Source: Rubellicoccus peritrichatus
GTDB taxonomy: Bacteria > Verrucomicrobiota > Verrucomicrobiia > Opitutales > Cerasicoccaceae
NCBI RefSeq assembly: GCF_033100135.1
Contig: NZ_CP136920.1
Coordinates: forward strand, 5,451,001-5,515,000
DNA: 64,000 nt
Reading direction: 5' to 3'
A program made the translations under genes and the position numbers. Positions 1 to 64,000 of the stretch are shown piece by piece. The notes under the pieces were generated by a model. The model was not told where the DNA came from, did not search any database, and saw nothing but the letters and a program-made list of their open reading frames with translations. The stretch's first letter is position 1. Every line of letters starts with the position of its first letter.

Positions 1-691
1 CGAGCTGTAGAATCGCAACGGTCAGCTCAGTGGTCCGGCGGTTCGGAGTCACACCGGCTGGCCCGAGAACCTCACGGATGACATCCAGACGATTATCGGG
101 AATTGGATAAGTGATCAGCGTTTCGCGCTCAAAATCACGGGCTGTTAAATATGGCTTGGCCAGCAAGCGATGCCCATGTGGCAATAGCGCCAGGACTTCA
201 TAACTAAACAAAGGATGATACGCGATTCCTGACCGCGAATGTGCATGCGACACCAAAACCAGGTCTGCCTCACCTTCGGTCAGCAGGCCAACGGGATCTG
301 CGTGAAATCCGCTTACCAGATCCACCTCGACTTCGGGCCAATCCTGCCGAAACGCATCCATCGATGGCATAAGCCAGTCGAAGCAGGAATGACACTCCAC
401 TGCGACACGAAGTTGACCTGCCTTGCCATCGCGAATACGTGCAATATCCCTCTCTGCTTTATTCAATTCGTTGATCACCGTAAAGGCACTTTCGAGCAGG
501 CGTTGACCCAATGGCGTAAAACGCAGTGGATCGCTTTTACGTTCGAAAACCTCACCCACACAGTGTTCCTCAATGTCTCGCATTTGGCGAGATACAGCTG
601 GCTGTGAAAGGGCTAGCTCGCGACCGGCACGGGATAAGTTTCCCGTTTCAGCAAGTGTAATCAAAAGACGAAGGTGGCGTATTTCCAACAT
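1..691 (-). CDS. metR: MetR-type LysR regulator (3' end outside window)
   Basis: LysR-family activator of methionine biosynthesis, read on the minus strand and cut by the window edge after about 230 codons. The N-terminus has the winged HTH (residues about 1-60, including LSQPAVSRQMRDIE). The effector domain carries VAVECHSCFDWLMP, the ECHSC region typical of E. coli MetR, then YEVLALLPHGHRL and a YPIP..RLDV block. The start at 691 (MLEIRHLRLL) matches the family N-terminus; an in-frame ATG lies at 700. It is divergent from metE with about 70 bp between them, the classical metR/metE arrangement, so homocysteine-responsive activation of metE is expected. The C-terminus cannot be seen. Confidence 0.9.
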   Translation of the reverse strand, partial: MLEIRHLRLLITLAETGNLSRAGRELALSQPAVSRQMRDIEEHCVGEVFERKSDPLRFTPLGQRLLESAFTVINELNKAERDIARIRDGKAGQLRVAVECHSCFDWLMPSMDAFRQDWPEVEVDLVSGFHADPVGLLTEGEADLVLVSHAHSRSGIAYHPLFSYEVLALLPHGHRLLAKPYLTARDFERETLITYPIPDNRLDVIREVLGPAGVTPNRRTTELTVAILQL

Positions 692-762
692 TATGACCAT
701 AACCTGTACGCATGAATTTCATCATGACAATGCATTTTGTTGAATATCGTTAGCATGATAGA
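692..762. promoter_or_regulatory. metR-metE divergent control region
   Basis: This 71-bp spacer must hold both promoters. MetR sites in enterobacteria follow TGAA-N5-TTCA. Here a TGAATTTCA palindrome sits at 713-721 and a half-matching TGAATATCGTTAG at 741-753. These are candidate sites only, because the first has 1 bp between half sites instead of 5. Confidence 0.35.
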
Positions 763-3129
763 ATGTTGTCCATGTCGTCACAACAGAAGACTCATAACCT
801 TGGATACCCACGTATTGGGGAACGCCGCGAACTGAAGAAAGCGACCGAAGCATACTGGCAGGGCAAGCTTTCTCAAGACGAGCTGAAAGCCGTCGGAAAG
901 CAGTTGCGCCAAACCAACTGGGAGAAACAACGCGATGCGGGTATCGACCTGATTCCCTGCAACGATTTCTCCTTCTACGATCAGATGCTCGACATGAGCT
1001 GTCTCCTCGGAAACATCCCGGAACGCTTTCAGGGTGAGCACTCAAACGATACTTTTGACCTGCAGTTTAAAATCGCCCGTGGGGTTCAGGAAACAAAGGA
1101 CAAATCCTCACCATGCAGCCCCAGTGGCTTCGCCAGTGAGATGACAAAATGGTTTGATACCAATTATCATTTCATTGTTCCTGAGTTCACAAAAGAAAGT
1201 ACCTTTCAAGTTTTATCGACGAAGGTATTCGACGAATTCGCGGAAGCCAAAGCACTCGGCATCAACGCCAAGCCTGTCCTGATTGGGCCACTGACCTACT
1301 TGACTCTGGGTAAAGTTCAGGATGCGAAAAATCCGGACTTCAATCGCTTTGAGCTGATTGACAAACTGTTACCCGTCTATGAGACAGTGCTTGCACGTCT
1401 GGCAGAAGAAGGAGCCGAATGGGTTCAAATTGACGAGCCGGTACTCGCACTGGATTTGAGCAACGAGCAACGCGCCATCCTGAAGGAATCTTATGCTCGC
1501 CTGGCAAATGCAAGCGGCGCAGCAAAGCTGATTGTCGCCAGCTACTTCGGTGAGTTACGGGAAAACCTCGCTGACTTTCTTGCGCTGCCCGTAGACGGAC
1601 TGCACTTCGACGCTGATCGCGGTTACGCAGAAATCGATAGCGTTCTGGCGAATTTCCCCAAGGACAAAATCCTTTCTCTTGGCGTAGTCGATGGACGCAA
1701 CATCTGGATCAACGACTTCAGCCGATCATTACAAATCTTAAATAAAGCTACCACAACGGTTGGCCCAGAAAGTCTCTGGGTTGCTCCTTCCTGCTCGCTG
1801 CTTCACACGCCAATCACATTGAAAAACGAGCCCAAGCTCGATACCGAGCTCACAAGCTGGTTGGCCTTTGCCAATGAAAAGCTTGATGAAATTGCAAGTC
1901 TTAGAAACCTCCTGGTCGACTCGGATTCGAATCAGGACAAACTCGCAAAAAACATTTCAGCGCATCAATCACACAGCAACAGCAAGCGCATTCACAATCC
2001 CGAAGTCGCCCAACGACTGGCAGCAGTCAAAGATCCTGACTACGAACGCGACAGCACCTTCGCAGCACGCCAAAAGGCACAACAGGAAAAGCTGGACCTG
2101 CCACTCTTTCCGACCACAACCATTGGCTCGTTTCCGCAGACCAAAGCAGTGCGCTCGGCACGAGCGCGTTTCAAAAAAGGCGAACTCAACGCCGAGCAGT
2201 ACGATCAATTCCTGAAAGAAGAGACAAAGCGTTGCGTCGAGTTTCAGGATAACATTGGCATCGACATGCCCGTCCATGGTGAGTTCGAACGCAATGACAT
2301 GGTTGAGTTTTTTGGCGAACAACTCGACGGCTTTACCTTCACGAAAAACGGCTGGGTCCAGAGCTACGGATCACGTTACGTCAAGCCTCCCGTCATCTTC
2401 GGCGATGTCAGCCGTCCAAGTGCAATGACCACCTATTGGTCGGAGTATGCGCAAAGTCTAACCAAACGCCCAATGAAGGGCATGCTGACCGGACCAATTA
2501 CCATCCTGCAATGGAGCTTTGTCCGCAATGACCAGCCTCGTGAATTGACAACACGCCAGATTGCCCTGGCGATCCGTGACGAAGTGGCTGACCTTGAGCG
2601 CATTGGAATCGCCGCCATCCAGATCGACGAACCAGCTATCCGTGAAGGTCTGCCTCTGCGCCGATCCGACTGGGCTGCCTATCTTGATTGGGCTGTGAAG
2701 GCGTTCCGTCTCAGCTCATGCTGCGTACGAGATGACACTCAAATTCATACGCATATGTGCTATTCCGAGTTCAATGACATCATTGATTCCATTGCGGCAC
2801 TTGATGCGGACGTGATCACGATCGAAACCTCCCGTTCCAATATGGAACTCCTTGATGCGTTTGTCGGCTTCCAGTATCCAAATGAAATCGGCCCCGGCAT
2901 CTACGATATCCATTCTCCGCGCATCCCTGGCATTCAGGAAATGGAGAAACTGATGCATAAGGCGTCCGCGCTCCTGCCGATTCGTAATCTTTGGGTCAAT
3001 CCCGACTGTGGTCTGAAAACCCGCAACTGGGCCGAGGTCGAACCCGCCCTGCGCAACATGGTGGCGTGCGCCGAAAGCTTACGCGAAAACGCTACCGTAG
3101 AAAGTGCTGAAATGGCGACAACGACCTAA
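763..3129 (+). CDS. metE: Cobalamin-independent methionine synthase
   Basis: Transfers a methyl group from methyl-tetrahydropteroyl-triglutamate to homocysteine in the cytoplasm. The 788-residue length is normal for MetE. Both halves are present: an N-terminal substrate-binding half (LGYPRIG.RRELKKA) and a catalytic C-terminal barrel beginning near FPTTTIGSFPQT. The zinc ligands are visible as H664 and C666 (THMCYSEF), E688 (TIETSRS) and C749 (NPDCGLKTR), with the same spacing as E. coli H641/C643/E665/C726. An in-frame ATG at 772 is an equally good start; neither has a strong ribosome binding site. The gene is followed by two GC-rich hairpins and is divergent from metR. Confidence 0.97.
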   Translation: MLSMSSQQKTHNLGYPRIGERRELKKATEAYWQGKLSQDELKAVGKQLRQTNWEKQRDAGIDLIPCNDFSFYDQMLDMSCLLGNIPERFQGEHSNDTFDLQFKIARGVQETKDKSSPCSPSGFASEMTKWFDTNYHFIVPEFTKESTFQVLSTKVFDEFAEAKALGINAKPVLIGPLTYLTLGKVQDAKNPDFNRFELIDKLLPVYETVLARLAEEGAEWVQIDEPVLALDLSNEQRAILKESYARLANASGAAKLIVASYFGELRENLADFLALPVDGLHFDADRGYAEIDSVLANFPKDKILSLGVVDGRNIWINDFSRSLQILNKATTTVGPESLWVAPSCSLLHTPITLKNEPKLDTELTSWLAFANEKLDEIASLRNLLVDSDSNQDKLAKNISAHQSHSNSKRIHNPEVAQRLAAVKDPDYERDSTFAARQKAQQEKLDLPLFPTTTIGSFPQTKAVRSARARFKKGELNAEQYDQFLKEETKRCVEFQDNIGIDMPVHGEFERNDMVEFFGEQLDGFTFTKNGWVQSYGSRYVKPPVIFGDVSRPSAMTTYWSEYAQSLTKRPMKGMLTGPITILQWSFVRNDQPRELTTRQIALAIRDEVADLERIGIAAIQIDEPAIREGLPLRRSDWAAYLDWAVKAFRLSSCCVRDDTQIHTHMCYSEFNDIIDSIAALDADVITIETSRSNMELLDAFVGFQYPNEIGPGIYDIHSPRIPGIQEMEKLMHKASALLPIRNLWVNPDCGLKTRNWAEVEPALRNMVACAESLRENATVESAEMATTT

Positions 3130-3144
3130 GGTGTCCTAAGGGAG

Positions 3145-3164
3145 CGGGGGCATTCCTGCCCCCG
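3145..3164. repeat. GGGGGCA hairpin, copy 1
   Basis: Perfect 8-bp inverted repeat, CGGGGGCA and TGCCCCCG around a 4-nt loop, 15 bp after the metE stop. The same hairpin recurs at 3189-3210 and 16335-16354. Confidence 0.8.
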
Positions 3165-3188
3165 TCAGATCCTAAGCAAACACAACAT

Positions 3189-3218
3189 ACGGGGGCAGAA
3201 ATGCCCCCGTTCCTTTTT
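3189..3218 (+). terminator. Terminator after metE
   Basis: Arms ACGGGGGCA and TGCCCCCGT close a GAAA (GNRA-type) loop, followed by TCCTTTTTG. It should end metE transcription and separate it from the folate operon. Confidence 0.8.
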
Positions 3219-3270
3219 GTTAACTCCATTTAGCTTGCGCTGGATTGCACGGCTGAGAACCATACGTCCT

Positions 3271-4662
3271 GTGTTTCCCAAAGTTATTGAATTGGCCTCG
3301 CCTCCGTCGGTGGATTGCTTGATCGAGCAATTCGGCTCGCGGCGGCTGCCTTTTGTCCTCGACAGTTCCTTGTCGAATGACGGGCTCGGCCAGTTCAGTT
3401 TCTTTGGAGCAGATCCCTTCCTGGTCTTCACTGGCAAAGATGGACAATACGAAACACAGTCGCCAGATGGCACAGAATCTTTGGTCGGCGATGGACTTGC
3501 CATTATGCGCGATCTGATGAGTCAGCACAAAATTGACAACAATCAGCCTATCCCCTTCTGCGGTGGCGCGGTTGGCTTTCTGAGCTATGACTACGGGAGG
3601 CAAATCGAACGTGTGCCTCAACTGGCAGAAGATGACCGTGATGTGCCCGACCTGCACTTTGGTTTTTACGATGGCATTGCCGCGCTCAATCATGAGACAG
3701 GCATACTCAGTCTGATCGCCTTGGGAATTCGAGCCGACCCCGATCTCGTTTTAGCCGAGCTTAAAGCCATCATCGAAAGTCCATTTAAAAAATCGGGAGA
3801 AGCCCCAATACAAAGACATGGTGAGTGGCAATGGAACATGAGCCACGAAACTTTTCTGAACACGGTCGAGCGCGTTCGCAGCTACATTGCGAGCGGAGAT
3901 GTTTATCAAGTAAACCTATCGCAACGCGCGCGTTGTTCATACGAAGGAAACGCCATCCAACTTTACCAGGCATTGCGAAACGGAAACCCCGCCCCCTACT
4001 CCGCTTATATTGATACGGGAGAACTGGCCATTCTCTCGACATCACCAGAGCAGCTCATTCGCAAACAAGGCAGGCAGCTCGAAACACGCCCGATCAAGGG
4101 TACCCGCCCCCGCGGGGCCAATACCGAGGAAGATCAGCGCAACGCAAATGCTCTCTTATGCTCGGAAAAAGACCGGGCGGAATTGCTCATGATTGTAGAC
4201 CTTGAGCGCAATGACCTCGGTCGAGTCGCGGAGATAGGTAGCGTCAAAGTCGATCAATTGTATCACCTGGAACATTACGCCCGTGTCATTCATCAGACCG
4301 CCCAGGTCAAAGCGCAACTGGCAGAAGATCGTGATATTTTTGATTGTATCAAGGCTCTGTTTCCCGGTGGATCCATCACTGGAGCACCCAAAATTCGTGC
4401 CATGGAAATCATCGAAGAACTGGAACCAACTCGACGCGGAGCCTATACCGGTTCAGTCGGATATATTGGATTCGATGGCAACGCCGAGCTCAACATTGCC
4501 ATCCGCAGCCTTCACTTAAAGGACGGCTTTCTCGACTATCAGGTCGGCAGTGGTATTGTCTGGGATTCAGACCCGGAAAGCGAATACCAGGAAACCTTGG
4601 ACAAAGGACGTGCCATCCGAGAAACGATCGATAAGCTGTGTCAGCTTGGAACAATGACGTAG
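3271..4662 (+). CDS. pabB: Aminodeoxychorismate synthase component I
   Basis: Converts chorismate plus ammonia to 4-amino-4-deoxychorismate, the first step of the p-aminobenzoate branch of folate synthesis. The chorismate-binding domain fills the C-terminal two thirds. PIKGTRPRG with K276 is diagnostic of PabB, whereas anthranilate synthase has PIAGT. FPGGSITGAPKIRAME and GSGIVWDSDPESEY complete the active site. The frame is open from a TTG at 3217, but that codon lies in the metE terminator T-tract, so a GTG at 3271 or TTG at 3235 is more plausible. No glutaminase partner (pabA) is nearby. It heads the run pabB-pabC-folP-folB-folK. Confidence 0.93.
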   Translation: MFPKVIELASPPSVDCLIEQFGSRRLPFVLDSSLSNDGLGQFSFFGADPFLVFTGKDGQYETQSPDGTESLVGDGLAIMRDLMSQHKIDNNQPIPFCGGAVGFLSYDYGRQIERVPQLAEDDRDVPDLHFGFYDGIAALNHETGILSLIALGIRADPDLVLAELKAIIESPFKKSGEAPIQRHGEWQWNMSHETFLNTVERVRSYIASGDVYQVNLSQRARCSYEGNAIQLYQALRNGNPAPYSAYIDTGELAILSTSPEQLIRKQGRQLETRPIKGTRPRGANTEEDQRNANALLCSEKDRAELLMIVDLERNDLGRVAEIGSVKVDQLYHLEHYARVIHQTAQVKAQLAEDRDIFDCIKALFPGGSITGAPKIRAMEIIEELEPTRRGAYTGSVGYIGFDGNAELNIAIRSLHLKDGFLDYQVGSGIVWDSDPESEYQETLDKGRAIRETIDKLCQLGTMT

Positions 4663-4670
4663 AAGATTCA

Positions 4671-4743
4671 GACAGAATTTACGGAATTAATAGAATTTTA
4701 AAGCATCCATTTTTTTAATTCTGTTAATTCCGTAAATTCTGTC
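4671..4743. repeat. GACAGAATT palindrome, copy 1
   Basis: An imperfect inverted repeat in the pabB-pabC gap. The arms start GACAGAATTTACGGAATTAA and match at 26 of 27 positions. Each arm is itself made of 9-bp units of the kind ACNGAATTA. The same family occurs at 29097-29153, 48606-48692 and, as a half copy, 50110-50134. It would form a long stem in the operon mRNA. Confidence 0.85.
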
Positions 4744-4764
4744 TAAAAATAATACCCTGATCAC

Positions 4765-5592
4765 ATGTCGAACATTACAATCATACAGTCTGGTGAAGCG
4801 GTCTCACTTGATCCGACAGGGTCAGGATTCGCTCATGGCTGTGGTGTTTTTGAAACAATGAAACTCGCCGATGGCCAGTTGTGTTTCTGGGAGGCGCATT
4901 GGGCGCGGCTTAGTTATTCAGCTGAAACCCTCGGGCTGACTCACGACTGCACCATTGATCGTATGCAGGAGGCATTAAGCGAGCTTGTTCGTAAAGACAG
5001 CATACGCGAAGGAACACTCAAGATTTCCCTGCTTCAAGATGGCACTGATACACGCTTTGTCATCTATGCCCGCCCAACAACTCAAGCCCCCGATTCCGTT
5101 CGGCTTCGATTAGACAAGACGAACCCTTTGAATGCAGAATCCGCTCTCGCTGGCCACAAGACGCACAATTACATGGAAAGCATGTTGCTGTTAAAATCGT
5201 GTCGTGCATCAGGCTATTTTGATGTGATTCGATTGAATACATCTGGATTTTTAGCAGAAACCACAATCAGTAACTTTTTCTTTATCAAGAACGACCAGCT
5301 CTACACCCCTGCCCTACATACCGGCATCCTTCCCGGAATTATTCGAGAGGAAGTGATTAAACTGACAAAACAGCTTTCCATAACCGTAAAAACCGGCGAC
5401 ATCCCTGTCGAAGAAATAGAAGGCGCCAATGCCTTTTTCCTGACGAATTCTTCTGTCGGAATTCTGCCGGTTGATCAAATTGACGGCGACGGCATTCAAT
5501 TCAAAGCAGATAGTACCCAACATCCAGTTGTTGAAAAATTAAGTCTGATTCTCGCACAAAGCGAACAGGAGAATTCACAAATTTTGATATAA
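4765..5592 (+). CDS. pabC: Aminodeoxychorismate lyase (class IV PLP enzyme)
   Basis: Fold-type IV PLP enzyme that releases pyruvate from aminodeoxychorismate to give p-aminobenzoate. The protein has 275 residues, usual for the family. It shows an early GSGFAHGCGVFETM block, a probable Schiff-base lysine K132 (AGHKTHNYMES), and the cofactor-phosphate region ETTISNFFF. Branched-chain or D-amino acid aminotransferases share the fold, so the assignment rests on the position between pabB and folP. The stop overlaps the folP start (TAATG), which suggests translational coupling. Confidence 0.87.
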   Translation: MSNITIIQSGEAVSLDPTGSGFAHGCGVFETMKLADGQLCFWEAHWARLSYSAETLGLTHDCTIDRMQEALSELVRKDSIREGTLKISLLQDGTDTRFVIYARPTTQAPDSVRLRLDKTNPLNAESALAGHKTHNYMESMLLLKSCRASGYFDVIRLNTSGFLAETTISNFFFIKNDQLYTPALHTGILPGIIREEVIKLTKQLSITVKTGDIPVEEIEGANAFFLTNSSVGILPVDQIDGDGIQFKADSTQHPVVEKLSLILAQSEQENSQILI

Positions 5593-6428
5593 TGCCCAGC
5601 CGAAAAACATATCACACGAAACGCAAAGAGCTTTCGCTTGGAAGCAAGACTTACCTGGTCGGCATTTTAAACCTCACTCCGGATTCGTTTTCCGATGGTG
5701 GTATTTTCGTAGAAACTGAGCAAGCCGTTGCACACTTCAACGCAATGGTCAAAGCGGGTGCTGAAATCATCGACATTGGCGGCGAATCAACACGCCCCGG
5801 CCATACACCTGTTCCCGCGAATGAGGAAATTGCCCGCGTGGTGCCCTTCATTGAAACCATCCGCCTGCAAACAGACACCTTGATCTCAATTGACACTTCC
5901 AAAAGCGAAGTAGCCGAAGCCGCTCTGATGGCTGGCGCTGATATCGTCAATGATGTCTGGGGCGCACAACGCGATCCGCAGATGGCCGAAGTGATCGCCA
6001 AGCACGAGGCGGCTTGCATTCTAATGCACAATCGACCAGCCGAAGAAGCTGGAAAAGGTGATGTCATTGACGCGATTACCCGTTTTTTCAAAAACTCAAT
6101 AAGTGTGGTCAAAAACGCCGGAGTCCGTGATGATGCCATCATGCTGGACCCGGGACTAGGCTTCGGAAAAACGTTTGAAGAGAACTGGGAAATCATGCGC
6201 CGCCTGGAAGAACTGCAAGCGATGGGCTATCCCCTGCTGCTGGGAGCCTCGCGCAAATCAATGATTGCCAAACTCCTCAATATCGAAAACCCCAAAGAGC
6301 GCACCAGCGGAACACTCGCAACTACAGCATTGGCAATTCAGGCCGGAGTTGATTTTGTTCGGGTGCATGACATCCGCGAAAATCGCGAATGCGCAGACGT
6401 CATGGATTATTGCTTACGACATGAATAA
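5592..6428 (+). CDS. folP: Dihydropteroate synthase
   Basis: Condenses p-aminobenzoate with hydroxymethyl-dihydropterin pyrophosphate; this is the sulfonamide target. Of 278 residues, signature 1 is ILNLTPDSFSDGG, signature 2 is IDIGGESTRPG, and the sequence continues with ISIDTSKSEVAEAAL, NDVWGAQ, LDPGLGFGKT, LLGASRKSMI and VRVHDI, the standard barrel strand-end motifs. It starts inside the pabC stop codon and overlaps folB by 8 nt. Confidence 0.96.
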   Translation: MPSRKTYHTKRKELSLGSKTYLVGILNLTPDSFSDGGIFVETEQAVAHFNAMVKAGAEIIDIGGESTRPGHTPVPANEEIARVVPFIETIRLQTDTLISIDTSKSEVAEAALMAGADIVNDVWGAQRDPQMAEVIAKHEAACILMHNRPAEEAGKGDVIDAITRFFKNSISVVKNAGVRDDAIMLDPGLGFGKTFEENWEIMRRLEELQAMGYPLLLGASRKSMIAKLLNIENPKERTSGTLATTALAIQAGVDFVRVHDIRENRECADVMDYCLRHE

Positions 6429-6786
6429 GACTAAAATTGAATTGAAAAACCTGGCTTTCTTTGCCCGTCACGGACTGATGAAGGAAGAGGAAGCACTGGG
6501 TCAGCGCTTCCGCCTTGATGTCCGGGTGGAAATCGACCCGAGCCTCGACCTCAGTGCCGACGCCCCGCACATAACAATCAATTACGTTGAGCTTTACGCA
6601 TTGGTGAAAGAAATCTTTGAAGGCAAGCGATTCAATCTGATTGAAAGCTGTGCTGACATGATAGCGCGGTCTATTCTGGAAAAGTTCGATAAAGCCATTG
6701 AAGTAAGCGTCACCATCAAAAAGCCATCGGTCCCGGTGGATTGCATCTGCGATTATTTTGCCACGGAGGTTACTCGATGCCGCTGA
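6421..6786 (+). CDS. folB: Dihydroneopterin aldolase
   Basis: Makes 6-hydroxymethyl-dihydropterin from dihydroneopterin. The 121-residue length fits the family. Motifs are ELKNLAFFARHGLMKEEEALGQRF near the N-terminus with the usual conserved glutamate, INYVELYALVK (the N-Y dyad) and SVTIKKPSVPV at the end. The frame stays open upstream inside folP, but the ATG at 6421 gives the family N-terminus (MNKTKIELKNL). It overlaps folP by 8 nt and folK by 10 nt. Confidence 0.93.
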   Translation: MNKTKIELKNLAFFARHGLMKEEEALGQRFRLDVRVEIDPSLDLSADAPHITINYVELYALVKEIFEGKRFNLIESCADMIARSILEKFDKAIEVSVTIKKPSVPVDCICDYFATEVTRCR

Positions 6787-7271
6787 CCATGGCCTACCTC
6801 GCCCTGGGCAGCAACCTGGGCGAACGCCTGAAACAAATGCGCTCCGCACTTGAAATACTGGAAGCGGATGGAAATGTGCAAATCGTCCGAGCCAGCCCCG
6901 TTTACCAAAACCGAGCCATCGGCATGGGTGAAGCCGATCCATTTTTAAACGCTGTTGTAAAAGTAAAAACATCGCTCTCGCCCGAAGCACTGCTTGATCT
7001 CTGCCTGAGCACCGAGAATAAACTCGGTCGTGTGCGCACTGATGGCTGGTCCCCCCGCACCATTGATATCGATGTGCTGCTTTACGGAGAAATCGATATG
7101 GACACCGAACGCCTGCGCTTACCACATCCAGCCATCGCAGAACGCGATTTTGTTGTCCAGCCACTACTCGACATTGCACCTGATCTGGAAATCAACGGCC
7201 AGTCGTTACAATCGATCAAAGACGCCCTGCCTGTATTCGAATTGGAAGAAGTCGACGCTGTACTTTGGTAA
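6777..7271 (+). CDS. folK: HPPK, hydroxymethyl-dihydropterin pyrophosphokinase
   Basis: Transfers pyrophosphate from ATP to hydroxymethyl-dihydropterin. The 164-residue protein has the N-terminal YLALGSNLGERL, the R..DGWSPRTIDIDVLLYG catalytic stretch with its magnesium-binding aspartates, and LPHPAIAERDFVVQPL. GGAGGT at 6765-6770 precedes the ATG at 6777 and rejects the longer frame from 6741. It is the last gene of the folate operon. Confidence 0.95.
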   Translation: MPLTMAYLALGSNLGERLKQMRSALEILEADGNVQIVRASPVYQNRAIGMGEADPFLNAVVKVKTSLSPEALLDLCLSTENKLGRVRTDGWSPRTIDIDVLLYGEIDMDTERLRLPHPAIAERDFVVQPLLDIAPDLEINGQSLQSIKDALPVFELEEVDAVLW

Positions 7272-7360
7272 GGCGCCGTCTCCAGGAGTCGCGCTCGTGA
7301 GAGCGTGGACCCGAAAATCCACCGTCTTACGACGGCGGTTACTGGAGACCGCGCCCTGCC
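7272..7360. repeat. Three-hairpin intergenic element
   Basis: The outer arms GGCGCCGTCTCCAG (7272-7285) and CTGGAGACCGCGCC (7342-7355) differ at one position. Between them sit two perfect hairpins: CGCTC-GTGA-GAGCG (7292-7305) and CCGTC-TTAC-GACGG (7322-7335). The outer arm resembles the GGCGYAGTCTCCAG arms of the elements at 54947 and 56459. It starts at the folK stop codon. Confidence 0.75.
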
Positions 7361-7384
7361 AATAAAACTGTCAAAGAACAAGAA

Positions 7385-7411
7385 AAGCACAGCGATGTGC
7401 TTGAGAGTTTT
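7385..7411 (+). terminator. Terminator of the folate operon
   Basis: Perfect stem AAGCACA and TGTGCTT closing a GCGA loop, then GAGAGTTTTC. It sits at the join between the folate operon and the phage block. Confidence 0.6.
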
Positions 7412-7873
7412 CTAAAAACCCTTGAGTCGTTCTCCACAAAGTGGATTAGACCGCCGCGATACGACTACGGGACCAAAGCTCGTGCGCACCTGTGGTGATA
7501 CTTCAGGATCCCCGGGGATCGATACCGGGAAAGATCCGCTGCCAATGCGAGTGAGTAATGTCGAAGCCTCAGAGGCCAGGTCCTCCTGCGCAGTAGTCAT
7601 GCTGAAGGCAGCTATCGAATCAGTCAAAAGCACCATCACAAGGTAAGCGCCACTACGGACAAGCTCAGGAGGAATCAAGGCAGAGTCTGCGCTCAGGATA
7701 TTTTTATCATGCGCACGAACCTCTCCACGAATACGCTCAACAATCGCCGCCAACGAAACCGTCAACGGATCATTAACCGTCCCAAGATCAGCGCGCGCCG
7801 CAACGGCATCGCGTTGCGCAGTGTTTAAGTAAGGCGAAATCTCCACCTCAGTAAGTGTTTTCCAAGTTTTCAT
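7412..7873 (-). CDS. Phage protein, probable head-tail connector
   Basis: A 153-residue protein from the ATG at 7873 (MKTWKTLTEVEISPYL); the frame extends to 7930. The helix-rich middle (AAIVERIRGEVRAHD, IPPELVRSGAYLVMVLL) and the position directly after the capsid gene resemble the Mu gp36/DUF1320 connector group. This is a structural inference, not a clear family match. It is the last gene of the head block. No tail gene follows, and its C-terminus ends at the folate operon terminator. Confidence 0.5.
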   Translation of the reverse strand: MKTWKTLTEVEISPYLNTAQRDAVAARADLGTVNDPLTVSLAAIVERIRGEVRAHDKNILSADSALIPPELVRSGAYLVMVLLTDSIAAFSMTTAQEDLASEASTLLTRIGSGSFPVSIPGDPEVSPQVRTSFGPVVVSRRSNPLCGERLKGF

Positions 7874-7978
7874 ATTACTATATTTTTTTTTGCCACAGAG
7901 GAAAATTAAGGTTATCGGTTTTTCAAACAATCTCGCCGGAGTCGGACCAGCGAGATTGCTTTAGTTATTGTATCAATA

Positions 7979-8914
7979 TCAGGATACAGTCAGCTTGCGA
8001 ATACCAAGCTGGCTCGTCACAACAATATTGCTGTAGTGCTCGACCGTAACGTCAGTGTACTTCGACGATTCTTCGAGGTAGACGCGGAAGGAACCTCCCC
8101 CGTCGACTGGCGTGACAAAGCGCTTCAGATTGGAAGGCTCATCTTTGCCATAAGCATCCTGGCCAAAGAAGGCGTAGACTGCATTGCCCACGATGCCGGA
8201 CTTAGCACTGGCCGCACTTTGATAACGCGCGGACGTAATACGCACGCCTTCGATCAGAAGCTTCCGGGCAAGACCATCGCTCGTCAGTGCCGCACTGGCG
8301 TAGGCACCGGCGTTGTTCTGCGACTCATAGGACGCAGCCCGCAAATCCCAGGCACCTTCGCCAAAGAGCACACGATTCGGACGCACGCCACTTTCATTCG
8401 CAGCAGCGATCAAGGCAGCGCGGATATCGCCATCGGGATTGCTGATATCATTCCAGCTTTTGTTCTCATTATCCGCAGCAGCGCTCAACACGCTGATAGC
8501 CCGGCGCAGCTCGTTACGCTGCAAACGTTGAAGCAATAGCTGAACCGCACGCTCCTGCCAATCATCGGTCATGGTTTCATCATGATCAATTCGCATCGTA
8601 AGTCCCTTGTTCAGCGTCTTCTCATTCACGGTTTCACCAGCATACTCGACACGCTTGAAGGCTCCACCAATTGCACGAATATCATCCGCTTCGGAAAAAA
8701 ATGCCTCGGCATTTTTCGCACGTTTGAATTCGAACCGGCGACCAACCGGGATCTTCGGAGCGATAAAATCAAGCATCGCCTCCAGATTCTCCGTATCCTT
8801 CCATCCAGCCGAAAACGCGGTCAAAGGCTCAGAATAATGAGCGCTGTTAAAACGGCTTTCATTGGCCGCACTGATTTCGTTAGCAACGAGTGTTTCTTTA
8901 GTTTCTGTTTTCAT
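7979..8914 (-). CDS. Phage major capsid protein
   Basis: A 311-residue protein placed after protease and cement genes, the normal place of the major capsid subunit in Mu-like heads. The sequence has an N-terminal helical region (about 1-60), a central QERAVQLLLQRLQRNELRRA helix, PNRVLFGEGAWDLR, and a beta-rich C-terminus ending in VVTSQLGIRKLTVS, consistent with an HK97-type subunit. There is no long scaffold-like prefix. The leader is A-rich (AAAATAAAATG) without a purine-rich ribosome site. Confidence 0.7.
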   Translation of the reverse strand: MKTETKETLVANEISAANESRFNSAHYSEPLTAFSAGWKDTENLEAMLDFIAPKIPVGRRFEFKRAKNAEAFFSEADDIRAIGGAFKRVEYAGETVNEKTLNKGLTMRIDHDETMTDDWQERAVQLLLQRLQRNELRRAISVLSAAADNENKSWNDISNPDGDIRAALIAAANESGVRPNRVLFGEGAWDLRAASYESQNNAGAYASAALTSDGLARKLLIEGVRITSARYQSAASAKSGIVGNAVYAFFGQDAYGKDEPSNLKRFVTPVDGGGSFRVYLEESSKYTDVTVEHYSNIVVTSQLGIRKLTVS

Positions 8915-8960
8915 TTTATTTTATTCTTTTGTATTTTAGATTTCTGTTAGTTTTTTCTTC

Positions 8961-9497
8961 TTATTCAGACAGCATGATAATCTTGTCAGGTGCTTTCTCA
9001 TATGTGGTGCTGAGTGCCAGAAAATCGACAATCGAACTTCCGGAGAAAGCATCCATAACAACGGTTTTTCGAGGCGAGACTGGCTCGACTTCCAGGACAT
9101 CACCGTCTCCGGCAGCATCAGTCAGTGCCCGGCCGATTTGATAATAAGTCCCAGCGACCAACGGCCGGTCCTGGACCTTTCCAGAAGCGGCAGTGTAGAC
9201 ATCCTCTCCCGCAGATATTGCCTCAGAGGCAATCATCAGAAGAGTCGAATCGACACTACCCGGCAGCGAGACATTGACATAATCGCCAGCCTCACCGCAG
9301 TCCGTGATCACACCAAGCGGTGCATCACCGGCATCGGCCAGATCGACTTGCGTCGAGGCAGAGCCAATCTTGCCAAGCAAATGGCGCGTAGTAATGTCAG
9401 ACTCCAGCATACGTGTGACCTGACCGGCATGAGTGCCTTCGGCTACATTACTGAATACCGGCTCATGGCGGATTACATTGATTAGTTTGTTTATCAT
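8961..9497 (-). CDS. Capsid cement / decoration protein (DUF2190-like)
   Basis: 178 residues. The middle resembles DUF2190 proteins that coat Mu-like and lambda-like capsids: PLGVITDCGEAGDYVNVSL, ISAGEDVYTAASGKV and YYQIGRALTDAAGDGDV. It lies between protease and capsid genes as expected. The N-terminal 50 residues and C-terminal 25 residues go beyond the usual domain. Confidence 0.6.
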   Translation of the reverse strand: MINKLINVIRHEPVFSNVAEGTHAGQVTRMLESDITTRHLLGKIGSASTQVDLADAGDAPLGVITDCGEAGDYVNVSLPGSVDSTLLMIASEAISAGEDVYTAASGKVQDRPLVAGTYYQIGRALTDAAGDGDVLEVEPVSPRKTVVMDAFSGSSIVDFLALSTTYEKAPDKIIMLSE

Positions 9498-9582
9498 ATT
9501 ATTTATCTTTCTATTTCGTTTTTGATGTTTGTTTCGTTTATTCAGCCATCAGCCCCATATGACCGATGGCTAAAAAGTTTCA

Positions 9583-10551
9583 TTAACGATTCACATTCAG
9601 CTCCTCGTATAGATCCGGGCGCTCACGCTTCAGTTGGGTCCAGGCATCGGCATAACTACTGCCATCGCCCTCAGCACGTTCATTGACCATCGCGATGAAA
9701 TCGGTCCGGCGACTAATCGCGCCCTTGCGCTGCCCCAGGCCACTGCTAATAAACTCCGCCCCTAGAACAGGCTCTGCATTACAAAGCTCCTCCAGCTTGA
9801 TTTCAAAATTGTCCTGTAGCTCTTGTTCCCAGGTTTCGCTGTCACTAGCTGCAATCCGACCTTCGCGCTGCGCTTTTTCCAGTAGCAACGTGATGCGCTC
9901 CCGTCGCTCATGAACAAAAGCGGATTCCGCCCTGGCCCGTGCAGCCTCGTGACCGGCAACGATCTTTTGAAAGCGTTCGTTTTGCATTACCAGTTCGTCA
10001 TCTGAAGCGGAATCCGCATCTACGATAGCTTCCGTTTCACTCCGTTCGCTTTCATTGGCAATGGCATCGCCAGGGATATTGGGCATATTCGTCAGCCCAA
10101 CGGAGATCAAACGCGTCGGCTCAAAAAGGTTCTCACCTATCGAACGCATAGCCCAGCGCGGTGAGAGGAATTTATAGAAAGCATTCTCCAGTAAACGACG
10201 CCCTTCTTCGGACCAGCGCGGCAAAATATAAAGCCCATCAAAACGAGCATCCATGTCCACAATCCAAGCATAAGCACGGGTGTCGTCGTGACCACTTTGT
10301 CCGGCAAAGCCAGGATCATCCGGATGCCCGATATAAATCGGCAATCCCCCAAAACGGCGGGCCATGCGCCCGCGCAAACTCTTGAAGTAGTCCGTAAGAC
10401 GCTCGGCACTACGACGGCTGAATCGCTGCATACCACGGGCATGCGGCCAGTCACCATACTCTGCCATTCGCAGCCAGGGGCCGTCTGAAGTTTTGTTCTG
10501 GTCGATGGCGTTAGAAACGCCGAATTCTATATTTTCTGATTTTGTATTCAT
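9583..10551 (-). CDS. Mu-like prohead protease (gpI type)
   Basis: Capsid-maturation protease with a probable C-terminal scaffold segment. From the ATG at 10551 it has 322 residues; the longer frame to 10599 lacks a better start. The N-terminal half has RRFGGLPIYIGHPDDPGF, the G-R-P-..-HP region of Mu protein I, and YKFLSPRWAM followed by ISVGLTNMPNIPGD, a typical serine-protease-like turn. The second half is charged and helical (HERRERITLLLEKAQREGR), as expected of a scaffold. It lies between portal and cement genes. Confidence 0.8.
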   Translation of the reverse strand: MNTKSENIEFGVSNAIDQNKTSDGPWLRMAEYGDWPHARGMQRFSRRSAERLTDYFKSLRGRMARRFGGLPIYIGHPDDPGFAGQSGHDDTRAYAWIVDMDARFDGLYILPRWSEEGRRLLENAFYKFLSPRWAMRSIGENLFEPTRLISVGLTNMPNIPGDAIANESERSETEAIVDADSASDDELVMQNERFQKIVAGHEAARARAESAFVHERRERITLLLEKAQREGRIAASDSETWEQELQDNFEIKLEELCNAEPVLGAEFISSGLGQRKGAISRRTDFIAMVNERAEGDGSSYADAWTQLKRERPDLYEELNVNR

Positions 10552-10687
10552 TTTTAATTTTTTATTGATGGTTGAATTTTGAAAAATTGAGTCACACATG
10601 CTGCGAAGCAGGCACAGCCCGGCTATCGCACGTAGTCTTTACGAACTTCGTGCCTCGTTTACGGTTGTTGTGGCCTGGGGACTTCTT

Positions 10688-11854
10688 CTACTCGGCCTTC
10701 CTTCCGATCAGCCGTGAGGCAAAGGTGGAAAATGCTTTAGGAATGGCCTGTAATAGGATTTCGCGAACGCCATCCATTTCCTCTACTGACAGACCAGCGT
10801 CTTTGTGTTTGATCGCGATGCGTGCCTTGGGCTGGTCGGTTCCAAAATGATGACGTATGACAAAACGATCAACCTGCTGATGCAATACACCCGAAAGATG
10901 GACCGTGTCTTCGCGCTCGATCAACGTCGTCTCCCGCCCCTGCAATGAAATACCCGAACCACCATCGGCAATCGTCCCCATGCTGGAACCGCGCCAGAGC
11001 GTTGCCATGGCCTTATCCATACGATCGACAAGTTGTGGGTAAGGCAACTGAGCCGACGAACTGAGGTCGACCGATTCAATCTCGGTGCCGCGTGACATAA
11101 GCGCGCTAAACTCCGCACCGAAATCACGCACAGCCTCGCGGGCGGCCTCCCACTCTGGTGTGCCCGGCACAGCATCGCTGACGCCGCGTACTCCCGGCAT
11201 CCCATTGCGCTCACAATAAATAAGCCAGTCGCGCAACGGCAGATGCTTAAAGAGATAGGCAATCGAGCAGGCTTCCATCAGACCATCGCCCGTCGTCACC
11301 ATCCAGGAATCACGATCGAGACTGCGCCCTTCGGTTGATCCCTCGCTTTCAATGAAACGCAGGGCACCAGTTCGGTTTTCAAAAAACCAGAGCGGAACAA
11401 ACTGAAACGTCGCCGAAAACGCTCCACCACGTCGCGCAGGACGCCAGACGATTTCGTGCACAGCATAGCGTTTGCCCACAGCGTCCATCATTTGACGAAG
11501 TAAGAGGGAGAAGCCACCGCGCTCGTTGCGATCACAGGCATGCGTCACTTCAATGTTCTTATAGAAAGCATCCAGCACTGCTTTGTGCTGCAAAGCTTCC
11601 TCATCACCTTCCTCGGCAATGACCTCCCAGCCAAATCTGGCAGGTGCTTTCTTCCTTTTTGTCGCAGCTGCTTTGATGACATCGTCCCGCTGCTCAATGG
11701 ATTCCCAGAGCAAGGCAGCGGAGCGCAATTCGCCAGCATGAAAGCCGTCAAGTATACGCGTCAACGATTCCGGCGTGAGTGATCGAATGGGTGTAAAACG
11801 CGCACGGCGACTAGCCAGCGTGCGTTGATGATTCAGTATGGATTGTGTTTTCAT
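10688..11854 (-). CDS. Phage portal protein (Mu gp29 / DUF935 type)
   Basis: Dodecameric vertex protein through which DNA is packaged. The 388 residues include LTRILDGFHAGELRSAALLWE, RDDVIKAAATKRKKAPARFGWEV, the central RYAVHEIVWRPARRGG stretch and MDKAMATLWRGSSMGT, all in DUF935 order. The Mu protein is longer, so this is a compact version. It is directly downstream of the terminase gene on the same strand. Confidence 0.85.
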   Translation of the reverse strand: MKTQSILNHQRTLASRRARFTPIRSLTPESLTRILDGFHAGELRSAALLWESIEQRDDVIKAAATKRKKAPARFGWEVIAEEGDEEALQHKAVLDAFYKNIEVTHACDRNERGGFSLLLRQMMDAVGKRYAVHEIVWRPARRGGAFSATFQFVPLWFFENRTGALRFIESEGSTEGRSLDRDSWMVTTGDGLMEACSIAYLFKHLPLRDWLIYCERNGMPGVRGVSDAVPGTPEWEAAREAVRDFGAEFSALMSRGTEIESVDLSSSAQLPYPQLVDRMDKAMATLWRGSSMGTIADGGSGISLQGRETTLIEREDTVHLSGVLHQQVDRFVIRHHFGTDQPKARIAIKHKDAGLSVEEMDGVREILLQAIPKAFSTFASRLIGRKAE

Positions 11855-11910
11855 AATTTCCTTTAAATATACTTTTTGCCTCTGAGATCCCTGCGGACTC
11901 TGTGACTAAT

Positions 11911-13278
11911 TTATTTCGTTCTGCGGTTTAGTTCCATGGTTTCGTAATGATATGTAGTGAGCGGCGCTTTGGCGGCATGGAGTGCGAGAGCCAGGGCCCA
12001 GAAGCGGTCGGCATGGCCGTTAGGACCGCGATCTGCGCTGAAGCGGACATGCCCTGCGGCGGTAGGTTCGCGACGAATCGCGCGCAAGTCGGCGCGGATA
12101 TATTTATCCGCCGGGATGCGCACCTTGTGATCTTCGAAGGCAGCCCTCAGGGGATAAGCGAGTTCCTCTTTGATCGGTGCGGTAAAAGTGATGCCTTCGA
12201 CCCGATAGCGTCCAAAACGCTCAATCGCGCGCTCGGCGAATTGTCTTCCAAGCCCACTTTGATCGATACAGGCACGGCGGAGGTTGGGCAGAGACAGGAG
12301 TTGATAAAGCACAGTTTCCTGCTGTGAAAATGGAACACCTTCCAGGCATTCGACCAAACGTGTGCGAATGACATCGCCAGCCAACTCGACAAGCCAGAAT
12401 ACGGTCAAGTCATGGTCGCGCCCAACATCAACACCGAGGTAAAGTGGATTGCCGGACAATGACTTTGCATTGCAGAGTGATCCTTCCCATATCTCGGTTT
12501 CATCATACTCACAAGCCGCGATCATATCCCAGCCGAGGAATGCAGAAACATCGTCGGCCGGCACACAACAGTACTCCTGCTGAAACGATTCTTCATCAGC
12601 GCAGGAAGCGCGGATAAAATCATAGTAAGCCGCCTCATCCATATCACACCGAGGATCATCGGCGGGCAGTTTTCTTTTTAGCTTCTGCAGGAAACCCTGC
12701 TCCAAAGCATCCTGCAATGTAACGCGATGCAGACTGAAGTTCTTGGGATTCCCTTTCTCGCGAATTTCGCGCACCAATTCGTTGAAGTAATTATTGGCAC
12801 CGCGATGGGTGGAGATAATTTCCAGATGTCCGCCCCAGGTAATTCCAGGATAAGCCACCGAATATAAACGACGCGGATCAGGATGGAGCGCAAACTCGTC
12901 AAGCACACGGGTGCCACGTTTGCCAGCCTGCGCATCAGGATTGCTCGACATGGAATGAATCCGCCGGCCAGAGGCAAACTCCAGCGTGAAGGCTGAACCA
13001 CGCGATTTGCCATCGAGAATTTGCAACCCAAGATCCTGCGCGGCGACATTAAGCACACCGGCAAATGCCGAACAATCTTCAAGAAAAAGCCTGGCCTGTG
13101 TTTCGTCTCGAGAAGAAATCCAGGTATCAAGTTTTGCGCCCTCGGCCTGACGGCGCACACAAGCGTAAGCCGAGCACCAGGAGAGGCCAATCTGCCGCGA
13201 CTTCTCCATCAGCTTGAGCCGGGAGCGGTCCTCAATCCATCGCTGCTGATAAGGGAGAAAGAAATTTTGTGTTTTCAT
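11911..13278 (-). CDS. Phage terminase large subunit (Mu gp28 type)
   Basis: DNA-packaging motor with ATPase and nuclease domains, 455 residues. LPYQQRWIEDRSRLKLMEKS leads into the Walker A-like KSRQIGLS (26-33). The Walker B motif is RVLDEFA with D127/E128. In the nuclease domain, D284 (LGVDVGRDHDLT), D339 (ACIDQSGLG) and the late aspartate of HADRFWALALA provide the RNase H-like acidic cluster. All catalytic residues look intact, so this gene is not obviously decayed. The next gene upstream on the same strand is separated from it by two plus-strand genes. Confidence 0.9.
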   Translation of the reverse strand: MKTQNFFLPYQQRWIEDRSRLKLMEKSRQIGLSWCSAYACVRRQAEGAKLDTWISSRDETQARLFLEDCSAFAGVLNVAAQDLGLQILDGKSRGSAFTLEFASGRRIHSMSSNPDAQAGKRGTRVLDEFALHPDPRRLYSVAYPGITWGGHLEIISTHRGANNYFNELVREIREKGNPKNFSLHRVTLQDALEQGFLQKLKRKLPADDPRCDMDEAAYYDFIRASCADEESFQQEYCCVPADDVSAFLGWDMIAACEYDETEIWEGSLCNAKSLSGNPLYLGVDVGRDHDLTVFWLVELAGDVIRTRLVECLEGVPFSQQETVLYQLLSLPNLRRACIDQSGLGRQFAERAIERFGRYRVEGITFTAPIKEELAYPLRAAFEDHKVRIPADKYIRADLRAIRREPTAAGHVRFSADRGPNGHADRFWALALALHAAKAPLTTYHYETMELNRRTK

Positions 13279-13310
13279 GATTTTTTTAAAATTGGAAAGT
13301 GATGAAATTC

Positions 13311-13430
13311 AGTGAGAAGGCAGAAAGCGGAAGTGGTGGAGCCTAGTGAGCAGGCAGAAGATTCTATAAGTTCAGTGGGTTCTTGTGTTTCAGGTCACAT
13401 TTAGCGTTTAGCATTTAGAATTCAGCGTTT
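13311..13430. repeat. Heptamer-word repeats in the terminase leader
   Basis: Two degenerate arrays in a gene-free gap. AGTGAGAAGGCAGAAAGCGG (from 13311) is the complement of the TTCTGCCTTCTCACTT words at 29231-29263. TTTAGCG-TTTAGCA-TTTAGAA-TTCAGCG (13400-13427) is a 7-bp array that recurs inverted at 57981-58014. Confidence 0.65.
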
Positions 13431-13485
13431 CCCCAGCTCATCCGACCTTGACCCTTGCAATTGCCAATGGCAGAATCCCGGCACC

Positions 13486-13905
13486 ATGAGATCTCACAAC
13501 AACTACCAAGTCAGTTGCGTGCGGGCAGTGATACTGATGACCGCACTCATACTTCCAGGAATCAGTCTGGGCCAGGCTCAACAACAAAACCAGACTCGCT
13601 CCGTCGTTGCGCGAAGAGCAGTAGAAAACAAGCAGCTGGAATCGATGGACGCGCAGCTCAGATCGGTTGAAACCAAAATCAACCAGTTGATCCAAAGTCA
13701 GGGCGGACGTTTCGTTTTTATTGTCTCGGGTGACGGAGAGTTCGTCCGCCTCGACACACAGAAAGGCGAGATCGCAGTCTTCAGTCTGGTCAAAGGAGCA
13801 AGGTGGTTCACACTCGATATCCCCGAGCAAACGATTCGCCCCGGAGATGCCTTTTACGAACAGTTCGTTCAGACCATTGACAAACTTGAATTCAACACAA
13901 ACTAA
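13486..13905 (+). CDS. Secreted protein embedded in phage block (cargo 1)
   Basis: 139 residues, family not recognised. The N-terminus is a signal peptide (hydrophobic stretch VRAVILMTALILPGISLGQA, cleavage likely near residue 30). A short helical linker with KQLESMDAQLRSVETKINQL follows, then a small beta-rich domain: RFVFIVSGDGEFVRLDTQKG and ARWFTLDIPEQ. It is transcribed against every surrounding phage gene. The next gene encodes a related domain (shared pattern R-DT--G--A, then W and IP or LP). A cargo or lysogenic-conversion role is inference. The overlapping minus-strand frame is rejected. Confidence 0.65.
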   Translation: MRSHNNYQVSCVRAVILMTALILPGISLGQAQQQNQTRSVVARRAVENKQLESMDAQLRSVETKINQLIQSQGGRFVFIVSGDGEFVRLDTQKGEIAVFSLVKGARWFTLDIPEQTIRPGDAFYEQFVQTIDKLEFNTN

Positions 13906-13944
13906 GAAAAAATCATTTTCAATTAATAACCAACACGTGTAACC

Positions 13945-14325
13945 ATGAAGAATATCGAACGTATCGTCACCCTCGTCCTTGCTCTCGCCGTTGCCGGATT
14001 GATTTACGGCCAGTGGGGTCAGTCTCAGCCTGAAGAGGCACAAAACGCCCAGGCGAAGAAGAAGATCGACCAGCGCCAAGTCATCGACATCGCATCGAAC
14101 AACAACATGATCCTCGGTGCAGGCCGTTTCAAAATGAAGAAGGTCCTGCTGAGCGAAGGTCAACGCGAAACCCTGATCCGCTTTGACACCGCGACAGGCG
14201 ACTATGCCATCCTCGACACTACGCTCCCCGCCTGGGTCCATGTAGAGCTGCCTACAGTCAAGCCCATCGGGCAATACGAAAACGATGCCCACATCAAGCT
14301 GATTGATGACGTTGTTTTTAATTAA
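13945..14325 (+). CDS. Secreted or membrane-anchored protein in phage block (cargo 2)
   Basis: 126 residues, no recognised family. It begins with a hydrophobic signal or anchor (IVTLVLALAVAGLIYGQWG) and a charged linker, then a beta-rich domain: AGRFKMKKVLLSEGQRETLI, RFDTATGDYAILDT, PAWVHVELP, ending KLIDDVVFN. It resembles the C-terminal half of the preceding gene, so the pair looks like an old duplication. The 39-bp gap suggests one transcript, closed by the hairpin at 14376. Confidence 0.65.
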   Translation: MKNIERIVTLVLALAVAGLIYGQWGQSQPEEAQNAQAKKKIDQRQVIDIASNNNMILGAGRFKMKKVLLSEGQRETLIRFDTATGDYAILDTTLPAWVHVELPTVKPIGQYENDAHIKLIDDVVFN

Positions 14326-14375
14326 TGAGTACATTTTGATTATAAAGTATTCAGTTGAATTTTTGTCTTTCGCAG

Positions 14376-14398
14376 GGGCGTCTGTTTCAGACGCCCTT
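14376..14398. terminator. Bidirectional hairpin between cargo and phage gene
   Basis: GGGCGTCTG and CAGACGCCC around a TTT loop, with T-rich sequence on both sides. It lies between convergent genes and can terminate both. Confidence 0.7.
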
Positions 14399-14416
14399 AC
14401 TTTTGTATTCGAACCT

Positions 14417-14812
14417 TTAGAGCATTCCGATTTGTGCTTCGATGTGCGTGATGAGATCCGAATCAATCGTGGTTTTGCGTAAAGTCGGACCGTTTTGTTT
14501 TTCCTCATGCTCAACCTCTTTCAGTTCCTGTTCGCGCAGCTTCAGCTCCAGACTCTTGATCTGGTTGTAAGCACCACTTAGCTTTTGAATGATACCTGCA
14601 ACGGTATTGAGCTCTGATGTCTCAAAACTTGGATTATCACAAAGATGGTCGAAGATCTTTTCCCAGGCGATAGCCACCGAGGCATCGGCTGCATTGTGCC
14701 CCGGGCAAATTGCCTCGAGCATAACTTCTGTCCGGCGGCGCGCCGCTTGTTGACGATCCAGCACACGCATCATTTGCGTAGTGACGGGTAGAATGGCTTT
14801 TTCAGATTTCAT
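14417..14812 (-). CDS. Small helical phage protein
   Basis: 131 residues, no clear family. The N-terminal half is helical (MKSEKAILPVTTQMMRVLDR; EVMLEAICPGHNAADASVAI). The C-terminal half is a coiled coil (AYNQIKSLELKLREQELKEV) with an acidic tail. It occupies the slot where Mu-like heads carry a small terminase-like gene upstream of the large terminase, but the two cargo genes separate it from that gene. Small-terminase function is only a positional guess. Confidence 0.5.
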   Translation of the reverse strand: MKSEKAILPVTTQMMRVLDRQQAARRRTEVMLEAICPGHNAADASVAIAWEKIFDHLCDNPSFETSELNTVAGIIQKLSGAYNQIKSLELKLREQELKEVEHEEKQNGPTLRKTTIDSDLITHIEAQIGML

Positions 14813-14843
14813 TTCTTAAAGTTGGTTAGTAAGTTTTTATTTC

Positions 14844-14908
14844 TTTGCCACAGAGGCACGAAGATAACCTGTTATAGTCTCTGCGCTCTCTGTGCCTCTG
14901 TGGCTAAA
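14844..14908. repeat. CCACAGAGG palindrome
   Basis: Inverted repeat TTTGCCACAGAGGCACGAAG against CTCTGTGCCTCTGTGGCTAA in the gap between two phage genes. It is built of 8-bp words (CACAGAGG, CACGAAGA). Related words occur at 20661, 29071 and 42404. Confidence 0.8.
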
Positions 14909-14912
14909 TTCC

Positions 14913-15242
14913 TTATTGCTTCAATTGCATGCGATCCGTCTTGACCGAAAGCTCCTGGATACGTTGCATCACGTTTTCACTTTGTGCGATGAGACGAGCC
15001 AGATGCTCGGCGTTCTTGTGAATCAACGCATGGGCCGATGTGAAATCCGCTTTCGTATCGCGCTGTTGCTGGAGGACCAGCTCGCGCAACTTGTCAACCT
15101 CGGCAATTGTCGCGTAAGTTATTTTAGGATCCGGTCTTTCCTTAAAGGATTCCCGCAGTTTTATCAGCAGCAGATAACCGCTGATTAAAGCCAGAGAAAC
15201 AGTAACAAAAGAACCGATGAATTGAGTATTTTCCAGAGACAT
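14913..15242 (-). CDS. Membrane-anchored coiled-coil phage protein
   Basis: 109 residues: one transmembrane helix (about 9-28, FIGSFVTVSLALISGYLLLI) followed by a long amphipathic helix to the C-terminus (EVDKLRELVLQQQRDTKADF). The layout resembles Mu gp25/DUF2730 proteins and also inner-membrane spanins, so its role may lie in lysis or early morphogenesis. The sequence alone does not decide. Confidence 0.5.
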   Translation of the reverse strand: MSLENTQFIGSFVTVSLALISGYLLLIKLRESFKERPDPKITYATIAEVDKLRELVLQQQRDTKADFTSAHALIHKNAEHLARLIAQSENVMQRIQELSVKTDRMQLKQ

Positions 15243-15249
15243 AAATTAA

Positions 15250-15366
15250 TCTTTCATTTTGCATTTTTCATTAGTCATTTATCATTCTCATTTGATCATC
15301 CGTACGGCTACCTGCCTGGCTACTCAGATGACCAATGAAAAATGACCAATGACAGATGAAAAATAA
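15250..15366. repeat. ATGACNA heptamer array, inverted pair
   Basis: The right arm reads ATGACCA-ATGAAAA-ATGACCA-ATGACAG-ATGAAAA (a strict 7-bp period, about 15329-15363). The left arm (15252-15300) is the same array inverted. The family recurs at 17530-17680. Confidence 0.75.
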
Positions 15367-15813
15367 TTAGAGTTTATTGTGACCGGCGAGTGATCCGCCA
15401 AAGTAGAGACCGATGATGGCGCTGAGCAGATGCGTATCGAGCGGAGTCAGCGTAAGACCGCGCAGCTCAACCCAACGGATTTTCTCAACGTCGCTGGTGA
15501 AGAACATAAAGCCTTCTTCAATCTCGGGATAACCGACAAAGACGGGAAGATCCGGCATCCAGATCGCGACCACTTTGGGCAGTACGATGACAGAGAGAAC
15601 TGCAAGGAGCGCAATAACACGGCGCGTCCATTGAAAGCCGATGTCCCGGTGTTTTCGCGCTTTCTCGATGTGAGCGAAACGAGTGTTCAATGCCTGCAAG
15701 GCGTAGAGGCGTTCCTTGCGCTTGGCCTCCTGGCTCATGGCGAACAATTTCATTATGCCACCGATGAGCGAAGTCCCGAGCAGCGTGACGAGTTCTGTTG
15801 GTATTGGAAACAT
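15367..15813 (-). CDS. Phage membrane protein, holin-like
   Basis: 148 residues. An N-terminal amphipathic or hydrophobic segment (PTELVTLLGTSLIGGIMKLF), a charged helix (AMSQEAKRKERLYALQALN), a clear transmembrane helix (VIALLAVLSVIVLPKVVAIW) and a C-terminal hydrophobic segment (TLLSAIIGLYFGGSLAG-like). The arrangement fits a three-segment holin, but no catalytic partner lies beside it. It is the first gene of the head block, about 140 nt downstream of the promoter predicted at 15961-15988. Confidence 0.5.
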   Translation of the reverse strand: MFPIPTELVTLLGTSLIGGIMKLFAMSQEAKRKERLYALQALNTRFAHIEKARKHRDIGFQWTRRVIALLAVLSVIVLPKVVAIWMPDLPVFVGYPEIEEGFMFFTSDVEKIRWVELRGLTLTPLDTHLLSAIIGLYFGGSLAGHNKL

Positions 15814-15960
15814 GATATTAGTACAGTTAGGATTTTCAGATTCAGGTTGATTTGTGATACAGCCACCGAATTAAAAACGGACGACACGGAGCGATTGGCG
15901 AATCAAGAGATGATGGCTTTTTCGTTTCCCGCTATTCGTTTTTCCCCGATGGCGACGCCT

Positions 15961-16095
15961 ATAATATCATATTTTAAAAAAATGTCAATTGATATACTTG
16001 ATATACAGGATATGTTTGATTATTTTGATCATTTGGTTCATTTGGATGCCTTTGATCCGTTGGAATTCTTTGATATGTTTGATATATTGGATAAG
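15961..16095 (-). promoter_or_regulatory. 9-bp repeat array fused to a promoter, copy 1
   Basis: Read on the minus strand, ten 9-bp units of consensus CAAANNNAT run from CCAATATAT (about 16092) to CAAGTATAT. The next partial unit CAA continues into TTGACA (15988-15983), 16 bp, then TATTAT (15966-15961). The -35 is 6/6 and the -10 is 5/6. Transcription would start near 15954 and reach the first phage gene at 15813. The same layout occurs at 57538-57638. The rest of the 600-bp gap 15814-16413 holds an octamer repeat (CTTTGCGG three times, 16253-16276), the hairpin at 16335 and no convincing gene. Confidence 0.7.
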
Positions 16096-16334
16096 CGGAA
16101 TCAAAGGGGGCAACTACCAAGGAGAGATGGGGACAAGCGTGACCTGGCCAATAAACTGAGCGCGAAATTATTAGTACAAACACACCGAAAAAATAAATCA
16201 CGCCCGCTTCGCTCAAGACCCAAAGGCGCCAAGCACTTATAGGTCTTTTCTTCTTTGCGGCTTTGCGGCTTTGCGAGAGAATTATTTTAGTGACACTGGG
16301 CTCTCGCGATCCAGTTTGTCCCATTACACACTGC

Positions 16335-16354
16335 CGGGGGCAAGAATGCCCCCG
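16335..16354. repeat. GGGGGCA hairpin, copy 3
   Basis: CGGGGGCA and TGCCCCCG around AGAA, followed by CTCCTTTAA. It is nearly identical to the hairpins after metE and lies about 60 bp past the rlmN stop. Confidence 0.75.
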
Positions 16355-16413
16355 CTCCTTTAATTTGAAGCTACTTGCATTACTTATTGAGCAGCAAACT
16401 GGAGTCTACACTG

Positions 16414-17535
16414 TTATCGCTTAGCCGGGACTGGCGAGATGCCGCCAGCTTCTTCATGTTGAAGACGGAGTTGACCGCAGGCCGCATTAATATCGTGACC
16501 TTTTTCGCGGCGCAGCGTAACTGAGACACGGGCACCACGCAAGACGTTGGCGAAGGCTTCCTGCTGTGGAACACTCGGACGCTTCCAATCGAGCCCCTGA
16601 ACCGTGTTATATGGTATTAAATTGACATGAGCATGAAGCTTACGGGCAATTTCCTTAAGCGCATGAGCCTGGTCCAGCGAATCATTGATGTCCTCGATCA
16701 AAATAAACTCCAGCGTCAGCATCCGGCCATGCTTCTCCGCAAAGTGCTTGGCCGCAGGTAAGAGTTTGGCCAAAGGATACTTGCGATTGACCGGCATGAT
16801 TTGTTCACGCACTTCATCCGTGGCACCATGCAGACTAATCGCCAGGCGAAAGCCCATTGGCTCATCAGCCAGGCGCTCAATCTGCGGAACAAGACCCGAG
16901 GTTGAAATCGTAATCCGACGGGCACCAAACCCCAATCCCCAAGGCGCATTAAGAATCCCAAGCGCAGGCAAAAGACTATCATAGTTCGCCAACGGTTCGC
17001 CCATGCCCATGACCACGATATTATCAAAGGAGGCCAACTCCTCGCGGGCGCGGTCCGTGGTCGGGTCCTCCTGCCGGCAGACTTCAATAAGTTGTGCTAC
17101 AATTTCACCAACACTTAAGTCACGCTTCCAGCCGGCAAGCCCGGACGCGCAAAAACGACAACCATAGGCACAGCCAACCTGAGTCGAAATACAAATGGTC
17201 TTTCGCGACTTATCCTGCCCTACCCCGACCTGCGGTGCACGGATAATAACCGTCTCAATGAGCGAGCCATCCTGTAACTTGAGCAGAAGCTTGTCAGTGA
17301 CATCCGAGGCAGTCTTCTGCAAAATGGGCGTCGCCGCAGCAAACTCAAACTCCTCCGCAAGCCACGTCCGCAATTTGGCCGAGAGATTCGTCATCTCCTC
17401 CGGCGAACGGGCGCGTTTTTTATAAAGCCATTCCAGAATCTGTTTGGCGCGAAAAGGCTTCTCGCCAATAGCCGCCAGGCGCTCAGTCAGCGACTCAAGT
17501 GTTTCGCCATGAATGGCAGGCTTATTATTTTTCAT
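16414..17535 (-). CDS. rlmN: 23S rRNA (A2503-C2)/tRNA A37 methyltransferase
   Basis: Radical-SAM enzyme that methylates A2503 of 23S rRNA and A37 of some tRNAs. 373 residues. The cluster motif is CAYGCRFCASG (C-x3-C-x2-C). The SAM-binding GMGEPLANYD stretch is present, as are ISLHGATDEVR and LEFILIEDINDS. The methyl-carrying cysteines fit the pattern: one late in GHDINAACGQLR and the radical-side region in VGCAYG. Length and motifs are standard. It is a host core gene just right of the phage block. Confidence 0.96.
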   Translation of the reverse strand: MKNNKPAIHGETLESLTERLAAIGEKPFRAKQILEWLYKKRARSPEEMTNLSAKLRTWLAEEFEFAAATPILQKTASDVTDKLLLKLQDGSLIETVIIRAPQVGVGQDKSRKTICISTQVGCAYGCRFCASGLAGWKRDLSVGEIVAQLIEVCRQEDPTTDRAREELASFDNIVVMGMGEPLANYDSLLPALGILNAPWGLGFGARRITISTSGLVPQIERLADEPMGFRLAISLHGATDEVREQIMPVNRKYPLAKLLPAAKHFAEKHGRMLTLEFILIEDINDSLDQAHALKEIARKLHAHVNLIPYNTVQGLDWKRPSVPQQEAFANVLRGARVSVTLRREKGHDINAACGQLRLQHEEAGGISPVPAKR

Positions 17536-17684
17536 GTTTCATTTGCCATCTGTCATTAATCATTCAACTGACACCATCAAACCGAAGCACAGGTCACCAC
17601 ATTGCCAAGGCCCTCAAATACCATATGAATCATATGAAGAACACAAAATGAGATATGGCAGATAAAAAATGACAAATGAAATAT
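17530..17684. repeat. ATGACAA heptamer words, inverted pair
   Basis: TTTCATTTGCCATCTGTCAT (from about 17537) faces ATGGCAGATAAAAAATGACA (from about 17655) across 90 bp. These are the same 7-bp words as at 15250-15366. The spacer also has CATATGAATCATATG near 17623. Confidence 0.6.
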
Positions 17685-18365
17685 TTAAAAGATCAAGGCG
17701 CCGAGGAAGTGAAACCAGATGATCAGCAACCAGGCAACCAGACCAAAAGCAACATAGGCGATGATCGTCGTCAAAATAGCCGAGCGCCACGAGTAGCGGT
17801 TGATTATCGTCAGCCCCAGGACAAATATATACAATGACCACCCCCAAAACGGAATAAACGCGTAGTAGAGAAAAATCTCCATGCCGAGCAACCCGTCCTT
17901 CAACCAGTCGGGAAGATGCAGCCAAAGCCGGGCTCTCACCACCATGGCAATTGTCAAAGGTATCCAAAGCAGCACAACACCGGAAAGATAGGGCACAAAA
18001 CTCCAGGCCCAGATAGTACGATGTTCCTCCGCGCTCCCCTTCCCGCCGAAGCGAGCCGAGATTATTCGCAATACGATGCCAGCAAGATAATAGACAGCCA
18101 GACCGAAAAACGGCCCAAACACAAAAGCCTGCAGCATCATTGAGCCAGGGACATCATGCCTGGCCAGGCCATGACTATATAAATGCTGAAGCATCATTGC
18201 AAACCCCGCGACCAGGGCCATCATAATGCTGTAGGCCATCGGATAGTTTGCCAGGATCTCCCTGTAGGTCTTAACAGGCTCCGCGTAAAAGGTCCACCAC
18301 GGCGTTTTTCGGAAAGGATCTGAATGAGCAGGCATGATTTTCAAAACAAAACCAATCATTCCCAT
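17685..18365 (-). CDS. YIP1-family membrane protein
   Basis: 226 residues with about five transmembrane helices: YSIMMALVAGFAMMLQHL, QAFVFGPFFGLAVYYLAGIV, WSFVPYLSGVVLLWIPLTIA, WGWSLYIFVLGLTIINRY and ILTTIIAYVAFGLVAWLLII. The pattern, including the W-S-..-P-Y loop between helices 2 and 3, fits the Yip1 domain of unknown function in bacteria. MPAHSDPF at residue 11 is an alternative start. No operon partner. Confidence 0.75.
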   Translation of the reverse strand: MGMIGFVLKIMPAHSDPFRKTPWWTFYAEPVKTYREILANYPMAYSIMMALVAGFAMMLQHLYSHGLARHDVPGSMMLQAFVFGPFFGLAVYYLAGIVLRIISARFGGKGSAEEHRTIWAWSFVPYLSGVVLLWIPLTIAMVVRARLWLHLPDWLKDGLLGMEIFLYYAFIPFWGWSLYIFVLGLTIINRYSWRSAILTTIIAYVAFGLVAWLLIIWFHFLGALIF

Positions 18366-18566
18366 CTCTCAAGCGCGAAACACGCCCTATAGCAAATCCT
18401 TTGAAGCCCCATCAAGCAAAGGAGGGATAAAAATCCAACCAGAATCAAAGCCGATATCGAAAATTTATTATTTTACAAATATTCTGATATGACATCAAAA
18501 GCGAATCAGCAGGCAGCTTTTGCATCTGACGAGATTTTCACCACAAACCAGACCCCTGAAAGGCGC

Positions 18567-18929
18567 CTAGGCCGGCACCTTCTCAGAACGCCGCTTCATC
18601 GTGTCAGTAAGGCGCTCGGCAATGTCGCCCGGCTTGTAATTTGCGGTCTCCAGGAGAAACAAAGCCAGGCCTTCCCGGTGTATCTGGTATCGCCCTCTGC
18701 GCCTTTCATTTCCTCCCTTTCCATCGAATTGATGACCTAAAATACGGCCAGTTTTCAAGCAGTCACGAACATATTGATCAGAGCGTCCAATCATGGCAGC
18801 AACCTCCTTGGGCGTGAACCATTCCTGGCCGCTAGGCAGCATAGGATCGAAGTAATCGATGGCGATTTTCCGGGCATTTTCCGACAAATCGAGTGGAGCG
18901 TTGACAGTATCAGGTCGTTTAGCTTTCAT
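18567..18929 (-). CDS. Excisionase-like winged HTH protein
   Basis: 120 residues. The core EWFTPKEVAAMIGRSDQYVR is a MerR/excisionase-type HTH, followed by a basic wing (KGGNERRRGRYQIHREGLAL). Such small proteins act as phage excisionases or repressors. It is divergent from the gene at 19139 across 209 bp of AT-rich DNA. No integrase is adjacent, so its target is unknown; autoregulation through the palindrome at 18932 is a guess. Confidence 0.65.
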   Translation of the reverse strand: MKAKRPDTVNAPLDLSENARKIAIDYFDPMLPSGQEWFTPKEVAAMIGRSDQYVRDCLKTGRILGHQFDGKGGNERRRGRYQIHREGLALFLLETANYKPGDIAERLTDTMKRRSEKVPA

Positions 18930-19138
18930 GTAATAAATTATTTATTTTTTAGCAAACAATGCAAGTGCTTTTTACTAAAATAAATAAATTTTCTATAAAA
19001 CAAGAAACTAAACCCTGACTATCACCGACTTACGATTAATCTACAAAGACTTTCTCCTTCGGATACCTGCAATTTCGACTCGAATAATCAAAAAAATAAA
19101 CAATAGTAACTAAAAAACAGAATAACTCAATAAAACCA
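18930..19138. promoter_or_regulatory. AT-rich divergent control region
   Basis: AATAAAT-T-ATTTATT (18932-18946) is a perfect 7-1-7 palindrome 3 bp upstream of the HTH gene start, and a second AT-rich run with AAATAAATAAATTT follows near 18979-18992. These are plausible operators for the neighbouring HTH and ribbon-helix-helix proteins. Confidence 0.4.
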
Positions 19139-19762
19139 ATGGCCATAACTGATCATCTAAAACACAAAACTATCGGCGTTTCATTTCCGCCAGAACTACG
19201 GCTGCGAGCAGCCGAACGCGCCCGTAGCCTAAGCCTGTCTTTCAGCAAGTATGTCACACTTTGCATCGAGTCGGAGCTCGAGGGCCGCCCTCCCCAAGGT
19301 ATGGTTGAAAATCTGCTTCCCAAAGGCAGTGAGGGCCTCGATCTGGACGATGCCATCGAAAAAGGTAAAGATTACAGCGTGATGAAAGCAGCTTCGATTG
19401 GCTTCGAGGACGACATTGAAGCGATTTTAAAAGAGGACGAATTCAACTACAAGCGTGCCGCACCAGCTGCACACCTGCGGACTGACTTCCTCGTCTACAA
19501 AGGCGATCCGGAAAACAGCAAGACTCCCAAGATAGCGCTTGAGTGTAAGTTCAACATCGCAAAACGCTCCACGATCGCCCTGGGGCAAGCTGTAATTTTG
19601 AAAGCCCTGCCTGAAATCAAAGGCGTGGTCCTCTGTGTGCCCTACCTGAAGCATTTCGACTCGCATGTTCGTGATGCATTCCAAAGCCAGGGCATTCCAG
19701 TGGCAACTCCCGACACAGTCAGTGACGTGATCCGGGAGGCGTTCAACAAGAAGGGTAGATAA
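19139..19762 (+). CDS. Ribbon-helix-helix / PD-(D/E)XK nuclease-like fusion
   Basis: 207 residues with two visible parts. Residues about 10-50 (KTIGVSFPPELRLRAAERAR, then a SFSKYVTLCIESEL helix) look like a ribbon-helix-helix DNA-binding domain. Residues about 105-175 show TDFLVYKG, then KIALECKFNI, then LGQAVILKA, the D...E-x-K...Q order of the PD-(D/E)XK restriction-nuclease fold, followed by a Rossmann-like GVVLCVPYLKHF strand. The middle (55-100) is acidic. A sequence-guided nuclease or an inactive DNA-binding derivative are both possible. I do not know a named family with this architecture. Divergent from the HTH gene. Confidence 0.65.
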   Translation: MAITDHLKHKTIGVSFPPELRLRAAERARSLSLSFSKYVTLCIESELEGRPPQGMVENLLPKGSEGLDLDDAIEKGKDYSVMKAASIGFEDDIEAILKEDEFNYKRAAPAAHLRTDFLVYKGDPENSKTPKIALECKFNIAKRSTIALGQAVILKALPEIKGVVLCVPYLKHFDSHVRDAFQSQGIPVATPDTVSDVIREAFNKKGR

Positions 19763-19898
19763 ACCTGCTACATATTTTTAGGCCACAAAGAGGCACAAAA
19801 ATTCACGAAAACGACTTCTTCGGGCTAACGGACATTCAAGATCCAATCTATAATGGCGTAAAATCACTTTAGCCAGGAGCCTCCCAACGTTTTTTATC

Positions 19899-19971
19899 AC
19901 CACGAAGGGCACGAAGAGCACGAAGCCCATAACATTGATTCCAACTTCGTGCTCTTCGTGCCCTTCGTGGT
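19899..19971. repeat. CACGAAG 9-bp array, perfect 27-bp inverted repeat
   Basis: The left arm (19899-19925) is A-C-CACGAAGGG-CACGAAGAG-CACGAAG; the right arm 19945-19971 is its exact complement, with a 19-nt loop. It sits between two convergent genes and could terminate both. The surrounding gene-free stretch 19763-20133 also has a solo 10-bp-period run (CACAAAGAGG-CACAAAAATT-CACGAAAACG, from 19783); nothing else is evident. Confidence 0.85.
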
Positions 19972-20133
19972 AAAAGTTATCGTATTGATTTTAAATGAGA
20001 TAGACAAAATGAGAGGGATTGAATGCCCGTTGGCCCCAAGCCCTGCGCCTGTTAGTTTTAGCGTTTTTGTGCCTCTTCGCGGCCATAAATATTTATGAGA
20101 AGAGCTTCAGAAGCACCACATTAGCGAGCGAAC

Positions 20134-20652
20134 TCATTTCAGTAAAAAGCGGTAGGGCACATTCGCCCAATGCTCACCCGCGTAGTCGATTCCGATACGC
20201 GGCGTGCGGAGGATATCGCTCTCCGCAACCATACCGTTTGGTTCGACCCAGAGTCCGCTAGCCTCAGCCACTGGGTGCAAGTTCTGCTCCTTGGAGATAG
20301 CCATGCGCTTGGTCAGTTTGCCCGGCCCATTGGCTTCACCAGCTCCACGCAGGAGCACGGCGGCCGGGTAGTCTTCGGGACCAGTTACGATATTGAGCAG
20401 CCAATGAACGCCATAACACAAATAGACGTAATAGTGACCGGCCGGCCCAAACATTACGGCGTTGCGGGGCGTACGCCCCTTACTGGCATGGCAGGCCCGA
20501 TCTTCCGGGCCATCGTAAGCCTCGGTCTCATTGATCGTCAGCCTCAGGATGCTCCCATCGGGCATGCGTCGACAAAGATCCATACCGATAAGCTCACGCG
20601 CAACATCAAGCGTGGGACGGTCAAACCAGGAAGCGGAAAGCGATTTGCTCAT
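20134..20652 (-). CDS. DNA-3-methyladenine (alkyladenine) glycosylase
   Basis: Excises alkylated purines in base-excision repair. 172 residues from the ATG at 20652; the frame runs on to 20700 but the extension lies in a repeat. Motifs of the AAG/Mpg fold: VARELIGMDLCRR, the catalytic NETEAYDGPEDRACHASKG with its conserved glutamate, RNAVMFGPAGHYYVYLCYGV and HWLLNIVTG, then AVLLRGAGEANGPGKLTKRM. The length is usual for bacterial members. Confidence 0.92.
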   Translation of the reverse strand: MSKSLSASWFDRPTLDVARELIGMDLCRRMPDGSILRLTINETEAYDGPEDRACHASKGRTPRNAVMFGPAGHYYVYLCYGVHWLLNIVTGPEDYPAAVLLRGAGEANGPGKLTKRMAISKEQNLHPVAEASGLWVEPNGMVAESDILRTPRIGIDYAGEHWANVPYRFLLK

Positions 20653-20660
20653 TGAATAAA

Positions 20661-20810
20661 TTTGCCACAGAGGCACAGAGAACTCAAAACCGATAAACAA
20701 AATATATGGTCACGAAGAACACAAAGGAGGCACAAAGAACGCTGAGCTGATTAAAGAAAATGCTTCATTTGCTTTGTGTCCTTTGTGCCTCCTTTGTGTT
20801 CTTCGTGACC
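20661..20810. repeat. CACGAAG/CACAAAG perfect 30-bp inverted repeat
   Basis: The left arm 20708-20737 starts GGTCACGAAGAACACAAAGG; the right arm 20781-20810 is its exact 30-bp complement. The loop is 43 nt. A solo CCACAGAGGCACAGAGA run precedes it (20664-20680). It lies between divergent genes, so it must be in or beside their promoters. Confidence 0.88.
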
Positions 20811-20868
20811 TAGAAACTCAGTATCTTTGCCCTATAGCAAATATCTAATCTTTAAAATCCAATCCATC

Positions 20869-22089
20869 ATGTCAAAAGTCATAATCGTAGGAGCTGGCGG
20901 AGTCGGCGGAGTAGTCGCTCACAAATGTGCTCAACTCTCCGAGACCTTCACGGAAATCGTCCTCGCATCGCGGACGATTGCAAAGTGCAATAAAATCGCC
21001 GCCGATGTCAAAGAGCTGCAAGGGCGGGAGATTCGCACCGAAGCGATTGACGCTGATGATGTCGCTGCGACAACTGCCTTTCTGGAGAAAGAAAAACCAG
21101 ACCTGCTGATCAACGTCGCCCTGCCCTATCAGGATCTGGTACTAATGGATGCCTGTCTCGCAGCAGGAGTCGACTACCTGGACACCGCCAACTACGAGCC
21201 ACCGGAAACACCAAAGTTTGAATACAAGTGGCAATGGGCATATCGCGAGCGCTATGAACAGGCCAAACGGATGGCGCTGCTCGGCAGTGGTTTCGATCCG
21301 GGCGTGACCAATGTCTTTTGCGCCTATGCCCAGAAGCACCTTTTCGATGAGATCCACACCATCGATATTCTCGATGCCAATGCAGGCGATCACGGCTATC
21401 CTTTTGCAACTAACTTCAACCCGGAGATCAACATTCGCGAGATTACCCAGAACGGGCGCTATTGGGAAAAAGGCGAATGGAAGGAAGTCGAGCCGATGTC
21501 GGTCAAGCAAGTCTACGATTTTCCCGTCGTTGGCCCGCAGGACGCCTACCTGCTTTACCATGAAGAGATGGAGTCCCTGTGCGAAAACATCAAAGGCCTC
21601 CAGCGCATTCGCTTCTGGATGACTTTCAGCGAGAAATACCTGACCCACCTGAGAGTTCTGGAAAACGTCGGCATGACCAATCATGAAACGATTGATTTCC
21701 AGGGACAACAAATTGCACCGCTGGAATTCCTCAGGGCGGTCCTTCCCGATCCAGCAAGCCTTGGCCCAAGAACCAAAGGCAAGACCTGCATCGGTTGTGA
21801 TATTGTTGGAGTCAAGGATGGCGAGCCCAAGCGCGTCTTCATATACAACAGCTGCGATCACCAGGAATGCTACAAAGAAGTCCGCAGCCAGGCCATTTCC
21901 TACACCACCGGTGTCCCCGCCATGATCGGCGCATCCCTCATCCTCGACGGCCTCTGGCGCAAGGATGGCGTCTGGAACATGGAACAACTCGATCCCGATC
22001 CTTTCATGGAACGACTCAATCAATACGGTCTCCCCTGGGAAGTCATCGAGATGCCAGTCGATGCCGAGGCGTCGGATGTTTTTTATTGA
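20869..22089 (+). CDS. Carboxynorspermidine dehydrogenase / saccharopine dehydrogenase family
   Basis: NAD(P)-dependent enzyme of the Lys1/CANSDH family, 406 residues. The Rossmann motif VIIVGAGGVGGVVAHKCAQ opens the protein. LLINVALPYQDLVLMDACL, DTANYEP, GFDPGVTNVFCAYAQ and the C-terminal YNSCDHQECY with SYTTGVPA fit carboxy(nor)spermidine dehydrogenase, which makes carboxy(nor)spermidine from a diamine and aspartate semialdehyde. The decarboxylase partner (nspC) is not in this window. The start at 20869 gives the family N-terminus (MSKVIIVGAGG); the longer frame from 20827 does not. Confidence 0.85.
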   Translation: MSKVIIVGAGGVGGVVAHKCAQLSETFTEIVLASRTIAKCNKIAADVKELQGREIRTEAIDADDVAATTAFLEKEKPDLLINVALPYQDLVLMDACLAAGVDYLDTANYEPPETPKFEYKWQWAYRERYEQAKRMALLGSGFDPGVTNVFCAYAQKHLFDEIHTIDILDANAGDHGYPFATNFNPEINIREITQNGRYWEKGEWKEVEPMSVKQVYDFPVVGPQDAYLLYHEEMESLCENIKGLQRIRFWMTFSEKYLTHLRVLENVGMTNHETIDFQGQQIAPLEFLRAVLPDPASLGPRTKGKTCIGCDIVGVKDGEPKRVFIYNSCDHQECYKEVRSQAISYTTGVPAMIGASLILDGLWRKDGVWNMEQLDPDPFMERLNQYGLPWEVIEMPVDAEASDVFY

Positions 22090-22147
22090 GAAACGTCATA
22101 GTTCAGCCTTGCCACACTAGGGTCCTTGCTCTATTGATTCAGGCACT

Positions 22148-22885
22148 ATGAAACTACTACTCCGATTGGCTTGCGCCTCTGCGGCACTTACGGCTATTTC
22201 AGCCTCTGGAGCCTCCATCATATACAATAACGGTGTTACGAACACATCCAATGCTTCTGGCCCAGCCTGGGTTGCTGGGTCGAACATGTTTCTCAATATT
22301 ATCGATGACTATGGCGGCAGTCCCTTGGGTCCAAGCGGCGGCTCTGGCGCATCGCAAAACGGTTTTGACCTCTTCGACCCAGGTGGTGGCGGTTTGGACA
22401 TCACTTTGTTGAGCTGGACCCTCGGCTCCATGACGCTTTACGAAGGGCCCGGAACCGCAACTCTCTCTCCAGGTCCTGCAACTCCGGGCTTTGAAGATTA
22501 TCGCTATGATGACAATGGAGGACTCGCGCCTACCAACCTGACCTTCTTTTACAACGGTGCAGAGTGGGCATCAGGTTATGTCACCCGCTTTGTTACAGAA
22601 GTGGCCAACAGTGCTGACATTGATGCGACTGGAGCAGGTGATGCAATCATCACGACCAACACTCCAGCCGGACTTGCCTTTTTCAATGAAGTGATGACGC
22701 TAAGCAGCGGCACAGGACAGCTTTCTTTTGTCGCGGACAGTTTCACCCCCGTGGCTCCCAGCGATCCAGGCACCTTTGGCAGCACTGGTTCCATCACTGT
22801 AGTGCCGGAGCCATCCACAATGGCCGCGCTCTTTGGTGCAAGCGCCCTCGGAATCACTTTTATTCGTCGACGACGTAAGTCATAG
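22148..22885 (+). CDS. PEP-CTERM exported protein
   Basis: 245 residues: a signal peptide (LLRLACASAALTAISASGAS), a Gly/Ser/Pro-rich beta-type body without recognised domain, and the C-terminal sorting signal VVPEPSTMAALFGASALG followed by a hydrophobic stretch and RRRRKS. The signal is cut and anchored by exosortase systems and is common in Opitutia. Single gene with its own terminator. Confidence 0.9.
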   Translation: MKLLLRLACASAALTAISASGASIIYNNGVTNTSNASGPAWVAGSNMFLNIIDDYGGSPLGPSGGSGASQNGFDLFDPGGGGLDITLLSWTLGSMTLYEGPGTATLSPGPATPGFEDYRYDDNGGLAPTNLTFFYNGAEWASGYVTRFVTEVANSADIDATGAGDAIITTNTPAGLAFFNEVMTLSSGTGQLSFVADSFTPVAPSDPGTFGSTGSITVVPEPSTMAALFGASALGITFIRRRRKS

Positions 22886-22936
22886 CTCTAAGAGCATTCA
22901 AATTTCAGAATTTTGAGGTTCCTTTGAAGCAACCTG

Positions 22937-22969
22937 AACCCGGCAACGAGCTTGCCGGGTTTTCTTTTA
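22937..22969 (+). terminator. Terminator after PEP-CTERM gene
   Basis: AACCCGGCAA and TTGCCGGGTT around CGAGC, then TTCTTTT. The core CGGCAA/TTGCCG is shared with the terminators at 35805 and 36939. Confidence 0.85.
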
Positions 22970-23078
22970 TTGGATAAAGACATATCCCTGCAGGCTAACT
23001 TAACTTGATTCGAGCCCTACTATTGCCTGAAACTATTAAGCCTCAAGTGAGTTTAGCATAAGATACCCATTCCGACAC

Positions 23079-24467
23079 ATGATGCCTCTGACAAAACGCA
23101 CACGGCTAACCGTATGGCTCCTTTTCTTAAGCAAAAGTTTGCTGATTGAATCAAGCGCACACCAGCACGGCCATATTGATACTTCGTTCCAAACACCATC
23201 TCACGATAGCACTCAGCCACCCCCAGAATCAGCGGCGGCATTTGATCCCTTTGACGATCATGTAAAAGTCAATTGGGACGACACCTATTTGTATATCGAA
23301 ACCAACTCCCTGCCCGAGCATGAGATGATGGTCGGCATCACTGCCTGGAATCAACAGGTGCCGCTGCCCCAGAATTATACCGGAACCAATCGCTGGCAAT
23401 TGCCGCTACACCCCGTTCCCGCAACTAAACCCATCATTGGGCGTGAGGCACTGTTCCGGGGCGCAATTGCCATAGCAGTGAATGGAGTACCCATTTTTAA
23501 CCCAATCAAGAATGACGGTAAAACCGATACGAATCTCGCAGGTGAGCTCGATGAATTCGGCGGCCATGCCGGACGCGCAGATGATTATCACTATCATTTG
23601 CCACCCACCTTTTTGAATGAACGACTGGGCGACGAACAGCCGATCGGATTCGGACTCGATGGATACCCACTTTACGGCTACAACGAACCCGATGGAACAC
23701 CTGCGAGGAATCTGGACCAGCTCAATGGGCACAAGCATGGAGACCTCGGCTATCACTACCACTCCAGCAAAGACTACCCATATTTGAATGGCGGATTGCG
23801 GGGCAAGGTGACCGTCAACAACGACGAAGTCGAACAACCACGCACACAGCCAGTGCGACCTTTTACCCAACCGCTGCGTGGTGCGAAGATCGTGGCCTTC
23901 AATCAAACAGCTCCCAATGCATATTCGCTCGGCTACGACTATCGAGGTGGGCGCTACACAATCAATTACAGTGTCGAAGACAACGGAACAGTGGACTTCG
24001 AATTTGTTGATCCTAAAGGCAATATTGAAACCGATACATACAGGCAAAAAACGAGCAAAGACAACAGACCGCCAAGAGGCCCCAAGCCAGACGAATCATC
24101 TGAACGCAGGCCACCCGAACGTACAGGGGGCGACCAACGCCAACCATGGGTCAAGAAGCACGCCGACGAACTCGATGCCAACAACGACGGAACAGTGGCG
24201 CTGAGCGAAGTGATGGAAGAGGCAAAGGCGATATTCATGCTTCAGGACCAGGATGGAGACCGTCAATTGACCCTGGAGGAGATGACCAACATACAGCCAC
24301 AACGGCGCTCACCGGTGTATGGTTTTTTGGAAAAACATAATCTTGAGATGGACGAAGATGGAGATTCAAAGGTTTCAGCAAAGGAGCTCGCAGACCAGTT
24401 TAAACAATTTTTCTACGAGTCGGATTTGGACAATAACGGGCGACTAACCCCTAATGAATTACAGTAA
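23079..24467 (+). CDS. Exported YHYH-domain protein with EF-hands
   Basis: 462 residues. After an N-terminal signal segment (LTVWLLFLSKSLLIESSAH) comes a YHYH domain (about 70-260) with GRADDYHYHLPP, IGFGLDGYPLYGYNEPDG and GDLGYHYHSSKDYPYLNGG, its hallmark histidine clusters. A Pro/Arg-rich linker follows. The C-terminus has four EF-hand loops: DANNDGTVALSE, DQDGDRQLTLEE, DEDGDSKVSAKE and DLDNNGRLTPNE. Calcium binding outside the cell is likely; the biochemical role of YHYH is not known. Confidence 0.85.
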   Translation: MMPLTKRTRLTVWLLFLSKSLLIESSAHQHGHIDTSFQTPSHDSTQPPPESAAAFDPFDDHVKVNWDDTYLYIETNSLPEHEMMVGITAWNQQVPLPQNYTGTNRWQLPLHPVPATKPIIGREALFRGAIAIAVNGVPIFNPIKNDGKTDTNLAGELDEFGGHAGRADDYHYHLPPTFLNERLGDEQPIGFGLDGYPLYGYNEPDGTPARNLDQLNGHKHGDLGYHYHSSKDYPYLNGGLRGKVTVNNDEVEQPRTQPVRPFTQPLRGAKIVAFNQTAPNAYSLGYDYRGGRYTINYSVEDNGTVDFEFVDPKGNIETDTYRQKTSKDNRPPRGPKPDESSERRPPERTGGDQRQPWVKKHADELDANNDGTVALSEVMEEAKAIFMLQDQDGDRQLTLEEMTNIQPQRRSPVYGFLEKHNLEMDEDGDSKVSAKELADQFKQFFYESDLDNNGRLTPNELQ

Positions 24468-24548
24468 TCAGAAGCCTGCCGAAAGATTGTGAACAGATTG
24501 AATAAGAAAGCGTCGACATCGCACCTTCGATAACGAAACTACCTCCCG

Positions 24549-25970
24549 ATGGCAGACAGAGGGAACAGACGCGGCGGCAAGTCCAACGTGATACAATGGG
24601 AACAGGCGATGGGCGACCGCACACCACCTCACAACATCGAGATGGAGCAGGCACTGCTGGCTTGCATCATTCTGGAAGGTGGAAATGAGAGCTTCCCCGT
24701 CTGCATTCAGGAAAAAGTCCGCCCCGAAAGTTTTTACTCCACCAAGCATCAGCTGATCTATGCGGCCATGACCAAGCTCTACGAAGCTGGAGTCGCACCC
24801 ATCAATGAAGTCCTCCTCATCGACCAACTGAAAAAAGAGGGCACGCTCGATCAAGCAGGTGGAGACAACTACATGATCGAAATCACCAACCGCATCGACA
24901 CACCGGTTGGCCTTCAGCACTACGTCGAGCGCGTTCGCGACGGTTATCTGCTCCGCGAGATCATCCGCGCCTCCAACGAAGCCATCGAATCAGTCTATGA
25001 CGACCCGAGTGATGTCCAGACCCTGATCGACGGTGTTGAGCAACGGATTTTCAAAATCAACGAGGACCGCATCAGTGATTCGGCCCGCCCGGTCAAAGAG
25101 TCCATCGACACCGCCATGGCGATGGTCAACAACTTCATCCAGCGCCGTGGAGACATCACCGGAGTTTCAACCGGCTTCCTCGATCTCGATAAAATGACCA
25201 CTGGCTGGCACGCGACCGAAATGATCGTTGTCGCGGCGCGACCCTCAATGGGTAAAACCAGTCTCGCGCTGAACATGGCTGAGGCCGCGATCCTGCCCAA
25301 CGGAGACCATGAGGCAACCCCTACCCTGCTTTTCAGCCTGGAAATGGGCGCTGACCAGCTCGCCATGCGTTTGCTGTGTAGCCGGGGACGCGTCAACATG
25401 ACCAAGCTTCGTGACGGTTTCCTCCCAAGGGAAAAGCAGCAGGACCTCATGCGGACGGCCAAAGAGCTCCAAGGCGCACCACTTTATATTGATGACAGCT
25501 CGGGTTTGAACATCCTCGAACTTCGTGCCAAAGCACGCCGCCAGCACAATCAGTTACCGAATGGCCTCGGGCTGGTCATCGTCGACTACCTTCAGCTCGT
25601 CGCCGGAACCGACCCACGAGTCCCCCGCGAGCAACAAATTGCGGAAATTTCGCGTGGTATGAAAGGCATGGCCAAGGAGTTGAACATCCCCGTCATCGTT
25701 CTCGGACAGCTGAATCGCGAATCTGAGAAAGAAAAAAGACAACCCCGTATTTCTGACCTCCGCGAGTCCGGCTCAATCGAGCAGGACGCTGATATTGTGC
25801 TGCTTTTATCGAAGCCAAAAGAAAATCGAGAGAACGAAGATATGACTCTCGAAGTTGTCCCGCGTGATTTAATCATTGCCAAGCAACGAAATGGCCCGAT
25901 AGGAACGGTAACTTTGCACTTCACTAAGAACCTGACGCGCTTTGAAAATTACACGCCTCATTCGGCATAG
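24549..25970 (+). CDS. dnaB: Replicative DNA helicase
   Basis: Hexameric helicase of the replication fork, 473 residues. The N-terminal domain (about 25-130) starts PPHNIEMEQALLACIILEGG and binds primase. The RecA-like C-terminal domain has Walker A ARPSMGKTSLALNMA, LFSLEMGADQLAMRLL, Walker B GLVIVDYLQLV, and the arginine-finger/sensor region LGQLNRESEKEKRQPRISDL with DLRESGSIEQDAD. No intein is present. The start ATG lacks a clear ribosome site. It overlaps the bamA reading frame by 29 nt. Confidence 0.96.
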   Translation: MADRGNRRGGKSNVIQWEQAMGDRTPPHNIEMEQALLACIILEGGNESFPVCIQEKVRPESFYSTKHQLIYAAMTKLYEAGVAPINEVLLIDQLKKEGTLDQAGGDNYMIEITNRIDTPVGLQHYVERVRDGYLLREIIRASNEAIESVYDDPSDVQTLIDGVEQRIFKINEDRISDSARPVKESIDTAMAMVNNFIQRRGDITGVSTGFLDLDKMTTGWHATEMIVVAARPSMGKTSLALNMAEAAILPNGDHEATPTLLFSLEMGADQLAMRLLCSRGRVNMTKLRDGFLPREKQQDLMRTAKELQGAPLYIDDSSGLNILELRAKARRQHNQLPNGLGLVIVDYLQLVAGTDPRVPREQQIAEISRGMKGMAKELNIPVIVLGQLNRESEKEKRQPRISDLRESGSIEQDADIVLLLSKPKENRENEDMTLEVVPRDLIIAKQRNGPIGTVTLHFTKNLTRFENYTPHSA

Positions 25971-28311
25971 CCTAAACGCTGGTCACCCGACTGCTTTCCT
26001 GACCCTGCTCATCTTCCTCGCTTCGCCATTGTTGCAAGCGCAGATGATTGCCAATGCAGAAAACCAAGTCGTTGACGACATCGAGATTAAATTCGAGGGA
26101 GCTCAGACCGTCAGCGTCGAGAACGTCCTGGCACACGTCCGTCTGCGACAGGGACAGCCCTACAGCCAGGCACTGGTGGATCAATCGATCCGTGCCCTCT
26201 ACGCGACAGGGAACTTTGAGTTCATCGAAGTACGCCGTCAAAACCTCGCTGGCGGAGGTATTCGCGTGGAATTCGTTGTGGTCCCCAAATACCGGATTTC
26301 GGCGATCAAATTTGAAGGCAACTCCGATATTTCGGATTCGCGCCTGAAGGAAGAAATCGAAAACGAGGTCGGAATGCCTCTGGACGAAGTTCAGGTGAAG
26401 CGCGACTCAACCAAGATTTTCCAGTATCTGCAGAAAAAAGGTTATACCAACGCCGTTGTCAGCTATGACATCATCCGTGACGAAGAAGTCGGCTCCGGAG
26501 AAATCATTTTCAATGTCGATGAAGGTGAGCGCCTCAAGGTCGATGACATCAAGTTCGTTGGAAACGACAACATCAGCTCGGGCGATCTGCGCGATGTGAT
26601 GGAAACTAGCGAATACTTTTTCCTCTGGTCCTGGATCACCGGTTCGGGTCGCCTGCAGGAGGAAGAATTCCAGGATGACTTGGAACTGCTGAGGACTTAT
26701 TACAAAAACAAAGGCTTCCTCGACGTCGAGATCCCGGAATCCGAGGTGATGCTCGAATACCCCAAGGAAGGCTGGATGAATATCGTCATCAACGTGACCG
26801 AAGGGCGACGCTACTACATCGGCAACATCACTTTCGAAGGCAATGAACTCTTCACGACCGAACAGCTCGAAAAAGTCCTCACGATCAAAACCGGAGATGT
26901 TTTCTCCCCCGAGGAAATCGACAAGAACGTCGAAACACTGAAAGACTTTTATGGCGAAGTTGGCTATCTGGACACATTCGTCCGTGTAGAACGCTTTCCT
27001 GACCTGAATTCAGGCGATATCGACCTGAAATTCGTCTTCACCGAGGGTGAGAAGTTCTTCGTTGAGACAATCAACCTACAGGGCAACACCAAGACCAAGA
27101 GCACGGTTATCGTCCGCGAACTGGCTCTGGCCCCGGGTGACGTCTTCGACCTGGTCCGCATGAAGAGCAGTCAGGCGCGTCTGGAAAACACCCGTTACTT
27201 TGATGCCGTCAACCTCTCGCCTGAGGCGACCAACCTCCCCAACCGCCGCAACCTCCGCGTCACGGTCAAGGAAGGCCGCACGGGTAACCTCACCTTCGGT
27301 GCCGGTTTCAGCTCGGTCGAATCCATTGTCGGCTTTGTTGAGGTCAGCCAAAGCAATTTTGACCTTTTCAACTACCGTTCTGGCTTCCAAGGCGCCGGTC
27401 AAAAGTTCCGCATCCGCCTCTCGGCCGGTTCACGAACCAATCAAATTCTGATCTCTTTCGAGGAACCCTGGGTCTACCAGCGCGAACTCGCCTTCGGTTT
27501 TGAAATTTACCGGACGGACAGTGACTTCCTCTCTGCCGACTATGACGAAATTCGAACCGGTTTCGAAGTTTACCTCCGCAAGCGCCTCTTCGAGTTGGTG
27601 GAAGGCCGCCTCTCCTATCGTCTCGAAAATGTGGAAATTAGTGATGTGGTTAGCACTGCTCCTCAAACAATTCAGGATGAAGCCGGCAGCCGCAGTGTTT
27701 CACAAGTCAGCTGGACGATGCTGCGTGACACTCGCGATAACCTGGTTTTCCCAACTCGCGGTAGCCGGGTGCAAAGCATCACCAATGTTGCCGGTGGGCC
27801 GTTCCTGGGGCAAACTAATCTGGTTCGCCAGGAAATACGGGCAGCCAAGTGGTTCAAAACCTTCGACTTCCTGACCCAGACCATCATGTTCTCCGGAAGA
27901 ACCGGAACTGTATTTTCGTATGGCGGCAAAGATGTTCCTTTCTTTGAAAAATACTTCCTTGGTGGACCTTATACTTTGAGAGGTTTCAAATTCCGTCAGG
28001 TTGGCCCACAGGTAGGCGGAGAGCCTGTCGGTGGTGAAACGATGGGCTTAGTTCAGGTGGAATACACATTCCGCATTCTAGAGCCACTAGGCTTCGCAGT
28101 CTTCTACGACGGTGGTTTCGTCAACAGCGGCAACTTCGATTGGGGAACCAATGAATACAATGACGACTTCGGATTCGGCCTGCGCATCATTCTCCTTGGC
28201 GCACCGCTCAATCTGGACTTCGGTTTCCCAATCCAATCAACGACATATTCCGATGGAAGCACCAACGACGACGGGATGCAGTTCAACTTCTCATTTGGAA
28301 CCGTATTCTAA
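25942..28311 (+). CDS. bamA: Outer-membrane assembly factor BamA
   Basis: Omp85 barrel that inserts outer-membrane proteins. 789 residues: a signal sequence (PTAFLTLLIFLASPLLQAQ), five POTRA domains (about 45-430; typical starts DDIEIKFEGAQTVSVENVLA, ISAIKFEGNSDISDSRL, VDDIKFVGNDNISSGDLRD, IGNITFEGNELFTTEQLEKV, VETINLQGNTKTKSTVIVRE), then a 16-strand barrel with the PFFEKYFLGGPYTLRGF loop (VRGF/Y-type) and a C-terminal F (FNFSFGTVF). The TTG at 25942, inside dnaB, is the only start that supplies the signal peptide. ompH follows. Confidence 0.95.
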   Translation: MKITRLIRHSLNAGHPTAFLTLLIFLASPLLQAQMIANAENQVVDDIEIKFEGAQTVSVENVLAHVRLRQGQPYSQALVDQSIRALYATGNFEFIEVRRQNLAGGGIRVEFVVVPKYRISAIKFEGNSDISDSRLKEEIENEVGMPLDEVQVKRDSTKIFQYLQKKGYTNAVVSYDIIRDEEVGSGEIIFNVDEGERLKVDDIKFVGNDNISSGDLRDVMETSEYFFLWSWITGSGRLQEEEFQDDLELLRTYYKNKGFLDVEIPESEVMLEYPKEGWMNIVINVTEGRRYYIGNITFEGNELFTTEQLEKVLTIKTGDVFSPEEIDKNVETLKDFYGEVGYLDTFVRVERFPDLNSGDIDLKFVFTEGEKFFVETINLQGNTKTKSTVIVRELALAPGDVFDLVRMKSSQARLENTRYFDAVNLSPEATNLPNRRNLRVTVKEGRTGNLTFGAGFSSVESIVGFVEVSQSNFDLFNYRSGFQGAGQKFRIRLSAGSRTNQILISFEEPWVYQRELAFGFEIYRTDSDFLSADYDEIRTGFEVYLRKRLFELVEGRLSYRLENVEISDVVSTAPQTIQDEAGSRSVSQVSWTMLRDTRDNLVFPTRGSRVQSITNVAGGPFLGQTNLVRQEIRAAKWFKTFDFLTQTIMFSGRTGTVFSYGGKDVPFFEKYFLGGPYTLRGFKFRQVGPQVGGEPVGGETMGLVQVEYTFRILEPLGFAVFYDGGFVNSGNFDWGTNEYNDDFGFGLRIILLGAPLNLDFGFPIQSTTYSDGSTNDDGMQFNFSFGTVF

Positions 28312-28435
28312 ACCTGTTGTCTTCACGAAAATCCTAAAAACGATGGGGAACACTGCATCATTTTTCCTTTCAATATAGCTAAGAGTGCTTTTACTCACGC
28401 ATCTTCACTGACAAATACAGACAATTTAAAACCCA

Positions 28436-28996
28436 ATGATTAAGAAAACCGCACTTACACTCGTTGCTCTTCTGAGCCTCACAGCATTCGGCTTTGCCCA
28501 GAAAACGCCACTCGTTTTGACGGTGGACATGGGGCAGCTTTACAACGATTACTGGAAAGCACAGGAAGCACAGGCCAAATTCAACGCCTCTGTCGAGAAT
28601 GCGCAGCAGGAAATCCAGGCCATGATCGAAGAAGGCATGTCCATGGCGACTGACCTTCAGGGCATGCAGGAAAAGATCAGCAATCCAGCCCTGACTGATG
28701 CTTCAAAGCAGGAAATCGCCACGGAAGCCCAGTCCAAGGCCAATCTAATCCGCCAGAAGGAAGCCGAAGTTAACAATTTCCGCCAGCAGACGGACCGTAC
28801 GCTTCAGCAGCGCCGCCAGTCGATCATCAACCTCCACCTCAGCGAAATCCGCGAAGTTGTGGTTGAAGTCGCCAAGGAAAAAGGTGCTGACCTCGTCCTC
28901 AACACCAACGGCCTCGCTGTTGTTTACTTCGACGAGTCTTTCGACGTGACCAAAGATGTCCTGACAAAGCTCAATGCAAACAAGCCTCAGGAGTAA
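28436..28996 (+). CDS. OmpH/Skp-family periplasmic chaperone
   Basis: 186 residues with a signal peptide (LTLVALLSLTAFGFAQ), then a strand LVLTVDMGQLYNDYWKAQEA and a long coiled coil (about 45-130, AQAKFNASVENAQQEIQAMI; KANLIRQKEAEVNNFRQQTD), and the C-terminal return strands KGADLVLNTNGLAVVYFDES. This is the Skp jellyfish plan. Position after bamA and before lpxD is the standard envelope order. Closed by a strong terminator. Confidence 0.9.
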   Translation: MIKKTALTLVALLSLTAFGFAQKTPLVLTVDMGQLYNDYWKAQEAQAKFNASVENAQQEIQAMIEEGMSMATDLQGMQEKISNPALTDASKQEIATEAQSKANLIRQKEAEVNNFRQQTDRTLQQRRQSIINLHLSEIREVVVEVAKEKGADLVLNTNGLAVVYFDESFDVTKDVLTKLNANKPQE

Positions 28997-29014
28997 CATT
29001 TAGATATTTTCGAG

Positions 29015-29048
29015 ACCCCCGCATCTGGAAACAGAGCGGGGGTTTTTG
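29015..29048 (+). terminator. Terminator after ompH
   Basis: ACCCCCGC and GCGGGGGT flank a 13-nt loop, followed by TTTTGTTTT. Confidence 0.85.
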
Positions 29049-29065
29049 TTTTAGAAAGTGCATGA

Positions 29066-29263
29066 AATTAGCCACAGAGGACAAAGAGTGGCTTTTGACA
29101 GAATTAAGGGAATCACTGGAATTTCAAATTCCTTTAATTCTGTAAATTCTGTCAAAACAAACCGGTGGTCAGGCTCTGTGTTCTCTGTGCCTCAGTGGCT
29201 AATTTCGTTCTTATTTTTTAGATCAATCCAACTTCTGCCTTCTCACTTCTGACTTCTCACTTT
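29066..29263. repeat. Nested composite of three repeat families
   Basis: An outer inverted pair of CCACAGAGG type (AATTAGCCACAGAGGACAAA at 29066 and GTGGCTAATTT ending 29205) encloses a GACAGAATT palindrome (29097-29153, copy 2). Just outside lies a heptamer array ACTTCTG-CCTTCTC-ACTTCTG-ACTTCTC (29231-29258). The ompH-lpxD gap thus stacks three unrelated repeat words. Confidence 0.85.
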
Positions 29264-29275
29264 AACAATCCCTCC

Positions 29276-30316
29276 ATGCGGTTTTCATTCTCCATTGAAA
29301 AACTAGTTGATATCATTGGTTCAGCCGAAGTTGAAGGCTCCACGAATCAGGAAATCACTGATATCGCCTCCCTTTCCAATGCAAAGGCAGGCGACCTCTC
29401 CTTTCTCGGGAACAAAAAATACACCCGCGAAGTCCCGGAGTCAGCCGCATCAGTAATTCTGCTACCCAATACCTACGAAGGCAGCCCGTCAGAGAACCAG
29501 GTATTTCTGCGACTGGAAAATCCATCCCTGGCGCTGGCTAAACTCTGCGAAGAAATTGAGAAACTGCTCATGCCCAAACCTGCGACGGGCATCCATGCTT
29601 CTGCCACGGTTTCAGACTCAGCAACCGTGGACCCAACGGCAACTATCGGTCCAGGATGCGTCATCTCCGATGGGGCTAAAATCGGGGCAGGAACGCATTT
29701 GGAAGCCACTGTGTTTATTGGCCACAACGTAACCATCGGTAATGATTGTTGGATCAAGCCACATGTCACGGTAGGTGATTACTGTGAGATCGGAAATCGT
29801 GTTCGCCTGCACGCCGGGGCGGTCATCGGCTCAGACGGATTCGGTTATGAAACCGTCAACGGCGTTCACCATAAAGTCCCACAAATTGGAAACGTCGTGG
29901 TGGAAGACGATGTCGAAATCGGGGCAAACAGCACCATCGACCGCGCCCGCTTCAGCAGCACACGTATCGGTGCAGGCACAAAAATCGACAACCTCGTGCA
30001 AATCGCACACAATGTTGAAACCGGAAAAGGTTGTATCATTGTGGCTCAAACCGGAATCAGCGGTAGTACGGTGCTCGAGGATTACGTCGTCACCGCCGGG
30101 CAAGCGGGCATTGCCGGTCATCTCAAACTGGCAAAAGGAACAGTCATCGCAGCAAAATCCGGGTTACACAGCAGTACATCTCCCGGTCAGGTGCTGTTTG
30201 GCATCCCGGCGATCGATGCAAATCTGGCTCACCGGACCGATGTTTTGAAAAAACGACTACCAGATCTTTTCAAAAGAGTTGCCAAGCTCGAAGACGACTT
30301 GAAGACTGCAGAATAA
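29276..30316 (+). CDS. lpxD: UDP-3-O-acylglucosamine N-acyltransferase
   Basis: Third step of lipid A synthesis. 346 residues: the N-terminal uridine-binding domain (about 1-100), then left-handed beta-helix hexapeptide repeats (ATVDPTATIGPGCVISDGAK onward) with VRLHAGAVIGSDGFGYE and the catalytic histidine region LVQIAHNVETGKGCIIVAQT, and a C-terminal helix. It starts at ATG 29276 without a clear ribosome site and ends 4 nt before prs. Confidence 0.96.
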   Translation: MRFSFSIEKLVDIIGSAEVEGSTNQEITDIASLSNAKAGDLSFLGNKKYTREVPESAASVILLPNTYEGSPSENQVFLRLENPSLALAKLCEEIEKLLMPKPATGIHASATVSDSATVDPTATIGPGCVISDGAKIGAGTHLEATVFIGHNVTIGNDCWIKPHVTVGDYCEIGNRVRLHAGAVIGSDGFGYETVNGVHHKVPQIGNVVVEDDVEIGANSTIDRARFSSTRIGAGTKIDNLVQIAHNVETGKGCIIVAQTGISGSTVLEDYVVTAGQAGIAGHLKLAKGTVIAAKSGLHSSTSPGQVLFGIPAIDANLAHRTDVLKKRLPDLFKRVAKLEDDLKTAE

Positions 30317-30320
30317 GGTA

Positions 30321-31271
30321 ATGCTTGAATCCGAGTTAAAAATATTCTCAGGAAACGCTAATCCACAGCTCGCAGAGGAAATCTGCGAGTTCATCGGGGT
30401 TCCTCTCGGTAAGGCGACAGTCACCACTTTTCCAGATGGTGAAACCTTTGTCCGCATCGACGAAAACATCCGTGGGCGTGACATATTCATCATCCAGCCG
30501 ACTTGTCAGCCGGCCAATCAGCAGCTCATGGAGTTGCTGATCATGATCGATGCAGCGCGTAGAGCCTCTGCCAGCCGCATCACAGCCGTTTTGCCCTTCT
30601 TTGGCTATGCCCGGCAGGACCGCAAAGACCAGCCGCGCGTCCCTATCACCGCCAAACTCTGCGCCAACCTGATCACGGCAGCCGGAGCCAACCGGGTCCT
30701 GACGATGGACTTACACGCCCAGCAGATTCAGGGATTTTTCGACATTCCGGTTGATCATCTTTACGCATCACCAGTATTTTCCGACTACCTGCAAAAGCTC
30801 AAGCTCGAGTCCGACCTTGTGGTTTATTCACCGGATGTCGGTGGGATGAAAATGGCCGCAGCCTATGCGAGCATACTCAATGCCCCCTTGGGCTTCGTTG
30901 CAAAGAAACGGACCAGTGCGACGAATGTTGAAGCTTTTAATCTCGTCGGTGACGTCAAAGACAAGGATATCCTCCTGGTTGATGATATGACGGAAACTGC
31001 TGGAACACTTTGCGCCGCCGCAAACCTGCTCAAGGAAAACGAGGCACGTTCCGTTCGTGCAGCAGTCAGCCACGGCGTCCTCAATGACATCGGCTATAAG
31101 CGCCTGGAAAATGGAATTCTGGATGAGCTGATCACCACGAATACCACACCAATCGAGCCACGCGAGTTACCCATTACCGTCCTGAGTGTGGCGAATATCC
31201 TTGGAAAAGCGATCAAGCACATTCACAGCAATGAAAGCGTGACGGGCTTGTTTGATATCAAAGGCTTTTAG
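30321..31271 (+). CDS. prs: Ribose-phosphate pyrophosphokinase
   Basis: Makes PRPP from ribose-5-phosphate and ATP for nucleotide, histidine and NAD synthesis. 316 residues, class I. Motifs: FSGNANPQLAEEICEFIG, FPDGETFVRI, the ATP/Mg loop VLTMDLHAQQIQGFF, the flexible loop KKRTSATNVEAFNLVG, and the PRPP loop ILLVDDMTETAGTL. It is close behind lpxD (4-nt gap). Confidence 0.97.
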   Translation: MLESELKIFSGNANPQLAEEICEFIGVPLGKATVTTFPDGETFVRIDENIRGRDIFIIQPTCQPANQQLMELLIMIDAARRASASRITAVLPFFGYARQDRKDQPRVPITAKLCANLITAAGANRVLTMDLHAQQIQGFFDIPVDHLYASPVFSDYLQKLKLESDLVVYSPDVGGMKMAAAYASILNAPLGFVAKKRTSATNVEAFNLVGDVKDKDILLVDDMTETAGTLCAAANLLKENEARSVRAAVSHGVLNDIGYKRLENGILDELITTNTTPIEPRELPITVLSVANILGKAIKHIHSNESVTGLFDIKGF

Positions 31272-31603
31272 GATCACATATTGATCCAATAAAACGCGTC
31301 GGGCGCGATTGTCTCAAAAAACTGAAGCGATGGGCAATAACTGCCTGACGAACCCACTGGTTACAGTTGTTTCCTAGCCTCGACTGGGGACTATCCCTGT
31401 CATAACGAGCCAAATAAAATCCTAAAGGTGATTTTTTCATGCCGTCTTAATCATGTCTTAATGAGAAGTCTGTTACACTAGGGACAGCCATAGAGGCGAA
31501 CCGCCTCATGCGACATTTAAGAAAAACTGGTAGATTAATGAAAAGCACCAGCCCATTCGCCTATGGATAAGGTTGTGTGCTGCCTAATACATCATCTTAA
31601 GAA
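31272..31603. other. 332-bp spacer with hairpins, no gene seen
   Basis: Contains GGATCA-CATAT-TGATCC at the prs stop (31271-31287), an AT-rich stem AAAATC/GATTTT with a T-run near 31416-31437 that may end prs transcription, a possible -10 TTACACT near 31474, and a perfect GAGGCG-AAC-CGCCTC hairpin (31493-31507) in the presumed leader of the next gene. No known riboswitch consensus was recognised. Confidence 0.4.
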
Positions 31604-33979
31604 ATGCGCTCAAAAGTAAAACGATACAACCAAAGCAGGCAAGGCTCTGCCCTCACAGCGGTTATCATCATTACCATGGTTATCGGTATCATCGTAGCAT
31701 CGATTATGCAGGGAACTGTAACCGAGATGAAGGTCAACGGTCGTTACGTAAGTCGTCTGAAAGCAAAAAGCGCGGCTGAGTCTGCAGTGGAGTATGGTGC
31801 TGCCGAGCTGGCTTATCGCTTCGAAAACCAATCCGCCTTCCCCTCCAATGAACTTGCAGCCGGCAATAAACCACTGAGTATCCCCAATACCGTCACCACC
31901 CTGATGCAGGACAGTGATATTGATGGCGGCGCAATGGAAATCAAAGGTGGCGTTATTCCACCCGGTGAATGGATGTATTTCGACTCGGATGATCCTTCCA
32001 ATGAATTCGATCCCATGAGAGGACGACGCGCTTACGTCCGGGAAATCGAGCTCTACGGAAAAGGCGTGGCCAAAGCCAGTAACGGCGAAGATATCGATGC
32101 ATATGCGACTGAGCTTTTTCAGGTTCGCGACGCACCACTTTTTGCCAACGCAATTTTCTACAACTCCGATCTGGAGATCAACCCCGGAGTCGACATGGAC
32201 ATTTATGGGCCCGTTCACACCAATGGTGATCTTTACCTCGGTGCAAAATCTTCGGCAGACTTAAGATTTCATGACAAAGTGACCAGCACCGGCGATATCA
32301 TTCACGGTGAAAAATGGCCCGTTCATATCAGTGATGGCAGCAACGTTTTCTTCCCCAGTGCCCTTGACCCGGAAATCAGCCGAAGCATGCGAGTCGATAG
32401 TGCCATTCTTGACTCAAGTGATCCCGACTGGAAAGAGGAAGCCTCAGAGCATTGGAATGGTTATGTGCAAGATGGATCAATGGGAGTCGGTGAGCAAAAC
32501 ATGGTCGCATTTGATGAGTACGAGGACGACGACTTCAGCACTGCAGCCGATGAAACAAACAACGCTGGCTATGCATTGATAGAGCCCCTGCTTCCCAATA
32601 ATCACACTGATCGCAAATCGAGCGACGTACGATCACAGAAAATGGCCTACAAAGCCGGCTTATTGCTGCGTGTTGAAACTGACCCAACCAAATCCGTCTC
32701 CGACGATGACTACTATGTCGTCAAGGCGTACAAATATGAACGCAGCAATACTTCGGACCCACTCAGTGACCTCGTTCTGGATGCAAACGGAGACCCGACA
32801 TTGCTCAGCGTAACACTTCCCGTGGACATCATTGGTGATCCGGATGCGGACTTTGCAAACATTGAGAGCCCGATTATCGAGCGCTACAGTGAAAACACTA
32901 CCACGACCACGACAACGACCACCTCAAGTAGTGGTGGCAGTGGCAGCGGCAGTGGTGGCAAAGGAGGAAAAGGTGGTAAAGGCGGCAAAGGCGGTAGTAG
33001 TGGTGGCAGCAGTGGAGGAACCACGACAACGACCACAACGACAACAACCACAACGACAGTTTCTGACGGTTTGTATGATCACCGTGAAGACCTCGGCATC
33101 AGCACACTCGCCCTGGATATCGGAAGTCTCAAAAGCTACATCGATTCCAAGGACAACAGCCCAAGCGGCTTTGATAATACTTACGATGTATCCAAAGACT
33201 GGAACGGCGTCGTTTACGTCGAATTCCCAACAAGTTCTGCAACTGAATCCGACGGCTCTTTTCAATATGGAGACTCCGCTGGCCAGAACACGTACGGAAT
33301 TGTTCCCAGCTACCATAATGATCTCGCTCTGCTAATAATGGATGGAAAAGAAATTCCTGAACCATCAGGCATGAGTCAGGATGGTTTCACCCTGGCGACA
33401 AACGCTCCTCTGTATGTTGTGGGATCGTTCAATGCCGATGGCGTTTCCCACACCAACGACGCCACTGAAGTCGATGACGCCAACGAGAAACCGGCTGCCC
33501 TGATCGCCGATTCGATCACCATTTTGTCTGATAACTGGAAAGACAACCGGGCATACAGTGCTTACGATGGACGGACAGAAGTGCAAGACCACCGGCCAGC
33601 GAATAGTTACGTTGAAATATCAGCGGCAATTGTTTCCGGCACTCCCAACACGGTGCCAAACGGATCCACGTATGGCGACAGTTCGCGGCCACTTAGTCTC
33701 GGGGTTGTCAACCTGCCGCGCTTTCTTGAGAAATGGACCAGCCAGACACTGACCATACGAGGCTCCCTCGTCTCACTTTACGAAAGCGAAGTGCGTCCGA
33801 AAGGTGCCCCAACCAATTTCAATGATTTCTATTTACCGCCAATCCGTGACTGGGGCTTCAGCAGCCTGTTCGCCAGTGGCAACTACCCTCCTGGCACACC
33901 ACTGATTCGGACATACCGCCGCCTCATGTTCAAAGAAATCGACAAAGCCACCTACGACGCTGCCGTAGCAGGCCTTTAA
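31604..33979 (+). CDS. Large surface protein with PilX-like N-terminus
   Basis: 791 residues. Residues 14-45 (QGSALTAVIIITMVIGIIVA, then SIMQGTVTEMKVNGRYVSRL) look like a type IV pilin/PilX-type prepilin helix with a Gly-Ser cleavage site. AESAVEYGAAELAYRFEN continues the helix. The middle is an unassigned beta-rich region. Around residues 430-490 is a low-complexity linker: a run of Thr, a Ser/Gly/Lys block (GSGSGSGGKGGKGGKGG) and a second run of Thr, flanked by acidic sequence. The C-terminal third is again globular. A minor-pilin-like assembly component or surface protein is likely; function unknown. Confidence 0.6.
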   Translation: MRSKVKRYNQSRQGSALTAVIIITMVIGIIVASIMQGTVTEMKVNGRYVSRLKAKSAAESAVEYGAAELAYRFENQSAFPSNELAAGNKPLSIPNTVTTLMQDSDIDGGAMEIKGGVIPPGEWMYFDSDDPSNEFDPMRGRRAYVREIELYGKGVAKASNGEDIDAYATELFQVRDAPLFANAIFYNSDLEINPGVDMDIYGPVHTNGDLYLGAKSSADLRFHDKVTSTGDIIHGEKWPVHISDGSNVFFPSALDPEISRSMRVDSAILDSSDPDWKEEASEHWNGYVQDGSMGVGEQNMVAFDEYEDDDFSTAADETNNAGYALIEPLLPNNHTDRKSSDVRSQKMAYKAGLLLRVETDPTKSVSDDDYYVVKAYKYERSNTSDPLSDLVLDANGDPTLLSVTLPVDIIGDPDADFANIESPIIERYSENTTTTTTTTTSSSGGSGSGSGGKGGKGGKGGKGGSSGGSSGGTTTTTTTTTTTTTVSDGLYDHREDLGISTLALDIGSLKSYIDSKDNSPSGFDNTYDVSKDWNGVVYVEFPTSSATESDGSFQYGDSAGQNTYGIVPSYHNDLALLIMDGKEIPEPSGMSQDGFTLATNAPLYVVGSFNADGVSHTNDATEVDDANEKPAALIADSITILSDNWKDNRAYSAYDGRTEVQDHRPANSYVEISAAIVSGTPNTVPNGSTYGDSSRPLSLGVVNLPRFLEKWTSQTLTIRGSLVSLYESEVRPKGAPTNFNDFYLPPIRDWGFSSLFASGNYPPGTPLIRTYRRLMFKEIDKATYDAAVAGL

Positions 33980-33999
33980 TTGGAAAACGCATAAGATAC

Positions 34000-34755
34000 A
34001 TGTTATCATTTAGCACCTTACACCTTACGGTAGTATCCATTCTCTGCCTCAGCTGCGTTTCCCTGTATGCTGCCGAAGAAACATGGAGCTTCCCCTGGGC
34101 TGAGAACTACCTGCCTCTGAGCCGGGATCTCAGCGAAGTCGAAATCGATGGCTACATGGCACGCACTCAAAAGCTTGTTGGTGGCAACTTAACCATAGGC
34201 GGCCCCCTCAGCCGGCATTGGATTTTTGAGCCAGGGATAGATGCATCAATCAAGCTAAGTCTACTCCATAGCCCTGACACCAATTGTAAAATCTATCTCT
34301 ACCCTTCTGGAACATTTGCACCTTCCAATACAGATGAAGCTTTCACTTCATTCGCTGCAAACATAGCCAAGCTTGCAGAAAAGGATAAAGAGTCAGAAGT
34401 GACTTTTATTAAAAACAAAGAGGGAGAAATTGAGATACATCCACCACTGCAGGTAAACAAGCGCAGTGCCTTCTACAACCCGAACTCCGAAGAGCCGCAA
34501 GGCAAACTTCCCCGGATTTGCGGTCAGCATTACTATGAGCTATCATACACTTATGTTCATAATGAGCAAAAGATATCAGGAGCAGCCATTTTCACTTATC
34601 TGAAAAATCATGTCCTGTGCATCAGCCTGGAAGCTCCGGAAGCAAAATTCGCAAACCGGAAGAAGCTTCTAAATCAGCTTTTATCCTCACTCTATCTAGA
34701 AAACCCGATCCTTGAGGCAAAAGTGTCAGATGACAGCCAACTTCAGGATGGCTGA
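34000..34755 (+). CDS. Exported protein of unknown function
   Basis: 251 residues, starting 20 nt after the PilX-like gene and probably co-transcribed. A signal peptide (LTVVSILCLSCVSLYAAEE) is clear. The mature part shows SFPWAENYLPLSRDLSEVEI, two cysteines that may pair (NCKIYLYP, RICGQHYYEL) and a C-terminal helix. No family recognised. Confidence 0.6.
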   Translation: MLSFSTLHLTVVSILCLSCVSLYAAEETWSFPWAENYLPLSRDLSEVEIDGYMARTQKLVGGNLTIGGPLSRHWIFEPGIDASIKLSLLHSPDTNCKIYLYPSGTFAPSNTDEAFTSFAANIAKLAEKDKESEVTFIKNKEGEIEIHPPLQVNKRSAFYNPNSEEPQGKLPRICGQHYYELSYTYVHNEQKISGAAIFTYLKNHVLCISLEAPEAKFANRKKLLNQLLSSLYLENPILEAKVSDDSQLQDG

Positions 34756-34825
34756 AAACCTTTAAAAAGGGTTAAAATCATATCTTACCCATCTGACGTT
34801 AATGTTCTATTAACATTACATAGCG

Positions 34826-34831
34826 TATAAT
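34826..34831 (+). promoter_or_regulatory. -10 box of first tandem gene
   Basis: Perfect TATAAT 50 bp upstream of the ATG at 34881. No good -35 is seen (TGTTCT at 34803). The second copy has TATAAT at 35961, 48 bp upstream of its ATG. Confidence 0.55.
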
Positions 34832-34880
34832 GGTATGCGTCCAAATCGGACCAAAAACCATATTAAAAAAAGGTAACGCT

Positions 34881-35765
34881 ATGTTTAAGATTAAATCACC
34901 CTACTTCTGCCTATTGACTCTATTTTACGCTAGCACTGCATCATCTGATGCAACAATGACAATCGACATCACGGAGGACACAGATACCTCCACCGTAACT
35001 GTAGAGATTTCCGGAACGGTAAGGTTTGGCGAACTGGTTAATAGAGATGCCATTATTTTCGAAGAAGTAACTCCAACCCCAGCCATGATATCAGGTTATG
35101 GGCAAATCGCAATACAGGGCACCAAGAATCAAAGCACTGAAGGTTCGAAGCAAGCATACCTATATCAGCTTCCTACGGATGCCACCTGGATAGTGACAGA
35201 TAGTGATGGTAATACCGTCTCAACCACAGACCTGAGTGACCTAACCGCCTCGACATTGAACTTCGGGACCGCCACAGATATGACCACAGCAAGCTCAACG
35301 GATTCAACTAGTAACAAGACTTTTGCTATGTGGCTAAACAGTGATTCCAACCATCCAGGCTATCTTGGTTTTTCACGAGTAATCGAGTCAGGCGACTCCA
35401 TAAGCACCACCAACATCTACGAAAACACAACACTCGATGACCTTGGACTAACAACAGAGTATTCTTACACTTTATTGTATGGAGAAAATGGCAACGATAG
35501 TCTTATTATACAGATAACAAGCGATACTGACTCGTCTGAGCTATACGATGTTAGCAATGACTGGGTCTTCATCTCAGATGTACTGGCCGAAGGCACCTGG
35601 CTTTGGAGCACGGCAAACGCAACCTGGGTATTCATCTCTGCTAGCTTTATCACAGATGATGAAGACGAGAACAACAACGCCCGCTTTGCCTATGTTCTCG
35701 ATCAGGAAAATCAAAACAGTAGCGAATGGCTACAATTGAAGACAACTTCATCGTCAGTCGAATAA
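34881..35765 (+). CDS. Secreted Trp-rich protein, tandem copy 1
   Basis: 294 residues from the ATG at 34881, preceded by AAAAAAAGGTAA; the frame from 34830 runs through the promoter. It has a signal peptide (PYFCLLTLFYASTASSDA) and a Thr/Ser/Asp-rich beta-type body (VEISGTVRFGE; NTTLDDLGLTTEYSYTLLYG). The conserved C-terminus includes NDWVFISDVLAEGTWLWST and a W-V-F-I repeat, similar in style to Trp-rich modules of verrucomicrobial exported proteins. No PEP-CTERM signal. The copy at 36014 is about 85% identical over the last 115 residues. Confidence 0.7.
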   Translation: MFKIKSPYFCLLTLFYASTASSDATMTIDITEDTDTSTVTVEISGTVRFGELVNRDAIIFEEVTPTPAMISGYGQIAIQGTKNQSTEGSKQAYLYQLPTDATWIVTDSDGNTVSTTDLSDLTASTLNFGTATDMTTASSTDSTSNKTFAMWLNSDSNHPGYLGFSRVIESGDSISTTNIYENTTLDDLGLTTEYSYTLLYGENGNDSLIIQITSDTDSSELYDVSNDWVFISDVLAEGTWLWSTANATWVFISASFITDDEDENNNARFAYVLDQENQNSSEWLQLKTTSSSVE

Positions 35766-35804
35766 GTATTTTATAGAGCTTAAAAATTCACTCCCTGACC
35801 ACTA

Positions 35805-35840
35805 AAACCTCGGCAACGCAACACTTGCCGGGGTTTCTTT
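35805..35840 (+). terminator. Terminator of tandem copy 1
   Basis: AAACCTCGGCAA and TTGCCGGGGTTT with an 8-nt loop, then CTTTT. Confidence 0.85.
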
Positions 35841-35960
35841 TAGCTCTCAAGCGAGTCGGTTCCGTTTGGGGTATTGATCAGTAGAAAATCGACTCCATGA
35901 ATATCTCAAAAAAATGGGTAAAATCACCCCGGATTCATCTTATATTCAGGTTTTACAATG

Positions 35961-35966
35961 TATAAT
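35961..35966 (+). promoter_or_regulatory. -10 box of second tandem gene
   Basis: TATAAT, followed at similar distance by ACATTAAAAAAGGTAA before the ATG, as in copy 1. The leader is part of the duplicated unit. Confidence 0.55.
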
Positions 35967-36013
35967 AGTAAACGTTCAAAACCCTTAAAAATAACATTAA
36001 AAAAGGTAATACT

Positions 36014-36901
36014 ATGTTTGCATTCAAACCACACTACTTCTGCCTATTAGCCTTTTTATACGCTGGCACGTCATCGTCTAATGCGGTGCTAGACATAACC
36101 ATTGAAGAAAAAACAAAAGACTCCACTACCAGCGTAACGGTAAACATCTCGGGAACGGTAAGATTCGGGGAAGCCAACTTAGTCAGCGGCAGTGCGACGC
36201 AGCCGGCTGTCGCCATGACATCAGGCTATGGACAAATCGTGATACAGGGCTCAAAAGACGAAGACGATGACCTTTCAGAATTTGTTAATCTGTATACGCT
36301 TCCGACTAGCTCCACCTGGACAGTAACAGACAGCAGTGGAAGCGTCGTATCGACCACAGACCTTACCGACTTAACTGCCTCAACATTGAACTTCGGAACG
36401 GCAACCACCGCAACCAAAGCGACAACATCAGATGCTGATACTAAGTATACTTTCGCCCTGTGGCTCAATAGTAATTCAGATCATCCTGGTTCGCTCGGTT
36501 TTACACATGGAGCAGAGGATCAAGACGAAATCAATACGACCAATGTCTACGAAAACACAACACTCGATGACCTTGGACTCACAACCGAATACTCATATAC
36601 CCTGCTGTATGGAGATCAAGATCACGATGAAATCACGATTACGATAAGTAGTGATACAGATTCGTCTACGTCTGACCTATACGATGTCAGCAATGACTGG
36701 GTATTCATCTCAGATGTACTGGCCGAAGGCACCTGGCTCTGGAGCACGGTAAACGCAACCTGGGTATTTATCTCTGCCAACCTCATCACGGATGATGAAG
36801 ACGAAAACAACAACGCCCGCTTTGCCTATGTGATCGACCAGGAAGATCAAAACAGTGGCGAATGGCGACAACTGAAGACAACATCATCGTCAGTCGAATA
36901 A
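36014..36901 (+). CDS. Secreted Trp-rich protein, tandem copy 2
   Basis: 295 residues; paralogue of the preceding gene at a distance of 1133 bp. Signal peptide HYFCLLAFLYAGTSSSNA. The N-terminal halves have diverged (different acidic/Thr stretches, an extra EDEDDDL-like segment). The C-terminal part (YENTTLDDLGLTTEYSYTLL, YDVSNDWVFISDVLAEGTWL, TDDEDENNNARFAYV) is nearly unchanged, so the C-terminal module is under stronger constraint. It has its own promoter-like and terminator sequences. Confidence 0.7.
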   Translation: MFAFKPHYFCLLAFLYAGTSSSNAVLDITIEEKTKDSTTSVTVNISGTVRFGEANLVSGSATQPAVAMTSGYGQIVIQGSKDEDDDLSEFVNLYTLPTSSTWTVTDSSGSVVSTTDLTDLTASTLNFGTATTATKATTSDADTKYTFALWLNSNSDHPGSLGFTHGAEDQDEINTTNVYENTTLDDLGLTTEYSYTLLYGDQDHDEITITISSDTDSSTSDLYDVSNDWVFISDVLAEGTWLWSTVNATWVFISANLITDDEDENNNARFAYVIDQEDQNSGEWRQLKTTSSSVE

Positions 36902-36938
36902 TCAGTTTCTAAAACAAAAATTTACTCTCTAACCACTA

Positions 36939-36975
36939 AAACCTCGGCAATGAAAAACTTGCCGGGGTTTCTTTT
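36939..36975 (+). terminator. Terminator of tandem copy 2
   Basis: AAACCTCGGCAA and TTGCCGGGGTTT, loop TGAAAAAC, then CTTTTA. Same arms as at 35805, with a changed loop. Confidence 0.85.
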
Positions 36976-37032
36976 ACCCCTCACACGAGTCGACTTCGTT
37001 TAGAAGCATCACTTCCTTCACTCAAAGAGACT

Positions 37033-38004
37033 TCAATGATCGTGATCATGTCCATGATGATCGTGATCATGACTTGAAGGCGGAGGCATATCCGGAACCA
37101 CTTTAAATTCAATCTCATCCGCAGCACCACCTGAAACAGAATCCAAGGGCATCATGCCTCGGGGCGTTGCGATCTGGAATTTGCCAGTAACGTCTTCATA
37201 CTTCGGTTGGACAGGAAAGCGCTTGAAAGACGGAACGTTAAGCTGCTCCTCAAGTTCACGAATACGCTCTAAAACAACGTCTTGTGACGCACGAAAATCA
37301 TCCGTGGGCAATGTCGGGTAAAGCTCAACAAGGTACCGATAAGCTTCTTCGGGGCGACCGGATCGCTTGAGCATTTCGGCATAGATACGATTCGCATAAT
37401 ACGGAGCATCCTCCATTTCAGTCACTTCCTTGTAATAGGTGGCAGCGGCTTCGGTATCATTCAGTCGATTAAGATAGATCTGCGCTTTTTCCAAAGGGAC
37501 ACGAAAATCGTTAGGATGAAAAGCCTCGGCCTTGGCAATATAATCAAGCCCAAGCTGAGCATACTCAGCTTTGATTTTATTTTCCACAGACTTCGGCACT
37601 TCATCATAGCCACCAAGATCACGCATCTCCCAGGCCGGCATATCGTAGGCCATCATCCGGGCACCATTGAGCCAGAAAAACATTGGGCGTGGATCAATCG
37701 CGGTAACCAGATTCAGCATAGCTTCGGTTTTTGGGCGATCACGCTTCTCCCAAAACCCATTCGCTCGAATGAACAGAAAATCGGCAATGATCGTCCGAAA
37801 CCCACCAATCAACCCGATTACCAATCCCTGGCCAAGTGCGCCCTCGACTTCACGAAGGTTTAACTCCGGTTGGGTGGCTTTTACCTCTTTCCAAATCGGA
37901 CGTTCGAACGTTGAGGTCAACAGCCCGACCAAAAACAATGTCAGGACAGCAATGACACCAACACGTCCTTTGCGCCACAACCAACTGTCTTTGTCTTTAA
38001 TCAT
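37033..38004 (-). CDS. Membrane-anchored TPR protein with His-rich tail
   Basis: 323 residues. One transmembrane helix near the N-terminus (VGVIAVLTLFLVGLLTSTF), then helical repeats of TPR type (about 140-260, YIAKAEAFHPNDFRVPLEKA; YANRIYAEMLKRSGRPEEAY). The last 14 residues are almost only His and Asp (SSHDHDHHGHDHDH), a likely metal-binding tail. It is the last gene of a minus-strand operon with ABC permease, ABC ATPase and acylphosphatase, 59 bp behind the permease, so it may be an accessory of that transporter. Family not identified. Confidence 0.65.
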   Translation of the reverse strand: MIKDKDSWLWRKGRVGVIAVLTLFLVGLLTSTFERPIWKEVKATQPELNLREVEGALGQGLVIGLIGGFRTIIADFLFIRANGFWEKRDRPKTEAMLNLVTAIDPRPMFFWLNGARMMAYDMPAWEMRDLGGYDEVPKSVENKIKAEYAQLGLDYIAKAEAFHPNDFRVPLEKAQIYLNRLNDTEAAATYYKEVTEMEDAPYYANRIYAEMLKRSGRPEEAYRYLVELYPTLPTDDFRASQDVVLERIRELEEQLNVPSFKRFPVQPKYEDVTGKFQIATPRGMMPLDSVSGGAADEIEFKVVPDMPPPSSHDHDHHGHDHDH

Positions 38005-38063
38005 CTGGTTAAAGAGTTCCTGTGTTCATTGAGTTCTTTGTACGCGACCTTTGCACCTTCCAA

Positions 38064-38900
38064 CTAAATTTCACGACTGCGGAAACTGACAAAAGCAAGA
38101 ACGTTAAAGGCGATGATGTAAACGACACCGTATCCGACAATGCCCAGGGCAGATCCAGCCGAAAGGGACTCCTCACTGGGAAAGATCAAAAGTTCGGCCA
38201 CATTGAAGAGTTGAAAGTTTGGAAAAAGCAATGCCAGGACCCATACGATTCCCTTCAGAAAGGTGTTGGATATATCGCTCCAGCCATCGCGCGCAACATA
38301 CTGCAACTGGCAGATGACAAAAACAAAAAACGAAACGATGACTGTATATAAATTTGTATTCGAAAAACTCGCAATAAAGAGAGTGAAACCTGCGATGATA
38401 CCGAAGCGCAGTAACTCAACCACACCATACAATAACAGTCCGCTGTAGCTGACGATTCGCCCTTCTTCAAACGAGGTAGGATATCGATCCATCAAGGCAC
38501 TCTCTCGCCAAAACAACATGGCTGCCAACAAGCCAACCATCAGCATGGTGAAAACTCCCAGCATCGCCAGAATGCCAAGGAACTTCCCAATGACAAACTC
38601 CGACCGATATAACGGCTTCGCAAGTATGGTCAGGGCCGTACGGTTTTCAATCTCACTGAAGAAAAGCTGTGCAGTTGAGATGATTGCCAAAATGGAACCA
38701 AAGAACAAAATCGAGCCCAAACCAAAGTCGGTGATGAACTTCAACTCTGAGCTGCCAAAGTCAAACTGACGAAAAAAGTTGGAACTCAATACCAGGGCAA
38801 CAGCCAGAATGACGAGGACGTTGATAAACTTCTGCCGCAATGCTTCCAGAAAAGTATTACGGGCGATACTGAAGACGCGATTAAGACTACCACTCATCAA
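38064..38900 (-). CDS. ABC-2 type transporter permease
   Basis: 278 residues with six predicted membrane helices, including FINVLVILAVALVLSSNFF, LGSILFFGSILAIISTAQLF, FLGILAMLGVFTMLMVGLLA and the last VGYGVVYIIAFNVLAFVSF. NRTALTILAKPLYRSEFVIG is the cytoplasmic coupling region typical of ABC-2 permeases (NRT-..-LS.P). It overlaps the upstream ATPase gene by 4 nt, which indicates a complex. The substrate is unknown. Confidence 0.85.
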   Translation of the reverse strand: MMSGSLNRVFSIARNTFLEALRQKFINVLVILAVALVLSSNFFRQFDFGSSELKFITDFGLGSILFFGSILAIISTAQLFFSEIENRTALTILAKPLYRSEFVIGKFLGILAMLGVFTMLMVGLLAAMLFWRESALMDRYPTSFEEGRIVSYSGLLLYGVVELLRFGIIAGFTLFIASFSNTNLYTVIVSFFVFVICQLQYVARDGWSDISNTFLKGIVWVLALLFPNFQLFNVAELLIFPSEESLSAGSALGIVGYGVVYIIAFNVLAFVSFRSREI

Positions 38901-39778
38901 GCATCCCCTCCCTTCTCGGTTTTGCCTTTAACTTTACCATCATCTGTGTGCTGCAAAAATAATCGATCAAGGCTGATTCGTGGTGATTCCACGTTGACCA
39001 GTTTGGCACCATGTTTTTCAAGGACTGCTTTAATCTCTGCTTCGGCACTTTCTGGAAAATGCTCAACCACCAGTGACCGCATATCTCGCTTCTCCAAAAG
39101 ATCATCGACCTGTCCTTCGAGAACCAATTTGCCCCGATTCATAATACCAACCCGATCGCAAATGCCTTCCACTTGAGCAAGAAGATGCGAGCAAAGTAAA
39201 ACCGTCTTCCCGCGCTCCTTGAGTGATCGGATCATATCAGCAATCGCGGCAGAACCAATCGGGTCGACCCCAGCCGTCGGCTCGTCCAGGATAACCAATC
39301 GGGGATCATGAACAACCGCCTGGGCAATACCGATTCGCTGAAGCATGCCCTTTGAGTAAGTTCCAACCCGGCGATGAGCCGCTTCATCCATTGTCACCAA
39401 TTTCAAGACATCCTGCGTGCGATCCTCGATCTCACTTTTGGGCACACCACAAATCCTGGCGTAGAACTTCACCAGCTCGCGACCAGTGAGGTAGCGGTAA
39501 AAGTAAGGTGCCTCCGGTAAAAAGCCGACATCGTCACGGGATTTCACAGAGGTCGATGGGATACCATATATCGAACAATCACCCCTGGTCGGATCCAGCA
39601 GACCAAGAATGATCTTCATGGTGGTACTTTTTCCACATCCATTTGGCCCTAAAAGTCCAAAAATCTCATTATCGGCAACCGAAAGGGAAACCTCATCAAC
39701 GGCACGTAACTTAACACCTCGCATTCCAATACGAAAATCCTTCGTTAATCCGTTGATCTGAATCGCAGTCTTACTCAT
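38897..39778 (-). CDS. ABC transporter ATPase
   Basis: 293 residues. Walker A GLLGPNGCGKSTT, Q-loop region DVGFLPEAPYFYRYLTGREL, signature YSKGMLQRIGIAQAV, Walker B PRLVILDEPTAGVDPIG, H-loop LLCSHLLAQVE. The C-terminal domain of about 75 residues is typical for ABC-2 exporters of the CcmA/NatA type. Pairs with the permease at 38064. It starts 4 nt after the acylphosphatase gene. Confidence 0.92.
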   Translation of the reverse strand: MSKTAIQINGLTKDFRIGMRGVKLRAVDEVSLSVADNEIFGLLGPNGCGKSTTMKIILGLLDPTRGDCSIYGIPSTSVKSRDDVGFLPEAPYFYRYLTGRELVKFYARICGVPKSEIEDRTQDVLKLVTMDEAAHRRVGTYSKGMLQRIGIAQAVVHDPRLVILDEPTAGVDPIGSAAIADMIRSLKERGKTVLLCSHLLAQVEGICDRVGIMNRGKLVLEGQVDDLLEKRDMRSLVVEHFPESAEAEIKAVLEKHGAKLVNVESPRISLDRLFLQHTDDGKVKGKTEKGGDA

Positions 39779-39782
39779 GGGG

Positions 39783-40064
39783 TTATTGGGTAATCGAAAA
39801 GTTTTTGTATCCGGGCTCTCCCGATGAAGTCATATCTTCGGTTTTACGTATAAAAGGCGACATCCGCTCCTTTACCTCATCTGCAAATGCATTCACCTCT
39901 TTGGCTGTGCCCTCTGCAACGAGCTGGACCCGTCCATCTGCAAGATTTTTCACTTCACCATTCACTTCAAACTCTTTTGCGACCTGAAAAGTCGCATATC
40001 GAAAGCCAACCCCCTGCACTCGACCCGAAAAAAAGATCTCCAAACGTGTTACAGTGCGGCTCAT
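39783..40064 (-). CDS. acyP: Acylphosphatase
   Basis: Hydrolyses acyl phosphates. 93 residues, the classic small ferredoxin-like enzyme. FFSGRVQGVGFRYATFQVAK holds the catalytic arginine, and EVKNLADGRVQLVAEG the catalytic asparagine. First gene of the ABC operon; the link to transport is not obvious. Confidence 0.93.
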   Translation of the reverse strand: MSRTVTRLEIFFSGRVQGVGFRYATFQVAKEFEVNGEVKNLADGRVQLVAEGTAKEVNAFADEVKERMSPFIRKTEDMTSSGEPGYKNFSITQ

Positions 40065-40235
40065 GATATAAGGTGTTTAACAGTAAAAATCAGGTGCATT
40101 CTATAGTAAGCAATGAGGGCATAAGTCAATCAAGTCCAACGCTTTTCGTGTTTTTAAGACTGATTTAACATATACTTATTTTCGCGTAGGCAAATAATCC
40201 ACCAAAGAAAAAACATTTTCAAGGTTGATATTTTC

Positions 40236-40253
40236 AAAGTGAGACGTCACTTT
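40236..40253. promoter_or_regulatory. Perfect inverted repeat upstream of 40286
   Basis: AAAGTGA and TCACTTT around GACG, 32 bp before the next ATG. It may be an operator or a leader hairpin. The rest of the 220-bp divergent spacer is AT-rich without clear promoter boxes. Confidence 0.4.
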
Positions 40254-40285
40254 CTAATAAAGAAACACCAAGTAAAGTTTCGCTT

Positions 40286-40975
40286 ATGAGTGGATACGAA
40301 TTTGAAGGCTATTCAGACGGAGAATGGGAAAGCCATGAGGAGTTGGCCTGGAATGAATTCGATTGGCAACATTACCTGAAAAATAACGAGCGAGAGATCG
40401 CCGATTTTCTTGCCCATTACCATCGTCTGAAACACAGACCGGACCATCTTGATGAAATAGCCCGTGTGATGGGCTGGGACATGGAAGAATGGACTCCCGG
40501 AGAACTTAATGATCCCGAAGCTGGCGAAGCCGAGGATGCCAAAGAAGATGAAGACTTCATTGAGCCTTACACGGTTCACAAACATCCGGTCTACATCGTC
40601 ACGCATGGTCTTTATCAGCACCTGTTTCAGTGCTGGGAGCATTTCACCGCACAACATCATCGGTCACTTAGCCCGATCCTGGCCGGCCGCCTGCCAGCCA
40701 GTCTACATGCTGGCGAGATAAACGCAGTCATGGGTATCACGGCGTTGGACATGGGCGATTTCAATCTGACCGTCTGTCATTTGAAAAATGCGCTGAGTGC
40801 ACTCAATCACACAATGACATTGATTAAGCAGGTTTCGCTGAAAAACACCCGTCACGAGGCACTTTTCCAGGCCGAATGCATGGGTGTCCTTTTTGATCTG
40901 AGAGAAGTCTGGTTGAGAGTGATGAACGACTGCCGTGAGGAAGAAAAACGTCAGGATGGTCCCGAACGTGACTAA
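40286..40975 (+). CDS. Acidic protein of unknown function
   Basis: 229 residues, not recognised. The N-terminus is rich in Asp, Glu and aromatic residues (YEFEGYSDGEWESHEELAWN), then a helical part (REIADFLAHYHRLKHRPDHL), an acidic linker (EAGEAEDAKEDEDFIE) and a helical C-terminal domain with several His and Cys (HGLYQHLFQCWEHFTAQHHR). No signal peptide or membrane helix. Single gene, divergent from the acylphosphatase operon. Confidence 0.6.
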   Translation: MSGYEFEGYSDGEWESHEELAWNEFDWQHYLKNNEREIADFLAHYHRLKHRPDHLDEIARVMGWDMEEWTPGELNDPEAGEAEDAKEDEDFIEPYTVHKHPVYIVTHGLYQHLFQCWEHFTAQHHRSLSPILAGRLPASLHAGEINAVMGITALDMGDFNLTVCHLKNALSALNHTMTLIKQVSLKNTRHEALFQAECMGVLFDLREVWLRVMNDCREEEKRQDGPERD

Positions 40976-41050
40976 CAAAGCCTGAGTGTCGCTCAAAAGA
41001 AGGCTTTCGGCCTTGACGGGTGGCCCGCTGACGGCAATACCGTTTGCCTC

Positions 41051-42400
41051 TTGAAATCTCGCTTCTATAGAGTCCCCTTCCTACAAGTTGTCGTCCTGAC
41101 TGCGGTATTCGCTACCAGCATTCTCGATTCGAGAGCTGATCTCCTCAAAGCTGGCCCAATGGCTGGCTACTCTAAAATGCGGGAGACAGCCATCTGGCTT
41201 CAAACCAACGAACCAAGTCAGGTTAAGATCCAGTATTGGCCAAAAGATTCACCTTCCAAGAAGAGTGAAACCAGTACGAAGCAAACGACCATTGATGAGG
41301 CCAATACAGCGACACTAATTGCTGGAAACCTCGATCCTGGAACACTTTACGAATATCGTGTCTTCGTCGACGGCAAGCCAGTCGCTGCCGACTACGCACT
41401 CGAATTCCAAACACCACCCTTCTATCGAGACCGATTTCCCCCGCCCGACTTTAAAGTGGCTCTCGGCGGTGGACATTATGCCAACGATAAGGCTTACGAC
41501 CCGCTTAACCGCATACCTGGCGGCGACTACTCCATCTTTCTCGCGATTGCGGCTAAGAATCCGGATATGATGATCTGGCTCGGTAATAATATCTTCTTAC
41601 GCGAGCCTGACTGGGACTCCGATTCCGGTGTTTTAAGCAGATACAGTAAAAACCGTGAACAGCCTGAGCTGCAACCACTTCTGGGTTCTGTACATCATCT
41701 GGCCACCTGGTCAACACATGACTTTGGAGCAGAAGGCGCAGACCGGTTAAGTCAGTCAGGCCAACATGCACGTCATGCATTTGATCTTTTCTGGGCGAAT
41801 CCTCCACACGATGTTGCTGGAATCAATGGTATCACCGCGAAAGCGAGTTGGTCGGATGTGGATTTTTTCATCCTGGATGACCGCACTAATCGGGATTTAA
41901 CTTCCAGAGTTTCGAGCAAACGTCAGATCCTTGGAGAAGAGCAGATCAAGTGGCTGGTCGAATCTCTGCGGCGGAGCAATGCGACGTTTAAAGTAGTCGT
42001 TAATGGTTCGCCCATATTAAACCCGGCGGATTCTCCTGAGAATCTCCAAATTGCTGAAGATGAACGAGATGAACTCCTTGAAGCACTTAAAGATGCCGAT
42101 ATCCCAGGACTCTTTTTTGTAGCAGGAGGCAAAAGCCACGGAGAACTGACAAAACTGGTTCGAGCCAATGCGCCAGACGTATATGAACTCACACTCGGCC
42201 CATTGACCGGAAGACCTGCAAGCGATACCCGCGAACTAAACTACTTCCGAGTTCCCGGTAATTCAGTATTTCAGCGCCACTTCTCAATATTGGAATTTCA
42301 CGGCCCGGAAGATGACCGCCAAATGCGGGTCAGCGTATACGACGTCAACGGGACTGAAATCTGGACTGACAATTTCCACGCCAGCTCAATGCAATTTTAG
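41051..42400 (+). CDS. Exported PhoD-like protein lacking metal ligands
   Basis: 449 residues from a TTG start, with signal peptide (LQVVVLTAVFATSILDSRA). A fibronectin-like N-domain (about 35-120) and a calcineurin-like domain follow the layout of PhoD-type phosphatases: MMIWLGNNIFLREPDW, LATWSTHDFGAEGAD, DFFILDDRTNRD, LGEEQIKWLVESLRRS, LFFVAGGKSHGEL. Active members have LGDN, TWDDHD and SGDRH at these places. Here residues 179 (D to N), 221-222 (DD to ST) and 360 (D to G) are changed. The protein is probably a non-catalytic homologue. Confidence 0.75.
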   Translation: MKSRFYRVPFLQVVVLTAVFATSILDSRADLLKAGPMAGYSKMRETAIWLQTNEPSQVKIQYWPKDSPSKKSETSTKQTTIDEANTATLIAGNLDPGTLYEYRVFVDGKPVAADYALEFQTPPFYRDRFPPPDFKVALGGGHYANDKAYDPLNRIPGGDYSIFLAIAAKNPDMMIWLGNNIFLREPDWDSDSGVLSRYSKNREQPELQPLLGSVHHLATWSTHDFGAEGADRLSQSGQHARHAFDLFWANPPHDVAGINGITAKASWSDVDFFILDDRTNRDLTSRVSSKRQILGEEQIKWLVESLRRSNATFKVVVNGSPILNPADSPENLQIAEDERDELLEALKDADIPGLFFVAGGKSHGELTKLVRANAPDVYELTLGPLTGRPASDTRELNYFRVPGNSVFQRHFSILEFHGPEDDRQMRVSVYDVNGTEIWTDNFHASSMQF

Positions 42401-42403
42401 TAT

Positions 42404-42545
42404 GCCACAGAGTCACAGAGGGCACTGAGAAATATGCGGCAAGGGTAGCGTCCAGCGTACCCGCTGGACAAACGGTTCTTTGAGGCAAAATGTCCGGCGA
42501 GGACGCCGAACGCTACCTATTCTTGGCCAATCAAAATTGGCCTTT
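42404..42545. repeat. Repeat cluster between convergent genes
   Basis: A CCACAGAGTCACAGAGGGCA run (42406), an inverted pair GGTAGCG/CGCTACC (42444 and 42511) enclosing CCAGCG-GTACC-type arms, and a hairpin GGCCAAT-CAAA-ATTGGCC (42525-42542). The last may terminate the convergent genes ending at 42400 and 42570. Confidence 0.6.
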
Positions 42546-42569
42546 GGCCTCAATATTTCGTCAAAGTGA

Positions 42570-43922
42570 TCAAACCTCTCGGCCAACACCACGCTCGATC
42601 AGTGGCAGCAACTGGCCGCGCCGGAATAAAGTCACCTGTCCAGTACTTTCTGAGACAACAATTGCGATACAATCAGCAGCAATTGAAATGGCCGCCCCAG
42701 CCGCATGACGTGAGCCCAGGCCACTAGGCAACTGGCTTGGGTAATTCGGAGCATGGATCAAACTTCCGGCAGATTCCAGAGCACCATCACCTTTAATCGT
42801 AAACGCGCCATCCAAAGAAGAATACTCCTTTACCGTCTCATCCATGAACGGATTGAGGATGTTTCGCTCTTCTTCGTCGTATCCGTAGAAAGGATTCAAA
42901 ACGAGTTGCTTGATGTGGGGCTTAACCTGTGCCACATCCCCTAGAACAAAAAGGCACCCTACCGGACGTCCCTCCCGGCCCTCAACCGACAACTCGGTTG
43001 CAATTGCCAGAACACGCTCAAGCACCTCCGGCTTAACCGTCGCTGGTAACATGTCCGCCTGTCGGGTGAAGACTGATTGAAATTCGCGCTCCACATCAAC
43101 CACAACCAAGGTGTCAAACTGATTGGTCTGTGGAATCCCCCCAACGCAACATATGCGTTCATTGTGCTTTAGAATGCCACGGGTTAACCCGATCAGCATC
43201 GCGCTTCGAAGCTGCGACAAACGATTGCTGCTGAATGAACGAACCGGGATAACGGCGTTGAATGACTTCTTATCCAGGGATGCCTCCGAACCCGACTGTG
43301 TCACCAGTATGGTTTTGAAATTGTCGAACTGATCTGCGACATCGACACCACCGGCAAAAGTATCTCCGAAAATCAGCACAGAAGAACACTTAGCGCCACT
43401 GGCAACCTTCTGAGCTTCTCTCAAAATCAGGCGATTAAACTTATTGTCCTTGGTGCGCTTCTTATCCGGGCCTTTACCGAAGGCTACAGATACACTTTTT
43501 CGGAGTGTATCAATGTCCGGCGAATCCGTCAGCATTTCAACCGTGGTCGGCTCCTGAAAAGTGCGAGCCAGGGACGCAAGGACATTCAAGTAGGAGTTCT
43601 CACCTTCCGAAGCAAGTAGCAGGAAGATGAGCCGAAGGTCACGATATTCCTCGTGCCCTTCAAATTCCATACCATCCGGGCAACGGCCAATCGCAAAAAT
43701 ATAGTTCCGCTTCATGGGAAGCCGGATATGCGGCAAAGCGATCCCACTACCCAGATAGGTCGTCATCGTCTTCTCACGCGAAATCAGGTCAGCCAGAAGC
43801 TTTTTCCGATCCAGTCCAGCATCGATCTTACAGACTTCGAGCAGCTCTTTCAGGGCACCTTCAAAATCACGGCTGACCACATCAATGATGCGGGTTTTGG
43901 AAATATATCTATCGAGGCGCAT
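42570..43922 (-). CDS. PTS EIIA - PK_C-like - diadenylate cyclase fusion
   Basis: 450 residues with three parts. Residues about 5-155 match the fructose/mannitol-type EIIA fold with phospho-site H65 (GSGIALPHIRLP). Residues about 170-290 (REAQKVASGAKCSSVLIFGD, FKTILVTQSG) resemble the pyruvate-kinase C-terminal fold seen in DacZ-type proteins. Residues about 310-440 form a DisA_N (DAC) domain with DGA at 371-373 and GSRHAAG at 405-407, then IAIVVSESTGQVTLF. The usual RHR is RHA. It likely makes c-di-AMP under control of PTS phosphorylation; this coupling is inference. An upstream GTG at 43934 is an alternative start. Confidence 0.8.
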   Translation of the reverse strand: MRLDRYISKTRIIDVVSRDFEGALKELLEVCKIDAGLDRKKLLADLISREKTMTTYLGSGIALPHIRLPMKRNYIFAIGRCPDGMEFEGHEEYRDLRLIFLLLASEGENSYLNVLASLARTFQEPTTVEMLTDSPDIDTLRKSVSVAFGKGPDKKRTKDNKFNRLILREAQKVASGAKCSSVLIFGDTFAGGVDVADQFDNFKTILVTQSGSEASLDKKSFNAVIPVRSFSSNRLSQLRSAMLIGLTRGILKHNERICCVGGIPQTNQFDTLVVVDVEREFQSVFTRQADMLPATVKPEVLERVLAIATELSVEGREGRPVGCLFVLGDVAQVKPHIKQLVLNPFYGYDEEERNILNPFMDETVKEYSSLDGAFTIKGDGALESAGSLIHAPNYPSQLPSGLGSRHAAGAAISIAADCIAIVVSESTGQVTLFRRGQLLPLIERGVGREV

Positions 43923-43979
43923 GAATTTATCCACAAAACGCCTAACGGGCTATAATGTTAGTATCAATCTCAGTAAGAA

Positions 43980-44354
43980 TCAACGTTCCCACTCGAGCCC
44001 CTTCTTCTTCATTTCGTAAGCAAGTCCCAGAACCAGAACTGCGATAAAGAACATAACCGGCATGAGAATAGGAATCCCCAAGCTAATGAACTCACGATAA
44101 ATCAGAACCCATGGAATCAGGAAGACTGCTTCGATATCGAAGAGGATAAAAAGCATCGCCACGACGTAAAACTTAACACCAAAGCGAGGGTGAGGATTAC
44201 CTTCCATAGGGAGGCCACACTCATAGGCTTTATCCTTGATGTAGTTTCCCTTTGCACGCTGTCCGAAGACCTGGCTGGCAATCAGGATCGCGGCAGCAAG
44301 AAACACCGCGAAGAGTACCTGAATCAGCACTGGAATGTAGTCAACCAACTCCAT
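43980..44354 (-). CDS. nuoA: NADH-quinone oxidoreductase subunit A
   Basis: Membrane subunit of complex I, 124 residues with three transmembrane helices (LIQVLFAVFLAAAILIASQV, VVAMLFILFDIEAVFLIPWV, ILMPVMFFIAVLVLGLAYE). YECGLPMEGNPHPRFGVKFY carries the quinone-site cysteine of the loop, and FDIEAVF is the family hallmark. It stands alone: no nuoB or other nuo gene is beside it. The diadenylate cyclase gene follows 57 bp downstream. Confidence 0.95.
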   Translation of the reverse strand: MELVDYIPVLIQVLFAVFLAAAILIASQVFGQRAKGNYIKDKAYECGLPMEGNPHPRFGVKFYVVAMLFILFDIEAVFLIPWVLIYREFISLGIPILMPVMFFIAVLVLGLAYEMKKKGLEWER

Positions 44355-44509
44355 GCTCTTAGAATGAAAGGCCTAAAAGCGTGTTGGCAAGAGGCTTTTT
44401 ACAAATAAACGTAGCTGCTGCCATGGCACCTACGGATGAAAAGATTACAAAAGCACAATTTTGATGAAGACGCTCGCCACATAGCGGAAGCTTTCTCAAG
44501 ATCCCGCCA

Positions 44510-45160
44510 ATGAAACCATTAGTTGCGCCTTCAATCCTCGCCGGGAACCACGCCGCGCTGAGGGAAAGCCTAGCCGAAGCCGAAGCCACGCCCGGAGTAG
44601 AATGGGTCCATATTGATATTATGGACGGGCATTTCGTCCCGAACCTCTCGTTCGGCCCCCAAACCGTAAAAGCGCTCCGACCAAACAGTAAGCTTTTCTT
44701 CGATGTGCACCTCATGCTCGCCAACCCGGACAAATACGTTGAGGCCTTCATCGAGGATGGCGCCCAGAATGTAACCATTCATACAGAGCCCGATTATCCA
44801 CACCTGCCGACTCTAAAGCGAATCCGTGAACTTGGTTCGACTTGCGGTATTTGCATAAACCCTGGAACGCCTGTTGAAGAACTTGAGCCCTATTTAGAGC
44901 ACGTCGATCTGGTGCTACTGATGACAGTCCAACCCGGATTCGGCGGTCAAAAATTCCGCGAAGACGTTCTTGAGAAGATTGAGACGGTTGCAAAATGGCG
45001 CAGTGACAAAGGCTACAACTGGCGCATAGAAGTCGATGGTGGTGTCGACGCCGAGACAGGACTTCAATGCAAGAATGCCGGAGCCGATACATTTGTCTGC
45101 GGGACAGCGTTTTTCAAAGCAGCGGATAAAACTGAATTTGTCAGCAAGCTACAGAGCTGA
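44510..45160 (+). CDS. rpe: Ribulose-phosphate 3-epimerase
   Basis: Interconverts ribulose-5-phosphate and xylulose-5-phosphate. 216 residues, TIM barrel. Motifs: VAPSILAGNHAALRESLAEA, VHIDIMDGHFVPNLSFGP (metal-binding H and D), FDVHLMLANPDKYVEAF, LLMTVQPGFGGQKF, IEVDGGVDAET. Normal length. Followed after 15 nt by a small membrane protein gene. Confidence 0.96.
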   Translation: MKPLVAPSILAGNHAALRESLAEAEATPGVEWVHIDIMDGHFVPNLSFGPQTVKALRPNSKLFFDVHLMLANPDKYVEAFIEDGAQNVTIHTEPDYPHLPTLKRIRELGSTCGICINPGTPVEELEPYLEHVDLVLLMTVQPGFGGQKFREDVLEKIETVAKWRSDKGYNWRIEVDGGVDAETGLQCKNAGADTFVCGTAFFKAADKTEFVSKLQS

Positions 45161-45175
45161 TTCGATTGTTGTTCT

Positions 45176-45571
45176 ATGGAAATTGATCGCGAGGAACTGC
45201 TCCGCCAAAAGGCTTTGATCGAAGATCAGCTGCGCTGGATCGAATCCAAGCTGGCTCAAACGAGTGAAAGCGAAAAGTCCAGTCCGGTAGCTGAGTCGAT
45301 TTCAAATTCCCCTGTCCCCAAAACGTCGCCGAAACCACAGTCAGAAGAAAAAGAAAAGCTGCCAATAATCACAGAAACACTTGCACGTGATTCCGCTCCC
45401 ACTTCTTCAACACCGGAAACCGCAGCGACACTTGGTGCGGAATTCACAGGCCAAAACGACCCGGGAACTGTAACGCCATTACAAAAGTTCGGCTGTGCCC
45501 TGATCGCAATCGGAGTATGCGTCGGCATACTTGCCGCTCTCTTCCTGCTTCCCTACCTGATCTACGAATAA
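45176..45571 (+). CDS. Small C-tail-anchored coiled-coil protein
   Basis: 131 residues, no family recognised. N-terminal coiled coil (REELLRQKALIEDQLRWIES), a Ser/Pro/Thr-rich disordered middle, and a single C-terminal transmembrane helix (GCALIAIGVCVGILAALFLL). It lies between rpe and the amidotransferase with short gaps (15 and 4 nt), so it is likely in the same transcript. Confidence 0.6.
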   Translation: MEIDREELLRQKALIEDQLRWIESKLAQTSESEKSSPVAESISNSPVPKTSPKPQSEEKEKLPIITETLARDSAPTSSTPETAATLGAEFTGQNDPGTVTPLQKFGCALIAIGVCVGILAALFLLPYLIYE

Positions 45572-45575
45572 TAAA

Positions 45576-46265
45576 ATGCGCGCCCACTACTTCCAGCATG
45601 TTCCCTTTGAAGGCCTTGGCAGTATCGAGCCCTGGCTGGAGTCTAAAGGATATGAAATCACAAAAACCCAGTTTTTTGACACGGCAAACATACCGGAGCT
45701 AAAGGCAATAGACCTACTCATCGTCATGGGTGGCCCCATGAGTATCAATGACGGGCAGGAGTATCCATGGTTGATCGAAGAAAAAGCATTCATTCGCCGT
45801 GCAGTTGAAGCCGGTAAACCTGTTCTGGGCATTTGCCTTGGAGCACAACTCATTGCCGGTTCACTCGGTTCTCGCGTCTATCAAAATAACGAGAAAGAAA
45901 TCGGTTGGTTTCCAATTCAGGACATCACGTCCAATGACGAATCTGTTTTTCATTTTCCTGCTTCCGTTGAAGTCTTTCACTGGCATGGGGAAACTTTTGA
46001 TCTACCACCTGGAGCCGTTCGTATCGCAGAAAGCGAGGGTTGCAAAAATCAGGCATTTCAAATTGGTAAATCCGTAATCGGGCTGCAATTCCATCTGGAA
46101 ACCACACCGAAATCTGCCGATGCAATCGTATCGCACTGCCGCGACGAATTGACACCTGCAAAATACATTCAATCCGAATCCGTGATACTGGCGACTCCGA
46201 CGCAAAAGTATCAGACGATCAATGGAGTCATGGCAGAAGTCCTTTCGTATCTTACAGAGACTTGA
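45576..46265 (+). CDS. Class I glutamine amidotransferase-like hydrolase
   Basis: 229 residues. DLLIVMGGPMSINDGQEYPW, nucleophile GICLGAQLIAGSLG (Cys), and GLQFHLETTP (His and Glu) complete a triad of the GMP-synthase-type GATase fold. It lacks TrpG/PabA features and is distant from pabB. Located at the start of an amine-degradation cluster, it could hydrolyse a gamma-glutamyl amide, as stand-alone relatives do in polyamine or ethanolamine pathways. That role is inferred from context. Confidence 0.8.
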   Translation: MRAHYFQHVPFEGLGSIEPWLESKGYEITKTQFFDTANIPELKAIDLLIVMGGPMSINDGQEYPWLIEEKAFIRRAVEAGKPVLGICLGAQLIAGSLGSRVYQNNEKEIGWFPIQDITSNDESVFHFPASVEVFHWHGETFDLPPGAVRIAESEGCKNQAFQIGKSVIGLQFHLETTPKSADAIVSHCRDELTPAKYIQSESVILATPTQKYQTINGVMAEVLSYLTET

Positions 46266-46311
46266 ACTAGCTATATTTGCCACGAATTCAGTTGTAACGA
46301 ACTTACCTGGC

Positions 46312-47079
46312 ATGACATCGCTTGAAACATCCCCGGTCGCCATTATCAATGCAGAGGCCGTATCCGATTTCGTGTTAATTTGTGAACACGCGGGGAATCT
46401 CATTCCAGGACATCTGGATAACCTTGGTTTGGACAAAGATGAACTGACGCGTCACATCGCCTGGGACATTGGTGCAGAGGGCGTTGCGCGAAGTATGGCT
46501 GAACTGCTGCAAGCACCTCTCATCATGCAGCGATACTCGCGTCTGGTCTATGACTGCAATCGCCCACCATCTGCTGACGATGCCATGCCGGCACGTTCGG
46601 AGCTGACGGATATTCCTGGTAATCAAAACATAATTACAATAGACCGCGACTGGCGCATTCGCAAAATATACCAACCATTTGAAAATACGATTACCAGTCG
46701 GATTGATACCTTACTGAAGGCAGGAAGAAAGCCGACCATCGTCACCGTTCATACATTCACCCCGGTTTACAAAGGTAAGCAACGCACACTAGATCTTGGT
46801 TTGCTTTTCAACCAGGACGACCAACTCGCTCAAGCAATGCTAAGGCAGAGCAGTCTCCTACCCGACTATGATATCCGCCTGAATCAGCCCTACGGCCCGA
46901 AGGACGGCGTCATGCACACCGTTATGCAACATGCCGAACCACATGGCCTCCCCTACGTCATGATCGAGATACGCAATGATCATGTCAGCACGAAAGAGAA
47001 GCAACAGCGCTGGGCCCATATGCTGAATGAGATGATTCAGCAGGCAACGCAAACGCTTAAAATAACTTCAAACAGATAG
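46312..47079 (+). CDS. N-formylglutamate amidohydrolase family protein
   Basis: 255 residues from the ATG at 46312; the frame from 46222 overlaps the preceding gene and lacks the family N-terminus. FVLICEHAGNLIPGHLDNLG (metal-binding E and H), IAWDIGAEGVARSMAELL, SRLVYDCNRPP and IVTVHTFTPVYKG fit the family. HutG-type enzymes cleave N-formylglutamate; here no histidine-degradation genes are near, so another N-acyl or gamma-glutamyl substrate is plausible. Confidence 0.85.
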   Translation: MTSLETSPVAIINAEAVSDFVLICEHAGNLIPGHLDNLGLDKDELTRHIAWDIGAEGVARSMAELLQAPLIMQRYSRLVYDCNRPPSADDAMPARSELTDIPGNQNIITIDRDWRIRKIYQPFENTITSRIDTLLKAGRKPTIVTVHTFTPVYKGKQRTLDLGLLFNQDDQLAQAMLRQSSLLPDYDIRLNQPYGPKDGVMHTVMQHAEPHGLPYVMIEIRNDHVSTKEKQQRWAHMLNEMIQQATQTLKITSNR

Positions 47080-47095
47080 CTAATTCTACCCAACG

Positions 47096-48580
47096 ATGCC
47101 GAACGACCGATCCATCCATTACGAGCAGAAGGACCAAAGTTACTTTGAGAAGCGCGGACTGCGCAAGTACGCCGGAGTCTGGTCACTTTGGGCATTGGGA
47201 GTTGGAGCAGTCATTTCCGGTCACTACTCCGGCTGGAACCTCGGCCTGTCTATCGGCGGCTGGGGCGGTATGTTTATTGCCACGATTGTCATTGCGCTGA
47301 TGTATCTGGGCCTGACCTTCTGCATCGCGGAAATGTCTCCCGCCCTTCCCCATACCGGAGCCGCCTATTCTTTTGCCCGGACATCAATGGGGCCGTGGGG
47401 CGGCTTCATCACCGGCTTGTGCGAGAATGTCGAGTATGTGCTGACGCCATCCGTTATTGTTTTTTTCATTGGCACTTATCTCACCAGTATTTTTGGAACT
47501 CCGGTCGAGTTTCAACCCGTCTGGTGGATCATTGGCTACATTATCTTTGTCTCACTCAACGTCTGGGGCGTGGAGCTGTCTTTCAAAGTAACCCTGGGGG
47601 TCACTCTCTCGGCTTTGACAGTACTGATGGTATTCTGGTTCAGTGCCTTCCCCAAAATAGACTTCACAGCCTGGGCCATGAATATCGGACAAGGTGGTGA
47701 ACTGCTGGAAGGCGGAGGCGGTCCCTTCCTGCCGATGGGGATCAGTGGCGTACTGGCTGCCCTGCCTTTTGCCGTCTGGCTGTTTCTGGCAATTGAGCAG
47801 CTGCCGCTCGCAGCAGAAGAGTCCGTCGACCCAAAGAAGGACATGCCCAAGGGGATTATCCTCGGCATGATTACGCTGATCATTTCCGCGTTTATGATTC
47901 TCTTTCTGAATCCGTCACTGCCTGGTGTCGGCTCCTATGCACTGGGACAATCAGGTGATCCATTGCTTGATGGCTTTGAAGCAATTTTCGGATCACATAT
48001 CGCCAAGGTGCTAGCCTTCATCGCGATCATCGGGCTGATCTCCAGCTTTCACACCATCATCTTTGCCCAAGGCCGACAGATATATTCACTCTCACGCGCA
48101 GGCTACTTTCCGACCTTTCTTTCCCTGACTCACTCGAAGCGCCAAACGCCTCATGTCGCCATGGCCGCGGGTGCACTTACCGGACTCATCATTATGATCG
48201 TATTGTTCTACGGGCGTGGCGCAGAAAAGGGATCGACCATCATTGGAGGCACTCTGCTTAACATGGCGGTATTTGGTGCCATGTGTTCCTACATCGCACA
48301 GGCAATCTCCTTTATCCTATTGCGTAGAAACCATGCTCACATCGAACGCCCCTATCGCAGCCCTATGGGTAAAACCGGAGCATGGATAACAATCCTGATC
48401 GCCCTCGTGACCATTTACTACCAGTTATCAGACAACACTTATCGGATTGGCGTGCTGGGAGTTGCCACCTGGTTTGCACTTGGTATTGCTTACTTTGCCT
48501 TCGTTGGACGACACAAACTCATCCTCTCAGCTGAAGAAGAGTTCGCCCTCGAAGCTAAAAAGAACACAGCTAATAGATAA
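47096..48580 (+). CDS. Eat-type amino acid/ethanolamine permease
   Basis: 494 residues, about 12 membrane helices, APC superfamily. The N-terminus KYAGVWSLWALGVGAVISGH, the GLTFCIAEMSPALPHTGAAY segment, WLFLAIEQLPLAAEESVDPK and GRQIYSLSRAGYFPTFLS fit the ethanolamine-permease (Eat) branch. It lies directly before the glutamine-synthetase-like gene, consistent with import of the amine that enzyme would glutamylate. Confidence 0.8.
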   Translation: MPNDRSIHYEQKDQSYFEKRGLRKYAGVWSLWALGVGAVISGHYSGWNLGLSIGGWGGMFIATIVIALMYLGLTFCIAEMSPALPHTGAAYSFARTSMGPWGGFITGLCENVEYVLTPSVIVFFIGTYLTSIFGTPVEFQPVWWIIGYIIFVSLNVWGVELSFKVTLGVTLSALTVLMVFWFSAFPKIDFTAWAMNIGQGGELLEGGGGPFLPMGISGVLAALPFAVWLFLAIEQLPLAAEESVDPKKDMPKGIILGMITLIISAFMILFLNPSLPGVGSYALGQSGDPLLDGFEAIFGSHIAKVLAFIAIIGLISSFHTIIFAQGRQIYSLSRAGYFPTFLSLTHSKRQTPHVAMAAGALTGLIIMIVLFYGRGAEKGSTIIGGTLLNMAVFGAMCSYIAQAISFILLRRNHAHIERPYRSPMGKTGAWITILIALVTIYYQLSDNTYRIGVLGVATWFALGIAYFAFVGRHKLILSAEEEFALEAKKNTANR

Positions 48581-48605
48581 TTCTCTGGGGTTAAACTGAC
48601 TCGAA

Positions 48606-48692
48606 CGCTATTTTTTGACAGAATTAACGGAATTAAGGAAATTTTAAGTTACTCAATTCTGTAAATTCCGTTAATTCTGTCAAAAAATAGCG
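48606..48692. repeat. GACAGAATT palindrome, copy 3
   Basis: Arms of 29 bp match perfectly: CGCTATTTTTTGACAGAATT plus AACGGAATT (48606-48634) and its complement ending 48692. Internal units have a 9-bp period. It lies between the permease and ligase genes. Confidence 0.9.
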
Positions 48693-48732
48693 TCACCAAA
48701 ATTTATTAATACTTAAGACATAGCCTACGAAA

Positions 48733-50091
48733 ATGACCGTTGATCAACTTAAGGAAAGCGTCGCTGAAGGAACAATCGACACCGTGCTGGTTTGCATGGT
48801 GGACATGCAGGGGCGGCTGGTCGGCAAGCGCTTCCATGCTCAGTATTTTGTTGAATCGGGATTCGCGGAAACACACGGCTGCAACTACCTCCTAGCCGAT
48901 GATATGGAAAACGAACCCGTGCCAGGCTATGCGGCGACAAACTGGACCCAGGGTTATGGCGACTTTGTGATGCAGCCCGACATGACGACCTTGCGCCCGG
49001 TCCCGTGGCTTGAAGGCACAGTCATGGTCCTTTGCGATGTGCTTGATCACCACACGCATGAACCTGTCCCCCACTCGCCCCGCACGATTTTGAAAAAACA
49101 AATCGCTCGGTTGGAAGCGATTGGGGTGCAAGCCATGTTCGCATCCGAGCTGGAGTTTTATCTTTTCAACGAAAGCTACGATACCGCGCGGGAAAAAGGT
49201 TACCGTAATCTCGAAACCGCCGGTCACTACATTGAAGACTATCATATTTTCCAGACAACGCGCGAAGAAAACGTCATGCGCGCCATTCGCAACGGCCTGA
49301 ATGCCGCTGGTATTCCAGTCGAAAACTCCAAAGGTGAATGGGGACCCGGCCAGGAGGAGATAAACATTCGTTATGCTGAAGCTTTGGAAATGGCAGATCG
49401 TCATACAGTCCTAAAAAACGGTTGTAAGGAGATTGCATCGCTTCAGGGAAAGTCACTTTCTTTCATGGCTAAATGGGACTACGACCTCGCTGGCAATTCA
49501 TCTCATGTGCATCAAAGTTTATGGTCGAAGGACGGCAAAGAAGCTTTGTTTTTAGATAAAAACAAACCACTGGGCATGTCGGATATGATGTGCCACTACA
49601 TGGCAGGTCAGCTCGCCTGCGCATCAGAGATGACTTTGTTTCTCGCCCCGTATATTAATTCCTACAAGCGCTTTCAATCCGGCACCTTCGCTCCGACCAA
49701 AACCATGTGGAGTATCGACAATCGCACCGCCGGGTTTCGACTCGTTGGTGAAAACACATCCGGTATTCGAACGGAGTGCCGCATCGGTGGCGCCGACCTG
49801 AATCCCTATCTCGCCTTTGCCGCACTTATCGCAGCAGGCATTGAAGGCATCGAAAACAAACTCGATCTGGAACCCCCTTATAAGGGCAATGCTTACGAAG
49901 ACGAGAATTTGCGTACCATTCCAAAAACGTTACGTGAAGCAATCGAGGCAACCAATACATCGAGTGTTCTGCGAAAGGCTTTCGGGGACGATGTCATCGA
50001 ACATTATGTGCACGCCGCCAAATGGGAACAAAGCGAATACGACCGACGGATAACCGACTGGGAAATAAAACGCGGCTTCGAACGCGGCTGA
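48733..50091 (+). CDS. Glutamine-synthetase-like gamma-glutamyl-amine ligase
   Basis: 452 residues of the GS fold. Seen: VDMQGRLVGKRF, ASELEFYLFNE (metal ligands), GPGQEEINIRYAEAL, FMAKWDYDLAGNSSHVHQSL (catalytic H), NSYKRFQSGTFAPT, RIGGADLNPYLAFAALIAAG. No adenylylation motif of GlnA is present, and the active site resembles PuuA/GlnA4-type enzymes that ligate glutamate to amines. With the Eat permease next to it, ethanolamine is a candidate substrate; putrescine is the alternative. Confidence 0.83.
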   Translation: MTVDQLKESVAEGTIDTVLVCMVDMQGRLVGKRFHAQYFVESGFAETHGCNYLLADDMENEPVPGYAATNWTQGYGDFVMQPDMTTLRPVPWLEGTVMVLCDVLDHHTHEPVPHSPRTILKKQIARLEAIGVQAMFASELEFYLFNESYDTAREKGYRNLETAGHYIEDYHIFQTTREENVMRAIRNGLNAAGIPVENSKGEWGPGQEEINIRYAEALEMADRHTVLKNGCKEIASLQGKSLSFMAKWDYDLAGNSSHVHQSLWSKDGKEALFLDKNKPLGMSDMMCHYMAGQLACASEMTLFLAPYINSYKRFQSGTFAPTKTMWSIDNRTAGFRLVGENTSGIRTECRIGGADLNPYLAFAALIAAGIEGIENKLDLEPPYKGNAYEDENLRTIPKTLREAIEATNTSSVLRKAFGDDVIEHYVHAAKWEQSEYDRRITDWEIKRGFERG

Positions 50092-50109
50092 CGAGTTAAC
50101 CAACAATCG

Positions 50110-50134
50110 AAATTCCGTTAATTCTGTCTAAAAA
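50110..50134. repeat. GACAGAATT half copy
   Basis: AAATTCCGTTAATTCTGTCT followed by AAAAA corresponds to the right arm of the palindromes at 4671 and 48606. No left arm is present. Confidence 0.7.
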
Positions 50135-50146
50135 TCTATTCATCTA

Positions 50147-51538
50147 ATGCCAGCAACTCATCTCCAATGCGTCTCACCCATCGACGGTTCGGTCTATGCT
50201 GAACGACCAGTCATCAGCGAAACGGAAATAGCAAACGCTCTTGAGCGGTCGATCAAAGCGCAACGCCAATGGCGTTTAACTTCGATCGCAGAAAGGGCAA
50301 AGTTTTGCCAAGCTGCCGTCGATGCGATGCTGGCAATGACAGATGAAATAATACCCGAGTTGGCCTGGCAGATGGGACGCCCAATTCAATACGGTCAAAG
50401 TGAGTTGAACGGCTTTGCTGAACGTGCACGACATATGATCGCTATCGCTGACGAAGCTTTAGGCGATTTAAAAACCGCTCCACTTGATGGATTCAAACGC
50501 TTCATTCGACGTGAGCCCTTGGGCACCGTCCTCGTCATTGCTCCCTGGAATTATCCTTATCTGACAGCAGTTAATTCTGTGATACCAGCATTAATGGCCG
50601 GAAACGCAGTCCTGCTCAAACACTCGGCCCAAACCCTTCTGGTTGGCGAACGCTTCCAACAGGCTTTTGATCAAGCGGGACTGCCTAAAGGACTTTTTCA
50701 AAACCTGAATCTTACACACACTCAAACCAACCAACTGATCCAGTCCGGAAAAATCCAACAGGTTAACTTCACTGGCTCCGTTGCCGGTGGAAAAGCGATG
50801 GAGGAAGCCGCCGCCGGTAAATTTATCGGAATGGGACTTGAGCTGGGTGGTAAAGACCCGGCCTATGTTCGTGCGGATTGTGACCTGGATCTTAGCATCG
50901 AAAGCCTGACCGATGGTGCGTTTTTCAATTCCGGCCAATCCTGTTGCAGCATCGAACGTATCTACGTGGATGCATCTGTTTTCGATGCGTTTGTTGAAGG
51001 TGTTGTAGCGATCAGTAATCGTTATGTCTTGGGTAACCCTCTTGATCCCAAAACAACACTCGGTCCAATGGCGCGGGCGCAAAGTGCAGACCAGATCCGC
51101 GATCAAATTGAAGAAGCCATAAAAGCGGGAGCAAGAACACACATTGATAAAAGCAACTTCTCACTCGACCAACGAGGTTCGGCTTATCTTGCTCCGCAAG
51201 TGCTTACGGATGTGGACCACAGCATGACTGTGATGACTGAAGAAACTTTCGGGCCCGTTGTCGGCATCATCAAAGTGACAAGTGACGCCGAAGCCATCGA
51301 ACTGATGAACGACTCACCCTATGGACTAACCGCATCCATGTGGACTCGGGATGTAAAAGCCGCATCAGCAATCGGCGACCAGATCGATACCGGAACTGTT
51401 TATCTGAATCTTTGCGACTACCTCGACCCGGCACTGGCGTGGACGGGAGCCAAAGATTCCGGCCGCGGTGCCACACTTTCTCAAGTGGGCTACGAAACCT
51501 TAACCCGTCCCAAGTCTTTTCATTTTCGTCTGCCGTAG
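50147..51538 (+). CDS. Aldehyde dehydrogenase
   Basis: 463 residues, NAD(P)-dependent ALDH superfamily. LGTVLVIAPWNYPYLTAVNS, NFTGSVAGGKAMEEAAA, LELGGKDPAYVRADCDLD and the catalytic FNSGQSCCSIERIYVD (Cys) with EETFGPVVGIIK are all intact. In this cluster it would oxidise the gamma-glutamyl-aminoaldehyde (PuuC-like step). Generic substrate preference cannot be read from the sequence. Confidence 0.93.
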   Translation: MPATHLQCVSPIDGSVYAERPVISETEIANALERSIKAQRQWRLTSIAERAKFCQAAVDAMLAMTDEIIPELAWQMGRPIQYGQSELNGFAERARHMIAIADEALGDLKTAPLDGFKRFIRREPLGTVLVIAPWNYPYLTAVNSVIPALMAGNAVLLKHSAQTLLVGERFQQAFDQAGLPKGLFQNLNLTHTQTNQLIQSGKIQQVNFTGSVAGGKAMEEAAAGKFIGMGLELGGKDPAYVRADCDLDLSIESLTDGAFFNSGQSCCSIERIYVDASVFDAFVEGVVAISNRYVLGNPLDPKTTLGPMARAQSADQIRDQIEEAIKAGARTHIDKSNFSLDQRGSAYLAPQVLTDVDHSMTVMTEETFGPVVGIIKVTSDAEAIELMNDSPYGLTASMWTRDVKAASAIGDQIDTGTVYLNLCDYLDPALAWTGAKDSGRGATLSQVGYETLTRPKSFHFRLP

Positions 51539-51560
51539 CGCCATCTTTTCCACAAATTTC

Positions 51561-51656
51561 TTTAGCCACAAAAGTTCACGAAAAGACACAAAAACTTAAA
51601 GCTGCAGAATCCAATTCTTTCTTTTTGTGTTCTTTTGTGCCTTTTCGTGGCTAAAA
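51561..51656. repeat. CACAAAAGTT 10-bp array, inverted pair
   Basis: Left words CACAAAAGTT-CACGAAAAGA-CACAAAAACT and a right inverted set ending TTTTCGTGGCTAAA; about 80% arm identity over 34 bp. Same family as 19899 and 20708 but with a 10-bp period. Confidence 0.8.
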
Positions 51657-51673
51657 ACTACGTAAATCTAAAA

Positions 51674-52846
51674 ATGAATCCACCAATCACACAGAGCACA
51701 AACTGGAGTTATCCAAATCAAATACGATTTGGTATCGGAAGAATCAATGAATTAGCCGAAGCATGTCACACTCTGAAGATCAAAAGCCCTCTGCTTGTGA
51801 CAGACCCAGGACTGGCTGCTTTACCGATGATCGCCAACGCTATCGAACAATGCAAAATAACAGGGCTGGGCATTGATGTGTTTTCAAAAATCAAAGGTAA
51901 CCCAACTGAAAACAACGTAGCTGATGGTCTTGCAGCTTTAAAGAACGGACAACACGACGGTGTCATCGCCTTTGGCGGTGGTTCGGCTCTGGACGTTGGT
52001 AAGGTCATTGCTTTCATGGCTGGACAGACGCGACCGATGTGGGACTTTGAAGACATCGACGATTGGTGGACACGCGCGGATACGGCCGGAATCCTCCCGG
52101 TAATCACAATCCCAACTACCGCGGGAACCGGCTCGGAAGTTGGTCGTGCCGGGGTGATCAGCCAGCAAAACACTGGAGCCAAAAAAGTTATTTTTCACCC
52201 AAAGATGATGCCATCCATCGTCATCAGCGATCCGGAGCTTTGTGTTGGGCTGCCAGCAAATCTGACTGCATGGACCGGAATGGATGCGCTGGCACATTGC
52301 CTCGAAGCTTATTGCGCGAATGGCTTTCACCCAATGGCGGATGGTATTGCACTGGAGGGCATCGCACTCGTCCATCGTTACTTGCAACGCGCAGTGGAAA
52401 ACGGAACCGATCTTGAAGCACGCGCCGGCATGCTCGCAGCCGCCTCAATGGGAGCAACTGCTTTTCAAAAAGGTCTGGGCGCAATCCACGCCCTATCCCA
52501 TCCAGTCGGTGCACTTTATGATACACATCATGGTCTGACCAACGCAGTCTTCATGCCCTACGTATTAAGGTTCAACCAAACTGCCATCGAACAAAAATGT
52601 GAGCGGATTGCACGCTATTTGAATCTACCCGATCCATCGTTTGAAGCATTCTTTCAATGGATCATTGATCTGCGTGTGGCACTAAAGATTCCGCACTCGC
52701 TTGATCAACTCATCAAGGATGATTCACGTTTTGAAGACCTCGCCAGCATGGCAGTAGTAGACCCAACTGCAGGTGGAAATCCCATCAGGCTGACAAAGAA
52801 AAACTGCCTCGAACTCTATCGATCAAGCTACGATGGCGAGTTTTGA
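51674..52846 (+). CDS. Iron-containing alcohol dehydrogenase
   Basis: 390 residues from the ATG at 51674. GVIAFGGGSALDVGKVIAFM (NAD-binding), IPTTAGTGSEVGRAGVIS, the metal-binding region WTGMDALAHCLEAYCANGFH and HALSHPVGALYDTHHGLTNA mark group III ADHs. Co-directional with the aldehyde dehydrogenase. An alcohol-to-aldehyde step is needed if the glutamylated substrate carries a hydroxyl group, as with ethanolamine. Confidence 0.92.
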   Translation: MNPPITQSTNWSYPNQIRFGIGRINELAEACHTLKIKSPLLVTDPGLAALPMIANAIEQCKITGLGIDVFSKIKGNPTENNVADGLAALKNGQHDGVIAFGGGSALDVGKVIAFMAGQTRPMWDFEDIDDWWTRADTAGILPVITIPTTAGTGSEVGRAGVISQQNTGAKKVIFHPKMMPSIVISDPELCVGLPANLTAWTGMDALAHCLEAYCANGFHPMADGIALEGIALVHRYLQRAVENGTDLEARAGMLAAASMGATAFQKGLGAIHALSHPVGALYDTHHGLTNAVFMPYVLRFNQTAIEQKCERIARYLNLPDPSFEAFFQWIIDLRVALKIPHSLDQLIKDDSRFEDLASMAVVDPTAGGNPIRLTKKNCLELYRSSYDGEF

Positions 52847-52987
52847 AAACACAACCTGGTCGTTATTGGCGAGCTAGAGCTAACAGAGATTCAAATTATA
52901 AGCATGATGAGGCCCGAAGGGCTGGCAGGCTGTTTGTGAGAGAAAGCTGGTAATTCGTGAAATATTATTCAGGAATAGACCGCTTAA

Positions 52988-53926
52988 GTGAATACACCGC
53001 ATAAACCTGAACGTTTCCGAGATCATCTCTTCCGTCGTCTGACATGGGAAGAGCTGGACACGGGCTACCTGCGGCATCTGGTTGAGCTGGCCCGGACCGA
53101 AGACCTCGAAGGCTCTGGACTCAAAGCGACTCCAGCTGCCCCTCGCGATGTCACAACTGAAACGATTTCCGAATCAGCTACGGGCAAGGCAGAGCTCACT
53201 ACCCGCACAGCAATTCATCTCGCAGGACTGAATCTCGTGCCCTTGATTATTGAAGTCTATGGCGACGGCTGCGAGTGGCACCCCAAAGCCAAAGATGGCG
53301 ATTCAATCCAAGCTGGCGCAGTCATTGGAGAGCTTTCCGGCAAGGCCAAGGTCATTCTGCAGTGTGAGCGCATCCTTTTGAATTTCCTCCAGCACCTGTC
53401 CGGCATCGCAACCCATACAGCGCGCCATGTTGATGCACTTGGTTGGAGCCAGACACGGCTGCTCGACACACGCAAGACCACCCCCGGTTTTCGTATGCTG
53501 GAAAAATACGCAGTTGCTTGCGGAGGTGGGTGGAATCATCGCCTTGGACTTTTTGACCGAGTGATGCTCAAGGACAATCACCTCGCGGCAAGCCATGCTA
53601 CCGCAGGTGAACGACTCGCTGAGGCTGTGCGTTTGGCTCGTCGCCAAAATCCCTCTCTGGCCATTGAAGTCGAAGTTGACTCGCTGGAACAAATCCCGCC
53701 CGTACTGGAAGCCGAAGCCGATATCATTTTACTGGATAACTTTTCAACTCCGGAGCTGGTCGAAGCGGTTTCCCTGATTGGCGAGCGAGCCTACACGGAA
53801 GCTTCCGGAGGCGTAACGCTCGAGAGCCTGCCGGAACTTGGCGGTCTGGGGCTGGACTTCATTTCCTGTGGAGGTTTGATTCACCAAAGCACCTGGATTG
53901 ACATCGGACTGGATTGGAAAAAATAA
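52988..53926 (+). CDS. nadC: Nicotinate-nucleotide pyrophosphorylase (quinolinate PRTase)
   Basis: Makes nicotinate mononucleotide from quinolinate and PRPP in NAD synthesis. 312 residues from a GTG start. Motifs: CERILLNFLQHLSGIATHTA, LLDTRKTTPGFRMLEKYAV, GGGWNHRLGLFDRVMLKDNH, EVEVDSLEQ, LLDNFSTPELVEAV and EASGGVTLESL. The N-terminal 30-residue extension is unusual but modest. It ends 2 nt before birA. Confidence 0.95.
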   Translation: MNTPHKPERFRDHLFRRLTWEELDTGYLRHLVELARTEDLEGSGLKATPAAPRDVTTETISESATGKAELTTRTAIHLAGLNLVPLIIEVYGDGCEWHPKAKDGDSIQAGAVIGELSGKAKVILQCERILLNFLQHLSGIATHTARHVDALGWSQTRLLDTRKTTPGFRMLEKYAVACGGGWNHRLGLFDRVMLKDNHLAASHATAGERLAEAVRLARRQNPSLAIEVEVDSLEQIPPVLEAEADIILLDNFSTPELVEAVSLIGERAYTEASGGVTLESLPELGGLGLDFISCGGLIHQSTWIDIGLDWKK

Positions 53927-53928
53927 TT

Positions 53929-54936
53929 ATGAGTGAGGATATTAACATAGCAATCGTCGCTGCATTGATTGATGCCCAGCCTGGTTATTTATCCGGAAGC
54001 TCACTTGCGGACAGCCTTGAATTATCACGAGTCAGCATCAAGGCCCACATGGATCAACTCAAAAACGAAGGGCTGCGCATAGAAGCAATTCGCAACCGTG
54101 GCTACCGGCTCATCTCTTTGCCGGAGTCGCTGCATCCTTCCGTTCTCGAAGCCATGCTGCGTCATGAGCGTGTTACAGCGGATTTTCGTTTCTATAAGTC
54201 AATAGACAGCACGAATACTGAGGCCGAGCGTGCGCTGGCCGACGGCTGCCCCACTCCACTTGTTATTGCTGCAGGGCATCAAACCAAAGGACGCGGCAGA
54301 CTGGGACGCGAATGGTTCAGTGAAGACCCTGGCAATATCTACATGAGCTTTGTCTTCCGGCCACATCTCGCACCAAGTCGGATGCAACGCTTCACCCTCT
54401 GGATGGGTCTCGAGCTTTGTGCAGAGCTGCACGATCAATTTGACGCACCGCTCATGTTGAAATGGCCAAACGATCTTGTTGCAAACGGTAAGAAGGTGGC
54501 AGGCATCCTGACTGAGGCTCGTATCGATTCTGACCAAACCCGTGACCTGGTTCTCGGTTGCGGAATCAATATCAACAGCAACATGGACAACTGGCCCGAG
54601 GAAATCCGCCAACGTGCAACCACCCTGTCTCAGCTAAAGGGTACAGCATTGGATATCAATCAGTTGGGAGCAGCACTCATCCGCCGTGGCCTTAATGCCT
54701 ATGACGCCTTCGTCGATGGCAGCTACGAAAAGGATTTTGATTCACGATGGCACCGCTTCAATGCCCTTGAAGGGCAGACCGTTACCATCACTGACCACCA
54801 TGGTGACCATATCGGAACCATTGAAGGCATCGATGAAGCAGGCGCCCTCTTGATGCGCGACAAGTCAGGCATCACCAAAACATATCAGGCTGGTGATGTC
54901 ACCTTATCCGGAGGACTCAAGCCGTGGGTCGCATGA
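53929..54936 (+). CDS. birA: Biotin-protein ligase / biotin repressor
   Basis: 335 residues. The N-terminal winged HTH (about 1-65, LSGSSLADSLELSRVSIKAH) indicates a repressor-type BirA. The ligase domain has STNTEAERALADG, GHQTKGRGRLGREWFSEDPG (biotin/adenylate site), LKWPNDLVANGKKVAGILTE and VLGCGININSNMDNWPEE. The C-terminal SH3-like part is present. The ATG at 53929 restores the usual N-terminus. Confidence 0.94.
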   Translation: MSEDINIAIVAALIDAQPGYLSGSSLADSLELSRVSIKAHMDQLKNEGLRIEAIRNRGYRLISLPESLHPSVLEAMLRHERVTADFRFYKSIDSTNTEAERALADGCPTPLVIAAGHQTKGRGRLGREWFSEDPGNIYMSFVFRPHLAPSRMQRFTLWMGLELCAELHDQFDAPLMLKWPNDLVANGKKVAGILTEARIDSDQTRDLVLGCGININSNMDNWPEEIRQRATTLSQLKGTALDINQLGAALIRRGLNAYDAFVDGSYEKDFDSRWHRFNALEGQTVTITDHHGDHIGTIEGIDEAGALLMRDKSGITKTYQAGDVTLSGGLKPWVA

Positions 54937-54946
54937 CACGAGCCAT

Positions 54947-55138
54947 GTTTTCAAACCTCTGTATTTTGTATGTGGTCACTTTAGGTAGGGCGTAGTCTCC
55001 AGACAAGCCGAACACTGCCCCTGAGCATCGCTGCTTTTCTCGACAACAACGTTCGGCTTGTCTGGAGACTACGCCCTACCTTCCATCAAACTGCTCCAAA
55101 AGCTAACAAGATGAAAAATACCGAGATTTGAAAACACA
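54947..55138. mobile_element. MITE-like palindromic element, left copy
   Basis: About 190 bp. Ends GTTTTCAAACCTCTGTATTT and its inverted partner ATACCGAGATTTGAAAAC form terminal inverted repeats. Inside is a second inverted pair, GGTAGGGCGTAGTCTCCAGA... and ...TCTGGAGACTACGCCCTACC. A nearly identical copy in opposite orientation lies at 56459-56654. It sits between the convergent genes birA and the 50-aa ORF. No transposase inside. Confidence 0.8.
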
Positions 55139-55147
55139 ATGCTCGCC

Positions 55148-55300
55148 TTAGTGCTTTGGCTTCTTTGTCTCGTCAGTAAAATCAAACTCACCTGTACGTG
55201 AAATCTGGCGCAGAATCCTCTGTCCGTTTGATGTATCGATGAGCGAAAAGCCCATAATCTCGCGGATCCATTGAAGGGTATTTATGATCCAATTCTTCAT
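55148..55300 (-). CDS. 50-residue protein with strong ribosome site
   Basis: A small ORF on the minus strand: MKNWIINTLQWIREIMGFSL, then IDTSNGQRILRQISRTGEFD and a charged tail ending KKPKH. AAGGAGG lies 8 nt upstream of the ATG, the best ribosome site in this part of the window. The first half could form an amphipathic helix; the rest is polar. It ends 10 bp from the left MITE-like element and is divergent from the aldo/keto reductase. No family recognised. Confidence 0.6.
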   Translation of the reverse strand: MKNWIINTLQWIREIMGFSLIDTSNGQRILRQISRTGEFDFTDETKKPKH

Positions 55301-55519
55301 TCCGGGACCTCCTTTTCTTGATAACAGGGATGACTATACACCTTTTGTTACGGAAATGCAACATTTTTGTAACATTTGTAAAATCTTGTTCTACAACAGT
55401 AAATGCACTTTAGATGTAAATCAGAATCGCATTTGCTTTTTCACGCCTAAAGGGGAAACATTACACCCTTTGGCTGATCTTACCTCAGCCCGATAGTAAC
55501 CTTTTAAATAAAACTGAAT
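55301..55519. promoter_or_regulatory. Divergent spacer, AT-rich
   Basis: Between the small ORF and the reductase. Shows GTTAC (55347) and GTAAC (55369) as a loose inverted repeat within repeated AACATTT words. No clear promoter boxes assigned. Confidence 0.3.
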
Positions 55520-56437
55520 ATGGAATCAATAAGCCTCGGAAAAAGCGATCTGATGTCTTCACGCCTTGTATACGGCTGCATGAGACTGGTCGGAGACAAT
55601 TCAAGCGAAATCCGTAATAATGGAAAAGTAGCAGTTCGCACCGCAATCGACGAGGGCTATACGCATTTTGACCACGCAGATATCTATGGAAAAGGTAAGT
55701 GTGAGGAACTTTTCGCTGAAGTCCTCAAAGAAACACCGGGTCTCCGTGATCGAATTATTCTTACCAGCAAATGTGCTGTCCGCTTTAAAGGCGATCCCAA
55801 CGAGGACGATCCCAATCGTTACGACTTCAACAAAACCTACATCAAGGAAAGTGTTGATGGTATCCTGAGCCGACTTGATATAGATCATCTCGACATACTC
55901 CTTCTGCATCGTCCTGATTTTCTTTTCGATGCAGAGGATGTAGCGGATACTTTTCAAGGTCTACAAACGGCGGGCAAAGTGCTGAACTTTGGAGTGAGCA
56001 ACTTCACTCCTTCACAAGTCAGCCTGCTTCAGTCCCGTTGCTCGATGCCGCTATTGGTGAACCAGGTTGAAATCAACATCCACAACATCAGTTCCATACT
56101 AGACGGCACTTTGGATCAATGTCAGGAGTTGAATATCTCCCCCCAAGCCTGGTGCCCTATTGGCGGAGTCGCCTATGCGGCATGGGGAAATACTTTTACC
56201 GTAGAGGAGGAGACACGCATCAAGTTTGAATTCGATCGACAATCCAAAAAGTACGATACTGAAGACTGGATCATCATGCTGGCCTGGCTTTTGAAGCATC
56301 CTTCGAAAATCCTTCCAATCGTTGGATCAACAACTCCCGCCCGCATCAAAGCGGCCAAGAAGGCACTGGATCTCAACTACACCCATGAGGATTGGTACGC
56401 CCTGATGGAAGCACGCACGGGAAAAGCTTACGCGTAA
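55520..56437 (+). CDS. Aldo/keto reductase
   Basis: 305 residues, NADPH-dependent (alpha/beta)8 reductase resembling YdhF. The catalytic tetrad is visible: D and Y in FDHADIYGKG, K in ILTSKCAV, H in LLLHRPD. NFGVSNFTPSQVSLL and a late PIVGSTTPARIKAA bind the cofactor. It is a single gene between two inverted MITE-like elements. Confidence 0.92.
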   Translation: MESISLGKSDLMSSRLVYGCMRLVGDNSSEIRNNGKVAVRTAIDEGYTHFDHADIYGKGKCEELFAEVLKETPGLRDRIILTSKCAVRFKGDPNEDDPNRYDFNKTYIKESVDGILSRLDIDHLDILLLHRPDFLFDAEDVADTFQGLQTAGKVLNFGVSNFTPSQVSLLQSRCSMPLLVNQVEINIHNISSILDGTLDQCQELNISPQAWCPIGGVAYAAWGNTFTVEEETRIKFEFDRQSKKYDTEDWIIMLAWLLKHPSKILPIVGSTTPARIKAAKKALDLNYTHEDWYALMEARTGKAYA

Positions 56438-56458
56438 ACAGAGCCTAAGCTTAGGCTG

Positions 56459-56654
56459 TGGTTTTCAAACCTCGGTATTTTTCATCTTGTTAGATTTTGG
56501 AGCAGTTTGATGGAAGGTAGGGCGCAGTCTCCAGACAAGCCGAACGTTGTTGTCGAGAAAAGCAGCGATGCTCAGAGGCAGTGTTCGGCTTGTCTGGAGA
56601 CTGCGCCCTACCTCAAGTGACCACATACAAAGTACAGAAGTTTAAAAACACAGC
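56459..56654. mobile_element. MITE-like palindromic element, right copy
   Basis: Inverted copy of 54947-55138, about 95% identical by eye; the arms read GTAGGGCGCAGTCTCCAGAC and the 30-bp middle AGCAGCGATGCTCAG is the complement of the left copy. Its termini, AGGCTGTG-GTTTTCAAACC and GTTTAAAAACACAGCCT, extend the inverted repeat. It lies between the convergent genes for the reductase and truA. Confidence 0.8.
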
Positions 56655-56679
56655 CTAGAACACTCTAACTCCAATAAAC

Positions 56680-57447
56680 TCACCTAGCATCATAGAAAAC
56701 CTTCTCCAGCCAAAGGCCATTGGCAGGAGCGGTTTGGATACGATAAGGGCGCTGGCGGCTTTTGAATATCGCCTCAAGCTCATCGGGAGACAGCTTCCCG
56801 AGACCAACTTCAACCAGGGAGCCAGTCAAAGACCGAACCATCTTATAAAGATAACCGCTGGCTTCAGTTGTTAGTGTGAGATGTGAGCCGCGCTTAGAGA
56901 TTTCCAAACGACGCATGTCCTTGACTGGATTGTCAGTCGAACCATCACCACGATTGGCTCCAAACGCAGTAAAGTCATGCTTCCCGAGTAAGCGCCGAGC
57001 CGCGTCGTTCATGGCTTCGATATCCAGCCGCCTCCTGCCCATGGACCAGCAATAACGCGACTCCCACGGAGGTGCATCACCATGATAAATGCGATAAACA
57101 TAGCGTTTACCCGTTGCGGAAAAACGGGCATGAAAGTCAGGTTTCGCCCGGTCAACACGAACAATCTGAATACTTGCAGGTATTCCGCACTTTAAAGCGC
57201 GCCCCAAGTGCTCCGGTGGATGTTTCCAAACACCATCAAAGTGAAAGACTTGAGCTTTGGCATGCACCCCGGCATCGGTTCGCCCACTACCGTGAATTCG
57301 GACAGGTTGTGAAAAGATTTCACCAAGACGGGCTTCGATAAAATCCTGTACGGTATTCCCACCCGGCTGACTCTGCCAACCATGTAATTCGCTTCCATCA
57401 TAAGCGCAAACGGCACGCCATCGCTTTGCTTTATCACTCACTTTCAA
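56680..57447 (-). CDS. truA: tRNA pseudouridine(38-40) synthase
   Basis: Isomerises uridines 38-40 in the tRNA anticodon arm. 255 residues. CAYDGSELHGWQSQPGGNTV, the catalytic aspartate in GSGRTDAGVHAKAQVFHFD, YVYRIYHG, LLGKHDFTAFGANRG and SGYLYKMVRSLTGSLVEVGL are all canonical. Confidence 0.96.
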   Translation of the reverse strand: MKVSDKAKRWRAVCAYDGSELHGWQSQPGGNTVQDFIEARLGEIFSQPVRIHGSGRTDAGVHAKAQVFHFDGVWKHPPEHLGRALKCGIPASIQIVRVDRAKPDFHARFSATGKRYVYRIYHGDAPPWESRYCWSMGRRRLDIEAMNDAARRLLGKHDFTAFGANRGDGSTDNPVKDMRRLEISKRGSHLTLTTEASGYLYKMVRSLTGSLVEVGLGKLSPDELEAIFKSRQRPYRIQTAPANGLWLEKVFYDAR

Positions 57448-57537
57448 CTCAGCCTACAAATGCCAGGGGCGGCTGCCACAAAATTCCAAAAGTATCTTGA
57501 AGGTTGGTTGGTCCAGCATCATGCCTGACTGCCATCC

Positions 57538-57638
57538 AATATATCAAGTATATCAAACAGAGCCCAATGATCCAAATGATCAAACAGATCAAGGGTATCA
57601 AGCCGATCAATTGACGGATTTTTTCGGTGTGTTATAAT
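57538..57638 (+). promoter_or_regulatory. 9-bp repeat array fused to a promoter, copy 2
   Basis: Eight 9-bp units: CCAATATAT, CAAGTATAT, CAAACAGAG, CCCAATGAT, CCAAATGAT, CAAACAGAT, CAAGGGTAT, CAAGCCGAT. The next CAA continues into TTGACG (57611-57616), then 16 bp and TATAAT (57633-57638). The -35 is 5/6 and the -10 is 6/6. Start expected near 57645. No protein gene follows on this strand, so the promoter points at the RNA candidate below. Confidence 0.7.
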
Positions 57639-57644
57639 CGGTGG

Positions 57645-57975
57645 CATGAACACACAGCGAATATACAAACCACCTTAGCCATGCTTCCCGAAAACACGAA
57701 TGGTGATTAACGGTTTTCCATCACGCGATTTTGCCTCGGCAAGATCGGATTCGATTCAGTTTTAAATCAAGGACCGGGTTAATGTGAGGAAGACTTTTCC
57801 ACGAGTGGTTTTTCGGCTGTCGTCGCAGGAGTTTAAAAGCTCCGACAAATCAGCCACGCTTGCCCAGGTGCGCAAGTGTGGGACCGCCCAAGTCTTAAAC
57901 GATTAGACGAACAAAAGCTGGAGGTTGCACTCTACGCGAGACTTATCGCCGGACGGTAAACGTTCTTTGACAGTC
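57645..57975 (+). ncRNA. Candidate structured RNA
   Basis: A gene-free stretch downstream of a near-consensus promoter, dense in hairpins: GTGAT/ATCAC (near 57691), TTGCC/GGCAA (near 57732), GGCTG (57815-57819) with CAGCC (57851-57855) enclosing GTC/GAC and GGAG/CTCC, and CTTGC (57859-57863) with GCAAG (57872-57876). It does not match tmRNA, RNase P, 6S or SRP RNA consensus by eye. The 3' end is uncertain; no T-tract terminator was found. Boundaries are estimates. Confidence 0.45.
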
Positions 57976-57980
57976 AAGTT

Positions 57981-58014
57981 AGAAGCGCTGAACGCTGAGT
58001 GCTAAATGCGCAGT
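57981..58014. repeat. Heptamer array, inverted relative to 13400
   Basis: Complement reads GCGCATTTAGCA-CTCAGCG-TTCAGCG, the same 7-bp words as TTTAGCG-TTTAGCA at 13400-13427. Confidence 0.6.
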
Positions 58015-58072
58015 GCGTGCTGACGTGTGCCCGAAACAAACATGTCTCAGGCTTGAACAGCATGAGAAATGC

Positions 58073-60160
58073 CTATTGCGAAAAGACTGGTTTGTCGCCG
58101 CTGAAATCAATCATGGTCTCTTTGCCATCGTTTGACTTCAGGACAACGAAATCTCTTTTTGCATCAACGATATGCCACTTGGTATCACCTTGTTTCAGTG
58201 ATGGCCACAAAAGACTATAAATAGTAAATGCACTTGCAGGAGTTTCAGTCGATGCAGTCATATGACTCTGAGGTTTATAGCCTTTCGGAATGTACTTCGC
58301 AGTGACCGGTACGGCAAATTCGCTGCTTACCTCATAACTTAAGGTATTTTCAACTGCCCAAAGTTGAGTCGTGAGCCATGAGCCACCTTTGTTTATTTCA
58401 ACGATGTTTTCATCGCTAAGCAATGCTGGCGGTTCCACGCTATGCAAAAGCCATTGAATATTCCCTGGCTCTGACAAATTGACTTGATCACGGATGACGA
58501 AAAAGCGTTTTCCAAGCATCAAGATGTCACGTTGTGCCAGTTCGACTACGGCAAGCTTACTATTGCCGCGATAGGCAGTTGTCGCATCTCCGCGTACCCA
58601 AACCATGGATGCATCATCAACAAAGCCTGTGATTTCACCTTTGGCATTTTTGTCCTGAACCGGTTGTCCCTCCTTATTAATAAGAAGCGCATTCTTGGAC
58701 AGAGTTTGCCGGGTGTGGCCCTTGTGGTGAGGACTCCGATGATACTCACGGTAGCCTGAATTAATTGCCAGCGGCTCTCCGTAAGCACTCAGGATAAATG
58801 CATTCTGATCGGCATGGCTGTGGCTGTATGAACCATACGGGCTCGATTTAAACTGCAGGAAAATGTCCTCATCCGGTGCCCCCAGGTTGGAATGCATGGC
58901 AACCCACCCAATGTCCTGAAAGTATTTGCTTTGGGGAAGCTCGGATAAAGGCAGAGCCTCGGGCAGTGGATAATCATGGACGAGAAAGTCGCGCAGCAAA
59001 TACTCAACCGGTGTTGGGTATTTTCGCCAAAGCTTGAACTCCATGTCCTCCTCTGGCAGGGGACGGGAATCCATATAGAGATCGGCATAGGAACGAAGAT
59101 AACCATCATTGAATATCCTTGCTGCGTGATTGACTGCATCATAAATACCTGGCTCCATTCCAATGACTCCAGCCACCGGGATGTCACCAAATGCAGTCGC
59201 TCGCCAGGGTGTTTGGAAATAAACGGGGAAGTAAAATGTGTTCTTCCAAAATGGCTGCGAATATGCCTCAGGGTCTTTGATCAGAAGCAAGCCATCTTGA
59301 AAGCCGACATGTTCGATTACTCCACGCCAATAGGCCATGCCCTCAGCCCAACCGCCATCATCACCTCCCCAGGGAGGAAACTGGTCCTGGTAAAAACGGT
59401 AGGCAAACGCAAACCAATCCTTGGCTTCGGGGATGTCGTCCCATAGTGCAAGCCCCATCAGCCCCATCATCGGCATAAAACGAACTGGATGGCTGGAAGG
59501 CTCGATCAACAATGAGTTGCGAACCAACAAGCCGGTTCTCTTATCAAGGATGTGTTGGAAAGAAAGCGAACCCCGGACCTGAAACATAGTCACGATTTTC
59601 TGACGCTCTGCTTCCGTAAACTCTTCGCGTATCTGATCATAGACTTCAGGCAGGAGGCGAAGCAGACGAAAGTTCGTTTCGTCGTTGTACTCGATGCCTG
59701 TTGTTCCTTCAGGGTCCCAGTCAGTAACCTTGAGCAAGAAATCACGTGATTTCTTCAGATAAACCTCTTCGCCAGTCACGCGCCAAATGATCGTCGCTGT
59801 GGATGCAATACCCGCAACGAGATTGGAGGTATCCTGAGCTTTTCTCCAGGCATCAGTCTTCGCCGAAGTTCGCTTCCTGGGATCTGAATCACCAAAAGAC
59901 TCCGGCTCTTCCGGAAAAGGCGTTTCCAGATATTTCTCATCGAAACCCTTTTTGATGTTCTGAAAAAAGGCCTTCCCCTCACCTATCGTACAATAATCAC
60001 GAAATGCGTTCTGCTGATCCTTGAGAATCCAGGTTCTCGGTGGCGTGTCAGGAATATCCGGCAAGGATTCGGGCCGCTGCCAGTTCTGCCCGTTTAAAGG
60101 ACACAGCAACACCGCAACAGGAAGTGAAACGCTTAAAGCAATTTTGATAATTCGATTCAT
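58073..60160 (-). CDS. Heparinase II/III-type polysaccharide lyase (exported)
   Basis: 695 residues: signal peptide (IALSVSLPVAVLLCPLNGQ), an (alpha/alpha) toroid of DUF4962 type (about 90-380, with DTSNLVAGIASTATIIWRVT, EYNDETNFRLLRLLPEVYD, RNSLLIEPSSHPVRFMPMMG) and a C-terminal beta-sandwich domain with SYSHSHADQNAFILSAYGEP and the HHKGHTRQTLSKNALLIN stretch, where lyases of this group have catalytic His/Tyr residues. It should cleave uronate-containing polysaccharide in the periplasm or outside. It overlaps the upstream DUF2264 gene by 1 nt (TAATG). Confidence 0.85.
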   Translation of the reverse strand: MNRIIKIALSVSLPVAVLLCPLNGQNWQRPESLPDIPDTPPRTWILKDQQNAFRDYCTIGEGKAFFQNIKKGFDEKYLETPFPEEPESFGDSDPRKRTSAKTDAWRKAQDTSNLVAGIASTATIIWRVTGEEVYLKKSRDFLLKVTDWDPEGTTGIEYNDETNFRLLRLLPEVYDQIREEFTEAERQKIVTMFQVRGSLSFQHILDKRTGLLVRNSLLIEPSSHPVRFMPMMGLMGLALWDDIPEAKDWFAFAYRFYQDQFPPWGGDDGGWAEGMAYWRGVIEHVGFQDGLLLIKDPEAYSQPFWKNTFYFPVYFQTPWRATAFGDIPVAGVIGMEPGIYDAVNHAARIFNDGYLRSYADLYMDSRPLPEEDMEFKLWRKYPTPVEYLLRDFLVHDYPLPEALPLSELPQSKYFQDIGWVAMHSNLGAPDEDIFLQFKSSPYGSYSHSHADQNAFILSAYGEPLAINSGYREYHRSPHHKGHTRQTLSKNALLINKEGQPVQDKNAKGEITGFVDDASMVWVRGDATTAYRGNSKLAVVELAQRDILMLGKRFFVIRDQVNLSEPGNIQWLLHSVEPPALLSDENIVEINKGGSWLTTQLWAVENTLSYEVSSEFAVPVTAKYIPKGYKPQSHMTASTETPASAFTIYSLLWPSLKQGDTKWHIVDAKRDFVVLKSNDGKETMIDFSGDKPVFSQ

Positions 60161-62067
60161 TAACTTAATGTGATGGATTCAAGGGGATTCCAATGTCCAA
60201 ACTCTTTGTGCTTAAGATTGGGCCCGGACACAGCTTTAGTAACGACCCAAGGTTTAGCCTCCTCTTCGTTGGTTCCGGCATATAAGAGAAGCGACAGAGT
60301 CATTCGCTCCTTTGGCATCTGACATTTCAACGTTGGAACTAAATGAAACGGCGAAAGCGTATGACGCCGGGTCTCGCTTTCACTCGTCCGTCCAGTGACT
60401 TCGATAGCATCAAAACCTTCAAGGTTTTGCATAACGGTAATTCTACCATCCATCTGCAAAGAGAGATAATCACAAGTCATTTCACTCATAGCCGACTTTT
60501 GAATCATGCACGCCTGCTCGGAATTTGGAATCCCGAGTGGAAAACCACCTTGCCGCAAAAGGCAAGACGCAGATGGCTTAACCTTGTGATGTATAAACAG
60601 CCATGGACCTTTCCAGGAAATGAATGTTTCCACGTCTACCATTTCAGGAAAAGTCTTTTCACCAAGCGTATAGGCACAAAGCAAATGATCTCTGCTCATC
60701 TCCAGGGGAAAGGTCGTATGCCGGCCCAAACGATGGTCATCAAACTCAGCCACTAAAGCGATATCTTCCGGGAAGCGCATTTCCTTGTCCGGCAGCACTG
60801 TCCCCGTTGACGCACGGTAAGCGAGCTTGGACCATTTGGATTCAAAGAATCTCAAATTGACCACTGATACCGAACTGCCTGAATTCAGAATTTCAGTATC
60901 ACCATCAAAGCGTCTAAAGGTCAGTCCAACCTCAGGTATCTCTTCAACTGAATCAGAGTAAACTTCATTTGCAGGTGATGCTTCAGCTTTCCAGAACGCA
61001 TGGTCACGCGGAAGCATGAGCAATGAAAACCCTTTTGAAGACCAATAAGTACTGGATATGCAAGAATAACTTTCTGCAACAATAGGTAACTCATCCTTCC
61101 AACCGATATTCATCCAACCTTCCGGCGCATAAACAGATCCCTTCAGAAAGTAATCAAAATGGTTTTCCGCAATTCGCCTGACATGGCCATAAGGCAGGGG
61201 GCAATCATCTAATAGCAGCGCCGCACCATAAGGGGCCAGGGTCGCGAAACGATAGGTCTGCGATCTCCCAAAGTTCGGGACCGATCCGTCTTCTGCATAC
61301 ACCAGCGAGTAACTCTTCAGAAAATCCCGCGCCCATGCCTGCCAGCGCAATGCGCGGGCTCTATCTCTGCTCCGATACCATAAGGCCCAGCTCAAGCCAT
61401 AGTAATGGAAAGCAAATGCATTGTAGTAATCCGCAGAGTCATTCATCCCATCGCGAAACCAACCACGACCGCGATACATGCTTTCCAGTTCACGAAACCA
61501 CTGTTCGATGAGGGCGTCATCTCCCTTCCGCGCCCTCCCCTCTTTTCCAAGAAACTCCAGCACAAAAATGGCGAAGAACAAGTGATTGTTCCAATGCGTT
61601 CCGGCTGACCTTGAAGTTTCCAACCAGTCCAGCACATTGCTTTTACAATCATCATCCAAGGCATCCCAGAATTCCTCTCTGCACAATTCGAGGCTTAGAA
61701 CAAACAACCCCATCTCCACAACTTGCTGATGGAAGTTCGTCGCCGGCCCCCAGTAGGCATTTGAATTCGGGTCTGTGCCGTGACGCAGACAATCGGCAAA
61801 AGACTTGAGCCAGCCGGGACGTAACTCCAGCGATTCGCTTTTCAGATGCCCCAACCACAGGGCATACAAATGAAACGGTCTGGCAAAGCTCTCCAATCGA
61901 TCAGCCCGCGCATCATGGTCCGAAGCCCGTCCAGATATATCCAGCCTTGCCTCTTGTGCAATGATACGCGGAACCAGCGGGTCCAAAAGAGCCAATGCAC
62001 GATTAGCCAACCAGTCCGACGGATGCGCTGCTTTTTTGGCCTCGGACACTTCAGGTTGAACGATCAT
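60160..62067 (-). CDS. DUF2264 family protein
   Basis: 635 residues from the ATG at 62067. The N-terminal (alpha/alpha) toroid includes RLESFARPFHLYALWLGHL, YWGPATNFHQQVVEMGLFVL, HWNNHLFFAIFVLEFLGKEG, GRGWFRDGMNDSADYYNAFA and FHYYGLSWALWY. The C-terminal part is beta-rich. No signal peptide, so it probably acts in the cytoplasm. Such proteins neighbour glycoside degradation genes; a hydrolase/lyase role on unsaturated or acidic oligosaccharides is inferred. It overlaps the dehydrogenase gene by 17 nt. Confidence 0.8.
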   Translation of the reverse strand: MIVQPEVSEAKKAAHPSDWLANRALALLDPLVPRIIAQEARLDISGRASDHDARADRLESFARPFHLYALWLGHLKSESLELRPGWLKSFADCLRHGTDPNSNAYWGPATNFHQQVVEMGLFVLSLELCREEFWDALDDDCKSNVLDWLETSRSAGTHWNNHLFFAIFVLEFLGKEGRARKGDDALIEQWFRELESMYRGRGWFRDGMNDSADYYNAFAFHYYGLSWALWYRSRDRARALRWQAWARDFLKSYSLVYAEDGSVPNFGRSQTYRFATLAPYGAALLLDDCPLPYGHVRRIAENHFDYFLKGSVYAPEGWMNIGWKDELPIVAESYSCISSTYWSSKGFSLLMLPRDHAFWKAEASPANEVYSDSVEEIPEVGLTFRRFDGDTEILNSGSSVSVVNLRFFESKWSKLAYRASTGTVLPDKEMRFPEDIALVAEFDDHRLGRHTTFPLEMSRDHLLCAYTLGEKTFPEMVDVETFISWKGPWLFIHHKVKPSASCLLRQGGFPLGIPNSEQACMIQKSAMSEMTCDYLSLQMDGRITVMQNLEGFDAIEVTGRTSESETRRHTLSPFHLVPTLKCQMPKERMTLSLLLYAGTNEEEAKPWVVTKAVSGPNLKHKEFGHWNPLESITLS

Positions 62068-63064
62068 AAATTTCCAAATTAACAATAGCCTCCATTGCCT
62101 CTCCACGACTGAAACGCTTGATGTTACTTACTCCATAGGCACCGGCTGTACGGCGTTGATCAACCGTCGGCCCACCAATATGCGGCAAAAGAAGGACGTT
62201 GTCCAATCGCCTTAATGGCGAATCACCAGCAAGCGGTTCCACCGTATACACATCGAGCGCTGCATGTAAATTTCCCTCAGAGCAAACACGGGCTAACGCC
62301 GCTTCATCCACAACGGCACCGCGACCGAGATTCACAAAAAGGCCACCATCAGGAATTGATCGCAATAAGGTTTCTGTGACAATACCCTCGGTTTGAGGCG
62401 TAAGTGACGCCAGCTCGACAATGACTTGGTTCTCGCTGAACAAGGCTTCAAGCGATGGTGAGCGCGAAACACCGAATTCATTTAAAATAGCGTCTGGCAC
62501 CGCTGGAGAGTAAGTCGAAACCTGAACATCGAAAGGCTCAAGCAAACGGACCAGGCAGCTACTGATTGCACCAAAACCATGTATGCCAACTTTCTTTCCA
62601 AAAAGAGAGCGCGTATCGAGATCCGGTCCCTTCCAGGCTCCATTACGGTGCATGGCGCTATTCCAATAGCCGGCCCGTCGCAAACCGGCAATCATCAGCA
62701 TCAAACCACACTCAGCCACAACATGGCTCACAGAACGTCCCCAGTTAGTAACAATTAATCCCGCTTCTATCCAGGACCGAGGCACCAATTTGCGGACGGA
62801 ACCAGGCAGGTGACATACGTATTTCAGGCCTGAACCCATATACTTCTGGGGCGCTTCCGGCAGCCTTGGAGTCTGCCAGCCAGTAACCAAAACCTCCGGT
62901 TTTATGCTGCTCAGAGCATCATCCCAGCCATGCTCATTGATGAAATCAGGATTTAACCATTTAATCTCAGGAGTTATGGCCGATAATTCCTTCTGCAAAG
63001 TCTCGGGTAAAAAGTCGTTCTTTTCAGAATCCGTTAGAACAACGAGTATTTTTCCAATTGACAT
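62051..63064 (-). CDS. D-2-hydroxyacid dehydrogenase
   Basis: 337 residues. The NAD-binding KKVGIHGFGAISSCLVRLLE (G-x-G-x2-A variant), catalytic R in VNLGRGAVVDEAALA, E in LDVYTVEPL and H in LLLPHIGGPTVDQRR are present. First gene of a translationally coupled operon with DUF2264 and the lyase. It may act on a sugar-derived hydroxyacid or 2-oxoacid. Only 30 bp separate its start from the divergent gene at 63095. Confidence 0.9.
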   Translation of the reverse strand: MSIGKILVVLTDSEKNDFLPETLQKELSAITPEIKWLNPDFINEHGWDDALSSIKPEVLVTGWQTPRLPEAPQKYMGSGLKYVCHLPGSVRKLVPRSWIEAGLIVTNWGRSVSHVVAECGLMLMIAGLRRAGYWNSAMHRNGAWKGPDLDTRSLFGKKVGIHGFGAISSCLVRLLEPFDVQVSTYSPAVPDAILNEFGVSRSPSLEALFSENQVIVELASLTPQTEGIVTETLLRSIPDGGLFVNLGRGAVVDEAALARVCSEGNLHAALDVYTVEPLAGDSPLRRLDNVLLLPHIGGPTVDQRRTAGAYGVSNIKRFSRGEAMEAIVNLEIYDRST

Positions 63065-63094
63065 GATCTATTTAATTTTTATTAAATCCTTGAA

Positions 63095-63772
63095 ATGTCA
63101 AACAAAGATTTATCTCAAATCGCCATATTTTTTTTCGCTACCCTGCTGCAGCCCTTTGCCAGTGCCGCAGAGAACGTCATGGCTGGTGCTTCATTTGAAA
63201 ACACACCAGCAGGCGAAACACCTGGTCAACCGTGGAAAACTCGAGCCGAAGGTGAGAACACCAACATCGAACGCAAATCACCTCCCGGGCATGCTTCCAA
63301 GAATTGGATCCGCATTCTAGACCATGATGGAGTTCAAAAAGTTTACCTACAGTTGGACATCCCCCAAGTCACCAAAGGTGAGCTTTCGTTTAAATTATAC
63401 TTCCCCACTACAGACGGCACAATAGGCATTTTCCTGAGAAGCTCCGATCCCACTCTTAAGAATGGCCAGATTGTTGAATTCAAGACCTTAGAAGGAAGCG
63501 GTAACATCTACGTTGGCAGCCATGGTGATCGCTCCAGACTACCAATTACTGTCGCAGGGCCAATCACTTTTGATTTCGACCTGGAATTCGAAGCCACCGA
63601 TGCCGGCGAGCTTGTATCACTCTATGTCAATGATGATGCCGGACGGCACTTAATCCACCAGAACACAGTAGAAGGTGGTGGCGCAGTGGACAAACTGATG
63701 ATCGCAACTGATACCAAGACTTCAGCGACCGAAGTGTACATCGGCGACATTGAAATCAAGAAACGCCCATAA
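63095..63772 (+). CDS. Exported protein, possibly carbohydrate-binding
   Basis: 225 residues with a signal peptide (IAIFFFATLLQPFASAAE). The mature part is beta-rich, with GASFENTPAGETPGQPW, a pattern found at the start of PEP-CTERM-type and laminin-like beta-sandwich proteins, and EVYIGDIEIKKRP at the end. No PEP-CTERM signal. Family not identified. Divergent from the lyase operon. Confidence 0.65.
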   Translation: MSNKDLSQIAIFFFATLLQPFASAAENVMAGASFENTPAGETPGQPWKTRAEGENTNIERKSPPGHASKNWIRILDHDGVQKVYLQLDIPQVTKGELSFKLYFPTTDGTIGIFLRSSDPTLKNGQIVEFKTLEGSGNIYVGSHGDRSRLPITVAGPITFDFDLEFEATDAGELVSLYVNDDAGRHLIHQNTVEGGGAVDKLMIATDTKTSATEVYIGDIEIKKRP

Positions 63773-63810
63773 CTTTCACAAATAATAGCAACCCCGTAAA
63801 ATCAGTAAAA

Positions 63811-64000
63811 ATGAAAACAACCCTACTAACATCACTCGCGACAATCGGCCTATGCGGAAGTCTCTTCGGTCAAACGATTTTCTCTGAAGATTTTCAAACC
63901 GGTCAGACTGTCGGCACCCAACCTACCGGTGCAACTTCTGTAAGGCCTTCAGTGAACACAGCCGACGTCTTCACTGAAATCGTCACCGGCGCCAACAATC
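63811..64000 (+). CDS. Exported protein, 5' part only
   Basis: 63 codons to the window edge. MKTTLLTSLATIGLCGSLFG is a signal peptide; the mature start QTIFSEDFQTGQTVGTQPTG resembles the SFE/EDF-type opening of the preceding protein. The rest lies outside. Confidence 0.6.
   Translation, partial: MKTTLLTSLATIGLCGSLFGQTIFSEDFQTGQTVGTQPTGATSVRPSVNTADVFTEIVTGANN

Follow-up and report, generated by a model that had tools for sequence, protein, structure and literature searches.

Contiguous arrays of 9-bp direct repeats stand at the promoters of a dispersed set of loci in Rubellicoccus peritrichatus, keep a fixed register to the -10 box, and recur in related Opitutales, where the repeated unit changes while its 9-bp step does not. 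We read these arrays as tandem operators for a BldC-like regulator that would stack on the direct repeats and control a regulon, a reading to which we give somewhat better than even odds (a probability of roughly 0.55). In this scheme, each protomer of a small DNA-binding regulator would occupy one 9-bp unit, protomers would stack head to tail along ~4 to 12 contiguous units, and the resulting filament would stop at the -35 region, where it could contact RNA polymerase and switch the regulon on or off together. The regulon would include a domesticated phage-head cluster resembling a gene transfer agent (GTA), HU-like genes and multi-copy structured RNAs, and the regulator would be the BldC-like winged-HTH protein encoded at 18567-18929 of the window, by which we mean the whole 64,000-nucleotide stretch that was analysed, located at 5451001-5515000 on a 5.8 Mb contig.

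Arrays and abutting promoters in the window

The window holds two arrays. Locus 2 (57534-57610, + strand) consists of nine 9-bp units, the last reduced to ATCAA, in the order ATCCAATAT ATCAAGTAT ATCAAACAG AGCCCAATG ATCCAAATG ATCAAACAG ATCAAGGGT ATCAAGCCG ATCAA, and is adjoined without a gap by the promoter TTGACG-N16-TATAAT (57611-57638, + strand; TTGACG at 57611-57616, TATAAT at 57633-57638). Locus 1, on the - strand, has twelve units, of which the last is likewise only ATCAA (15989-16092), and leads into TTGACA-N16-TATTAT (15961-15988; TTGACA at 15983-15988, TATTAT at 15961-15966). An earlier, sequence-only reading had described the gapless run into the -35 box at both loci and their common first unit, ATCCAATAT; the coordinates agree on both points, while its counts of eight (locus 2) and ten units (locus 1) were too low. 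Tandem Repeats Finder at a score of 40 reported neither array, since three to four positions vary from unit to unit. In the window, 9-bp and 15-bp spacing each gave one run of four YCAA, and eight other spacings gave none.

Arrays across the host genome

The motif that joins array end and promoter, ATCAA-N4-ATCAATTGAC-N17-TATNAT, gave 16 matches in the genome at up to 3 mismatches against none for the reversed control, and a four-unit array pattern gave 95 against none (5.8 Mb genome); measured against the reversed control, the window arrays are not a product of chance. All matches to the four-unit pattern with at most 2 mismatches collapse to 19 loci, and 13 additional loci that match at 3 mismatches only were counted as background. 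A promoter stands at the end of the array in 19 of 19 cases, so the outcome that would have spoken against a promoter element, namely arrays lying mostly elsewhere, is not what the host genome presents. Measured from the C of the terminal YCA, the -10 box is 25 bp away at 16 loci and 26 bp away at 3, and at these three the -35 regions are unlike TTGACA. Because the -35 boxes of these three promoters are poor, we think activation by the regulator likelier than repression.

Downstream of the 19 arrays lie the dispersed RNA element (15 cases), the packaging cluster (locus 1), two HU-like genes and one ORF for a repeat protein. The two HU-like products are paralogous 237-aa proteins (HU-DNA_bdg, DUF4469). 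The repeat-protein ORF (113 aa; L076, 6108-6449) is made of a 7-codon repeat with a SNASFE-like product. Locus 2, described earlier as one of two unrelated sites, is in fact no isolated site but one of the 15 dispersed copies, which are 88-95% identical to the window copy (three insertion copies and one split copy match piecewise), and because 15 of the 19 arrays belong to copies of one element, the array sites are not all independent.

Arrays in related genomes

Arrays, mostly of other 9-bp units, precede the same packaging cluster in 12 other genomes, which with the host span five families. The 600 nt upstream of the first cluster gene were scored for four units, the last YCA and a -10 box at fixed distance, against 400 dinucleotide shuffles per genome (p floor 0.0025), in 29 of the 30 genomes with a match to that gene, G055 being left out for its partial match. 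A p of at most 0.015 was reached by 14 of the 29 genomes and by 13 after removal of G352, whose array was dropped as spurious because it has no -10-like hexamer. The positive genomes (G000, G117, G083, G094, G104, G069, G039, G009, G047, G031, G026, G157 and G015) belong to families f1, f5, f10, f16 and f26; in G039, G157 and G015 the best-scoring register was shifted and the array was accepted by eye. The other 16 of the 29, G352 counted, have no convincing array in the 600 nt before the cluster. This test confirms rather than discovers, because arrays were already known from most of these genomes when the score was devised; those of G009 and G015 were recognised by the score itself and that of G031 just before. 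Across these genomes the unit sequence drifts (ATCAAACAG, GCCAACTGA, CCCAACGCA, AGCCAAAAT) while the 9-bp step remains constant.

A count that speaks against the reading comes from 363 kb around the cluster, where strict runs of four YCAA numbered two at each of 9-bp and 8-bp spacing and one of the 9-bp pair lies away from a promoter. A strict filter of four YCAA in five units found no run at 9-bp spacing and 0 to 2 at nine other spacings in 80 named terminase loci; the same filter also misses known arrays, such as that of Cerasicoccus arenae.

Among 10 genomes of the family, the host-type array pattern matched the host only, and a pattern built on the GCCAACTGA unit matched 4, all of genus g3 (91 matches versus 5 for the control). 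Of 37 array loci fetched from g3 genomes, 25 lead, by eye, into a -35/-10 pair (one is truncated by a contig end, and the scores of L173 and L178 are no better than those of the others), and 12 (11 in G083, 1 in G094; by eye) run into other repeats where an ordinary promoter is missing. The proposal of a dispersed cis-regulatory module that ends at the -35 box fits all 19 host arrays and the design kept across families, and is incomplete for these 12 of the relatives' arrays. The promoterless arrays (L175-L177, L180 and L182-L188 in G083; L196 in G094), several of them just past a gene end, continue into CCAAAATAGCGTTTCC or similar sequence and tandem units of ~23 bp (AAAAGC...TATGCT...TTTTC). 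The packaging cluster is preceded by an array in 4 of 4 g3 genomes, and other g3 genes behind arrays include HU-like genes, ilvD (three genomes), gyrB, an enoyl reductase gene, a sialic-acid esterase-like gene and a response-regulator gene.

The phage-like packaging cluster

The first gene behind locus 1 (15367-15813, - strand) has orthologues that head a phage-like cluster in relatives, and was matched in 30 of 372 genomes of the order. Beyond it lies the head and packaging cluster (6400-15242, - strand), with terminase, Mu portal, Mu protease I, cement/scaffold and major head protein genes; a further product resembles Mu Gp27 weakly, below the cut-off, and other ORFs gave no match. In a comparison of 21 loci, some of them truncated by contig ends, the protease, terminase, portal and head genes lie together in 13 to 17. 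These core genes are conserved at a chromosomal locus across relatives, as in GTAs, genomes of ~1 Mb included, which suggests that this Mu-type cluster is domesticated and GTA-like. Elsewhere on the host contig, four equal-scoring matches to a weak relative of the locus 1 gene (4479484, 4515204, 4550924 and 4586644) are spaced by exactly 35,720 bp, and probably represent a prophage-like unit of 35.7 kb repeated in tandem, or else an error of assembly.

A candidate regulator

The leading candidate for the array binder is a predicted small winged-HTH protein of 120 aa (18567-18929, - strand), with an HTH_17 match below the Pfam cut-off and a BldC-like predicted fold; it was chosen mainly because the 9-bp step and the fold both match BldC. 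An AF2 model built from 16 homologues has modest confidence (pLDDT 71, pTM 0.55). A Foldseek search of the PDB with this model placed BldC-DNA complexes first (6ama, 6amk; probability 1.00, E 0.019) and returned no match at E 0.001, and VIA (Z 6.9-7.1) ranked BldC level with phage Xis, with MerR and terminase small-subunit domains lower.

Homologues of the candidate occur in 76 of the 372 order genomes and in 10 of 10 family genomes. They are present in 25 of the 30 genomes with the first cluster gene and in 13 of 13 with an array before the cluster, a co-occurrence with a hypergeometric probability of 1e-14 that ignores phylogeny. It may reflect ancestry, because 51 of the 76 candidate genomes have no match to the cluster gene and because 12 of the 25 with both genes (G040, G044, G059, G070, G107, G118, G120, G130, G139, G147, G166 and G175) have no convincing array before the cluster.

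Among 30 regions upstream of candidate genes, 29, the host's included, gave no array at p 0.01. The remaining genome, G017, of a sixth family (f18), has an array (p 0.005) ~590 nt upstream of the HTH gene, beyond an opposing ORF. This array (L259) has GCCAACGCA-like units that begin directly after a gene end and extend from ~640 to 540 nt before the HTH gene; a GTTCTTTGAC motif follows, with GTTCTTTGACC within ~90 nt. The G017 genome is 50% complete and gave no match to the packaging-cluster gene. In several families (L256, L258, L260, L264 and L265), the HTH gene comes after one for a small conserved protein (called at 72-99 aa; ...KLExEPxxxRxxLYExLAEFLPxE...).

Alternative explanations

An alternative that we consider unlikely is that the arrays are bound by a ribbon-helix-helix (RHH) protein, much as omega binds 7-bp heptads. 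A 207-aa protein with an RHH-like N-terminus (by eye) is encoded at 19139-19762 (+ strand) as the divergent neighbour of the host HTH gene, the HTH gene of G069 and of G083 has another RHH-looking gene (68 aa, by eye) immediately before it, and contiguous short repeats over promoters are known to be bound by RHH proteins (PMC9499535). Against this, stretches of up to 20 kb around the cluster in 20 related genomes hold no relative of the 207-aa protein, the protein matches nothing in Pfam, PHROGs or NCBIfam, a different small protein stands upstream of the HTH gene in G039, G129, G117, G025 and G075, and the window contains no run of four YCAA at the 7-bp spacing of the RHH heptad operator (WATCACW). 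The tail of the 207-aa protein resembles, by eye, a PD-(D/E)XK nuclease core.

Binding by the HU-like proteins themselves (HU-DNA_bdg with DUF4469), which would recognise the arrays in an IHF-like manner and autoregulate, was favoured at first and now appears improbable. By eye, arrays stand in 7 of 27 regions upstream of HU-like genes, namely before two of the four such genes of the host and before five in other, Cerasicoccus-type genomes of the family, with a GCCAACTGA-like unit (the 27 regions derive from 28 match rows, one being the second half of the same gene). The unit core WATCAA resembles the IHF half-site. IHF also co-activates the GTA cluster of Caulobacter (PMC11150451). The reading was weakened by array-bearing genomes that have no HU-DUF4469 protein: G069, with seven array promoters, gave no match at E 1e-5, and the same holds for G117 and the array-before-cluster genomes of f5, f10, f16 and f26, so that an HU-like gene is not found wherever arrays occur; moreover, 20 of the 27 upstream regions show no array by eye.

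It is also conceivable, but very unlikely, that the array works as DNA only, as a flexible or AT-rich upstream element for RNA polymerase with no dedicated regulator. The array does abut the -35 box and the host arrays are AT-rich, but Cerasicoccus-type units are richer in G+C at the same 9-bp step, 9 bp is not the helical repeat of DNA, and 8 to 12 units are far longer than a UP element. Stacking of a dedicated regulator fits most of the findings (arrays at promoter ends, a design kept across families), and to this extent the oligomerising regulator proposed from the sequence is partly supported. The sequences themselves show the arrays, their constant register to the -10 box, their dispersal and a design that persists as the unit drifts; binding by a protein, its oligomerisation, the identity of the binder and the sign of control are what we infer.

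Comparison with known systems

The closest model for a stacking regulator of this kind is BldC of Streptomyces, each protomer of which binds one 9-bp direct repeat, head to tail, with a footprint from ~-60 to -10 in the smeA-sffA promoter (PMC5859096). Small winged-HTH fold, 9-bp direct repeats, head-to-tail oligomer and variable repeat number would be common to both systems, the protein features being predicted here (PMC5859096). BldC operators follow the consensus AATTXXXX(C), with two repeats at whiI and four at smeA-sffA (PMC5859096), whereas the units of the arrays (ATCAANNNN / GCCAACNGA) do not match that consensus and the arrays in the host and its relatives have a YCAA/CCAAC core, up to twelve units and a fixed -10 register; the candidate, with 120 residues, is also longer than BldC, with 68.

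Other systems are similar in part. RptR binds three 9-bp imperfect direct repeats in a promoter in a cooperative, modular way, but every repeat contains a 6-bp palindrome, two of them extend over the -10 box, and RptR is a defence-island repressor and a different, dimeric protein (PMC12255303). The omega/ParB parS sites of plasmid pSM19035 comprise short repeats, seven to ten in unbroken series, that lie over promoters, and full ParA activation requires four in a row; they differ in being 7-bp WATCACW heptads of mixed orientation, bound by an RHH protein and serving plasmid partition (PMC9499535). The Caulobacter GTA cluster is controlled by GafY, IHF and the antiterminator GafZ, and is alike in pairing a phage-like cluster with a dedicated promoter-binding system whose targets include other genomic sites; it belongs to a different bacterial group, and the part of that source drawn on here mentions no repeat array (PMC11150451). 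Because the BldC, RptR and pSM19035 repeats are similar in kind, the earlier statement that no element of this form had been described was too strong. A literature search in a limited collection found no description of these particular arrays, and in the searched literature we have not seen described their length, fixed register, genome-wide use, conservation with drifting units, or link to a phage-like cluster and RNAs.

If the stacking reading is true, the arrays would amount to an operator code that spans the genome and can be read from the sequence itself, for a group in which little is known of gene regulation, and they would connect host regulators with a conserved phage-like packaging cluster that persists even in genomes of ~1 Mb. 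The change of unit between genera at a fixed step would then be a natural data set on the co-evolution of a stacking regulator and its sites.

The dispersed element and its RNA

The element that accounts for most host arrays has a constant layout of array, promoter, short ORF ending Pro-Pro-stop and structured RNA (~330 nt with the mini-ORF), in 15 copies in the host genome. In the window, the leaderless-looking mini-ORF MNTQRIYKPP-stop (57646-57678, + strand) begins 7 nt past the -10 box and is followed by the structured RNA body (57679-57979, + strand), near whose 3' end lies GTTCTTTGACA (57962-57972, + strand), a putative boxA-like antitermination element that is found in 15 of 15 copies. 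The ATG 7 nt after the -10 box and the Pro-Pro-stop end, a termination-stalling signal, are likewise kept in all 15. The mini-ORF has 10 codons in 12 copies and 64, 64 and 40 codons in the three copies (L002, L006 and L013) with a related in-frame insertion at the same place, in which the Pro-Pro-stop end is preserved; L004 has a different insertion, in a hairpin loop. That three copies have this insertion at one place implies copying of the element. The nearest downstream ORF (ORFs called mechanically) faces the element in 11 of 15 cases, and the element is therefore not the leader of a fixed gene.

That the arrays are hitchhiking parts of this mobile repeat with no regulatory role, as the 15 dispersed copies and the copied insertion might imply, is hard to credit, given that arrays stand before the cluster and HU-like genes with no element body, in several families and with different units.

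The fold was derived from alignment A1, with 11 of the 15 copies (the four with insertions left out); a further alignment, A3, holds 13 (L002 and L004 left out). In the common fold of the 11 insertion-free copies, 98.1% of cells are paired, against 34.8-45.7% when the structure is slid along the alignment. Five pairs are changed on both sides (shuffled mean 1.8, with 5 of 500 shuffles attaining five; sliding gave 2 to 4) and the covariation score is reached by none of 500 shuffles, values to be read in the knowledge that the close similarity of the copies leaves about half of the pairs invariant and that the same copies supplied the structure. Rfam 15 gave no match in the window at the gathering score and one chance-level match to the element (E 3.2); blastn over the 372 order genomes found outside the host only two short, chance-looking matches, and an exact 24-mer scan of genome contigs, the host's own record excluded, found none. 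This RNA, with its 15 copies, appears to constitute a separate new family.

More tentatively than the operator reading itself, we suggest a global control in Opitutales in which a BldC-like polymer on ~4-12 repeats would switch the GTA-like cluster, HU-like proteins and the new RNAs in step, each RNA consisting of a leaderless Pro-Pro-stop mini-ORF, a structured body and a boxA-like 3' motif. In G104, arrays precede four copies of another RNA that can fold, with a mini-ORF that also ends Pro-Pro-stop. One further locus, L193, has a Pro-Pro-stop ORF; an ATG at this position also occurs at eleven more loci, including two that precede HU-like genes, and there opens no such ORF. Homology of the G104 RNAs to the window RNA was considered and rejected: a covariance model of the 3' domain, run on 26 loci, gave one match, at E 2.3 and elsewhere. 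Because the model has no match in the G104 RNAs, the two RNAs are alike in layout only.

Two further features of the host RNA copies were observed. Thirteen of the 15 are on the minus strand and are distributed along most of the contig, a bias that replication direction alone would not explain. By eye, an inverted repeat (TAGGGCGCAGTCTCCAGACAAGCCG...), perhaps a REP-like element or a terminator, stands just before the array in 8 of the 15 copies (L003, L005-L008 and L011-L013).
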